A stretch of 36,312 bases of DNA, taken from a virus. The notes below the pieces were generated by a model, which was not told where the DNA came from, did not search any database, and saw only the letters and a list, made by a program, of their open reading frames with translations. Shown in pieces: positions 1 through 36,312 of this stretch. Each line of letters opens with the position of its first letter. Position 1 is the stretch's first letter. The translations under genes were made by a program, and so were the position numbers. Where the stretch lies: IMG/VR virus record IMGVR_UViG_3300020172_000443, positions 1 through 36,312 of that record; one strand, written 5' to 3'.

Positions 1-353
1 AGGTATGACTCTTTGTCTACACCGTCAAGAGTAGCGACCATTGGGCTACCGGAATTTTCAATCGCATACATGACTGACGGTTCAATCAGTTCGACACCGA
101 TCTCGTCACCGAGCCATTCGAGGAGTGTGGCTTCCAAACGGTTGCCTCGTTCCATCGCACGATTCGTTTCGGTAACAACAGGTTCGTCAGCCATCTTTGC
201 GACAGCCAAACCGTACTTGCTGATGAATCGATGCTCACCATGTACAGCAGCAGCTTCCGATGCTGAGATACGTGGGTTGCCTTCTTCGTCACGGTGTCTG
301 GCTTTAAGCCATTCCATTGATCCGTGGGGTGGTTTAATAAATGTTGATGACAT
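1..353 (-). CDS. YqaJ-like viral recombinase / exonuclease (partial)
   Basis: The gene starts at the ATG at 351-353 behind an AGAGAGAG Shine-Dalgarno-like tract and runs off the left edge without a stop; 117 codons are visible. The N-terminus has the pattern of the YqaJ / lambda-exonuclease family: MEWLKARH near residue 13, RISASEAAAVHG near 28-39 (the family has W...R...IGAS.AA), MERGNRLE near 68-75, and MVATLDGVD near 104-112, which holds a candidate metal-binding Asp. Family members are Mg-dependent 5'-3' dsDNA exonucleases that work with a single-strand annealing protein in phage recombination. The partner gene would lie outside the window. The nuclease core is only partly visible, so activity cannot be judged. 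Confidence 0.75.
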   Translation of the reverse strand, partial: MSSTFIKPPHGSMEWLKARHRDEEGNPRISASEAAAVHGEHRFISKYGLAVAKMADEPVVTETNRAMERGNRLEATLLEWLGDEIGVELIEPSVMYAIENSGSPMVATLDGVDKESY

Positions 354-384
354 GTCTCTCTCTTTCGTTGTTTGATTTTACTTT

Positions 385-413
385 ACTATAGGGGTGTATG
401 GAAGTCAATCCAA
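385..413 (-). promoter_or_regulatory. Candidate promoter for the exonuclease gene
   Basis: On the minus strand TTGGAT (408-413) and TATAGT (385-390) are separated by 17 bp, about 30 bp upstream of the exonuclease ATG. The site overlaps the stop codon of the preceding gene. The -10 is good and the -35 mediocre, so this rests on the motif alone. Confidence 0.3.
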
Positions 414-719
414 TTCTTGATTCCAATTTACTGGCATATGGATCGCTAGCGAATACACGTTAACAATGTTCTCCCACGGGATATGGTTGATGTCCCCCAC
501 AATTTCGGGTTCTTCAGCATTGTTCATAACAGTACCCACCAAAGTCATATAGCCAGGTTTACACCTGGGCCATACCCAACCGACCGTGATCGGCATAACA
601 ACCTCAGCTTCATAACCATCAGTGAAAGTCCACGATGCGTCACCGCCGGCATGAGCGTCACGCCACTGCACAACAACCATCGGCCAAGTCGGATCATCAG
701 AATCGTAAACTTCACTCAT
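405..719 (-). CDS. Hypothetical phage protein, 104 aa
   Basis: Function not recognised. I chose the internal ATG at 717-719 rather than the upstream ATG at 794, because the longer reading would cover most of the zinc-ribbon gene and because the ATGAGTGA junction gives a typical translationally coupled start. The protein is acidic, rich in Trp and Pro, begins MSEVYDSDDPTWP, and alternates hydrophobic and charged residues as a small beta-rich fold would. It has no membrane segment and no cysteine cluster. It lies between the zinc ribbon and the exonuclease, in what looks like the start of a DNA-metabolism cluster. Confidence 0.6.
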   Translation of the reverse strand: MSEVYDSDDPTWPMVVVQWRDAHAGGDASWTFTDGYEAEVVMPITVGWVWPRCKPGYMTLVGTVMNNAEEPEIVGDINHIPWENIVNVYSLAIHMPVNWNQELD

Positions 720-825
720 CGGGTTCTTCGGTGGGAACGCCGACTGATCCGCACTCTGAGCATCGTCTTCCATCCCGTTGTCTCCAATACTCATCGCATT
801 TTTCGCAGTACAGATATTCTGTCAC
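712..825 (-). CDS. Small zinc-ribbon protein, 37 aa
   Basis: A very short gene, supported by its overlaps on both sides. The GTG start (823-825) shares GTGA with the stop of the metallophosphoesterase, and its TGA lies within the ATGAGTGA that starts the next gene. The protein has two CxxC knuckles, C7-x2-C10 and C22-x2-C25, followed by a short acidic tail, which is enough for one zinc ribbon. Such proteins usually bind nucleic acid or act as adaptors, but the target is unknown. Confidence comes from the cysteine spacing and the exact coupling. Confidence 0.65.
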   Translation of the reverse strand: MTEYLYCEKCDEYWRQRDGRRCSECGSVGVPTEEPDE

Positions 826-1970
826 GCATACAGTTTACCTCGCCACCACGCCCTACCGCTATGGATTGGGATTTGCTCATACCAGAATTCCCCGTCACCA
901 GGCTGGTATGTGACAACCGCTAAACCTTGTTGCCAATCTTCGACAATAGGTAAGGGTCTTCCGTCGAGGTCGATGCCACCCTTTGTCGAAGGAACTGCAC
1001 CATCTGTCTTAGCGAGTGTACCTGGTGAAGCTGCAAGGATGGTTTTGGGGCCATCGAAATCTTCACGTGACCGTTCTGCCCATTCACGCCTGTGGATATG
1101 CCCGAATACCACGCTGGTTTTTGATGTCGCAAGATACTTATGGGCCGTGGAGCTTCCGCTTGCCACTTTGTCTCCGTGGATGACCCTGATTCGTTCGTTG
1201 ATCCAGTACGACGAGGCGGGGTAGCCAGCCAGATACCTAATCCTATACTCATCGAAACGACACAGATGAGGCACACTGAGAATAGGCCAACTATCCGGTG
1301 TGTTACCTCTGCGTAAACCGAACGCTGCTTTTGCGTTGTCAAGGACATAGTTGGGTAGCCTTTCTTCATGGTTGCCTGCGAGCCATACGATGTCTGCGTT
1401 AGGGGCAGCCATTCGTAGTTCGGCAGAGAAACGGGTTGCTCGATCTATTGATGCTTGGGTTGTTAATGCAAACGCTGGGGACAGACGGTACTTGCCGAAT
1501 TCGGGGAAGTCCATGTTGTCACCAACGAGGATTACTTTGTCGGCGTTACTTGTAGCCACAATATTGAGAGCAATATTTAACGCTGTCTCATCGTGGGTGG
1601 ATACAAGATTGCCGTTGATGTCACGGTAGTAACCGAACTGGATGTCTGGCAGGATGACTGCTGTTTCGTATCCTTCAGGTTTTGTTATCGTTTTCGGTAA
1701 CACCATTTTGATGTTGACTGGTTTGCCAGGGTTGATAACAGGCCATTGTGGGCCTGTCTCCCATGCCGGCGAGAACTGGATGCCCATGAGGTCATGGATT
1801 TCTGCTTCGCCTTCATCGTTCTTGGTGAGCGACTGGTAGATGGATACTCGACCGATCTGTCCTACTTCGTCAACGTTGATCCCTTGACGTTCTAGTAGGT
1901 CAGCGATTTTACCGAGGACTTCTTTACGGTTTGCCGGCGGGCCTGTTATTAGTTCTTCACTTAATGCCAC
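822..1970 (-). CDS. Calcineurin-like metallophosphoesterase
   Basis: A 382-aa protein with the full metallophosphoesterase motif set: D109-x-Q111 (Gln where His is usual), GDNMD at 150-154, GNHE at 199-202, HGD at 265-267 and GHIH at 290-293. These residues build the two-metal site that hydrolyses phosphomono- or diesters. The roughly 100-residue N-terminal part lacks these motifs and may be a DNA- or partner-binding domain. The start is GTG (1968-1970), with GGAAG seven bases upstream inside the end of the preceding gene. The location next to a YqaJ nuclease and small DNA-binding proteins suggests a role in nucleic acid processing. A nuclease or nucleotide-phosphatase role are both possible. 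Confidence 0.85.
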   Translation of the reverse strand: MALSEELITGPPANRKEVLGKIADLLERQGINVDEVGQIGRVSIYQSLTKNDEGEAEIHDLMGIQFSPAWETGPQWPVINPGKPVNIKMVLPKTITKPEGYETAVILPDIQFGYYRDINGNLVSTHDETALNIALNIVATSNADKVILVGDNMDFPEFGKYRLSPAFALTTQASIDRATRFSAELRMAAPNADIVWLAGNHEERLPNYVLDNAKAAFGLRRGNTPDSWPILSVPHLCRFDEYRIRYLAGYPASSYWINERIRVIHGDKVASGSSTAHKYLATSKTSVVFGHIHRREWAERSREDFDGPKTILAASPGTLAKTDGAVPSTKGGIDLDGRPLPIVEDWQQGLAVVTYQPGDGEFWYEQIPIHSGRAWWRGKLYA

Positions 1971-2235
1971 AAGAACACTTCCCTTCCAAATGTTTCCGCA
2001 TAGCGGACTTACCGATGATGTGACCGTTGTTTGCTAACACTCCCCGTAACCATACCGCAGTCCACGGGTACATACCTGACTTCTTTTCATTCACGCCACC
2101 TTCTCGAACTTTATTGATGGCGCATACCAAAGCTAGTCGTTCAACTTTGTCTAACTCATCTAACAAATATTTGACTTTGCAATCAAAATATTTAGGGTTG
2201 TTTGGCTGCTTGTATAACTCGTCTGCGAGACTCAT
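1957..2235 (-). CDS. Small predicted DNA-binding (HTH-like) protein, 92 aa
   Basis: The start is the ATG at 2233-2235, preceded by a strong GGAGGAA; an in-frame ATG at 2277 has no such site. The core has helical segments (YLLDELDKVERLALVCAI, then PWTAVWLRGVLANNG, then IGKSAMRKHLEGKC) ending in CSCGIK. Small actinophage proteins with a final 'NGHxIGxxxxRxHxxGxCxC' pattern are common and look like helix-turn-helix proteins in which the last helix would read DNA. It overlaps the metallophosphoesterase by 14 bp. Regulator or small nucleoid-type protein is inferred from the pattern only. Confidence 0.65.
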   Translation of the reverse strand: MSLADELYKQPNNPKYFDCKVKYLLDELDKVERLALVCAINKVREGGVNEKKSGMYPWTAVWLRGVLANNGHIIGKSAMRKHLEGKCSCGIK

Positions 2236-2359
2236 GTTCCTCCAGTTTATCGATGATGAATCCCAAACGGTCTCCATCTTCGCTCCCTCGTGGTATCACT
2301 CTAGTTAAGTAATACCTGATTTCAGGGTACAGTTCACCAACTTCGTTACACAATGTCAA
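2192..2359 (-). CDS. Possible small protein, 55 aa
   Basis: An open frame begins at TTG (2357-2359) four bases after AGGAG and ends TAA at 2192-2194. The translation looks protein-like, with LYPEIRYYLTRVIPRG, then IIDKLEEHESRRRVI, then a basic C-terminus, i.e. helical and amphipathic. It overlaps the next gene by 44 bp and contains that gene's ribosome-binding site. The frame stays open upstream to the membrane protein gene. Without it, 2236-2397 would be an unusual gap in a tightly packed operon. The non-ATG start and lack of a known family keep confidence moderate. Confidence 0.45.
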   Translation of the reverse strand: MTLCNEVGELYPEIRYYLTRVIPRGSEDGDRLGFIIDKLEEHESRRRVIQAAKQP

Positions 2360-2397
2360 GCATCTCCTATAAAAAGCCTCTGTGGGCTGGTTGTTTG

Positions 2398-2598
2398 TTA
2401 TTCTTCGGACTGGTGGGCGTGCCAGTCTATATGCTTGTCGAGTCGTCGGCGCACAGTTTTCATGTCGTCACGAACTTCAGTCAACAATGCGATTGATTGA
2501 CCGTGTTGCTCAGTGTTTCGTTTATCGAAACGGGATAAGAACCACATCACAGGGCCGCCGATGAGAGCGACCGCTATGGGTACTAGCACTAACTCCAC
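2398..2598 (-). CDS. Small single-TM membrane protein (lysis cassette)
   Basis: This 66-aa protein has one N-terminal membrane segment (about residues 3-20, VLVPIAVALIGGPVMWFL). A charged helical tail follows, with heptad-like spacing (HGQSIALLTEVRDDMKTVRRRLDKHI). An N-out membrane anchor with a coiled-coil tail is a common form of second membrane proteins in actinophage lysis cassettes. It lies 3 bp downstream of another membrane protein and in the same run as the M15 peptidase. A holin accessory or spanin-like role is inferred from context. Confidence 0.65.
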   Translation of the reverse strand: MELVLVPIAVALIGGPVMWFLSRFDKRNTEQHGQSIALLTEVRDDMKTVRRRLDKHIDWHAHQSEE

Positions 2599-2601
2599 GA
2601 A

Positions 2602-2877
2602 TCACTCGTCGTCGTTAGATTTGCCGAGGGCTGCCCCAGCAGCGAGACCCGTCAATGCGCCAACGATGCCGGCAGTCAACGGACTTAATATCTCGAACAT
2701 CTTAATATCCGCTTCAGCCATCTGTTCAGGCTGGTACACAAAAATGAGGGAATACAAAAGCCCTGCAACAATAAAGAATAGGACTCCTGCCAGGGTGATG
2801 ATTAGCAAGGCACGTACTCGTGCAGCTATTTCATCCGGCGATAGTCGTTTGCGGGGATTCTTGGTTTCTTGGGTCAT
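2602..2877 (-). CDS. Two-TM membrane protein, holin candidate
   Basis: A 91-aa protein with a charged N-terminus, one membrane segment at about residues 23-47 (ALLIITLAGVLFFIVAGLLY) and a second, Gly/Ala-rich one at about 65-86 (LTAGIVGALTGLAAGAALG). It ends in the acidic tail KSNDDE. The small size, two membrane spans and location in a lysis cassette are typical of a holin. The ATG (2875-2877) has AGGA about ten bases upstream. The first 47 bp overlap the lipoprotein gene in another frame, an arrangement also seen for overlapping lysis genes. At least two other small membrane proteins nearby could be the holin instead. Confidence 0.6.
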   Translation of the reverse strand: MTQETKNPRKRLSPDEIAARVRALLIITLAGVLFFIVAGLLYSLIFVYQPEQMAEADIKMFEILSPLTAGIVGALTGLAAGAALGKSNDDE

Positions 2878-2974
2878 CTGCGGGATTCCTGTAGCGATCA
2901 GAACATGCGGTTAAAAACGAAGCTAACAGTACACAGCCTACAATGGCTAGGTTGAGTCGGCTACGGGTAATCAT
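2831..2974 (-). CDS. Small lipoprotein, Rz1 / o-spanin-like
   Basis: A 47-aa protein starts at ATG 2972-2974 and stops at 2831-2833. It has a type II signal: basic MITRSR, a hydrophobic stretch (LNLAIVGCVLLASF) and the lipobox LTAC with Cys24. The mature part begins CSDRYRNPADDPRN. Many marine phages carry a short lysis-cassette lipoprotein starting CSDRYRYPCQDP, and the match is close. Those are interpreted as outer-membrane spanin subunits. The 3' half overlaps the holin candidate in another frame. In a host without an outer membrane the role is unclear; it may be a cell-surface or exclusion lipoprotein. Confidence 0.7.
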   Translation of the reverse strand: MITRSRLNLAIVGCVLLASFLTACSDRYRNPADDPRNQESPQTTIAG

Positions 2975-2995
2975 ACACCTATTTTAGCAGATTTG

Positions 2996-3151
2996 TTACT
3001 TGTCCATCATGCTGGCACTAATAAACAGGGCGAGGCTTACAGCACTGGCGATAAGGCCAATGGTTTGGGTCTTTCCTGACAGGGTGATGATGACTAGCAC
3101 GAGTCCTGCCGCCATTACGCCTGCTTCAAAGAGGGTTTTCCACAGTTTCAT
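2996..3151 (-). CDS. Small two-TM membrane protein, 51 aa (holin candidate)
   Basis: The ATG (3149-3151) shares ATGA with the stop of the upstream secreted protein. The protein is MKLWKTLFEA, then a membrane segment (AGVMAAGLVLVIITLSG), a short KTQT turn and a second segment (IGLIASAVSLALFISASMM) ending DK. It is a helical hairpin with both ends probably cytoplasmic. Position just after the peptidase and secreted protein genes, and before the lipoprotein, fits a holin or antiholin. There is no sequence family I can name. Confidence 0.65.
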   Translation of the reverse strand: MKLWKTLFEAGVMAAGLVLVIITLSGKTQTIGLIASAVSLALFISASMMDK

Positions 3152-4278
3152 TTGGTCTTCTTTCTGTTTGCTACGGGTATTGTTGCTCCGATTGCGGCGG
3201 TTGCTGCGGTGACTGTTCGTCGTGAGGCGACCGATACGGTTGATCCGAGGGGGACATAGGTGTCAAATGTCCCGTCGAAAACGTTGATTTCTTCCTCGAA
3301 AGCTTCTCGTACTTCGGGGGGTGCGTCTTGGACAGCGGCCACGATTTCGGCGGCTTCTTCTGCGGTGAGTTCTTCGACGATGATGGCATCAAAGATTTCG
3401 GTGGCTTCGTCTTCGGTGACTGTGGCGAGGACTTCGGGGTCGGTAGCGTAGGCGACCGCTATTTCGGGTTCTACGGCTTCCCCTTCCACAATTGGGGGCA
3501 ATGTCGTAGTTGTCGTTTCGGGGCTGTCAGGGGCGGTCTGAGGTGGCTCTGAGGTAGTTTCTGTAGGCTGCGAGGTAGGCGGGATGGTAGTTGATGTCGT
3601 CGTAGTCGATGGTTGGGTCGTAACCGTAGGAATGGGTGCGCCAATAGTCGTCACGGTGGGTGGAGCTTCCGTTACAGGGACAGTCGTTGGAGGGACAGTA
3701 GTAGTAGAGGTCGTCGGCAGGATCGTGGATGTTGTAGGCATTTCCCATGTTGTCGTTGTCTCCGGTATCGAGGTAGTGGAGGATGTGGTTGACGGTAGTT
3801 CGCCAGGCGACAGCGTTGTGGTAGGCAATTCTGCTTGGGTCGTCGTCGTAGATGCTTCTGGTGGTAGCGATGTTGTCACCTCAGTTGTAGTAGTGGGGTC
3901 GGTTTGTAACCCGTTGTAATACAGTTCGTACTGAATATTCCATTCGCCACCTCCCCGCCATACGTCAGGTTCGTAGCAACATGTGGATGCCCGTAGACGG
4001 TATCTGCCTGCGGGTACTTCTATCTCGATCAATGATTGTAACCCATTGAAGTCATCATTGGTGACTATTAGTACCCCGTCTTCTGTGTATAACCAGAGTT
4101 GGGGGTCTGACGGGAATATATCAGATTGATATGTTCGTGCCACAAACAGGGTTGGTTCGGAGTAGTCAAACCAAAAGTCTGTTGGTTGAGTGACAAGGAT
4201 TGTTGCTTCAGCGGATGCTGGAGTGACGAAAGCTAACGCTGATACAAATACTAGGGTGATGCGAAGTATGTATCTCAA
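3148..4278 (-). CDS. Secreted Thr/Pro-rich linker protein
   Basis: This 376-aa protein starts at TTG, overlapping the peptidase stop as TTGA. It has a signal peptide (residues 1-23, cleavage after TPASA). A beta-sandwich-like domain follows (about 24-125), with 'LWLYTEDGVLIVTNDDFNG' and 'AGRYRLRASTCC' resembling pre-peptidase C-terminal domains. Then comes a long Thr/Ser/Pro/Glu linker (about 128-265) and a mostly helical, acidic C-terminal domain (EEAAEIVAAVQDAPPEVREAF). Such a layout suits a cell-wall-exposed spacer. Overlap with the M15 peptidase suggests a role in lysis or envelope contact. The linker is low-complexity and could be host-derived. Confidence 0.7.
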   Translation of the reverse strand: MRYILRITLVFVSALAFVTPASAEATILVTQPTDFWFDYSEPTLFVARTYQSDIFPSDPQLWLYTEDGVLIVTNDDFNGLQSLIEIEVPAGRYRLRASTCCYEPDVWRGGGEWNIQYELYYNGLQTDPTTTTEVTTSLPPEASTTTTQAELPTTTLSPGELPSTTSSTTSIPETTTTWEMPTTSTILPTTSTTTVPPTTVPVTEAPPTVTTIGAPIPTVTTQPSTTTTSTTIPPTSQPTETTSEPPQTAPDSPETTTTTLPPIVEGEAVEPEIAVAYATDPEVLATVTEDEATEIFDAIIVEELTAEEAAEIVAAVQDAPPEVREAFEEEINVFDGTFDTYVPLGSTVSVASRRTVTAATAAIGATIPVANRKKTK

Positions 4279-4850
4279 CGAACGTCAAGGGTGGGGAACG
4301 CTGCGAGTGCTTCTGTTACTGCTTGTGGCAGGGTGTCGCCGGCGACATAGCGGATGTGCCATGCTTCTGCGTTAGCTCCGTCACGGACTTCCCAACTGAA
4401 ACCAAACTTGAGAGCGTTGCTTGTTAAGAATCCGTCACCGAGCAACCATTCAAGTCGCTTACCTGATGCTGAGGCGACATCGATTGCGAGTCCGATGCCA
4501 TGATTGCTAGTCCCAGGCGAGCCTGCCGGTGCGACACCCTTCTTCAAATACCAAGTCTTACCCTGATAAGTACGGGTCACTTGTGGAGTGCGACCTGTCG
4601 GGGCGGCCTCGTAGCGGGCGTTGAACAACTTGATTTGTTCGGGTAACGGGCGGTATGCGCCAACATGCTTCAATTCGATCCCGTCGAAGTATGCGGCGAG
4701 TTGCATGGCGTTCCATGCGGTTGCTGCTAGGCGGTGCAGTTTGCCTCCTGGGGCTTTGATGTCTCGTAGGAGGGCGGGGTTGATTTCGCCGTTCTTTTGT
4801 CCTGCGAGATCGGAGGGCATGATGATGGGTAGTACGGTGTATGTGGTCAT
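4275..4850 (-). CDS. M15 D-Ala-D-Ala carboxypeptidase/endopeptidase (endolysin)
   Basis: A 191-aa VanY/M15-type zinc peptidase that cuts D-Ala-containing bonds in peptidoglycan stem peptides. Zinc ligands are visible as SNHGIGLAIDV (H117, D124) and EAWH (H165, catalytic E162). RP at 67-68 lies in the usual conserved YRP region. I chose the ATG at 4848-4850, preceded by AGAAAGAAAAA and 10 bp from the previous stop; an upstream in-frame ATG would overlap the fibre gene by over 40 bp. No signal peptide is present, so release would depend on a holin. It heads the lysis cassette and is the likely endolysin. Confidence 0.85.
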   Translation of the reverse strand: MTTYTVLPIIMPSDLAGQKNGEINPALLRDIKAPGGKLHRLAATAWNAMQLAAYFDGIELKHVGAYRPLPEQIKLFNARYEAAPTGRTPQVTRTYQGKTWYLKKGVAPAGSPGTSNHGIGLAIDVASASGKRLEWLLGDGFLTSNALKFGFSWEVRDGANAEAWHIRYVAGDTLPQAVTEALAAFPTLDVR

Positions 4851-4860
4851 TTTTTTCTTT

Positions 4861-5862
4861 CTAGTTGTAAACCAATGTGATAAGACCGGAGAAATCTCTT
4901 GCACCTAACAAGAAACCTGGTTGTGCATCATGGTCGTACATTCCGATACCTTGAGCAGTGCCATCTTGTAATGCGTTGATCGCTGTGTAATCTAGTGAAA
5001 CATAAGCAGATGCGCTGTTACCGCTTAAAGCAACAGTTAATGGGTTGCCACTAAATGTGGCCGCACCTGAAGCACTACTTAAATTGTGTGTCTTGAGATA
5101 GAACGTTCCTGAGTTACCACGGTTCGTATCACCAGCAGCAGCACGTTTAACAAAGATTGTGCCACTGTCTGCGTTCCATCCTCGACATGCTGTCTTGATT
5201 GTGTCAGCTCCGTAGAACCAGCAACCGTATGCTCGTGATGATGTGGAGTAGCCGACAATACCTTCTGTGGTTGTGCCAAGCCATGCGCTATTTGCGAGGT
5301 TGCGTGAATCTGCGGCAGTGTTAACAAAACTGTATGTGCCGTATGGTCGAGTATTAATAAATGCAGAATATTGGCCAGTGGTTGAACCGTCAGTGCTGTT
5401 GCCTGCATTGTCGGTAGCAACAAGATAATAGTAAACCTGGTAATGGTTACCTGTTGGCGTATTTCTATACGATGTTGAAATAGCCATAGAAGTAGAACCG
5501 CTACTTGTAGGCGTAGGAATCGAATAAGTATTGCCGGCGATATAACTGTTTGTAGTTACGTTGTAGAAATACTGGTACAACGTTGCTGAAGCAACACCAG
5601 ACCCAGCATCGGTAATAGCAGACCAAGAAACGGTATCTGCTGTACCACCTGAAGTAACACTTGGGGTGTTAAGAGTTGGGCCAGTGTTGTCATATTGATA
5701 AACTTGCTGCCAAGTACCAGACACATTGGCATACATGTTAGTAGCACCCTGCCAAGTACCAGACACATTGGCATACGGTCTATCCGTACCAGTAAGTTCT
5801 TGCCATGTTCCAGAAACGTTTACATACGTGGGCATATCAGTATTTGAACCAAATGTCGCCAT
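4861..5862 (-). CDS. Tail fibre protein with YxNVSGTWQ repeats
   Basis: A 333-aa protein starting at the ATG 5860-5862 behind GGTGGAG, overlapping the upstream fibre gene by 26 bp. The N-terminus has three YxNVSGTWQ repeats (about residues 12-50), a motif frequent in phage fibres where it probably anchors or trimerises. A fibronectin-like stretch follows (GPTLNTPSVTSGG...VSWSAITDAGSGVASATLYQY), then a C-terminal domain (about 190-333) rich in Gly, Ser and aromatic residues. It is the last of the tail genes before the peptidase. Receptor binding is inferred from the layout. Confidence 0.7.
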   Translation of the reverse strand: MATFGSNTDMPTYVNVSGTWQELTGTDRPYANVSGTWQGATNMYANVSGTWQQVYQYDNTGPTLNTPSVTSGGTADTVSWSAITDAGSGVASATLYQYFYNVTTNSYIAGNTYSIPTPTSSGSTSMAISTSYRNTPTGNHYQVYYYLVATDNAGNSTDGSTTGQYSAFINTRPYGTYSFVNTAADSRNLANSAWLGTTTEGIVGYSTSSRAYGCWFYGADTIKTACRGWNADSGTIFVKRAAAGDTNRGNSGTFYLKTHNLSSASGAATFSGNPLTVALSGNSASAYVSLDYTAINALQDGTAQGIGMYDHDAQPGFLLGARDFSGLITLVYN

Positions 5863-6895
5863 CTGCTCCACCAGTAGGGGCAGAAGCAGAAATTGTGATT
5901 GTCTTATTAGCACCGGAAGCTGTAGTGAACACGCCAGCAAGTTTGCCTGCCGTGATACCAGCGGAAGCATTAACATCGGCGTTAAGAATCGTACCGTCAA
6001 GAATCATTGTGCTAGTAACAGTTCCGGTATCAGCAGCCGTGATCGCCGTACCACTAATCTTTGTTTTAGTGATAGCAGCCGCAGCATTGATATCGGCATC
6101 AACAATAGTGCCATCAACAAGGTTGGCTGAAGCAACAGTAATCGTTGTCGGCAATGCGCCCGTACCTAACTTAGTTAAAGTGATAGCAGCGGAAGCGTTA
6201 ATGTCAGCATCGACAATAGTTCCGTCAGCGATCTTCGCTGAAGTCACGGCACTGTCAGCAAGTTTCCCTGTCGTAACAGCAAGGTTCACAATGGCGGCAG
6301 TGTCAACGGCATCGTCAGCCAACTCCGAAGCACCGACAGCGTTAGCAGCGATCTCGTCAGCACCGACAGCACCAGTAGCGATCTTGGCCGCAGTAATAGC
6401 ATCGTCAGCGATACCTGCTGTAGCAACCTGACCCCATTCTGGAGCAGTAGCACTAGAGTTGACACGCAACACTTGTGCCGCAGTACCGATACCGACACGA
6501 CCAAACGTTGAAGCACCATGAATAAGAATGTCACCCTGAGTTGTTAAAGTCGAAGCCAATTCGTTTGCTTCGTCAGCATCAGTAGCGGTGAACACAGGAT
6601 AAACAGTCGACCCTGAAGCATGAAGGTAAGAGGTTGTACCATCCATACCACGGTTCGCTGCAACAGAAGGTGTCGCATAAATATTGATCGTCGTATCAGT
6701 AGCACCAGTACGGGTAACCAACATCTTTTCTTCATTGGAAGTACCAGGCTCAACCACCACAAAGAACGGTGCTGAACCGTAAGGCCAGCCCGTGTAAGCA
6801 GCAATAGTAAATGTTGTTGCTCCCGATGCTGCGATACTTGTACCTGTTGTGGTACTTGCTGCACCACCCTTATATGATCTGCGTGTCTTTGCCAT
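5837..6895 (-). CDS. Tail fibre with beta-helix-like repeats
   Basis: A 352-aa protein beginning MAKTRRSYKGGA, with AAGGA before its ATG. Residues 1-150 look like an attachment domain. Residues about 150-330 consist of repeated short units such as ADDAITAAKIATGAVGADEI and DGTIVDADINASAAITKTKI. These are typical of trimeric fibre shafts in marine phages. The C-terminus ends APTGGADGDIWFKY, a common fibre end. It lies between the nozzle-like protein and a second fibre, which suits a fibre attached to the tail. Confidence 0.75.
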   Translation of the reverse strand: MAKTRRSYKGGAASTTTGTSIAASGATTFTIAAYTGWPYGSAPFFVVVEPGTSNEEKMLVTRTGATDTTINIYATPSVAANRGMDGTTSYLHASGSTVYPVFTATDADEANELASTLTTQGDILIHGASTFGRVGIGTAAQVLRVNSSATAPEWGQVATAGIADDAITAAKIATGAVGADEIAANAVGASELADDAVDTAAIVNLAVTTGKLADSAVTSAKIADGTIVDADINASAAITLTKLGTGALPTTITVASANLVDGTIVDADINAAAAITKTKISGTAITAADTGTVTSTMILDGTILNADVNASAGITAGKLAGVFTTASGANKTITISASAPTGGADGDIWFKY

Positions 6896-6903
6896 GATAA
6901 TCC

Positions 6904-8748
6904 TTATGCTGTGAGTGAACGTAAAGTAATAACTGCTGTACCATCAAAAATCCAGTTCTTGACATGGGAGTCAACTGGTATCCATTCGACGTTTTCAACA
7001 ATCACTTTGAATGTTTCTTCGCCTTCCTGGTATGTAGTAATACGAGTATCAGAAATGAGTCCACGTAAAAACGACAACTCGTTAGTGACATCGTAATAAT
7101 ATTCTCTGTTTGAACGGTTAAGTTTTTCGTGTAGTAGGACAGGGACAGAGAACAGTTCTGATCGTTTTGGTGCAGGGAACGCACGAACTTGCCAGCGGGT
7201 CAATGTTGGGCCAGAGGTTGCATCGGTAGAACTGCGAGCAAAAGTGATTTTGAAAGCTGCTTCACCGAATGATGTGTCTGAACCGTCAAAAGTTTTCTCT
7301 GTTGTTCCTTGCGTATCAAAAGTTGCGAGTGATTCGTAGCCACCGTTATCAAGGCTTAAAGCGAACGTGAGCGACCCTGACAGTGGCAATGATCGGAAGT
7401 CAACGAAGGTAGCGAACTTAGGGTCGGGGATACCCCAACGCCACGAACCTGTTTCCACATATCCTGTTGAAGCGAGTTGTGTTTGATGTTCACGATAGAA
7501 CCCTTGACCGGACACAGCGAACAGTCGGCGTTCTTGCCAGTTGTCGGTATCGGTGACAGCACCTTGTACGTCTGCCATGAGATCGGATGCGTAGGCAGGT
7601 TCGTTAACCGAGTTGTATTGTGAGAGATCAATTCGACCTAAGCCTGTTGATGTGGAATCAAAGTTTGTCCAGCCGTACCAGAAGAAACGACTGTCACCAA
7701 CAACGCAACTCACAGTGTTGGGGGTTTCTAGGAGTGGGCCGATAGACAGGTTTCCATCTGCGTCAGAGGTAGCCAAACGGATACCACGGTTAGAACCGAT
7801 AGCGATATAACCGAGATAGCCGTGGATCGCTGAAACAATTTCGCCGTGAGGTAGTTGCCCTGCATGAGTTGGGATATCTAATGCTGTACCGTCAGCTTTG
7901 ATCGTTGTTTTATAGATCATGCTGATGTTGCCTGAGTATCCGGCGCAGTAGATATGGTTCTGTCCACCAGCGAAACCGATCCAACTGAAGTTACTGTTGG
8001 GGTGGGTGTATAACGCTGATCCTGGGCCACCTGATGAGGTGTAGTTGTGAATACCCCCACTGTGCGCTGCCATGAGTCGACCTTTAACGTAGTCAACTGC
8101 GGTAAAAGTGTTTGTTCCTGAAATGTAGGAACTCATTGAACTAGATGCGGTGTTAGTCGAATGAATACCATCTGCTGCAAATGCACACCAAACCGTATAA
8201 CCATCGGTGGTGAGCGTATTGACTGCACTACCAGGAGAACCAGTTACCGTAGTCCACGAAACAGTAGACGCATACGGATTAGTCGTATATTTCAAATCGT
8301 TACCATCAGCGATATACAACCTGTCGCCAGCAACAACCATCTTCAAATTCGTGTTAGCCGAAGAAGCGAACTGTTCCGTAGTAGGCAACAACGACAACTG
8401 GCCTTTGACCCACGGATTGACATTCTTAGACGAAGAAAACCTTGTGTCAACACCCTCAGCGGTATCACCATACTTCTGTGCCGAACCCTTATGCCACGAC
8501 ACCTGACCACGCCGCCACAAACCCTGCGGGTTAATCGCACCCTCACCAGGAATATTGGAATCGTCAGCAGAGTCACGCAAACGTTGTTCAAACGCACGAC
8601 CGAAACGACCAGACTTCAAATCCAACATGTACGGTCGACCAGCAATAGCAACAGGAAAAATGTCAGGCACAAGACCCGACACACCCGTACCTGTATAGAA
8701 CGAAGGCCCACCCACATATGGGGCAGTGAATCTAATTAGTGTAGCCAT
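6904..8748 (-). CDS. Large tail protein, probable nozzle (beta-propeller)
   Basis: A 614-aa protein beginning MATLIRFTAPYVGGPSFYTG. It has several propeller-like blades, e.g. MVVAGDRLYIADGNDLKYT, VWCAFAADGIHS, GRLMAAHSGGIHNY, HIYCAGYSGNISMIYKT and IAIGSNRGIRLAT, spaced by about 35-50 residues. A later beta-rich part (about 400-614) has SGSLTFALSLDNGGY and FKVIVENVEWIPVD. Podoviral nozzles such as T7 gp12 have a propeller joined to a platform. Its place after an adaptor-like gene and before fibres agrees with that role. Identification is by architecture; a minor tail or receptor-contact protein remains possible. Confidence 0.6.
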   Translation of the reverse strand: MATLIRFTAPYVGGPSFYTGTGVSGLVPDIFPVAIAGRPYMLDLKSGRFGRAFEQRLRDSADDSNIPGEGAINPQGLWRRGQVSWHKGSAQKYGDTAEGVDTRFSSSKNVNPWVKGQLSLLPTTEQFASSANTNLKMVVAGDRLYIADGNDLKYTTNPYASTVSWTTVTGSPGSAVNTLTTDGYTVWCAFAADGIHSTNTASSSMSSYISGTNTFTAVDYVKGRLMAAHSGGIHNYTSSGGPGSALYTHPNSNFSWIGFAGGQNHIYCAGYSGNISMIYKTTIKADGTALDIPTHAGQLPHGEIVSAIHGYLGYIAIGSNRGIRLATSDADGNLSIGPLLETPNTVSCVVGDSRFFWYGWTNFDSTSTGLGRIDLSQYNSVNEPAYASDLMADVQGAVTDTDNWQERRLFAVSGQGFYREHQTQLASTGYVETGSWRWGIPDPKFATFVDFRSLPLSGSLTFALSLDNGGYESLATFDTQGTTEKTFDGSDTSFGEAAFKITFARSSTDATSGPTLTRWQVRAFPAPKRSELFSVPVLLHEKLNRSNREYYYDVTNELSFLRGLISDTRITTYQEGEETFKVIVENVEWIPVDSHVKNWIFDGTAVITLRSLTA

Positions 8749-8751
8749 CGG

Positions 8752-9633
8752 CTACTTCCTGAAACGCAGAGGATACTGGCGGGTAAGACGTGAGGCTTCA
8801 GCAATAATGCGATCTCGACGCAACCGCAACAAGTTATTAATACTGTTCGTAACCGATCCAGCGGGTACTTCGTCTGCACGACGAGTATCGCCCTGTGATT
8901 CAGTAAAGTTGCGTTTCACTTCACGGCCAGCGACCATACGGATCTGGACACCCAACACGAGCAGGTCTTCAATTTCTGCGCCTACACCTGCCGTGGATAG
9001 CACTGATGCTTCGGTAGCAAGTGTGCCGTATGGGGCTTTGTAGATCACACGGACAGTACCGGAACGGACATAAGTGTCAAATGCGAGAACGAACCCTGAA
9101 GCGAAGTCTGTGGTTGGCATGTCTCGTAGGAGTCGAACGCTACGGACAACAGGGTAATCGTCGTTTAAGTAGCGGTATCGGACATCGTATAGGTCAATCA
9201 TGCTGGTGACACCCGTGAGGTTCACCATGCGATCTGATCCGTTGTATGACAGGTCTACTGTTTTGATTTGGAATAGCCCGTTAAGCGGGGATGATAGATC
9301 GTTCAGTTCAGAGTTGAGAGCTGTCAACATTTGTCCACGAGGGAAACGTGGGTTGACTGTAGCGATATCGCCAGCGGTGTGGGCGGCAGCGGTAGAGCCA
9401 CCGTAGCCTCGTTCAACAGTAACCGTTTTAGATGTACTGTTTGCTTCCCAAACAAACATCATCTCTGAACCGATTTCAAAGACAGTGTTCTCACGGAGAG
9501 AACCGAGAGCATACGACAGTGTGAGCGTGGTTTCGGAGGCATCACAAGAAGCCGCAAGCTTGTTGCGTTCTTCTACGACACCTGCCAACAGGAGTTGGTT
9601 GGCTCGATCAAGGATCGTACCTGCTGTAGTCAC
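8752..9633 (-). CDS. Probable head-tail adaptor / tail tube-like protein
   Basis: A 293-aa protein starting at GTG (9631-9633) that overlaps the previous stop as GTGA. It begins with a helix (AGTILDRANQLLLAGVVEERNKL). A small beta domain follows (TLTLSYALGSLRENTVFEIG...TVERGYGGSTAAAHTAGD), then a helical and beta part with PRFPRGQMLTALNSELNDLS. It ends in a strongly basic tail (RLRRDRIIAEASRLTRQYPLRFRK). Its position directly upstream of the nozzle-like gene matches the adaptor-nozzle pair of podoviruses. The family is not one I can name with certainty. Confidence 0.5.
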   Translation of the reverse strand: MTTAGTILDRANQLLLAGVVEERNKLAASCDASETTLTLSYALGSLRENTVFEIGSEMMFVWEANSTSKTVTVERGYGGSTAAAHTAGDIATVNPRFPRGQMLTALNSELNDLSSPLNGLFQIKTVDLSYNGSDRMVNLTGVTSMIDLYDVRYRYLNDDYPVVRSVRLLRDMPTTDFASGFVLAFDTYVRSGTVRVIYKAPYGTLATEASVLSTAGVGAEIEDLLVLGVQIRMVAGREVKRNFTESQGDTRRADEVPAGSVTNSINNLLRLRRDRIIAEASRLTRQYPLRFRK

Positions 9634-9944
9634 TTCTTCTTAGCGGCCTTATTGTTTGCTGGTTTTGGCTTTTTGCCTACCATGTTGGTTTTTGGTGGGA
9701 CATATTTATCCCAATTAGGCAAGCCAGCAATACTGTCGCTCACAGCAACAGGCTTTGAACCAGTGTCGGCTTTATTGCGAACTTTAGCAACACTATAAAT
9801 ACGGCCATTCCATTTATAGCCTTCCATAGCATATTCCGCAAATCCCATAGGGAAAGCTTTGTTAGGGTTATTGGCAGGATAACTCGTACCAGGCTTTACA
9901 TCTTTACCTTTACCACCAGAACCACCACGGTCAATTTTTTTCAT
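9630..9944 (-). CDS. Small basic protein, 104 aa
   Basis: The ATG at 9942-9944 follows AGGAGAAAA; upstream in-frame ATGs lack such a site and would lie in the glycosyltransferase gene. It is Lys/Gly-rich, beginning MKKIDRGGSGGKGKDVKPG. A central YAMEGYKWNGRIYSVAKVRN segment follows, and it ends in a run of Lys (KKPKPANNKAAKKK). No domain is recognised. Small basic proteins among head and tail genes can be DNA-binding or head-completion proteins. Confidence 0.6.
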   Translation of the reverse strand: MKKIDRGGSGGKGKDVKPGTSYPANNPNKAFPMGFAEYAMEGYKWNGRIYSVAKVRNKADTGSKPVAVSDSIAGLPNWDKYVPPKTNMVGKKPKPANNKAAKKK

Positions 9945-9981
9945 TAGTTTTTTCTCCTGGACTGTTTGGCAGACATAGCCC

Positions 9982-11118
9982 CTAGTATACCTTATCTTGC
10001 GCCAAAAATTCGGTAACATCGCCAGACCCAATAAGGGCATCAAAAGTAGATACAGGAATCCATTTCAGTTCCCCTTTAGGAATCCTGATCTTGTACACCC
10101 CAATATCAGCCTCAACCTTTCTTAACGCCCTGACCTGCACCAAGTTTTCGCCGGCAGGTTTCCACCGTTTCGTAGTCAACATCCCTGTTGGGGGGTGGGC
10201 GGTCAAAAGTTTGTCCAAAGTGTTGTCCCACGAAAACCCTAAAGTTTTCTTATGTCGAGCCTGCCGTTGAATGAAAGTGGGGCGACCCTTAGCGTAAGCA
10301 TCCTTCATGCTGTCAACGAGCTGGTCGTGGTTGGGGACAAGCCAGTTCCCAATATCTTTGTACGTCTGCATATGGGCTGTCTCAGGGGAAGCATCCAGGG
10401 CATAGTCGAACAGGTGGGAGAACATGAGGTGTCCTGTGGTGGCAGGGGCGATCACTCTGTTCCCTAACGCTAACTGTTGTAGCGGAATCAACCCAAACCC
10501 TTCGCCCCTGGAAGCGGATACGAAACAGTCGGCTGAGGCATGTAGGTCTCGTTCTTCAGTAACTAACAGGTTGTCCCTGACAATGGTCACATTGGGGCCG
10601 AGGTTGAACTCTTTAGGGTCATCAAACAGATAGGTGGGGAGTTTGACAATCAGTTCGCTGTCAGGCAGAGCAGCATCATGGAACGCCTTGACTACCTGCG
10701 GGATACCTTTGCGTAACCATCCTGAGCCACCGGTGATAAACCTGAACTTAGGGTTATCTTCTACTACCTGGGGTTTCCACACGTCATGGTTGACACCTAA
10801 CGGTACGACATGGACATCAGGGTGAATAGTGTCAAACAGTTCTTTATTCCAATCGCAAGGGACTAAGACTCGATCATATGCGGGGAGAAGGCGGGCAAAA
10901 CGTGGAGGCAAAACATCGGTTTCCCACATGGTAAGAACTGCGGTGGACTGCCCTTCCCATGATCCTTTAATCATGTCGGGGGTCATACCGTATACGACTG
11001 TGGCAGCGTCTTCAGTTTGGTCAATGCGATCTACGGCAACGTCTTGTATTTCTTGCATCATCCTGCCGTAGCCGACATGAGGGATGTTAACGCCCTGAAT
11101 ATCGTAAGGGTGTTTCAC
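9982..11118 (-). CDS. GT4-like (GT-B) glycosyltransferase
   Basis: A 378-aa protein with a GT-B layout. The N-terminal half includes NIPHVGYGRMMQEI. The C-terminal nucleotide-sugar domain includes FITGGSGWLRKGIPQVVKAF, then FVSASRGEGFGLIPLQQLALGNRVIAP. The last of these is the EGFGL...E sugar-nucleotide motif, with Q where the second Glu is usual. The start is GTG, overlapping the previous stop as GTGA. In a tail module the likely targets are virion proteins or host surface glycans. The neighbouring 2OG oxygenase raises the possibility of hydroxylation followed by glycosylation, which is speculation. Confidence 0.8.
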   Translation of the reverse strand: MKHPYDIQGVNIPHVGYGRMMQEIQDVAVDRIDQTEDAATVVYGMTPDMIKGSWEGQSTAVLTMWETDVLPPRFARLLPAYDRVLVPCDWNKELFDTIHPDVHVVPLGVNHDVWKPQVVEDNPKFRFITGGSGWLRKGIPQVVKAFHDAALPDSELIVKLPTYLFDDPKEFNLGPNVTIVRDNLLVTEERDLHASADCFVSASRGEGFGLIPLQQLALGNRVIAPATTGHLMFSHLFDYALDASPETAHMQTYKDIGNWLVPNHDQLVDSMKDAYAKGRPTFIQRQARHKKTLGFSWDNTLDKLLTAHPPTGMLTTKRWKPAGENLVQVRALRKVEADIGVYKIRIPKGELKWIPVSTFDALIGSGDVTEFLAQDKVY

Positions 11119-11384
11119 ACATGGCCTGATTCAACTTGGAACGCTGTCTCAGCCTTTTTCTCGACGTTGGCTGCACCATCAATTTTGTTTGGTTGCAAAC
11201 CGTCTGCCCGTAGGCGTTTGTAGGCATCCATGTCTTTGTCCCAACGGGATTCTGTAGCATTAATGCGGGCTGCATCTTTGCGACGGTTAGGGGTGCAGGA
11301 GGAGTCCATTGATACTGAGGAGATTCGGCATGCGAAGCAGCCTTCGACATCAAGGGTGGGGTGGGTTTCTTGGTGTTTAATCAT
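11115..11384 (-). CDS. Conserved phage protein with CxxC motif, 89 aa
   Basis: The protein starts MIKHQETHPTLDVEGCFACRISSVSM, with C16-x2-C19 and a third Cys near residue 30, then a charged helical second half (MDAYKRLRADGLQPNKIDGAANVEKKA). Many actinobacteriophages carry a small virion-region protein with the pattern 'GCFxCK...', '..AYKRLRxDGLQP..IDG', always of unknown function. A metal site or a disulfide are both possible. It overlaps the glycosyltransferase start by 4 bp, so the two are probably co-translated. Confidence 0.65.
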   Translation of the reverse strand: MIKHQETHPTLDVEGCFACRISSVSMDSSCTPNRRKDAARINATESRWDKDMDAYKRLRADGLQPNKIDGAANVEKKAETAFQVESGHV

Positions 11385-11397
11385 GGTTTTATTATAG

Positions 11398-11685
11398 TCA
11401 GGTGATGTATGCGCTGTATCCTGCGGCTGTCAGGCTGGCAGCTTCAGCATCTGAAACTGTGTAGACATGACCGCCGAGGTAACTGATTTGGATTGTGTCA
11501 AAGTCGGCAGGATCGTTTTCGGTGTATGTGTTGTCATCTAGTTTGTAAACATTCCTGCCACGAGGTAGCGACGCAAAATGGCGTAACAGTCGAAACGACA
11601 ACCGCATGTTTTGAGTTGGGGGTGTATCAACATCAAAATCTGTGAGGTTCAAATATGGGTCGGTGGGTGGAGTGAATGTAGGCAT
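11398..11685 (-). CDS. Small virion protein, paralogous to the C-terminus of its neighbour
   Basis: A 95-aa protein. Residues about 35-95 (LPRGRNVYKLDDNTYTENDP...SYLGGHVYTVSDAEAASLTAAGY) align by eye with the C-terminal 70 residues of the gene at 11685-12500 (ARNIFRLNTGAYTNTDP...YYGGHEYFVDQTEKDQLVAAGY). The two genes are joined by a TGATG overlap. The pattern suggests a tandem duplication of a small structural domain ending in a G-G-H-x-Y strand and an AAGY helix. Function unknown; a head or tail decoration domain is likely from location. Confidence 0.6.
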   Translation of the reverse strand: MPTFTPPTDPYLNLTDFDVDTPPTQNMRLSFRLLRHFASLPRGRNVYKLDDNTYTENDPADFDTIQISYLGGHVYTVSDAEAASLTAAGYSAYIT

Positions 11686-12500
11686 CAGGTGACAGTATAC
11701 CCTGCTGCGACTAGCTGGTCTTTTTCGGTTTGGTCAACAAAGTATTCGTGACCGCCGTAATACACTTTGTCTACAAGTGTGGGGTCTAACGGATCGGTGT
11801 TGGTATATGCACCGGTGTTGAGCCGGAAAATGTTTCTTGCCCGATACCCCTGATTGGCTTTGGAGAACAGTCGGTGGGCGGGTTCGGCGTTACGGTAGTC
11901 ATCCCACGGGAATCGGTCTTCGGCTGGTGTGCGGAAGATCAACGATTTAGTCCAAGTAGCAGTTTCGGTTGATGCCCCTGAACCAGTAGCGGTACGAATA
12001 TAAACGATCCCGCTGAGAGTGGCCGATGTTCCTAAACCTGAGCCTGTAGCGGTTCTAGGTGCGATGTGAACACCGACAGCGGTATCACTGGTTGTCGATC
12101 CTCCAGCACCGTAAGCGGTACGCAAATTCTTGTGGAGAATACTATTGAGCGATGTTCCTTCGCCTGAACCTGTAGCAGTACGTGGGGCGATATGGATTCC
12201 AGTGGAATCAAATCCTCCTACGCCTGAACCTGTAGCGGTACGAACTGGTACACGGATACGGGTAGCTGACTCTGTACCTGTGCCTGAACCTGTAGCGGTA
12301 CGAACCGGATTGATATTCGAGTCGGCAGTTTCTGTACCTGCACCCGACCCTGTAGCAATTCTCGCTCGTATAACCGCCGATGTAGCAGTTTCTGTGCCAG
12401 TACCTGAACCTGTAGCAATGCTAGAAAATGTGACTACGCCGTTGTAAGAAAGATTACTAGCGTTATAAAGAAATGATGGATCGTTATACAACCGAGCCAT
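11685..12500 (-). CDS. Repeat-containing virion protein (eight ATGSGxGT units)
   Basis: A 271-aa protein. After a 27-residue N-terminus (MARLYNDPSFLYNASNLSYN...) come eight units of about 20 residues, each starting [IT]A[TY]G[SA]G and ending in R (about residues 28-190). A C-terminal domain of about 75 residues follows, shared with the small neighbour at 11398-11685. Regular Gly/Ser/Thr repeats with alternating hydrophobics suggest a beta-solenoid or fibrous spacer. The ATG lies inside the end of the oxygenase gene (17 bp overlap). A fibre or head-spike role is inferred. Confidence 0.6.
   Translation of the reverse strand: MARLYNDPSFLYNASNLSYNGVVTFSSIATGSGTGTETATSAVIRARIATGSGAGTETADSNINPVRTATGSGTGTESATRIRVPVRTATGSGVGGFDSTGIHIAPRTATGSGEGTSLNSILHKNLRTAYGAGGSTTSDTAVGVHIAPRTATGSGLGTSATLSGIVYIRTATGSGASTETATWTKSLIFRTPAEDRFPWDDYRNAEPAHRLFSKANQGYRARNIFRLNTGAYTNTDPLDPTLVDKVYYGGHEYFVDQTEKDQLVAAGYTVT
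11931..12419 (-). repeat. Eight tandem ~60-bp coding repeats
   Basis: DNA copies of 'gtagc-gt-acg' recur at about 60-bp spacing (near 11989, 12049, 12110, 12172, 12231, 12291, 12351 and 12411 on the plus strand). One unit is 6 bp longer. The period is a multiple of three and matches the protein units, so it reflects a protein repeat. Confidence 0.75.
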
Positions 12501-13179
12501 TTAAGTTCCTATGGTCGTTGTCCTCATGGTTATGAGTATGAGGATTGTCATTAAAATCAGGTTGTTCATTATGTACAAAAAATGTGTTTACAATCCATTT
12601 GTCATCCGACAAAGGAGTTTTACCTTCATGCGGATGAGTGTAATTAGACGGGAATAAAACTATACGGCCAGCACGAGCTTCAACTTCAACATCATGTAAT
12701 GGGAATCTGGTTTCCCCACCATTTTCAACATCATTCAAATAAATGAGACCTGACAAAACACGATTTTGTGATTTTGTTCCAGGGAAACTATCGACATGTT
12801 CACGATACCAGCCACGACATTTATTATAACATTGTACTTGGAATCCAGTATCTTCTATTTCTAGCCAGTTGTGCAACGCACGAAATTTGTTTTGGTACGA
12901 AGCTATTGCTTTAATAAAACCATCTAAAAATGTTAATTCTATATTTTGAAAAACTGCCGGATAGTCAATACTTTTTTCTGAAAACCCTAGTTTTGAAAAA
13001 GTCATATCAAAACTATTTTTAGTCCTGATATCTACGCCACCCATAGTTTGCCCTTGATGTGACAATTGAGACCATAAAGGTTTTGCTTCATTTATAAATT
13101 GCTGGCATGTGTTTGCTGAAATCAACCCATCAAATACTGCAATCATCCCTGAATCACCAGCAGGATAAGTAATGTTCAT
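12484..13179 (-). CDS. 2OG-Fe(II) oxygenase (prolyl 4-hydroxylase-like)
   Basis: A 231-aa protein with a double-stranded beta-helix oxygenase pattern: iron ligands H128-x-D130 (REHVDSF), a distal His at 182 or 184 (NYTHPHEG) and a basic residue K194 for 2-oxoglutarate (DDKWIVNTFF). LSGLIYLNDVENGGETRFP (142-160) is the usual PKHD/P4Hc core. The C-terminus is His-rich (HTHNHEDNDH) and may bind metal. Such enzymes hydroxylate protein side chains and are frequent in aquatic phages. The location among tail genes, beside a Gly/Thr repeat protein, suggests a virion substrate. Confidence 0.85.
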   Translation of the reverse strand: MNITYPAGDSGMIAVFDGLISANTCQQFINEAKPLWSQLSHQGQTMGGVDIRTKNSFDMTFSKLGFSEKSIDYPAVFQNIELTFLDGFIKAIASYQNKFRALHNWLEIEDTGFQVQCYNKCRGWYREHVDSFPGTKSQNRVLSGLIYLNDVENGGETRFPLHDVEVEARAGRIVLFPSNYTHPHEGKTPLSDDKWIVNTFFVHNEQPDFNDNPHTHNHEDNDHRNLNGSVV

Positions 13180-13869
13180 TTACGAATCATATCCCCCGAT
13201 AGACCGAGTTTGTAATATTTTTGAACAAAGCCACTCACTAAATTCATCTGTCAAAGCAGGTATGGATTCGTCTGTGCGTTGCTGTGCGTTGGCCATACCT
13301 GTAATGAACCTAACAACTTTTTCGGCAGGTACTTCTGTTAAAATCCATTGCTTAATAGAGTTAGGTATTTGTAATGTTTCGACAATTCCATGACTTACCG
13401 TCGCAGTTATTTCACGGTTACCTAAATCGGTATAAGCAAAATCCCATTCCAATAACAATCTAAATATTTCTTGGAGTGTTCTTGCACATTCTGAATGAGG
13501 TTTCTCAATTGTTTTGACTTCATCTTCGGGAGTCAATAACTCAAAATACATAATATGACCATAAGGTACTGCTTCAATAACAGGGTACATTGCAGCAACA
13601 TTTTCAAATGTTATGTAATGGTTTCCTGTCAAAGCATATGGTTCGTCGGAGCTGCCACAAGAACATTTATCACCAAGCCATTGATGAAGACCTTGTGGGC
13701 CTTTTCTCGATGTTGCATCACACCGTACTGTTTCGCCTTGTTGAACTTGGATGTCGGTAATTGAAACATGTTGTGCTATACCAAAAAATCCAATGTCGTC
13801 AGTTGTACCAACAATTTTTTCCCAAAAACCAACCATTCCTGGTTCTTTACCGCAATCGTTTAGTTTCAT
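13180..13869 (-). CDS. Hypothetical protein, 229 aa
   Basis: Not recognised. It contains CSCGSSDEPYAL (residues about 68-79) and HSECARTLQEI, both possible metal or redox sites, and mixed alpha/beta character. It starts MKLNDCGKEPGM. The gene is joined to the collar gene by a TAATG overlap and stops immediately before the oxygenase ATG, so all three are probably expressed together. The base composition is a little more AT-rich than the tail genes on either side, like the oxygenase, so the pair may have been acquired together. No function is proposed. Confidence 0.6.
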   Translation of the reverse strand: MKLNDCGKEPGMVGFWEKIVGTTDDIGFFGIAQHVSITDIQVQQGETVRCDATSRKGPQGLHQWLGDKCSCGSSDEPYALTGNHYITFENVAAMYPVIEAVPYGHIMYFELLTPEDEVKTIEKPHSECARTLQEIFRLLLEWDFAYTDLGNREITATVSHGIVETLQIPNSIKQWILTEVPAEKVVRFITGMANAQQRTDESIPALTDEFSEWLCSKILQTRSIGGYDS

Positions 13870-14768
13870 TATGCCACCCTGATAATAAATACGATATCTA
13901 CTGAGTCAACGCCATGAGTGTGTGCAAGTGTTTGTGCGTTAATTGTACTGGCGTTTCCTGCGGTCAACGACGAGTTGACACCTATGGTCGTATTCGCATT
14001 TCCCGTGTTGGTAGGCAAACTATGTGCGTGGTTGGCACTTTGGTTATTAGTACCAATTGTTCCTGAGTTAAAGTTGTGGCTGTGATCGGCATTTTGGTTA
14101 CCGCTGTTGTTATTTGCACCACTGTTAGGTTTGAAATATGTATGTGAGTGGGAAGCGTTGTTGTTACCAGTTGTAAAGTTGGCAGACCAAGAGTGTGAAT
14201 GGCTTGTGTCGTTATTGCCAGTAGACCCACCAATTGCATGTGTATGGTCGTTTGCATTGCCAGCAGCAAACGTGCTATTCACTGTATGCGTATGAACGTC
14301 AACAGCAGACGACGCACTAGAAGTAATTGTTGTAGGAACAGTAGGTGTCCCAACAGTGCCTTTAGGAATACGGGAAGTAAACGATGGTAACTTGAAGTGG
14401 GTAGTACCTGCACCACCAGAACCGTTAGTCAATGCTCCGTAACGAGTCCCAATGATTGCATACAAAGGCCCATACGTAGCAATAGCTAATTCTGCACCGT
14501 TACATACCGCCCAATTAGTTGGTGCTGTCGAACCCGAATACATTGTGACTGCACCAATAGGAACAAAACCTGAACTGGTAGTAAGCGCAGCAATCTTATA
14601 ATCCAACGATGAAGTCACCGCAGAACCATTAACACCAACCTTCGCCTGCAACGCCTCAATAGCATCATTAGCATCAGCATGCTGACCCGCATGATCCGGC
14701 GAATTCAAACCATCCGAAGACGTAGGATTAGTTAAAGCATCAAGCCCCGAAGGAAACGAAGTAGCCAT
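13869..14768 (-). CDS. Phage tail-collar / short fibre protein with HxH repeats
   Basis: A 299-aa protein. Residues about 67-150 match the phage tail collar domain (VPIGAVTMYSGSTAPTNWAVCNG, then FKLPSFTSRIPKG). The C-terminal part is a repeated His-rich needle: HTHT, DHTHA, SHSHS, SHSHT, DHSHN and NHAHS alternate with Asn/Gly stretches. HxH repeats in T4 gp37-type fibres hold metal ions along a trimer axis, and the same is likely here. N-terminal DHAGQHADANDAIEALQAKVG is the usual fibre attachment helix. Probably a receptor-contacting short fibre. Confidence 0.8.
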   Translation of the reverse strand: MATSFPSGLDALTNPTSSDGLNSPDHAGQHADANDAIEALQAKVGVNGSAVTSSLDYKIAALTTSSGFVPIGAVTMYSGSTAPTNWAVCNGAELAIATYGPLYAIIGTRYGALTNGSGGAGTTHFKLPSFTSRIPKGTVGTPTVPTTITSSASSAVDVHTHTVNSTFAAGNANDHTHAIGGSTGNNDTSHSHSWSANFTTGNNNASHSHTYFKPNSGANNNSGNQNADHSHNFNSGTIGTNNQSANHAHSLPTNTGNANTTIGVNSSLTAGNASTINAQTLAHTHGVDSVDIVFIIRVA

Positions 14769-14772
14769 CTAC

Positions 14773-15135
14773 TCAGTCCAACGACAAAGTAAGGCTCGTG
14801 ATCTGAAACGTGTCACCAGCAGTAACCGCAGCAGAAGAAGCCAAAGCACCAGTCCACAAACAATTACCCGCAGTCGAAGCATCCCACAACGACCAATGCG
14901 AATAAGTCTCAGTCGTAGACACATTAGTCCACTCAACCGTCGCACTAGAAACCATCGAACCACCCGACGCAGCACTAAAAGAAATCGCCTTACGAGTCGC
15001 CTCAACCGCAGCGTTAGAAGTACCAGCCTCGCCAGGATCACCCAAATGCAACTTCACATACGGGGCAGTCACAGCAAACGAAGTGTTACGCAACGTATTA
15101 AGAAACGCTAATTCACCATAATTAGAAATACTCAT
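14773..15135 (-). CDS. Conserved phage virion protein, 120 aa
   Basis: The ATG at 15133-15135 follows AGGAG six bases upstream; a TTG just before it is less likely. The pattern 'VKLHLGDPGEAGTSNA', then 'SHWSLWDASTAGNCLWTGAL' and 'VTAGDTFQI' is found in many phage structural regions, where such proteins accompany fibres or capsids. It is a small all-beta protein. It is the first gene after the intrinsic terminator that follows the capsid gene. A decoration or fibre-associated role is likely but unproven. Confidence 0.7.
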   Translation of the reverse strand: MSISNYGELAFLNTLRNTSFAVTAPYVKLHLGDPGEAGTSNAAVEATRKAISFSAASGGSMVSSATVEWTNVSTTETYSHWSLWDASTAGNCLWTGALASSAAVTAGDTFQITSLTLSLD

Positions 15136-15145
15136 CAAACACTCC

Positions 15146-15195
15146 TACAAAAATAAAAACTGGGTGGCACGACACCATTGTATCGTACCACCCAG
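15146..15195 (-). terminator. Strong intrinsic terminator after the capsid gene
   Basis: On the minus strand a 16-bp stem (15160-15175 pairing with 15180-15195, two G-U pairs, AATG loop) is followed by TTTTTATTTTT. It lies 19 bp past the capsid stop codon and just before the next gene's ribosome-binding site. It should end or strongly reduce capsid transcripts, so that fibre genes downstream get less message. Confidence 0.9.
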
Positions 15196-15213
15196 CCTTC
15201 ACACCGAACAAAC

Positions 15214-16167
15214 TCAGAGAGAGCTAGCCGATTCGATTCGACGCAACGAAGCCTCACGGAAGCGACCGTAGCCACCCAACCAGTACCAACCGATTGGCTG
15301 GAGTCGGTTCAAGGTGTCAACCACGGGGCCACGAACGACCTTCGGGACTGAACCGTTACCGTCAATTGACGAGTACGCCTTAGCCAAAGCCTGACGACCC
15401 ATCACGTGAGTGCAGTAAACTTCGATAGTTCCGGTTGAACCCGAACCGTCAGAAGCGTTCTGGAACACCTTTGCACGAGGAGTTTCGATGAAACGGACAC
15501 CTTCAAAAGCACCGATTTCGGCGTTGTAGATGTTCGAAGTGTCTTGGTACACGTGCGGGTCACGCCAAGCAGCAGCACCAGTTTCACGGCGCAAGTCATA
15601 AGCCACATCGGGGTGGATGTAAGCCATGTACAAACCGTTGAACGTAGGAACGTTAGCACCACGAAGCTGTGCGGTCACCTTGCGGATGTCGTTAGCTTCG
15701 ATGATGTCAACAGCCTTAACCGTGGTACGGCTTGACGGGGTAGTCGTACCGCCACCACCGTAGATCACGTTTGATCCACCGGCGAGAACTTCACGAGCAA
15801 CTTCGTCAATTGAAGCACCAGCGTTGTAACCAACGATGTTTGCAGCAGCCGAGTCAACGTCAAGGAAAGCAGTTCCACGCAACTTAGCGGTCGTGATAAC
15901 GGCATTACCGTATTCGTTGAGGGTAACCGTGACCTGCGAGTCGCTCAAAGCGGGTGCAGTAACGTCAGTGGTTTCCGACAAGGTGCTGGTAGCGGTAGCA
16001 AGATCGTTGAAGATCGTGAACGTTACGCCAGTACCAGGCATAGCCTGTTGGGTTGGTTGGACATCGGCAGCAGCGTCGAACAACAGTTCTGAACGGAGAG
16101 CGAAATAGGCCAGGCGGTCAAACGCCACCTGGTCAACTGATAGGGAGGATGTTTCTGTATAAGCCAT
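15214..16167 (-). CDS. Major capsid protein, N4-gp56-like
   Basis: A 317-aa protein with the N4-gp56-type HK97-fold pattern. The N-terminal helix is AFDRLAYFALRSELLFDAAAD. Then come GTGVTFTIFNDLATATSTLSE, the middle LTV-type strands 'TVTLNEYGNAVITTAKL' and 'MAYIHPDVAYDLR', and the C-terminal 'VMGRQALAKAYS...VVRGPVVDTLNRLQPIGWYWLGGYGRF'. AAAGG precedes the ATG. It follows the scaffold gene and is followed by a strong terminator, as expected for the most abundant virion protein. Confidence 0.9.
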   Translation of the reverse strand: MAYTETSSLSVDQVAFDRLAYFALRSELLFDAAADVQPTQQAMPGTGVTFTIFNDLATATSTLSETTDVTAPALSDSQVTVTLNEYGNAVITTAKLRGTAFLDVDSAAANIVGYNAGASIDEVAREVLAGGSNVIYGGGGTTTPSSRTTVKAVDIIEANDIRKVTAQLRGANVPTFNGLYMAYIHPDVAYDLRRETGAAAWRDPHVYQDTSNIYNAEIGAFEGVRFIETPRAKVFQNASDGSGSTGTIEVYCTHVMGRQALAKAYSSIDGNGSVPKVVRGPVVDTLNRLQPIGWYWLGGYGRFREASLRRIESASSL

Positions 16168-16185
16168 GAGATTTGCCTTTCGGGG

Positions 16186-16623
16186 CTAGTTTTGTTGGAG
16201 AGACCTTACTTCTTCCAGCAACATCTCAATCTCAGCTTGGCTAGAAGCCTTACTGATCCGAGTCACCATATCCACAGGGGCTTCACCAACAGTGTTACCG
16301 GAAGCGGCCTGATTGGTTCTATCCCAACCTTTAGCTTCCTGCGCTACCTGTGCGGCCTTAGTATCTTGGATGAGTCTCGCTTCGATAGCAGCGGTTCTAA
16401 TGGCATCAGGGGAAAGTTCACCGTCATAAGCCTTCACGAAATACTTGGCCATCGGATCGGCAGAATCAACTCCTGCTCTTACGAAAGCTAGTTCACGTGC
16501 GGCGTTAGAGGCTTCGTCGGCCCTTGCCTTCAGTGCTGCGTTTTCCGATTCAAGCTGCTTCATGCGATCACGCAGAGGATTTCGGCCTGTTTCTTGTTCA
16601 TCGAATTCGATGTCGCTGTCCAT
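16186..16623 (-). CDS. Capsid scaffolding protein
   Basis: A 145-aa, acidic, helical protein with a heptad-rich segment (RMKQLESENAALKARADEASNAARELAF, about residues 20-48), a middle AYDGELSPDAIRTAAIEARL segment and an amphipathic C-terminal helix (AEIEMLLEEVRSLQQN). The size, acidity, coiled coil and position directly upstream of the capsid gene are the standard signs of a scaffold. AAAGGAG precedes the ATG. No protease motif is seen. Confidence 0.85.
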   Translation of the reverse strand: MDSDIEFDEQETGRNPLRDRMKQLESENAALKARADEASNAARELAFVRAGVDSADPMAKYFVKAYDGELSPDAIRTAAIEARLIQDTKAAQVAQEAKGWDRTNQAASGNTVGEAPVDMVTRISKASSQAEIEMLLEEVRSLQQN

Positions 16624-16642
16624 ATGTACACTCCTTTGCCCA

Positions 16643-16668
16643 GAACCACCACGGAGGCATGGCGGTTC
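16643..16668 (-). promoter_or_regulatory. 5' leader hairpin upstream of the scaffold gene
   Basis: A 9-bp stem (16643-16651 with 16660-16668, one G-U pair, 8-nt loop) lies between the candidate promoter and the scaffold ribosome-binding site. It ends a few bases before AAAGGAG. It may stabilise the abundant scaffold-capsid mRNA. Confidence 0.5.
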
Positions 16669-16715
16669 GCTGCTTACGACCCGTTAGGGTGTTCCTGCCT
16701 ATTGGCATCGGATTA

Positions 16716-16743
16716 AGTGTAGCACATTATTTGCAGGATGCAA
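16716..16743 (-). promoter_or_regulatory. Candidate promoter for scaffold and capsid
   Basis: On the minus strand TTGCAT (738-743 of 16,xxx) and an extended -10 TGCTACACT (hexamer at 16716-16721) are separated by 16 bp. They lie in the only sizeable gap (124 bp) of the head operon. The location fits the need for extra capsid expression. Confidence 0.5.
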
Positions 16744-16747
16744 GTAC

Positions 16748-17581
16748 CTACGCTAAAGCAGTTTGTCCTTGACCTTGCCCAGCGAAACTACCGCCACCCT
16801 GGAAGACTGCGGTTCGTTCTGCTTGCTTCTTACGGAGGCGTTGGGCAGCCGCAGCGTCAGTAGCGAACACTGCACCGATCTGCTCCTGCTGGGTCATACC
16901 TTGACCTTGTTCGCCGGCGAGAGGGTTGAACAGTTCTTGTGCTTGGCCGAGGGCAGCGAAACCTTGTCGAGCCTGTTCAGCGTTGATACCTGCCTGTGCC
17001 AACTGCTCACCCTGCAAACCAGTAATACTGATACCTGCTTGCCTGGTAGCCTCAGCAGCGATCTGAGCAGACTTAGCTTGCTCAACAAGCATAGGAGCAG
17101 CCTTCTGCGGGTCTAGGAAGTAGGCGGCTAACTGGCTGTCGTTTACGCCGTATAACCGTTGCATCTCTTGAATGACTTGCGGGTCAGCGTTCTTGACTGC
17201 CTCATAACCCTGGTTCACCCGTGTAGCAAGTTCCGCTACAGAGACATCTCCACCGATCATGGCGGTGAAGTCGTCGTTGCTGTCATAGAAACCTGGGGGC
17301 ATACCGGCAGAACGCAATTGTTGACGGTAAGCGTTCTCCAAATACAAGTATTCGTTTTCTGACAGAACGTTATATCCTGCTTTGCGTCGAGCCTCGTTGC
17401 CTGCAAACCGTGTCCGATACTGTTCGGTTTCACGCATACGGCCACGGATAATGTTCTCGTCAAGCACGTTCTCTTTGAACACAAGATCGTTCACAAACTG
17501 TGTGAGACTACCTAAACCGTAGCGTTCTAGGTCTTGCCCGATGATTGCGTATGCGGATTGTGGTGCGCCTGTGTCGCTCAT
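16748..17581 (-). CDS. Internal virion-type protein, 277 aa
   Basis: Mostly helical and Gln/Ala-rich. The N-terminus is YAIIGQDLERYGLGSLTQFVNDLVF. The middle holds repeated Ala/Gln helices (EQAKSAQIAAEATRQAGISITGLQGEQLAQAGI), and the end is Gly/Gln-rich (QGGGSFAGQGQGQTALA). AYFLDPQKAAPMLVEQAKSAQIAAEA is typical of marine podoviral virion proteins in this position. It is the last of four long genes between portal and scaffold, probably a core or ejection protein. Confidence 0.6.
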   Translation of the reverse strand: MSDTGAPQSAYAIIGQDLERYGLGSLTQFVNDLVFKENVLDENIIRGRMRETEQYRTRFAGNEARRKAGYNVLSENEYLYLENAYRQQLRSAGMPPGFYDSNDDFTAMIGGDVSVAELATRVNQGYEAVKNADPQVIQEMQRLYGVNDSQLAAYFLDPQKAAPMLVEQAKSAQIAAEATRQAGISITGLQGEQLAQAGINAEQARQGFAALGQAQELFNPLAGEQGQGMTQQEQIGAVFATDAAAAQRLRKKQAERTAVFQGGGSFAGQGQGQTALA

Positions 17582-17582
17582 A

Positions 17583-18527
17583 TCATATCTTTCCGAATAG
17601 GTTTGCTAATCCTGATGTGACTTGGTATGCCCGTGAACGAGCCTCGTTAGTGTACTCGTAACCGAGTGATCGTTCTGACCGAAGGTAGTTACCCCACTCA
17701 TTAAAGTTCATGGGTCGCTGTTCACCTTTATCTGTAGTGAACGTGATTGCTTTAGACCATTTCGGGTCAGTGAAGTCGATGGTGTCAGGGTTCATTTCTA
17801 ATGTTCGAGCAGCTGTCTGTTTATACGGGTCAGTGATCTGAGCAAAAGTCAATCCCTGATCCAACTGTGTACCGATACTTGGATACAAAGTTTTAGCCAT
17901 ATTTAGTGCGTACTGCTTAAACGATTGCACGTTCTCTTGCCCGACAGCAACCTTATTAATCCATTGGTCAAATGTGGAATCAGCCAATTGAATACCGTAA
18001 TCAGCAGCAATGTTTTTCATCTGCTGACCAAAATATCCTGTGCTTAACTGTGATTTACCTGTTGAACTTTTAACTGCCTCAGCACCTATGGAGTTCTGAA
18101 CAACAGTTTCGTTCCATCCACCTCGAAGACTATTCTCAGCAAGTTTCGCAATTGCAGTATCATCAAGAAAAACACCCAGATTAGAAGCCATTGCACGAAT
18201 GGATTGAGATTGAGAATCAATCTGTTGTTGCGCCGAAGCAGGGTCAAGTTGTTTGTTGACATCCCATGTTCGTGCCGTGGCAGAGTTATTTTTGTACCAT
18301 TGAGTTTGTTTTAATTCGTAATCAAATTTTGCGTCAGACCATTCAGCAGTAACAGCTTTTTTTAGAAGAATACCAATTTCGGGTACAGATTGAACGATGG
18401 CATAAAAGCCACCGTACTGTTCTTTAGCAGCGGCCTCCCAATCAATAGGTACTTCCATACCATTAGCTTTCATTAGTCGACCAACAGCTTCAAAATCTAC
18501 ACCGGATAGATCAGGAACATTACTCAT
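17583..18527 (-). CDS. Internal virion-type protein, 314 aa
   Basis: The ATG at 18525-18527 has GGAGG six bases upstream and overlaps the preceding stop as TGATG. It is a soluble, helical protein with segments such as GFYAIVQSVPEIGILLKKAVTAEWS, then QTQWYKNNSATARTWD, which recur in this class of phage internal proteins. The similar segment DNA 'ETQWFK...' is known from large phage ejection proteins, but no catalytic motif is visible. Co-translated with its neighbours. Confidence 0.6.
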   Translation of the reverse strand: MSNVPDLSGVDFEAVGRLMKANGMEVPIDWEAAAKEQYGGFYAIVQSVPEIGILLKKAVTAEWSDAKFDYELKQTQWYKNNSATARTWDVNKQLDPASAQQQIDSQSQSIRAMASNLGVFLDDTAIAKLAENSLRGGWNETVVQNSIGAEAVKSSTGKSQLSTGYFGQQMKNIAADYGIQLADSTFDQWINKVAVGQENVQSFKQYALNMAKTLYPSIGTQLDQGLTFAQITDPYKQTAARTLEMNPDTIDFTDPKWSKAITFTTDKGEQRPMNFNEWGNYLRSERSLGYEYTNEARSRAYQVTSGLANLFGKI

Positions 18528-19774
18528 CACAAACCTCCAATGGCATTAAAAAACTTGTCAACGTAACCCAAATATTTGTATGCGTTCGCTTCAGTGGGTG
18601 CTAACTCTTGCGAAAATTCTTGTGCTGCCATATCAGGTTGTTGCATTTCTTCTGTAGTGCGGCCAGCATACATAGATTTTTGGTAATCAATTTCTGATTG
18701 TTGATATGTAGCAGCGAATCGACTTAATTCTTCGTCTGTCATTGATCGGCCAAGAGTGTCTTGCGAAATCTTTTTAGCCATTACTTTAAGATCATCAGTG
18801 TTAGATGTTCTGTATGTACGTGGTGTGCCACCAGACCCTGTTTTGGGTATTGTTGCACCAGTAGTAACAATCTGGTTTAATGCTGCTTCTCTAGTAAGAC
18901 CAGCGTTGTTTGAATATTCAAGCCAAGCAGAAAAAGCGTTGAGGTCGCTGGCGTAATTACCAATATTGCCAGCAGTGTAAAAACCTGAATCATTAAGTTT
19001 GCCTAATACTTCAAGTCGTTCGGCTGGTGTCATTCCAGCATAAATACGACCTGGATCGTTGTTTATGTCGTAATAATCAACCTGAGATATTTGTCCATCA
19101 AGAGATACTAAACCTGGGCCTTCGTATACGTACCATTTACCATTAGAGTCTTTGGCGTATCGGGGTGGTGGCAAATATGGAGGAACTGTTGTTGTGCCAG
19201 TTGTTGTAGTCCCTGCTGGTGGGTTTGAATTCTGAATATCATCAAATGTAGGGACTGTAGTTCCAGTAGTCGGAGGAGTAGTAGTCGGAGGAGTAGTAGT
19301 CGGAGGAGGAGTAGTGCTAGTCGGTCGAGTCGTCGGTGGTGCAGTAGTCAGTGGTGCAGTAGTCGGTGGCATAGTACCTGTCGGTGGTCTCGTAGTAGTA
19401 GGAGGAGTGCTAGTAGAAGGAGGAGTGCTAGTAGAAGGAGGTCTTGTAGTAGGAGGTGTAGTTACAGGCGGCCTTGTAGCGGGAGGCGTAGTAGTGGTGG
19501 GGGGTGATGCAGCCGCACGACCAGCAGCATAAGCAGTATCATAAGCACGATTTTCTTCTTGCCATTGTGAAAATTCAGCAGGAAAATATTTCTCTAACTT
19601 CCTTGTTACTGCAATCTGCCACTGTACATAATCGCCAGTAACTTGAGAAAAATTAGTTGCTGGCCCATACGTAGGTTTAGGTTGCAATGCAACCAAACGT
19701 GTTGTATAACCTTCAAAAGTTTCACCAGGTTTCGGATTAGGAACAGTAACAGTTTGAATTTTTTTAGTAGCCAT
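18527..19774 (-). CDS. Virion protein with long Thr/Pro linker, 415 aa
   Basis: Domains: a basic N-terminal region (1-87, including GETFEGYTTRLVALQPKP), a Thr/Pro low-complexity linker (about 88-200), then a C-terminal domain with KWYVYEGPGLVSLDGQ, AGMTPAERLEVLGKLNDSGFY (about 250-270) and LGRSMTDEELSRFAATYQQ. The last two segments occur in large marine phage internal proteins. The flexible linker would let the two halves separate during ejection. GTAGT-rich DNA encodes the linker. Confidence 0.65.
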   Translation of the reverse strand: MATKKIQTVTVPNPKPGETFEGYTTRLVALQPKPTYGPATNFSQVTGDYVQWQIAVTRKLEKYFPAEFSQWQEENRAYDTAYAAGRAAASPPTTTTPPATRPPVTTPPTTRPPSTSTPPSTSTPPTTTRPPTGTMPPTTAPLTTAPPTTRPTSTTPPPTTTPPTTTPPTTGTTVPTFDDIQNSNPPAGTTTTGTTTVPPYLPPPRYAKDSNGKWYVYEGPGLVSLDGQISQVDYYDINNDPGRIYAGMTPAERLEVLGKLNDSGFYTAGNIGNYASDLNAFSAWLEYSNNAGLTREAALNQIVTTGATIPKTGSGGTPRTYRTSNTDDLKVMAKKISQDTLGRSMTDEELSRFAATYQQSEIDYQKSMYAGRTTEEMQQPDMAAQEFSQELAPTEANAYKYLGYVDKFFNAIGGL

Positions 19775-19776
19775 AA

Positions 19777-22700
19777 TTATCCTTCCTTACCTGGATCAAC
19801 TTCGTTAAAGAACACTTGATCCCACACACGAGCAAATTCAGGATACTTTTCGATCAAAGCCAAACCAATAGTGTTCAAAGAGTCCCGCAAATCACCATCA
19901 TTTTTACCACTTAATGACCTGCCAGTACCACTACCACGATCAATAGAAAATTGAATAGCAGCATCACGTTGCTCCAAATAGAAACGTGTAGCTTCAGCAA
20001 CAGGGTTACCATCCATTGCAGAATCAGAAGACGCTTCTTTCAAATAAATAAGTTGACGTTCAAAATCATTAAAGCTTGCTTCTGCGGTGGCATAACCAGG
20101 ATACAATTCTTGAATTGCAAGTTTTTGTTCGTAAAGCCATGCTTTTTGTTCAGGAGTAGATTTAGGCCCAACTTTGCGAACAGCATTACGATACAAAGCT
20201 TTACCAACAACTTCTTGTGCCATAGAAACAAGTTCATCAGCCGGTATGCGCTCACGATAACCTAATTCAAGTTGACGCAAATAAACTTGGTAATCAAAAT
20301 CTGAACCTACATCAGCAAAGAAACCTGCAACTTGTTTATGACGACCAAAGAAACCTTCGTTCTCTCGTTCCCATCGACCAAAATTTTTTGACGCTTCAAG
20401 CCCATACAAATCTGTTTGTGTTTTACCTTGCATATACAAAAAGAAATCTTCACCAAAAGTATTTACAAATGTTTCTACAGCAGTATCATAATTTTCTGCT
20501 CGCATATCATTCCACGCTTTTGAAACCTCTGAAGCATAAACATCACCAGAATTAGTCTCCAAAGAGAAATCAACATCAGGTCGTGAAGGCCCAACAAATT
20601 GTCCCAAAGAACGCAAAACAAGAAGTACACGAGCTTTAGGAATAGCATCGTTTTCTAAACGTTGACGGTCTCTAGGATCAGTCAAATCATATTTCAAGTT
20701 GCCTTCGCTGTCTCGTGTAGCAGCCAAAGTTTTCATAACATCCATTTGGAGATCACCAAGTAGACGTGTTTGTTTAGGATCAGACAATGCGTCAATAAGT
20801 TTTGAAGACCACGAAGGTAACGCAAGACTGCTTACTTCTGGTGCGCCATACGGTGTAACAAAATGTCGAATAAAATCAGTTTTTGGGATATTAGGAATAA
20901 TCCAGCTAGAAGCAAGTTGTACTACAGGGCCGAAACCAGGAAGAATTTGCAATCCCATGTTTAATGATTTCGCTGGTGCAGAAAAAACAGGGTTGATGTC
21001 TGGCCCAATAATCTTTTGTGCAATACCACCAACACCTAGACCACCAAGACCACCACCTATAGCACCTTTAGCCCCAAACAAAATTCCACCAACAACAGCA
21101 CCACCATAACCCGCAATAAACGGGCCTAACTGTTTTGAGAACGGATAGTTGAACATGTATTCACCGGATTGGGGGTCTTTCCAAAAGAAACCTTTACCGT
21201 CACCATCTGGGTCGCCTTCTTGCAAGGCCATAACAGATTTTTCTACTTTAGCTAAGTTTTCTGGGTTAGTAGCTAGAATTTTTGTCCACGATTTCATTAC
21301 TTCAGCCCATGCAGAACCGAATGGTGTAATGATACGGAAAATATCAGCAAAGTCTGATTTGGCTGCGGCATTATAAAACAGTTCTTCTGTTGCGTCTAAA
21401 GCGTAACCTTTAGCAAGCGCACTAATTTCTGTGTGTGTGCGTTGGCCTGTAGATTTAATTTTCCCTGAAGCCATGTCTAAAATGCGTTGAGCTAATTCGT
21501 CGCTGCCAACCCATTTTTTAAGAAACTTTGTGTCGTAAACAACATTGGCATCTTTAGCAGATTGTTGTACTGCACGAACAATGTTTTCTGCTTCACCTGG
21601 AGCAAGCAAATGCAAATAGTTGTTGATTGAATTGTAATAAAACTTTCGGAACGCTGGCGAACGGTTTAACCATGCTTCACGCTTGGGGTATAACTCTGAA
21701 AAGAAACGTCGAACAACCTGATTTTTTGCGTTCATAATCTGTCGTTGTTCGGAAGTCATATCTGGAGCATTACCACGTAAGTGACCTGGTTTCATATGAA
21801 CACGTGCTTTGAATTCTTTTTTTAACCCGTTGTTGGGTGTGTCTACTACTCGACGAATTTCATCAAAATATTCATCAGTGAAACCAATAAATGCACCATT
21901 TTTAGTTTGCTTAAAAGCAGTAACTATATTGCCGTTAGCATCTTTAAGAATATTACCGGCAGCGTCAGTCAAAGTTCCTGAAACAATTTCACCATTAACA
22001 CGTCGACCAATGATATTTCGCAAAATAATATCTTTGCCAACAGTCTCATCAAGACGTGGCCTCAAATATTCGTCAATATAACGAACCCAATTATCTTGTT
22101 GTTGAATAGTCATACCTTGACCTTCAACATGAAAATCAATAGTAACTGTTGCTTGTTGACCATTCAAATCTTTTTGCCAAACATCACGCCACATGCCTTG
22201 AAGATCACGCATATGTTGTTTACCAGCATCGGTTGTTTCAAGCCAAATCAAAATGTCTTCGGTATCATCGCCAGCAGCAATCATCCGAGCAATTTCATCA
22301 TTGGCTAACAAGTGTGTCTCGTCAGCAACACCTTGAATAAAATCGTCACCATATGATGCGTTTACTGCCCGCCATGCACCAGTCTGTCTTTCTTGTTTAG
22401 CCCGAAGAAGCGGATCAAAGTTTTCTCTCATCTGAGCATTAATAGCTTGTGCATATTCTTTTTGAGTACGCAAAATTACGTCTTGTGCATCATCAAAAGT
22501 GACACCTTCAATATCTCCACCCATTTTTTTGAACATTGCTATTTGCATAAATTCAAGAGGATGGAAAACTCCACGGTTGAGGTCTGCTGCTAACACATGG
22601 CGTAGTGTTGAGTCGGTCAAGTTACGGAGAACGTATCCACCTGTTAAAAGAGTGAACGGTCGCCAAACCTGATTTTGTAAATATTCAACAGCGACTAAAG

Positions 22701-24471
22701 GCAAGCGCGCTTCGCCTTTATCCATTACATCAAAAGTACCTTTTTGGCCAGTAATCCACCCAAATTCGCTGACAATACGACGAACACGCCTAGCATCCGG
22801 AAGAATTAAAGAATTACGCATAATTTCTGAACGTATTGCGGCGGTTGCTAATGGAAGATCAACCATTGTTCCATCAGGTTGAAACATTGTGACACCAAAA
22901 TTATTTGGTTCATTAAAATCATTCAAAGTTGCATACAAAGGACTGTCTTTAATTTTTGCTAATCCTTCAAGCATTGAGTCAACTAATTTTTTATCTGCAC
23001 CAGAAGCTCGCAAAGATGTTCTCAAAATTTTGTTTAACTTTTCAGACGCAACACGAAGATCACCAGGAGAATTATTGTATGCGTTCAAAAATTCTTTTAA
23101 TAAATCATCTCTTTCTGTTGCACTAACTCTTGCTCGACGCATATACGAATCAATAGCAAACATAGAGTTAGCTGCATCACGATCAGAATATAAAGAAACA
23201 ACAACTTCGTTACCAAAGTTTTTAGCACCCAAACTTGAATAAACTTTACTTAACCAATTGTTACCTTGTGTCGCACGATATTTCATATTAGACCAGCTGG
23301 TCATATTAAAATCGTTCATTGAACGAGGAGCTTTACCGAGCGCAGGATTACCCTCACCTATTGCTTCGGCAAGAAACTTACGCATATCTGTAACATCATC
23401 AATGTTGACAATGTTTTCCCAAAATTTTCCGTTGGCGTTAGGGAACATGTGCATTGCTTGTGTAACAGTTGTTACATCTTCTGCTAAAACTCTGACAACT
23501 TTTTGTCCAGTGTTAGTGTCTAGCCATTGACCAATTTTTGCTGGGACAATTGCGGCTGATTCAAAATCTGTTAATCCACGGAATACTTTTAATCCACCAA
23601 GTTCTTCAAGTGCTGTAACACCTTTAGTAGCAAGTTTGAGGCCAGGAAGTGCCGGAACTTTCATAGCAACATAACCGTCAATTGTTCCTGACAAAATATT
23701 TTCTGCCATTTGTTTAAGACCAACTTCAACACCAAGATCATCTGCTTGTGGTTGAAATAGATTTTGTGTCAACAATCTTCCGATAGTAAAAGCGTGACCG
23801 TCAATTGTGCCTCGATATCTGCGCGCACGTTCAGCTTGCATTTCATAGGCTTTGCCGCCCATAAACCAGCCTGATCCTGTATCTTCCCAGTTTGCAATCA
23901 TTGAACCCGCACTGGTTGATATAAACCATCCGTCATTAAATGCTGCTTGATTTTCGACACCATTTATTGCATTAATACCTGGTAACCCGCCAGCTTGTGC
24001 AGCAGCATTTTGAACAAGATCGGTAGTCGTTTGTAAACCTGCGTTCACCCAACGTGAAGCACCTTTAATCGCAGGGTAAATATATTGAAACCATGCTTTG
24101 TAAGTTTCTGGAGCATTTCTTTCAACAAAACCTGGTTCACCTGGCCCTGGTGGGCCTTGCGTTTTACCGTATTCTCCTGCTGTTGGGCCACGATTTGTTG
24201 AATAATCAATAGCACCAATATCATAACGAATAGAATCCTTAGCTAACCGTTGTGCTTCCTCAACACTAAAAGCACCAGCAGCAGCACCACGAGCAGCAGC
24301 TTCCAACACACCAATATTTGCTGCCGGATATTGACGATACAAGTCACCAACGATCTGTGCTAACGCTGGAGTTGCTTGCGCTCGATACGAAAAGATACGT
24401 TGATCTTCGGCTGCCATATCCGACAAAATTTGTGCTTCTTCTTGCGCTGTATACCTTTGGTACAAGGACAT
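19777..24471 (-). CDS. Giant internal/ejection virion protein, 1564 aa
   Basis: The ATG at 24469-24471 overlaps the preceding stop as TGATG; the TTG just before it is not needed. It is the largest gene here and mostly helical, with many charged segments. A Gly/Ala-rich hydrophobic stretch lies at about residues 1113-1154 (AGYGGAVVGGILFG, then GGGLGGLGVGGIA), which could insert into a membrane. Long virion proteins of this size, encoded beside portal and scaffold, form the internal core or channel of podoviruses (T7 gp16 and N4 vRNAP are examples of size class only). I see no transglycosylase or polymerase motif. Confidence 0.65.
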   Translation of the reverse strand: MSLYQRYTAQEEAQILSDMAAEDQRIFSYRAQATPALAQIVGDLYRQYPAANIGVLEAAARGAAAGAFSVEEAQRLAKDSIRYDIGAIDYSTNRGPTAGEYGKTQGPPGPGEPGFVERNAPETYKAWFQYIYPAIKGASRWVNAGLQTTTDLVQNAAAQAGGLPGINAINGVENQAAFNDGWFISTSAGSMIANWEDTGSGWFMGGKAYEMQAERARRYRGTIDGHAFTIGRLLTQNLFQPQADDLGVEVGLKQMAENILSGTIDGYVAMKVPALPGLKLATKGVTALEELGGLKVFRGLTDFESAAIVPAKIGQWLDTNTGQKVVRVLAEDVTTVTQAMHMFPNANGKFWENIVNIDDVTDMRKFLAEAIGEGNPALGKAPRSMNDFNMTSWSNMKYRATQGNNWLSKVYSSLGAKNFGNEVVVSLYSDRDAANSMFAIDSYMRRARVSATERDDLLKEFLNAYNNSPGDLRVASEKLNKILRTSLRASGADKKLVDSMLEGLAKIKDSPLYATLNDFNEPNNFGVTMFQPDGTMVDLPLATAAIRSEIMRNSLILPDARRVRRIVSEFGWITGQKGTFDVMDKGEARLPLVAVEYLQNQVWRPFTLLTGGYVLRNLTDSTLRHVLAADLNRGVFHPLEFMQIAMFKKMGGDIEGVTFDDAQDVILRTQKEYAQAINAQMRENFDPLLRAKQERQTGAWRAVNASYGDDFIQGVADETHLLANDEIARMIAAGDDTEDILIWLETTDAGKQHMRDLQGMWRDVWQKDLNGQQATVTIDFHVEGQGMTIQQQDNWVRYIDEYLRPRLDETVGKDIILRNIIGRRVNGEIVSGTLTDAAGNILKDANGNIVTAFKQTKNGAFIGFTDEYFDEIRRVVDTPNNGLKKEFKARVHMKPGHLRGNAPDMTSEQRQIMNAKNQVVRRFFSELYPKREAWLNRSPAFRKFYYNSINNYLHLLAPGEAENIVRAVQQSAKDANVVYDTKFLKKWVGSDELAQRILDMASGKIKSTGQRTHTEISALAKGYALDATEELFYNAAAKSDFADIFRIITPFGSAWAEVMKSWTKILATNPENLAKVEKSVMALQEGDPDGDGKGFFWKDPQSGEYMFNYPFSKQLGPFIAGYGGAVVGGILFGAKGAIGGGLGGLGVGGIAQKIIGPDINPVFSAPAKSLNMGLQILPGFGPVVQLASSWIIPNIPKTDFIRHFVTPYGAPEVSSLALPSWSSKLIDALSDPKQTRLLGDLQMDVMKTLAATRDSEGNLKYDLTDPRDRQRLENDAIPKARVLLVLRSLGQFVGPSRPDVDFSLETNSGDVYASEVSKAWNDMRAENYDTAVETFVNTFGEDFFLYMQGKTQTDLYGLEASKNFGRWERENEGFFGRHKQVAGFFADVGSDFDYQVYLRQLELGYRERIPADELVSMAQEVVGKALYRNAVRKVGPKSTPEQKAWLYEQKLAIQELYPGYATAEASFNDFERQLIYLKEASSDSAMDGNPVAEATRFYLEQRDAAIQFSIDRGSGTGRSLSGKNDGDLRDSLNTIGLALIEKYPEFARVWDQVFFNEVDPGKEG

Positions 24472-24857
24472 CAACGACCACGGCTTTCATATTTAGAAAT
24501 CATGTTGGCAAGATCATCATTAGGAAACATGCTGTACAAAGCTCGTAACCGAGTCAAAGTATCGTCTTGTGGCATAATCGGTTTGGTTAAACCAGCCTGC
24601 ATAGCATTAGGGCCAGCACCAATATCAGCACCAGCAGTAATCGGTTCATTAGGGCGTTCCGTAGGTCGAGTCAACGACTGTGCGCCAGGAACAGGTCGAG
24701 CGACCTGCTGTGCCTGAACATCCGCAGGTGCAGAACCAGGCGACACCGCTTGCTGAGAAGAAGCCTGCTGTGTAGCTTGCCCATAAGTTTGTCCCGTAAA
24801 CGCAACCTTTTTAGTTGCAGGATTACGCAAATCTGAACGATTCGGATAGTCGACCAT
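24471..24857 (-). CDS. Small Gln/Pro/Ala-rich protein, 128 aa
   Basis: A mostly disordered protein: TYGQATQQASSQQAVSPG, then PADVQAQQVARPVPGAQS, and a helical C-terminus (LTRLRALYSMFPNDDLANMISKYE). The start follows the portal stop without a gap (TAA then ATG). The helical end may dock on the portal or on the giant internal protein, whose gene overlaps by 1 bp. Function unknown. Confidence 0.6.
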   Translation of the reverse strand: MVDYPNRSDLRNPATKKVAFTGQTYGQATQQASSQQAVSPGSAPADVQAQQVARPVPGAQSLTRPTERPNEPITAGADIGAGPNAMQAGLTKPIMPQDDTLTRLRALYSMFPNDDLANMISKYESRGR

Positions 24858-26624
24858 TTAGCCCCCCAATTGAGCGAGTAACGATTGGATATCAGGTTGA
24901 CCCTGTGCGCCTTCCGGTGGAGCAACAGGTTGTTCAGCACCCATACCTGGAGGTGCAAGACCTGGCATAGTTTCCGGTGCGCCCTGTGGTGCTTCAGCAG
25001 CTTGACGTTCCTTAGCCGCAGTATCAACTTCGGTGACAGCATCAAACAACGACTTGTTTTCCACCAAAACCTTTTTGACCAACGATGCAAGATCGGCAGG
25101 TTGATACGGTGACTGCGGGCTAGCGGCCTGCTGCTGAATTGACGACAGCAAAGCGGCTTCGACACCTTCACCGATAATGCGGTCATGTTCCATATCAGGA
25201 TCACTGATAAGCGGATCGGCTTCACGAGCAGATTCCTTAGACATGAGTCCTGTACCGACACGTTGACCTAAACCGACAATCAGGTTGTTGACATCTGAAC
25301 CTGCCGCCGAATAAGCAACATAGTGGAAGTCTGTTTCCCAAATTTTGTTGGGTGTGTAATCAACTTTGCCGACTGTTGCTTTACCTGGAAGGAAAAACAT
25401 TTTGGGTGTGTCGCCCCAATACGCTTTTTCGATAGCAATAGCGATCTTGTCTTCTTCAAGAATAGAAGTAGCGAACACTTCTTGTGCTTCCTGGACACGG
25501 AAGTCAACAGTAGCGGAAAGTACGTTTTCTCCACGGCGGCCTGTACGAATGTTTGTTCCTGATTCTCCACCGAACTCTGCGGGGATAGAACCTTCCAAAC
25601 GTTCTTGGCGTTCCAAACGGTCAAGCGCAGTATCAGTTTTATATCCAGGGTTGACTTGTTGGATTTGTAGGTCGCCACCTTTGACAACACCAAGCAATCC
25701 TGTTTTACCGTCAGCGACTTGCAAAATTTCGGGGTTTTCGCCTGGGCGGGCAACCAAATATTCGTCAGGGAAAATGCCTCGTTCAATAGCAATTTCGGTG
25801 AGAGCTTGCAGTCTTGCTCGTGTATAGAACATCCCCATAAGACCATCGAACTGTCCGTGTGGGCGGTCAAGAGTGATTCGTTGCGGAACGACACATAACG
25901 GCATACCAGTACGGTTGATGATGCGTTCTAGTTCAATGAAATCTAAACCTGATCGTTCGTATTGTGTCAGTTGCGGGTTATCTTCAGCACCAATAACACC
26001 GAGTACAAGTTCGTTTTCGTCAATGTATTCGATGATGGTAAACATGGTGTCATATTCGACTTGGCCTAAACGTAGACGACCATCAACAAGGTTGCCGTAG
26101 TTCATCACTAGCCACGAATACGGTTTGCGGTAAGTAAAAATGCAGTCGTATGGGACAGGGTTGTCCGGATCGTCTGATGGGCAAGGGAAAGTGTCTAACG
26201 GGTTACGAACATGCCACTTCGGGGTCAGTGTTTTGAAGTCAGGCTTCAGGATCACTGGTGCTGAAGCGTATGCGAGGAAGTGTCTGGCACGTCGACGCAT
26301 CTTCATGTTCATACGGTTTTGATCCCAAATGGACAGCATTGCTTTTTTGCGTAGGTTTGCCATTTCTTTGGATCGTTCTGATCCTTCCCTGAATGGCGGG
26401 AAGTATGGTGCGGGCATCGTTGACGATATTCGCATAGACATCTGATCTAAACCTTGAACAAGCAGGTTAGCAACAGAAGATTTGGCGTTGCGGTCTAATT
26501 CGTTGAGAGGTACAACAATGTCGCCGTTGGCTAGTTCTCGTACTTTCTGCATCTGTTGATGAACAGGGCCGAGCGAGCGACGACGATGGTTGTACAGTGC
26601 AACTATTTCTTCAATTGATTTCAT
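24858..26624 (-). CDS. Portal protein
   Basis: A 588-aa protein between the small packaging-region genes and the internal virion genes. The pattern matches marine podoviral portals: N-terminal EEIVALYNHRRRSLGPVHQQMQKVRELANGD; RMSMRISSTMPAPYFPPFRE; RRRARHFLAYASAPVILKPD; then the mid stem with YTRARLQALTEIAIERGIFPDEYLV. A Pro/Gln/Ala-rich tail follows (about 530-588). The portal dodecamer is the DNA channel and binds terminase. Its start has only a weak ribosome-binding site, so translation may depend on coupling to upstream genes. Confidence 0.85.
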   Translation of the reverse strand: MKSIEEIVALYNHRRRSLGPVHQQMQKVRELANGDIVVPLNELDRNAKSSVANLLVQGLDQMSMRISSTMPAPYFPPFREGSERSKEMANLRKKAMLSIWDQNRMNMKMRRRARHFLAYASAPVILKPDFKTLTPKWHVRNPLDTFPCPSDDPDNPVPYDCIFTYRKPYSWLVMNYGNLVDGRLRLGQVEYDTMFTIIEYIDENELVLGVIGAEDNPQLTQYERSGLDFIELERIINRTGMPLCVVPQRITLDRPHGQFDGLMGMFYTRARLQALTEIAIERGIFPDEYLVARPGENPEILQVADGKTGLLGVVKGGDLQIQQVNPGYKTDTALDRLERQERLEGSIPAEFGGESGTNIRTGRRGENVLSATVDFRVQEAQEVFATSILEEDKIAIAIEKAYWGDTPKMFFLPGKATVGKVDYTPNKIWETDFHYVAYSAAGSDVNNLIVGLGQRVGTGLMSKESAREADPLISDPDMEHDRIIGEGVEAALLSSIQQQAASPQSPYQPADLASLVKKVLVENKSLFDAVTEVDTAAKERQAAEAPQGAPETMPGLAPPGMGAEQPVAPPEGAQGQPDIQSLLAQLGG

Positions 26625-26634
26625 GCGCCGGTTG

Positions 26635-26853
26635 TTACTTCATTTTCTTTTTTGGCATCTTCATTGCTTCTTCAGCCAAAGATTGAACCTTCATCTCAGC
26701 TTGCTTATAACTGTCGCCAGCCTTCATGTACTTCAACTGTGCAGAAGCCCAGCTACCAGAACCAAGACGTTTAGCAATAGTGGCAAGTTCAGCCATCTGC
26801 TTTGCTCGTGTTGAAACTGCGCCAACACCGCCACGTGATTTTGCATCTTTCAT
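26635..26853 (-). CDS. Small basic protein, 72 aa
   Basis: Lys/Met/Ala-rich: MKDAKSRGGVGAVSTRAKQM, then a helix (AELATIAKRLGSGSWASAQLKYMKAG) and a basic end (MKMPKKKMK). The same Lys-Met end appears in the next gene upstream (VKKMK). Probably a helical DNA- or portal-associated protein, but no family is recognised. Confidence 0.6.
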   Translation of the reverse strand: MKDAKSRGGVGAVSTRAKQMAELATIAKRLGSGSWASAQLKYMKAGDSYKQAEMKVQSLAEEAMKMPKKKMK

Positions 26854-26861
26854 AAAGTTTG

Positions 26862-27179
26862 TTACTTCATCTTCTTTACAGCCATTTTAGTTGCAGCAGG
26901 TTTACGCTTATTGCGTTGCTCCTCCATACCGCTACCATAAGCAGCAAAACGTTGAGTAGCAACCTTAGCAGCAGCAGCCATCAAAGTACGATTGTTGTAC
27001 TTATCGATCAAAGACGATTCAGAAACAATATCCTGAAACAGTTGGACAGCCTCGTTCGTTGAACGCACACCCTTAAACTCTCCTGAAACAGTGCCAGGAT
27101 AGCGACGCTTAATATCAGCAATTGCTTTATCAATGGGCGATGGCATTGGTGTAGGGGGGAGAGGTCTTTTAACGGCCAT
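26862..27179 (-). CDS. Small basic protein, 105 aa
   Basis: Begins MAVKRPLPPTPMPSPIDKAIADI and ends KRKPAATKMAVKKMK; the middle is helical (NEAVQLFQDIVSESSLIDKYNN, AAAAKVATQRFAAYG). AAAGGAAAG precedes the ATG inside the end of the 39-aa gene. Located between terminase and portal. The shared Lys-rich tails suggest that this gene and its neighbour act in the same place, possibly on DNA. Function unknown. Confidence 0.6.
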   Translation of the reverse strand: MAVKRPLPPTPMPSPIDKAIADIKRRYPGTVSGEFKGVRSTNEAVQLFQDIVSESSLIDKYNNRTLMAAAAKVATQRFAAYGSGMEEQRNKRKPAATKMAVKKMK

Positions 27180-27180
27180 G

Positions 27181-27300
27181 TTACTTTCCTTTGTTCTTTG
27201 ATTTATTAACCATAGTTTTTTTGGACTTTTTTGCTTCTGCTTCAGCGGCTTTCATGCCAGCAGGAGTGTAAGGGAACTTTTTATTACCGACTTGTGGCAC
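27181..27300 (-). CDS. Small conserved phage protein (KKFPYTPAG type), 39 aa
   Basis: GTG start (27298-27300) with AGGA six bases upstream. The protein begins VPQVGNKKFPYTPAGMKAA and continues as a Lys/Ala helix ending KNKGK. The pattern 'VGxKKFPYTPxGxxxA' is very common in small phage genes near terminase and portal. It is easily missed because of the GTG start and length. It may be a head-assembly or DNA-binding peptide, but the function of the family is not established. Confidence 0.75.
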   Translation of the reverse strand: MPQVGNKKFPYTPAGMKAAEAEAKKSKKTMVNKSKNKGK

Positions 27301-27348
27301 AACTCATCCTTTGAATAGCAGTTCGTCTAAATATACCACAGAAACTTG

Positions 27349-29343
27349 TCACAACCACGAAGGTCTCCACTTTTGAGGAGGCAAACGAGGCGCAGACAAC
27401 CGTGGCGCATGAAGAAGTGTAAACCACAACGACATTGCAAGGTCAGTACCCTTCTTCTTATCCTTAGTCCACGAACACAACTCCTCGACCAAAGCCAAAG
27501 TTTTCCAGTTACCCGACAAAGTAGGCAACCGCAACGAACCCGACCGCACAACCGGAGGAATCAAAGCTTCCAAACCAAGATTCTCGTCAAGTTTGTTACG
27601 GCTAGTCGTATGAGGAATAATGTTTACCCCACGAGAAGCCTGCCAGCGACGCACAAAATCGTGTGCCAACAAGAAACGTTGGGCCGCATTAACCTCAACA
27701 ATGATATGAGTCACTGGATAGCCCATTTCTGCGGCTCGCCACACCCAATCTTCAAGGATACCGCTGTACTCACCCGTAGCCATCTGCCAACCAAGCAGTT
27801 CCTCAGCAGTCAATTTGACTCTTTCAATGTCAACGACATGGTATAACCCCAAGTCAGGTTGCACAATTGTCCAAATGACACCCCAGAACTGTGAAGGTGA
27901 CGGGTCAACCGAAATAATAGACACCCACGGGGCAGACAACCCCCGTTGAATGTTCCCAGGGTGACGTTCCCTATCCAAACAGCCAGGATATTGCACCCCG
28001 TCAACACCAGTACCGCCAGTCAACATGGTGCGTTCAACCAACTGGTAATCCAAATCGATATCTTCTTGCTGATACACCACCCGAAACTTGGAAGGCTGGT
28101 TGTATTTGATAAACGACAGGTCTTTCCACGGTAAACGCACCGGATCAAGTAGCGGGCCGTTCGGCCACGGTAACGCTTTCTTAGAACGAGACTTAATACC
28201 CGTGTCTAATTCTTCGTAATACGCCTTATAAATGATGTGATGATATTTCTGTTTCTTGACAGGTTCTTTGAACTGTTCTTCAACCGTCGCATCCTCACCG
28301 GAAGCATCATCATCGTCGTCGATATCGTCATATGTGATCTTGTTGAGGCAGTGAGCGTACAGGTCGCCTGGGCCTAACCGCTGACCGATCACAGCGACCA
28401 ACCCACCTGGATCGCAGCGAGCTTCAGCCATCGAATCCCATCGTTCCAGCAGGCGGTCACGAGAAGTTGACTCTTTAGCGTTCTCCGTAGACGACACGTC
28501 ATCAAACAGACAGAGGTCGGCACGATGGCCGATAAACTCTGAGTCGATACCGTAAGCCGAAACGGTCGGTTCTTTGTTTTCGAGCATGCCGATGTTGAGT
28601 TGTTCAACAATGAATTCTTCGGCTCGCCACAATGAACCTGAAGCGGTCGGTTTGAACCTGCCGTAATCGTGCGACAAACAACCCTCAGCATCAACCGCCA
28701 AGCCTTTGCGTACCAATTCAGGGTCAGCAATCAGACGGGTGGGTCGTTCAAGGGTTTCACGGATACGACGAGAATACATTTTGGCTAGCGTCTGCGAAAT
28801 AGACCCAATCAGCACACGGATAGACCGGTTGCGAACAATGCACCACACAGCAACGTCATGGAACAGGGTGGATTTACCTGCACCTGGGGGACAGTTCAAG
28901 ACTAGGAATTCTTTTTCTTCAGATTCCAAATACTCTACGATCCGTAATGCTGCTTCTACCTGCCACGGTGACGACACACGGCCCAAATACACTCGACGGA
29001 AATACTCAAAATCATCCCACCCCTGCTTCGCCCTCTCACCCAAACGGGCATACGGGATAACCGGAGGTAACTCGGCAGTCTGATCTATCGTCGCTCGTAG
29101 TTCAGCAACCTTATCCCCGTTACGGTGCGCTTTAACCCCAGAAACTTTTACTTCAAGGTTCGCTGCCTGCAACTCTGCCTGCATTTTGCGGCGTTTGCTA
29201 TCCCACTCTTGACCAGTGTTGTAATGAATCCCAGCAATCTTGCAGGCTTCCTTAATAGTAATGCCGGCGGCACGAGCTTCCCAAAACCTAATCTTGTCTT
29301 CGGGCGTAATAAACTTGCGGCCACTATTTTTGTTACCTGTCAT
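27349..29343 (-). CDS. Terminase large subunit with N-terminal HTH
   Basis: A 664-aa packaging motor. Residues about 1-55 look like a helix-turn-helix of the small-terminase type (ITIKEACKIAGIHYNTGQEWDSKR). The ATPase has Walker A PPGAGKST (152-159) and Walker B LCLFDD (277-282). The nuclease begins at SVDPSPS (about 478-484, D480 as first metal ligand). An acidic insert (DDDDD near 342-346) separates them. No separate small terminase was found, so the HTH may replace it. The gene heads the left-arm late operon. Confidence 0.9.
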   Translation of the reverse strand: MTGNKNSGRKFITPEDKIRFWEARAAGITIKEACKIAGIHYNTGQEWDSKRRKMQAELQAANLEVKVSGVKAHRNGDKVAELRATIDQTAELPPVIPYARLGERAKQGWDDFEYFRRVYLGRVSSPWQVEAALRIVEYLESEEKEFLVLNCPPGAGKSTLFHDVAVWCIVRNRSIRVLIGSISQTLAKMYSRRIRETLERPTRLIADPELVRKGLAVDAEGCLSHDYGRFKPTASGSLWRAEEFIVEQLNIGMLENKEPTVSAYGIDSEFIGHRADLCLFDDVSSTENAKESTSRDRLLERWDSMAEARCDPGGLVAVIGQRLGPGDLYAHCLNKITYDDIDDDDDASGEDATVEEQFKEPVKKQKYHHIIYKAYYEELDTGIKSRSKKALPWPNGPLLDPVRLPWKDLSFIKYNQPSKFRVVYQQEDIDLDYQLVERTMLTGGTGVDGVQYPGCLDRERHPGNIQRGLSAPWVSIISVDPSPSQFWGVIWTIVQPDLGLYHVVDIERVKLTAEELLGWQMATGEYSGILEDWVWRAAEMGYPVTHIIVEVNAAQRFLLAHDFVRRWQASRGVNIIPHTTSRNKLDENLGLEALIPPVVRSGSLRLPTLSGNWKTLALVEELCSWTKDKKKGTDLAMSLWFTLLHAPRLSAPRLPPQKWRPSWL

Positions 29344-29514
29344 TGTCCACCCATCATATACCCAACGAGACCCCTGCCCAGGAAAGGGGGTGAACTGGGC
29401 AGGGGTTCGCTATGGGGGTCGACTCGGAGAGAGAGTACAAGTCGACAACTGAAAGTATAGCGCACCGACACACCGAATGTGTGATACATTTGTGGCAGAG
29501 AGAAAAGAGATGTT
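29344..29514. promoter_or_regulatory. Divergent control region between terminase and replication genes
   Basis: This 171-bp gap serves two divergent genes. It holds an 11-bp inverted repeat with a 13-nt spacer (29371-29381 / 29395-29405), a 7-bp GTCGACT/AGTCGAC repeat (29418-29424 / 29440-29446), and a CACAC-N5-GTGTG repeat (29469-29483). For the minus strand TATACT (29454-29459) is a good -10, and the last repeat covers its -35 position. That suggests regulated late transcription. No clear sigma70 promoter is seen for the plus-strand gene. Confidence 0.45.
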
Positions 29515-30309
29515 ATGAGCATGGAAGCAATGGGGTACGTTTATCGACACTCCCCCTACACAGGCGCAGAGTTCGCAATCCATCTAGCAATAGCTGACAG
29601 CGTGAACGATCAGAACCACAACACGTTCTGGATGTCCATAGCGAAACTCGCAACCAAAAGTCGAGTGGCCCGAAAGACCGCCTCTTTTGCTGTAAGCAAA
29701 ATCGTCGCAGATGGATTTTTGGTGTTAGAGAAAGAACGCCCAGGAGGAACGAATTTGTACAGGTTCGTTTTTGTGGATGCACCCGTCATCTATGAGTCCC
29801 GAACCACACCCCCAGGTTATCCACAACCCGTAACCGTAGGTAGCACCACCCGTAACGTCACGTTACACCACCCGCTACCTGACGTTACACCACCCGCTAC
29901 CACAGGTAGCACTAACCCAATAGAACCCAAGAAGAAACCAAAAGAACCTCTCTCATCCAAATCATTCGATTTGGAATTTGATGAGTTCTGGGCGACCTAC
30001 CCACGCAAAGAAGGCAAAGGAGTTTGCAAAAAGAAATTCAACAAAATCGCCCTAACGGTAGATCCCCAAATCATTATTAGCGCAGCCCACATCTATGCAC
30101 TCCGACGCAAAAACGAAGACCCCCAATACACGGCCCACCCAATCACATGGCTCAACCAAGAACGATACCTCGACGAACCCAACCAACCTTCAGAGCAAAA
30201 AACACCCGAACAACCAAAACCTTCCGAACCATGCACTAACCCCGACTGTCGAAACAGCTGGATATTTTTACCCGACAACACCGTCACAAAATGCCCCAAC
30301 TGCCTATAA
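29515..30309 (+). CDS. Phage replication initiator (winged-helix, gpO-like)
   Basis: A 264-aa protein. Residues about 1-85 form a winged-helix domain of the replisome-organiser type (GAEFAIHLAIADSVND, then WMSIAKLATKSRVARKTASFAVSKIV, DGFLVLEKE). A linker (about 90-140) follows. A C-terminal helical domain (FDEFWATYPRKEGKG, then ITWLNQERYLDE) is common in gpO/DnaD-like proteins that recruit helicase. The end is a zinc finger, C240-x4-C245-x14-C260-x2-C263. DNA coding for the linker carries iterons and a DnaA box, as gene O does in phage lambda. Start at ATG 29515 behind AAAGAGATGTT. Confidence 0.75.
   Translation: MSMEAMGYVYRHSPYTGAEFAIHLAIADSVNDQNHNTFWMSIAKLATKSRVARKTASFAVSKIVADGFLVLEKERPGGTNLYRFVFVDAPVIYESRTTPPGYPQPVTVGSTTRNVTLHHPLPDVTPPATTGSTNPIEPKKKPKEPLSSKSFDLEFDEFWATYPRKEGKGVCKKKFNKIALTVDPQIIISAAHIYALRRKNEDPQYTAHPITWLNQERYLDEPNQPSEQKTPEQPKPSEPCTNPDCRNSWIFLPDNTVTKCPNCL
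29817..29825 (+). promoter_or_regulatory. DnaA box
   Basis: TTATCCACA is a perfect match to the classical DnaA box. It lies in the linker coding region of the initiator gene and shares its last four bases with the first iteron. Confidence 0.7.
29822..29918 (+). repeat. 22-bp iterons in the initiator gene (candidate origin)
   Basis: Four units start at 29822, 29844, 29866 and 29888, with a partial fifth at 29910 (CACTAACCC). Units open with CACAACCCG or CACCACCCG and alternate two endings (GTAGGTAG / CACGTTA-type). Units 2 and 3 share a 15-bp palindrome GTAACGTCACGTTAC (29852-29866). A 20-bp direct repeat links 29860-29879 and 29882-29901. The period is not a multiple of three, so repeats are read in different frames and must be conserved as DNA. 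Confidence 0.8.
29956..29975. repeat. 20-bp palindrome next to the iterons
   Basis: TCCAAATC-ATTC-GATTTGGA is an 8-bp inverted repeat in an A/T-richer stretch, 38 bp after the last iteron. The lambda origin has the same order: iterons, AT-rich DNA, palindrome. It may help melting or primer synthesis. Confidence 0.6.
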
Positions 30310-30313
30310 AAAT

Positions 30314-30321
30314 GCTATAAT
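30314..30321 (+). promoter_or_regulatory. Extended -10 promoter
   Basis: TGCTATAAT is a perfect extended -10, 4 bp beyond the initiator stop codon. No clear -35 is present. It would start a transcript near 30328 into a region without a convincing gene. Confidence 0.5.
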
Positions 30322-30706
30322 GAAACCAAACCCAACACCCCAAACGGGGACAGAACCATCAGGGTTCACCAGACCCACCAGCAGCTGAACCTGGCCCAGG
30401 GATGACACACCGAAAGGTGGGTAGACGACTATCCAACGAGACAGTCGATCAGCGCACCAACGTACAAGGCAACAGGTTGTCCACCCAAACATTGACCGGC
30501 TTCCAGAAACAAGCACACATGCGTTTCAAATAGTGGGGGGAATAACCCTTACACATAGTCATACACTCCACTGCATAAACATACACACCACCCACAGTGA
30601 CAAAACACACCAAACCACCACTCTCCGTGAGATGTAAAAACCACACATCCCGATAACTAGTAATATATGTATACCCTGCTGTGACCCACGGCACACCCCC
30701 AGTTGC

Positions 30707-30786
30707 GAACATATGTTCGGGGTACAGGTGTTCGGGGAACAAATGTTCGGTCGACGGGGGAACAAATGTTCGGGGAACGTATGTTC
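30707..30786. repeat. Phased GAAC-N4-GTTC palindrome array (LexA-box-like)
   Basis: Palindromes lie at 30707-30718 (GAACATATGTTC), 30722-30733 (GTACAGGTGTTC, one mismatch), 30737-30748, 30760-30771 (both GAACAAATGTTC) and 30775-30786 (GAACGTATGTTC). Centres are 15, 15, 23 and 15 bp apart. The first is CGAAC-N4-GTTCG, the core of the actinobacterial LexA box. Host LexA, a phage repressor or an initiator could bind. Confidence 0.75.
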
Positions 30787-30896
30787 GGGGAACGGGTATA
30801 CCCCTAGGGGTACGGCCTGACACTTACCCACCCGCGAGACATTCGACTCGGCCACCGGTCACGGGTGCGGGGTGAGTGAGTCGCGCCTATCTGGTT

Positions 30897-30945
30897 TGTG
30901 TGTGTGTGTGTGTGTGTTTCGGTTGGTTGGTTGGGGGTTGGTTGG
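30897..30945 (+). repeat. TG dinucleotide tract and G-rich tract
   Basis: Ten TG units (30897-30916) are followed after four bases by six GG-containing runs separated mostly by TT (30921-30945). The second tract could form a two-tetrad G-quadruplex. Both lie just upstream of the operon promoter. Confidence 0.7.
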
Positions 30946-30949
30946 TAGT

Positions 30950-30963
30950 GTGTCGAATGTCAC
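30950..30963. promoter_or_regulatory. Candidate operator GTGTC-N4-GTCAC
   Basis: GTGTC-GAAT-GTCAC lies 11 bp upstream of the -35. Related sites GTGAC-N4-GTCAC (33181-33194) and GTGAC-N4-GTCAT (33238-33251) precede the second promoter. A further GTCAC-AAT-GACAC repeat at 31012-31024 overlaps the expected transcription start. Confidence 0.5.
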
Positions 30964-30974
30964 ACGATTAGGGG

Positions 30975-31004
30975 TTGACATTCTTTTAGGGTTGGGGGTA
31001 GTGT
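30975..31004 (+). promoter_or_regulatory. Promoter P1 of the small-gene operon
   Basis: TTGACA (30975-30980) and TAGTGT (30999-31004) are 18 bp apart. The sequence from -35 to -10 is shared with P2 (TTGACATTC, then GGTTGGGG-TAGTGTT), which supports it as a functional unit. Confidence 0.7.
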
Positions 31005-31046
31005 TCTAAATGTCACAATGACACACTGAGAGATTGGGAGATAGCA

Positions 31047-31229
31047 ATGAATGTTTACGGCCTACGGGTTAGCTTCGATGAATGGGTGGGTAGTCAGGGT
31101 GACCTGTCGAATGATGATCACGTGAATGTCGGTCAATGGGTCAAGTACATGAATGTCAAGTATTCGCAAGCGTTCGAAGATTTCGCCGACTGGTCGATCG
31201 ATGATCTGGTTGCTCTAGTTTGTGAGTGA
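31047..31229 (+). CDS. Operon gene 1, 60-aa unknown protein
   Basis: First gene after P1. The protein is acidic and aromatic: MNVYGLRVSFDEWVGS, then VNVGQWVKYMNVKYSQAFEDFADW and a short acidic end. No domain is recognised. The leader GAGATTGGGAGATAGCA before the ATG is the ancestral-looking form of the leader carried by the other genes. Its stop lies six bases before the first tRNA-like module. Confidence 0.65.
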   Translation: MNVYGLRVSFDEWVGSQGDLSNDDHVNVGQWVKYMNVKYSQAFEDFADWSIDDLVALVCE

Positions 31230-31235
31230 GTGTTA

Positions 31236-31303
31236 GCCGTAACCCGTTCGGGGGTTTAGTCGGTTCAATTCCGACTACGGCACTACCCGCTAATAGTGGC
31301 GGG
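31236..31303 (+). ncRNA. tRNA-like module 1 (TLM1) and hairpin
   Basis: P1 GCCGTA (31236-31241) pairs with TACGGC (31276-31281). P2 is a CCC/GGG hairpin. P3 is a T-arm, GTCGG-TTCAATT-CCGAC (31259-31275), with the T-loop consensus TTCRANN. ACTA follows at 31282-31285, then P4 CCCGC/GCGGG (31286-31303). There is no D-arm or anticodon arm, so it is not a tRNA gene. Confidence 0.8.
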
Positions 31304-31327
31304 TGAATGAGAGAATGAGAGACAGCT

Positions 31328-31519
31328 ATGGAAACATATAAGGGTATGCGGGTAGTGAACGGGGTTATAGTGTGCGAATGTTGCGATATCAACCCCGTGG
31401 CCGTTTGTGCGCATTTAGGCGATAATGTCACCTTTTATTTGTGCGTAGAGTGTGACAGGTATTCACGGGGTATCGAATTAGAGCGTCGATGCGCAGAGTT
31501 TGTTTGCCCTTGCGGGTGA
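31328..31519 (+). CDS. Operon gene 2, Cys-rich small protein, 63 aa
   Basis: Nine cysteines in 63 residues: CECC near 16-19, VCAH near 26-29, LCVEC near 38-42 and then C54, with FVCPCG at the end. Spacing fits one or two zinc sites. The start GAGAGACAGCTATG follows the common leader. It lies between modules 1 and 2. A small nucleic-acid-binding or adaptor protein is likely, but the family is unknown. Confidence 0.65.
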   Translation: METYKGMRVVNGVIVCECCDINPVAVCAHLGDNVTFYLCVECDRYSRGIELERRCAEFVCPCG

Positions 31520-31525
31520 GTGTTG

Positions 31526-31592
31526 GCCGTAGCCCTGCGGGGTTGATCAGGTTCGTAACCTGACTACGGCACTACTTACCAATTCTGGTGAG
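31526..31592 (+). ncRNA. tRNA-like module 2 (TLM2) and hairpin
   Basis: P1 GCCGTAG (31526-31532) pairs with CTACGGC (31564-31570), a full 7 bp. P2 is CCC-TGC-GGG. P3 TCAGG-TTCGTAA-CCTGA (31547-31563) has a T at the usual A58 position. ACTA follows at 31571-31574, then P4 CTTACC/GGTGAG (31575-31592) with loop AATTCT. Confidence 0.8.
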
Positions 31593-31615
31593 TAAATAGA
31601 GAATGGGAGATAGAC

Positions 31616-31843
31616 ATGAATAAAATACGGGAGATAGTCGGCCTTACCGAAGAACTAATAGCGGGCGAGACCTATTGGGTACAGTGGTCACGTGAGAGTA
31701 TCACGGGCGAATATGTCATAGTCGAACATGTCAGCCGTAAGGGTATCGCTACCGTAAAGGCTACCCATGATGGCATTATTTCGGGCGGTAGTCGCCATGA
31801 TGTCAGGGTGGCAAATTACGTTTGGTATACCGATCTAATGTAA
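31616..31843 (+). CDS. Operon gene 3, 75-aa unknown protein
   Basis: A small beta-rich protein: LIAGETYWVQWSRESITGEYVIVEHVSRKGIATVKA (about 14-49), which resembles an SH3-like or Tudor-type barrel in strand spacing only, then VRVANYVWYTDLM. Starts in the common leader (GGGAGATAGACATG) and ends seven bases before module 3. Function unknown. Confidence 0.65.
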   Translation: MNKIREIVGLTEELIAGETYWVQWSRESITGEYVIVEHVSRKGIATVKATHDGIISGGSRHDVRVANYVWYTDLM

Positions 31844-31850
31844 TTTGGTG

Positions 31851-31919
31851 GCCGTGACCCGTTCGGGGGTTTACTAGGTTCGATTCCTAGAACGGCACTA
31901 TCTGTCAATTCGGGCAGAT
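31851..31919 (+). ncRNA. tRNA-like module 3 (TLM3) and hairpin
   Basis: P1 GCCGT (31851-31855) pairs with ACGGC (31892-31896). P3 CTAGG-TTCGATT-CCTAG (31874-31890) is a canonical T-arm. The segment from P2 to P3 is nearly identical to module 1. ACTA follows at 31897-31900, then P4 ATCTGTC/GGCAGAT (31900-31919) with loop AATTCG. Confidence 0.8.
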
Positions 31920-31942
31920 TATTTAAAGAATGGGAGACAGCT

Positions 31943-32287
31943 ATGAGAACAGACTACGAATATGGGCTAGGAAATTTTGATCTATCGCATGAAGCGACAG
32001 AACTAGTTTTATATGCGCAAAATGATCAGGGGAACTATAAGGCCTATATCGTTCCTATGTTGCGGGCGTGTCAGAAACACTATGACAGGGGACAGGGTGA
32101 CTATGAACGGGTATTAAAAGGGTTCACCCGCCAATTCTTGCCTATCGCCAGAAACTATGTTTTAGAACATTGCGGAATGACCGACAGTGTTCGTTCACTG
32201 TTCCCGCTATCTGTTCGGCGTGAGTGTGCCGAATACATGGCCGAATATTTCCTAGATGAGTACCGCTTGAATGGTGGGGGTTGGTAG
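31943..32287 (+). CDS. Operon gene 4, 114-aa conserved phage-type protein
   Basis: Helical protein: YIVPMLRACQKHYDRGQGDYERVLKGFTRQFLPIARNYVLEHCG, then LFPLSVRRECAEYMAEYFLDEYRLNGG. The same layout (Y...L..N...K...G.YD...A...., then a helix with FP...R...A..F...F..EYR.G) occurs in many unnamed small early proteins of diverse phages. Likely cytoplasmic. It is the longest gene of the first half of the operon. Confidence 0.7.
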   Translation: MRTDYEYGLGNFDLSHEATELVLYAQNDQGNYKAYIVPMLRACQKHYDRGQGDYERVLKGFTRQFLPIARNYVLEHCGMTDSVRSLFPLSVRRECAEYMAEYFLDEYRLNGGGW

Positions 32288-32300
32288 TAGTTGAAATATG

Positions 32301-32365
32301 CCCTAGCCGTTTAGCGGTAGGCCTGTCGTAAGGTCACTAGGGACTACTCACCTATTCGGGGTGAG
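32301..32365 (+). ncRNA. Variant module 4 (TLM4) and hairpin
   Basis: P1 CCCTAG (32301-32306) pairs with CTAGGG (32337-32342). P2 is CCG-TTTAG-CGG. P3 GGCCT/AGGTC (32320-32335) has a six-base loop GTCGTA instead of a T-loop. ACTA follows at 32343-32346, then P4 CTCACC/GGTGAG (32347-32365). The overall three-way junction is kept, but the T-arm is not. Confidence 0.75.
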
Positions 32366-32381
32366 AGAATGAGAGACAGCT

Positions 32382-32591
32382 ATGGAAACATACGGCAAGT
32401 ATAAAGTGACAGTTATGGTTACGGTAGACCTTGAAGCATTGAACCCTGACGTGGCATACCGTGACGCTATCGACGTAGTAAATGACGCTCTAGAAGAATC
32501 GGGCATGATGGATCAGGGTTTACGGGTGACGGGTATCGCCCAAAATAGTCAGGGTGAGGATATGGTTTACTGTTACGGGGTGGCCGAATGA
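32382..32591 (+). CDS. Operon gene 5, 69-aa unknown protein
   Basis: Alternating strand-helix-strand pattern: YKVTVMVTVDLEAL, then DVAYRDAIDVVNDALEESG and LRVTGIAQNSQGE, a ferredoxin-like or dodecin-like spacing. Starts METYG with the common leader GAGAGACAGCTATG; gene 2 also starts METY. Its stop overlaps the start of gene 6 as ATGA, and no module lies between the two. Confidence 0.65.
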   Translation: METYGKYKVTVMVTVDLEALNPDVAYRDAIDVVNDALEESGMMDQGLRVTGIAQNSQGEDMVYCYGVAE

Positions 32592-32719
32592 ATAGTGCCG
32601 AATGTTCGCTAGAACTAGTCAAGTGTGAACGGGTGACCGAATGGCCTAGCGGGTGGCTAATTGTAGCTATCTTAGCGGGGGTAGTTGTTGCGGGTTGGGC
32701 GTTCTACCGTTCTAGGTAG
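32588..32719 (+). CDS. Operon gene 6, 43-aa single-TM protein
   Basis: A very short gene coupled to gene 5 by ATGA. The N-terminus is charged (ECSLELVKCERVTEW), followed by a membrane segment (WLIVAILAGVVVAGWAFY, about 23-40) and the basic end RSR, so an N-out topology is expected. Small early phage membrane proteins often affect host physiology or superinfection. No family recognised. Confidence 0.65.
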   Translation: MNSAECSLELVKCERVTEWPSGWLIVAILAGVVVAGWAFYRSR

Positions 32720-32731
32720 CGTTCGATCTTG

Positions 32732-32796
32732 CCCTAGCCCGTCAGGGGTAGCCCGTCATAGGGCAACTAGGGACTATCTCACCAATTCCGGTGAGA
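32732..32796 (+). ncRNA. Variant module 5 (TLM5) and hairpin
   Basis: P1 CCCTAG (32732-32737) pairs with CTAGGG (32767-32772). P2 is CCC-GTCA-GGG. P3 GCCC/GGGC (32751-32764) has loop GTCATA, close to the GTCGTA loop of module 4. ACTA follows at 32773-32776, then P4 TCTCACC/GGTGAGA (32777-32796) with loop AATTCC. Confidence 0.75.
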
Positions 32797-32822
32797 TTAT
32801 TTAGAGAATGAGAGATAGCTAT

Positions 32823-33008
32823 ATGAGTGATGTTAGAAAAGTGACCAACCAACTAATCGATCTGGTCGATGATGGCGTTCTATCGTGGGAGATTGTCGCT
32901 ATGGCGTGTCTCTCATATATGTCAGAAGATCACGTGGCAGATATGGCCAGTGATAACTATTTGATCGAAGATAGCGAAGATAGCGAAGATAGCGAAGATA
33001 GCGAATGA
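32823..33008 (+). CDS. Operon gene 7, 61-aa acidic protein
   Basis: I start it at the ATG 32823 that follows GAGAGATAGCTAT; an ATG at 32808 lies inside the common leader and is not used in the other genes. A helical body (VRKVTNQLIDLVDDGVLSWEIVAMACLSYMSEDHVADM) is common in small phage proteins. The end is four EDS repeats (DNA GAAGATAGC x4 at 32967-33002) and then E, perhaps a length-variable acidic tail. ATGA overlap with gene 8. Confidence 0.65.
   Translation: MSDVRKVTNQLIDLVDDGVLSWEIVAMACLSYMSEDHVADMASDNYLIEDSEDSEDSEDSE
32967..33002 (+). repeat. Four tandem GAAGATAGC units
   Basis: A perfect 9-bp repeat coding for EDS x4 at the end of gene 7. It may vary in copy number by replication slippage. 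Confidence 0.9.
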
Positions 33009-33184
33009 ATGGTCGGCGTTATGTTGAATATAGTGACGGGGTGACTATGACGGTAGGCCACGAAACTATCGAACTATCGTTCGTGACCGATAGCGGGTGG
33101 CGGGTTCGCCAACGTTACTCAGGGTATACCCGCCGACAGTGTGTAGCTATGTTTCGTGAACACTTGCGCACACTTGATAGGTGA
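33005..33184 (+). CDS. Operon gene 8, 59-aa unknown protein
   Basis: Coupled to gene 7 through ATGA. The protein is MNGRRYVEYSDGVTMTVGHET, then IELSFVTDSGWRVRQRYSGYTRRQCVAMFREHLRTL. It looks like a three-strand sheet followed by a basic amphipathic helix, and could bind nucleic acid. Its stop lies within the operator cluster of promoter P2 (GTGAC at 33181). No homologous family recognised. Confidence 0.6.
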   Translation: MNGRRYVEYSDGVTMTVGHETIELSFVTDSGWRVRQRYSGYTRRQCVAMFREHLRTLDR

Positions 33185-33251
33185 CCTATGTCACGAACAT
33201 ATGTTCTAGCGGGTGCTATTTGGCCTGCTAGAACAGTGTGACGTATGTCAT
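33181..33251. promoter_or_regulatory. Operator cluster upstream of P2
   Basis: In order: GTGAC-CTAT-GTCAC (33181-33194), the perfect GAACATATGTTC palindrome (33195-33206), a 12-bp stem (33202-33213 with 33223-33234, one G-U) and GTGAC-GTAT-GTCAT (33238-33251). The hairpin starts inside the GAAC palindrome. There is no U-tract, so it is a weak terminator candidate at best. Confidence 0.6.
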
Positions 33252-33252
33252 A

Positions 33253-33281
33253 TTGACATTCTGGTTTGGTTGGGGTAGTGT
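33253..33281 (+). promoter_or_regulatory. Promoter P2, second promoter of the operon
   Basis: TTGACA (33253-33258) and TAGTGT (33276-33281) are 17 bp apart. The element repeats P1 almost word for word, with an upstream GTGAC-type operator in both. Confidence 0.7.
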
Positions 33282-33330
33282 TTTATCTGTCAAGCGTTCA
33301 AGCTTGCCAATGAGAGAATGAGAGATAGCT

Positions 33331-33528
33331 ATGAAATACGGTAAACATAACCCGTACCCTGTAGGGCTAGCGGGTTTACTAAATGGTAATACGGCTACCC
33401 ATAGGCGAGAGACTAAGGCCGAACGGGAACGTCAGGCTAGCTGTAAGTGTGATCACGAACGGCAAATAGAGTGTGGGCATTGTATTGCGGGTCACGCCGA
33501 ACTAATGGCCGAATACGATAACGAATAA
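33331..33528 (+). CDS. Operon gene 9, Cys/His-containing protein, 65 aa
   Basis: First gene after P2. The N-terminus is MKYGKHNPYPVGLAGLLNGN. A basic helix (RRETKAERERQA) leads into CKCDHERQIECGHCIAGH, a compact set of Cys and His (C38, C40, H42, C48, H50, C51, H55) that can bind zinc. Starts in the common leader GAGAGATAGCTATG. Probably a small zinc-finger protein; partner unknown. Confidence 0.65.
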   Translation: MKYGKHNPYPVGLAGLLNGNTATHRRETKAERERQASCKCDHERQIECGHCIAGHAELMAEYDNE

Positions 33529-33537
33529 AGCTAGTTA

Positions 33538-33606
33538 GCCGTGACCTATCGGGGGTACTTGCGGGTTCGATACCCGCCACGGCACTACTCACCTAATGGG
33601 GGTGAG
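33538..33606 (+). ncRNA. tRNA-like module 6 (TLM6) and hairpin
   Basis: P1 GCCGTG (33538-33543) pairs with CACGGC (33578-33583). P3 GCGGG-TTCGATA-CCCGC (33561-33577) is a perfect T-arm stacked directly on P1. P2 is weak (ACC/GGT). ACTA follows at 33584-33587, then P4 CTCACC/GGTGAG (33588-33606). Confidence 0.8.
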
Positions 33607-33631
33607 TAAATAGAGAATGGGATATAGCACT

Positions 33632-34261
33632 ATGACGGCAATTGATAATGTTCAAGGGTTCACTAGTAACCCTGACGGGGTGGGTAATAACTATCTCGCT
33701 AAAATTATGGTGGCTAGCGGTAAATTGGCTAGTCCGGATATCACCCGTGGCACTATTTCTAGTGTCAAGGTTCAAGCGTTCGGGGATACCGTGACGTTTA
33801 CGGGGTGCGATAGTTACCGCCTAATCGAAATTACGGTAGATATGCCGAACGTTGGCGAATGGTTAGCCTTACCGAACGGTAGGGAATTAGCTAAAGCTAG
33901 TTCGTTCGTTAAAGGTCAGACTACGGCTACGTTTATTCTGGCCGATAGCCAGCTAGTTATTTCTAGCGGTAAGGGTAGCGTGAATGTTCAAGGGTTGAAC
34001 CCTTACGGGCATGCCGAATATCCGAACGTTGCCCGTCTATTCACGTGGGGTAATGACGCTAGCGGGTGGCCTGAGAATACCGTGAACTACAACGGGGATT
34101 TATTGGGCGAGACTATTAGTCTCATGGCCGATATTGTTGATTATGGCGGTAAGGGTTCGGCGGGTGGCCGTGTCACTATTGAACGTTTAGTGCCTCGTGC
34201 CATTATTACGGCAGAACGTCAGGGTATTAAGGTTCGGGCTACCCTTATGCCGTTAAAGTAA
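33632..34261 (+). CDS. Sliding-clamp-like protein (DnaN-like, short)
   Basis: The start is ATG 33632; the ATG at 33617 is in the shared leader. The 209-aa protein has features of bacterial beta clamps: LASPDITRGTISSVKVQAFG, then VTFTGCDSYRLIEITVDMP (clamp: ATDxxRLA), then LPNGRELAKASSFVKG and VNVQGLNPYGHAEYPNVARLF (clamp: ...YPDY). This covers about two of the three clamp domains (normal length about 370 aa). It may be a reduced phage processivity factor or may have lost clamp function. Identification is from pattern only. Confidence 0.5.
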   Translation: MTAIDNVQGFTSNPDGVGNNYLAKIMVASGKLASPDITRGTISSVKVQAFGDTVTFTGCDSYRLIEITVDMPNVGEWLALPNGRELAKASSFVKGQTTATFILADSQLVISSGKGSVNVQGLNPYGHAEYPNVARLFTWGNDASGWPENTVNYNGDLLGETISLMADIVDYGGKGSAGGRVTIERLVPRAIITAERQGIKVRATLMPLK

Positions 34262-34271
34262 TTCCGGTTAC

Positions 34272-34335
34272 GCCTAGCCCGTGGGGGTTCTCTAGGTTCA
34301 ATTCCTAGCTAGGCACTACCGCTAATTCTGGCGGT
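34272..34335 (+). ncRNA. tRNA-like module 7 (TLM7) and hairpin
   Basis: P1 GCCTAG (34272-34277) pairs with CTAGGC (34309-34314). P2 is CCC-GTG-GGG. P3 CTAGG-TTCAATT-CCTAG (34292-34308) is a canonical T-arm stacked on P1. ACTA follows at 34315-34318, then P4 ACCGC/GCGGT (34318-34335) with loop TAATTCTG. Confidence 0.8.
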
Positions 34336-34356
34336 AATAATGAATGGGAGATAGTT

Positions 34357-34767
34357 ATGAGATATTTAGTTGATAGGGGTACGGGTACTATTTTGGGGGT
34401 CAATGATGATCTAGTCATTGTTGATATCGACGATAACGACGATATAGATGAGAATGGTATCCTTGAATTGGCAGATAAGGCTAAATGGTTCAATAAGGCC
34501 ATTATCGGTACACATTATGAACTACCGCTAATTCTTACTGATAGGGCTATTTCTAGTGAATTGAATGATTACGTTTACAATAGTGAAATTAGTGCCGATA
34601 ATGATGACAACTATTTCTATTGTCTAAGTAATCCGGATACGTGGCCACTAATCCGTGACGCTGTTATCGAAGATAACGCTTTATGGAATGAGTACACTGA
34701 TACGTGGTCTAACGCTATCCTTACTGTAGCTAGTGACCATCGTTACCGTAACGGGGTGGCAGAATGA
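34357..34767 (+). CDS. Operon gene 11, acidic protein, 136 aa
   Basis: Strongly acidic, with an Asp/Asn-rich run at about 22-34 (VDIDDNDDIDENG) and another (ISADNDDNYFY). The first residues (MRYLVDRGTGTILGVNDDLVIVD) form a likely beta-hairpin. It could be a DNA-mimic or an inhibitor, as other acidic early proteins are, but nothing specific shows this. Starts in the common leader; ATGA overlap with gene 12. Confidence 0.65.
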   Translation: MRYLVDRGTGTILGVNDDLVIVDIDDNDDIDENGILELADKAKWFNKAIIGTHYELPLILTDRAISSELNDYVYNSEISADNDDNYFYCLSNPDTWPLIRDAVIEDNALWNEYTDTWSNAILTVASDHRYRNGVAE

Positions 34768-35399
34768 GAGAAATAATTTTCGAGTACCCGCTAAATGACA
34801 CTATTCAATGCCCTGTCGGGATTGACGCTAATGACCCGCACACGTTCGAACAGGGTACAGGCCGTTTAGCGTTCTACGACATTATGGGCAAGGCCGGCCA
34901 CTATCACGAGGTATGTCTAGAGTGTGCGCACCCTATGAATGAACCCGTAGTTGATGGGGGTTTAGAACTAGCACCTGATCTGGCTATCTATTCGGTACGG
35001 GTAGACGGTATCGACTATCACGATCACGCTCTCACGGCACGTCAGGCTATGGATATAGCTTACCAATGGGAATTACACGGTAGCGATGACGTAGCTATCG
35101 ACCTATTTTACGGTAGCGGTACTTTAGAACTACCGCCAGAATATAAGGTAGCTATCCTTAATTGGGCGACTAGTCAAACTAACGCTCTCACACTTGCCGA
35201 ATATGGTGATGACTATTGGAATGTATGGCGTAGTCCGAACGGGTTACATCGTTACGATATCAACATTCATAGCCATCGTGAACCGAATACGGCACGTATC
35301 GTTGCCCATTCAATGTACACCGAGTTAGGTGACGTGACTATGACCGATTACGATAACTATTGTTTTATCGGTATTGTCGATATCTCTCATATGCGATAA
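34764..35399 (+). CDS. Operon gene 12, 211-aa unknown protein
   Basis: A neutral to acidic soluble protein. The N-terminal third has CPVGIDANDPHTFEQG and GHYHEVCLECAHPMNE (Cys and His that may bind zinc). The middle includes LTARQAMDIAYQWELHGSDDVAIDLFYGSG. The end is strand-rich (DVTMTDYDNYCFIGIVDI). Translationally coupled to gene 11, with no module between. No family recognised. Confidence 0.6.
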   Translation: MREIIFEYPLNDTIQCPVGIDANDPHTFEQGTGRLAFYDIMGKAGHYHEVCLECAHPMNEPVVDGGLELAPDLAIYSVRVDGIDYHDHALTARQAMDIAYQWELHGSDDVAIDLFYGSGTLELPPEYKVAILNWATSQTNALTLAEYGDDYWNVWRSPNGLHRYDINIHSHREPNTARIVAHSMYTELGDVTMTDYDNYCFIGIVDISHMR

Positions 35400-35407
35400 C
35401 CCCCAAT

Positions 35408-35695
35408 ATGAGAGAACGCCTACATCGATGGGCAATCTGTCGGCCTATCCTCGGCATATTTGTCAAGGGTAGGCCGATAGTTTTACGCCCACCAAACTAT
35501 TTTGTGGTACGTCACGCTAGGTTCAATATCTATTGGCGAGACCCATACAGCTTACGGGAAAACTATACTGGCCATTTATCTGAATGGGGAAAACTACGGC
35601 AAGCTTGGAAATTCGGTAGTGAAGAATTAGCTACGGGGGTACTTGCCGAAATGAATGAGAACGGCATAATTGAAACATATCCATTCGATGACTAA
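35408..35695 (+). CDS. Operon gene 13, 95-aa basic protein
   Basis: I chose the ATG at 35408 because the next upstream ATG lies inside gene 12. The protein is MRERLHRWAICRPILGIFVKGRPIVL, then FVVRHARFNIYWRDPYSLRE and HLSEWGKLRQAWKFG, ending acidic (MNENGIIETYPFDD). Mixed hydrophobic and basic N-terminus; no clear membrane span. The start has no strong ribosome-binding site and no common leader. Last gene of the operon. Confidence 0.5.
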   Translation: MRERLHRWAICRPILGIFVKGRPIVLRPPNYFVVRHARFNIYWRDPYSLRENYTGHLSEWGKLRQAWKFGSEELATGVLAEMNENGIIETYPFDD

Positions 35696-35722
35696 CTAGC
35701 TACCGTAACGGGTGCTATCGGC

Positions 35723-35754
35723 AATAGGTCACGGGCTAACCCTCGTGGCCTATT
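35723..35754. terminator. Hairpin between convergent genes (possible terminator)
   Basis: AATAGGTCACG (35723-35733) pairs with CGTGGCCTATT (35744-35754), 11 bp with one G-U. It lies after the last plus-strand gene and after the WhiB stop on the other strand. Neither side has a proper U-tract. A second small hairpin GGTATC/GATACC lies at 35777-35801. Confidence 0.45.
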
Positions 35755-35835
35755 TGCTATTTGGGGGTAAGTGTTCGGTATCGTTCCGGTGGCCAGATAC
35801 CGTTGCCCCGACCCGCAGGGTTTCGGTGGTCGCGT

Positions 35836-36174
35836 TCAATCCTGCCCACGGCTGTATCGTGGATCACGTTCGATAGGTTTACGTTGCGCTGAACGCAAGA
35901 TAACACGTTGCGATGGGAGTACCCCACCATAAACACCAGCATTATCTTGATCCTGGGGGAACGATAAGGCGTAATCGAGGCATTGCAAGCGCACCGGACA
36001 CCCAGGCGTTCCCGTGGTTGCGCTCAATCCTGACTTAGTATCAACAACTTCGGTGAGAGTACCGTTACAAAATGTTACGGCCTGGCGTTGAGTGTGGATA
36101 TCGCCGTTCTCAGCAAAAAATAGGCGTGTGTCTGTGCCTCGGCATAATGCTTGTTGTAACCATTCGTCGTTCAT
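35836..36174 (-). CDS. WhiB-family iron-sulfur regulator
   Basis: The ATG at 36172-36174 overlaps the previous stop as ATGA. The 112-aa protein has WLQQALCRGTDTRLFF (C11), AVTFC (C36), GCPVRLQC (C59, C65), DYAL and GVYGG, the WhiB [4Fe-4S] ligands and turn. WhiB proteins usually have C-x2-C-x5-C; here C36 and C59 are 22 residues apart, an insertion of about 20. WhiB proteins work with sigma factor and are restricted to actinobacteria and their phages. A basic C-terminal tail (RSAQRKPIERDPR) is the likely DNA contact. Confidence 0.85.
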   Translation of the reverse strand: MNDEWLQQALCRGTDTRLFFAENGDIHTQRQAVTFCNGTLTEVVDTKSGLSATTGTPGCPVRLQCLDYALSFPQDQDNAGVYGGVLPSQRVILRSAQRKPIERDPRYSRGQD

Positions 36175-36299
36175 AATTCTATGGGCATAACAATTATTGG
36201 GGTTCGTTTGCCGACCCATGCGCCGAGGCAGTTGTAGTCAATGTATTCGACTGCTTCGTCGTAGTCCATTTGGTCACGCTCGATCAGTGTGTCTATCAT
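36171..36299 (-). CDS. Small conserved phage protein, 42 aa
   Basis: Begins MIDTLIERDQMDYDEAVEYIDYNCLGAWVG and ends TPIIVMPIEL. Short phage and bacterial proteins with 'DxAxEYxDYNxxGAxxGxxTPI' are widespread in actinobacteriophages, often before small regulators, with unknown function. It is coupled to WhiB by ATGA. The frame stays open to the right edge, so the gene may start further upstream. No clear ribosome-binding site is seen in the bases present. Confidence 0.7.
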   Translation of the reverse strand: MIDTLIERDQMDYDEAVEYIDYNCLGAWVGKRTPIIVMPIEL

Positions 36300-36312
36300 T
36301 TTTTGGTAGGAG

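Follow-up and report, generated by a model that had tools for sequence, protein, structure and literature searches.

The early operon of this phage carries, in seven gaps between its genes, short RNA modules that are real, strand-specific structured RNAs. The window, that is the whole stretch of 36,312 nt analyzed here, contained every module where the original prediction had put it. As had also been proposed, five of the seven copies resemble the top half of a tRNA; they have an acceptor stem, a T-arm and a small D-hairpin or D-loop, in which GG is usual. Judging from these sequences, the modules are probably cis-acting tRNA mimics at which host RNase P, possibly together with RNase Z, splits the transcript ('tRNA punctuation'). 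At the level of sequence comparison, the structure of the modules, its covariation and fixed geometry, their position and their spread among phages are established.

Architecture and position of the seven modules

The operon of small early genes extends over positions 31047-35399 on the plus strand, on which all modules and their accompanying P4 hairpins lie. Modules 1-6 were supported by folding and by a covariance model (R2 or R3), module 7 by both models, and all P4 hairpins by folding. Module 1 (31236-31285; R2, E 2.5e-12), of the hairpin/T-arm type, consists of P1 GCCGT(A), a D-like hairpin (ACCC-GTTCGG-GGGT), a T-arm (GTCGG-TTCAATT-CCGAC) and ACTA, and its P4 follows directly on the 3' side (31284-31305). 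Modules 2 (31526-31574; R2, E 2.3e-6), 3 (31851-31900; R2, E 1.4e-12), 6 (33538-33587; R2, E 6.6e-12) and 7 (34272-34318; R2, E 1.4e-10) are of the T-arm type, with P4 at 31573-31594, 31901-31918, 33586-33608 and 34317-34336, respectively. Module 6 is located upstream of a sliding-clamp-like gene, and module 7 was also matched by the B-type model R3 (E 5e-4). A T-stem with a UUCRANN loop joined to the 3' strand of the acceptor is present in full in modules 1, 3, 6 and 7, differs by one loop change in module 2, and is not found in modules 4 and 5. The deviating loop predicted for module 2, TTCGTAA, is present, but it has no A58 and may lengthen its stem instead.

Modules 4 (32301-32346; R3, E 2e-15; P4 at 32344-32367) and 5 (32732-32776; R3, E 1.9e-16; P4 at 32776-32797) belong to a second type, the B type, with a GUCRUA loop and P1 CCCTAG/CTAGGG. 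Module 4 is composed of this P1, P2 CCG-TTTAG-CGG, a P3 loop GUCGUA and ACTA, and P3 of module 5 is GCCC-GUCAUA-GGGC. The P1 and P3 stems originally listed were right overall, except that P1 of module 3 pairs at only 5 of 6 positions (GCCGT-G/A-ACGGC). The ACTA described as invariant holds for the copies in the window but is the local form of a more general R-C-(not C)-N.

P1 begins 6-8 nt past a stop codon, and the following start codon is about 40 nt from the end of the module; both spacings together were found for 69% of 292 modules compared with 7% of control sites. The window genes that have no module are exactly those with a promoter-like element of their own or an overlap with a neighbor. 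The element, TTGACATTCT-N-GGTAGTGTT, occurs just twice in the window (0 expected), both times on the plus strand, before the first gene (element at 30975-31005, gene at 31047) and before the gene at 33331 (element at 33253-33282). The genes at 32588, 33005 and 34764 overlap the preceding gene.

Covariation and spread among phages

Chance folding of the modules was ruled out by shuffling and by pattern counts. Compared with dinucleotide shuffles, the seven modules gave z scores of -2.75 to -4.27, with 0-5 of 200 shuffles folding as well, and the T-arm plus ACTA pattern had 4 exact occurrences against 0.03 expected. Since the D-loop model R1 detected only the T-arm of the window modules, this type was given its own model, R2. 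R2 recovered five of the seven modules (E 1e-12 to 2e-6) as well as D-type and B-type copies beyond its seed, R3 recovered the remaining two, modules 4 and 5 (E 1e-15 to 1e-16), and no further convincing copy was found with these models in the 36 kb.

Because the window has no DNA-level homologues among named phages, relatives were sought by pattern. The module design also occurs in other phages of Actinomycetota and Bacteroidota, well over a hundred in number; named relatives, about 140 records, include the Streptomyces phages Lika and phiCAM and the Mycobacterium phages Send513 and Papyrus, and no annotation was found beneath the modules in the named phages. Modules are also present in prophages of both phyla. 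In prokaryote genomes, a narrow search pattern at first found no matches and the D-loop pattern then found 24 stretches; 72,556 plasmid records yielded no match. In most actinophage copies a short hairpin, a ribosome-binding site and a start codon follow the module, and in one AT-rich contig (L072) the copies have no hairpin after the tail. Some copies (L016, L018) are close to full cloverleaves, and the T-arm DNA of the modules is similar to that of real phage tRNA genes. The B type, which comprises modules 4 and 5 and copies in about 20 other contigs, has neither a canonical T-loop nor GG and, in common with the other types, has its loop C 15 nt upstream of R73. Before an orthologous gene (window 31943 vs L008 6588), a B-type module substitutes for an A-type module.

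Covariation in homologues, on which the original prediction had been made to depend, was strongly borne out. Among 144 unique matches selected solely by D-loop and T-arm, and not by P1 pairing, 138 had a perfect 5/5-bp, freely covarying P1 at exactly 11 nt past the T-loop, compared with 0-6 of 144 at other offsets. P1 was followed by R73-C74 and then almost never by C75 (6/144; 4/118 at one per record). G1-C72 was present in 128 of the 144 matches (104/118 at one per record), and N-1 was unpaired and was A in 96/144. The pair counts in A2 arise partly by construction because the descriptor required pairing, and only the P1 test on the 144 matches is unselected. Likewise, the D-region GG is invariant in A2 partly since the search pattern or descriptor asked for or favored it; GG is also present in 28 longer-D modules, where chance alone often gives GG, and absent in the B type. 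Judged by the P1 covariation, the D-region GG, the TTCRA loop, G1-C72 and R73-C74, the reading of the modules as a tRNA top half is well supported.

Ordinary tRNA genes were rejected as an explanation; ARAGORN called none of the mini forms. In the window, ARAGORN found no tRNA gene, Rfam gave no family, tRNA or other, at the gathering score, and no anticodon arm was present; the permissive Rfam matches were attributed to antisense Plastid-ycf2 (tRNA-like on the other strand) and to chance. The T-arm is that of a tRNA, but the modules depart from the 12-bp stack and CCA end of tRNA, with 11 nt from the T-loop to R73 and the rarity of C75 described above.

Putative cleavage by RNase P and alternative explanations

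According to the proposed mechanism, each gene would be followed, shortly past its stop codon, by a tRNA devoid of an anticodon arm, whose elbow and acceptor stem host RNase P would recognize; the enzyme would sever the polycistronic RNA at the 5' edge of P1, between N-1 and G1. The downstream message may then be released by RNase Z and/or by another cut close to R73-C74; in most actinophage copies this message would open with the short hairpin, ribosome-binding site and start codon. One phage transcript would thereby be converted into single-gene messages. Such cleavage may be beneficial through stabilization by the 5' hairpin and uncoupling of the genes.

That RNase P and RNase Z process the modules is inferred from how these are built and placed and from the contacts known for the enzymes. 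RNase P binds the T-loop with G19-C56 stacking, places A248 on G1/C72 near N-1, and pairs G292-G293-U294 with positions 73-74-75 (PMC11143913). That a stacked acceptor and T-arm form a minimal substrate, as originally stated, agrees with the cleavage of such hairpins at the correct site (PMC11143913). Most copies have all of the substrate features (T-loop/elbow, G1-C72, single-stranded N-1, R73-C74), C75 being the exception. Since the conserved G19/C56 elbow, G1-C72, unpaired N-1 and R73-C74 are the contacts of RNase P with pre-tRNA, cleavage by the host enzyme is favored. Against it stands the stacked helix of 11 bp, compared with the conserved 12 bp that RNase P measures on tRNA (PMC11143913). 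The avoidance of C75, a position that in tRNA base-pairs with RNase P RNA, the B type without canonical T-loop and GG, and the L072 copies without a hairpin after the tail also speak against RNase P. A substrate of RNase Z would need an elbow and an acceptor, no CCA, and a cut after N73; CCA is avoided in the modules, but they have a conserved C74 and a helix of 11 bp. As RNase Z is blocked by a complete CCA, the avoidance of C75 fits a 3' cut.

The 6-8 nt spacing from the stop codon, near the edge of a terminating ribosome, the stable folds, and the B type, which holds place and geometry without canonical tRNA loops, would also suit elements that remain uncut and insulate cistrons, halt post-termination ribosome sliding or act as an exonuclease shield. 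Insulation would, however, require stability alone, whereas G1-C72, R73-C74, UUCRA and GG are conserved while the stems vary freely; the avoidance of C75 is also left unexplained, and we regard uncut elements as unlikely. It is quite improbable that the modules are binding sites of a phage or host regulator other than RNase P/Z, such as a translational operator, an antitermination site or a target of a tRNA-modifying enzyme acting as chaperone. T-arm loops double as TruB/TrmA-type recognition elements and the repeated placement ahead of start codons is operator-like, but the modules occur in unrelated phages of two phyla in which no common phage gene was identified, Ro60/TROVE is missing from 20 module-bearing records, and the two loop types are interchangeable before an orthologous gene.

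Stimulators of stop-codon readthrough or frameshift, which usually lie 6-8 nt past the stop, were rejected as very improbable because stop codon usage and frames do not fit: all three stops are in use (TGA 96, TAG 43, TAA 36), and the post-stop frame closes within the module in 58/175 cases and stays open for at least 30 codons in only 73/175. Equally improbable are functionless decayed tRNA genes or passively spreading repeats. The T-arm DNA similar to phage tRNA genes and the nearly cloverleaf copies point in this direction, but the perfect covarying stems at fixed geometry in the 138 matches refute it, and the strict orientation and position and the lack of plasmid matches argue against it.

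If RNase P cleaves the modules, many sequenced, easily grown phages would hold an unnoticed RNA-processing system, which would explain unit-length messages from dense phage operons. The arrays would be natural minimal RNase P substrates whose free stem variation reveals what the enzyme reads, could be used in synthetic operons as compact, portable cutting sites, and would bear on the origin of tRNA-like modules from, or their decay into, tRNA. Even if another enzyme is involved, a covarying RNA class in about 140 named phage records that is absent from Rfam is new. We are evenly divided on the wider proposal of a large viral RNA class in at least two bacterial phyla, in which anticodon-less mini-tRNAs would occupy most early-operon gaps, RNase P (with RNase Z) would cut messages to unit length, and the 11-bp ruler and anti-CCA tail would prevent the by-products from entering the tRNA pool.

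Comparison with known systems

The original statement that no phage system of this kind had been described agrees with our searches of Rfam, of the annotations in named phages and of the open-access literature, in which no description of the modules was found. The best Rfam near-match of a Streptomyces-phage locus was mascRNA-menRNA (RF01684; 21.3 bits, E 1.8, below the 42.5-bit gathering score), which had no match in the window. Since mascRNA and menRNA (MALAT1, MEN-beta) are tRNA mimics that both RNase P and RNase Z cleave (PMC11693755), we count this near-match in favor of cleavage. Like the modules, they have no usable anticodon, lie within a long transcript and form the elbow via two D-loop guanosines and the T-loop (PMC11693755). 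However, they are eukaryotic, occur once per lncRNA, function in 3'-end formation, receive CCA and have a long third arm, whereas the phage modules form arrays between protein genes of DNA phages, are 40-50 nt long, and have an 11-bp stack and no third arm.

The bacterial Y RNA YrlA, with its tRNA-like domain, is likewise a tRNA mimic of bacteria and phages in which the anticodon arm is missing (Chen et al. 2014, as cited in PMC7790460). YrlA adjoins Ro60/Rsr and acts in trans, whereas the modules form arrays ahead of start codons; identity with YrlA/Ro60 was ruled out by the absence of Ro60/TROVE (PF05731) from the 20 module-bearing records, with a positive control. Host RNase P cuts the phi80 M3 RNA, the P1/P7 C4 antisense RNA and the T4 gene 32 mRNA (PMC11143913), but these are single RNAs, in contrast to a device repeated across operon gaps. 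SAS/ESAS of Cluster K and EF phages (PMC3203893, PMC7302621) and the 17-bp repeats of Cluster O (PMC4351075) are similarly repeated intergenic elements of unknown function just upstream of actinophage starts, but they are short DNA-level elements of conserved sequence for which no acceptor stem, T-arm or tRNA-like fold has been described. SAS/ESAS is defined by a 13-bp GGGATAGGAGCCC-like motif at the start codon (PMC3203893). No such motif was seen in the window sequence.

Between the early genes of T7, RNase III sites allow a host endonuclease to split the early polycistronic transcript; these sites are long double-stranded hairpins, and the enzyme differs from that proposed for the modules. 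Mitochondrial tRNA punctuation likewise has tRNA-shaped spacers between protein genes, the excision of which would release mRNAs. The mitochondrial spacers are real tRNA genes, whereas the phage spacers, which lack the anticodon arm, are unable to decode; if cut as proposed, they would be the bacterial-virus counterpart of mitochondrial tRNA punctuation.

Modules of the window operon and a near relative

Seven gaps with tRNA-like modules had been predicted in the plus-strand operon of small genes of the window, a 36,312-b virus record from IMG/VR whose terminase is only distantly related to those of named phages (best about 25%). The operon includes a sliding-clamp-like protein gene (phrog_947, 33617-34261, plus strand). 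All seven gaps are structured, with folds at z -2.75 to -4.27 relative to shuffles. A 5-6 bp acceptor-like stem (P1), a small hairpin and a T-arm (P3) make up five plus-strand modules (31236, 31526, 31851, 33538, and 34272), which are followed by ACTA and another hairpin, and then by a purine-rich region for ribosome binding and the ATG. The remaining two (32301 and 32732, plus strand) form a separate B type with the P3 loop GUCRUA. Covariance models of the T-arm type and B type recovered five and two of the seven, respectively, and scanning the window with both revealed no further convincing copies.

A near relative of the window (L008), whose clamp is 86% identical, carries five modules, which lie in comparable gaps. 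The orthologue of window gene 31943 (76% identity) is preceded by a B type module in L008 and by a T-arm type module in the window, indicating that the two types can substitute for one another.

The window genes at 32588, 33005, and 34764, which overlap the preceding gene, have no module. Those at 31047 and 33331 also lack one, and each lies 3' of one copy of a promoter-like element, TTGACATTCT-N-GGTAGTGTT (30975 and 33253), whose two nearly identical copies are the only ones in the window, with 0 expected. Since a generic sigma-70 scan of the window listed neither element, they are termed promoters by repetition and position only. A (GT)n run with TTGG repeats (30905-30960) lies directly upstream of the first element, and a similar GT-rich run is present in L008 (about 5830-5860). 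The window contains seven GAAC-N4-GTTC palindromes versus 0.6 expected, four upstream of the first element (30707-30786) and one upstream of the second (33195-33206); none was found in L008. These palindromes resemble LexA/SOS boxes or phage-repressor operators, and if they act as such, the module operon would be under damage or lysogeny control.

Covariation and conserved geometry

A pattern of the T-arm end plus GGCACTA matched 68 viral contigs, many with the same design and from unrelated phages. A descriptor search with a T-loop-to-tail length of 11 nt yielded 36 copies outside the selection of that pattern, versus about 1.8 in shuffled sequence, and these revealed that the D-hairpin takes the form of an 11-nt D-loop in most phages, e.g. 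ACTGGCAGACA. A second pattern, restricted to the D-loop and the 5' part of the T-arm, matched at least 120 further stretches. Among the 144 unique matches listed, 138 formed all five P1 pairs at a length of exactly 11 nt, whereas other T-loop-to-P1 lengths gave such pairing in 0-6. This is the decisive test because P1 and the tail were left unselected by the pattern. In the same matches, the identities of the pairs vary freely (pair 4 of P1: TA 61, CG 45, AT 18, GC 14), while pair 1 is G-C in 128. The covariation score of the window type was 0.70 versus 0.17 in shuffles (23 sequences). Covariation in homologues, the check set beforehand for the original prediction, is thus present. The pair count of the D-loop type alignment built with a pairing-demanding descriptor is partly circular and was excluded as proof.

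The 144 matches also have R73-C74 directly after the stem in about 96% and A at N-1 in 96; the base after C74 is almost never C (ACT 64, ACG 32, ACA 14, GCT 13, GCG 6, GCA 3 versus ACC 5, GCC 1). C, which makes up 31% of the flank, occupies position 75 in 4 of 118 modules, one per record. The ruler is unchanged in the B type, whose loop C is 15 nt upstream of R73 like that of the other types; in two B type contigs (L200 and L208) an additional P1 pair extends 14 to 15 nt. Cross-detection between covariance models links the window, D-loop and B types, which may share descent or have converged.

Distribution and position relative to genes

One 44-nt consensus matched 859 places in 150 phage records, including 113 of Streptomyces phages (Lika, Sujidade, phiCAM, phiHau3), 24 of Mycobacterium phages (Send513, Papyrus, Predator) and six of Gordonia phages. 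The weakest few, three Streptococcus records among them, probably reflect ordinary tRNA matched through its T-arm. No annotated features lie beneath the modules among the matches listed. Whole-record scans gave up to 15 copies per record. Modules also occur in M. abscessus prophages; 24 stretches matched in Actinomycetota and Bacteroidota prophages or host contigs, of which six or seven lack the stem and are chance matches, and the plasmids searched gave no module match.

A real stop codon lies within 25 nt upstream in 76% of 292 modules (control, 12%), with a peak at 6-8 nt, and a start lies 20-70 nt downstream in 89% (control, 50%; median, 40); both are found in 69% (control, 7%). All 20 modules of Send513 and Lika are oriented with their genes, and 18 are in gaps between annotated genes. 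The other two, in Send513, overlap genes 56 and 79 at their annotated 5' ends; these starts are possibly mis-called. A hairpin of at least 5 bp begins 0-6 nt past R73 in 318 of 359 modules and 261 of 359 shuffled sequences, with mean energies of -11.7 and -8.8, respectively, which is a modest excess; the AT-rich module copies of one contig (L072) have no such hairpin.

Send513 also carries a GOLLD RNA (RF02032, 180 bits; JF704112 51205-51665; L077 23206-23666), located where a gap of 1.16 kb separates genes 68 and 69. A Corynebacterium prophage (L229) has a lone module in its structural operon (4800-4880), followed by a terminator-like hairpin and T run, CCCCTACAC-GGAAG-GTGTGGGGG-TTTTC. Larger tRNA-like elements were also observed. 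Contig L016 (5854-5924), as well as L021, L052 and L054, has an almost complete cloverleaf upstream of a start codon, with an anticodon loop of 6 nt and a GGCACTA end. ARAGORN called it 'tRNA-???', and it may connect true tRNA genes with the mini form. In M. abscessus prophages (L018, about 4600-4700; L015, L017, L025, L026, L044, L067), a larger element with P1 GCCACG/CGTGGC, an extra arm and ACTA precedes a gene; L026 additionally contains a tandem pair of standard mini modules.

Comparison with RNase P substrates

With their structure, covariation, geometry and position established, the modules can be compared with pre-tRNA. RNase P contacts its substrate by binding the T-loop/elbow, by stacking on G1-C72 close to N-1 and by pairing G292-G293-U294 with residues 73-75; it correctly cleaves acceptor plus T-arm hairpins and also cuts phage M3 RNA, C4 RNA and T4 gene 32 mRNA (PMC11143913). 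Cleavage efficiency and site depend on the identity of N-1 (PMC12710915). In mascRNA and menRNA, the elbow required by RNase P and RNase Z is made by two D-loop guanosines (PMC11693755). Conservation in the phage modules falls on the RNase P contact set of pre-tRNA, and the anticodon arm, dispensable for RNase P, is gone. Judging from these sequence features, RNase P would cut 5' of G1 and RNase Z may cut after R73, where the missing CCA would help; the released message would have its 5' end a few nucleotides from the hairpin. Three features fit this reading poorly: the ruler is 11 bp in the phage modules but 12 in tRNA, C75, an RNase P RNA contact in tRNA, is avoided, and B type modules, unlike tRNA, have neither a canonical T-loop nor GG.

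No Rfam family fits the modules and ARAGORN made no call on them; together with the lack of annotation and of any description in the open-access literature searched, this agrees with the original statement that no phage system of this kind is known to have been described. The modules thus appear to be an undescribed RNA class in phages, whereas the principle is known elsewhere: tRNA-shaped spacers are excised from polycistronic transcripts in mitochondria, and MALAT1 provides tRNA mimics cut by RNase P.
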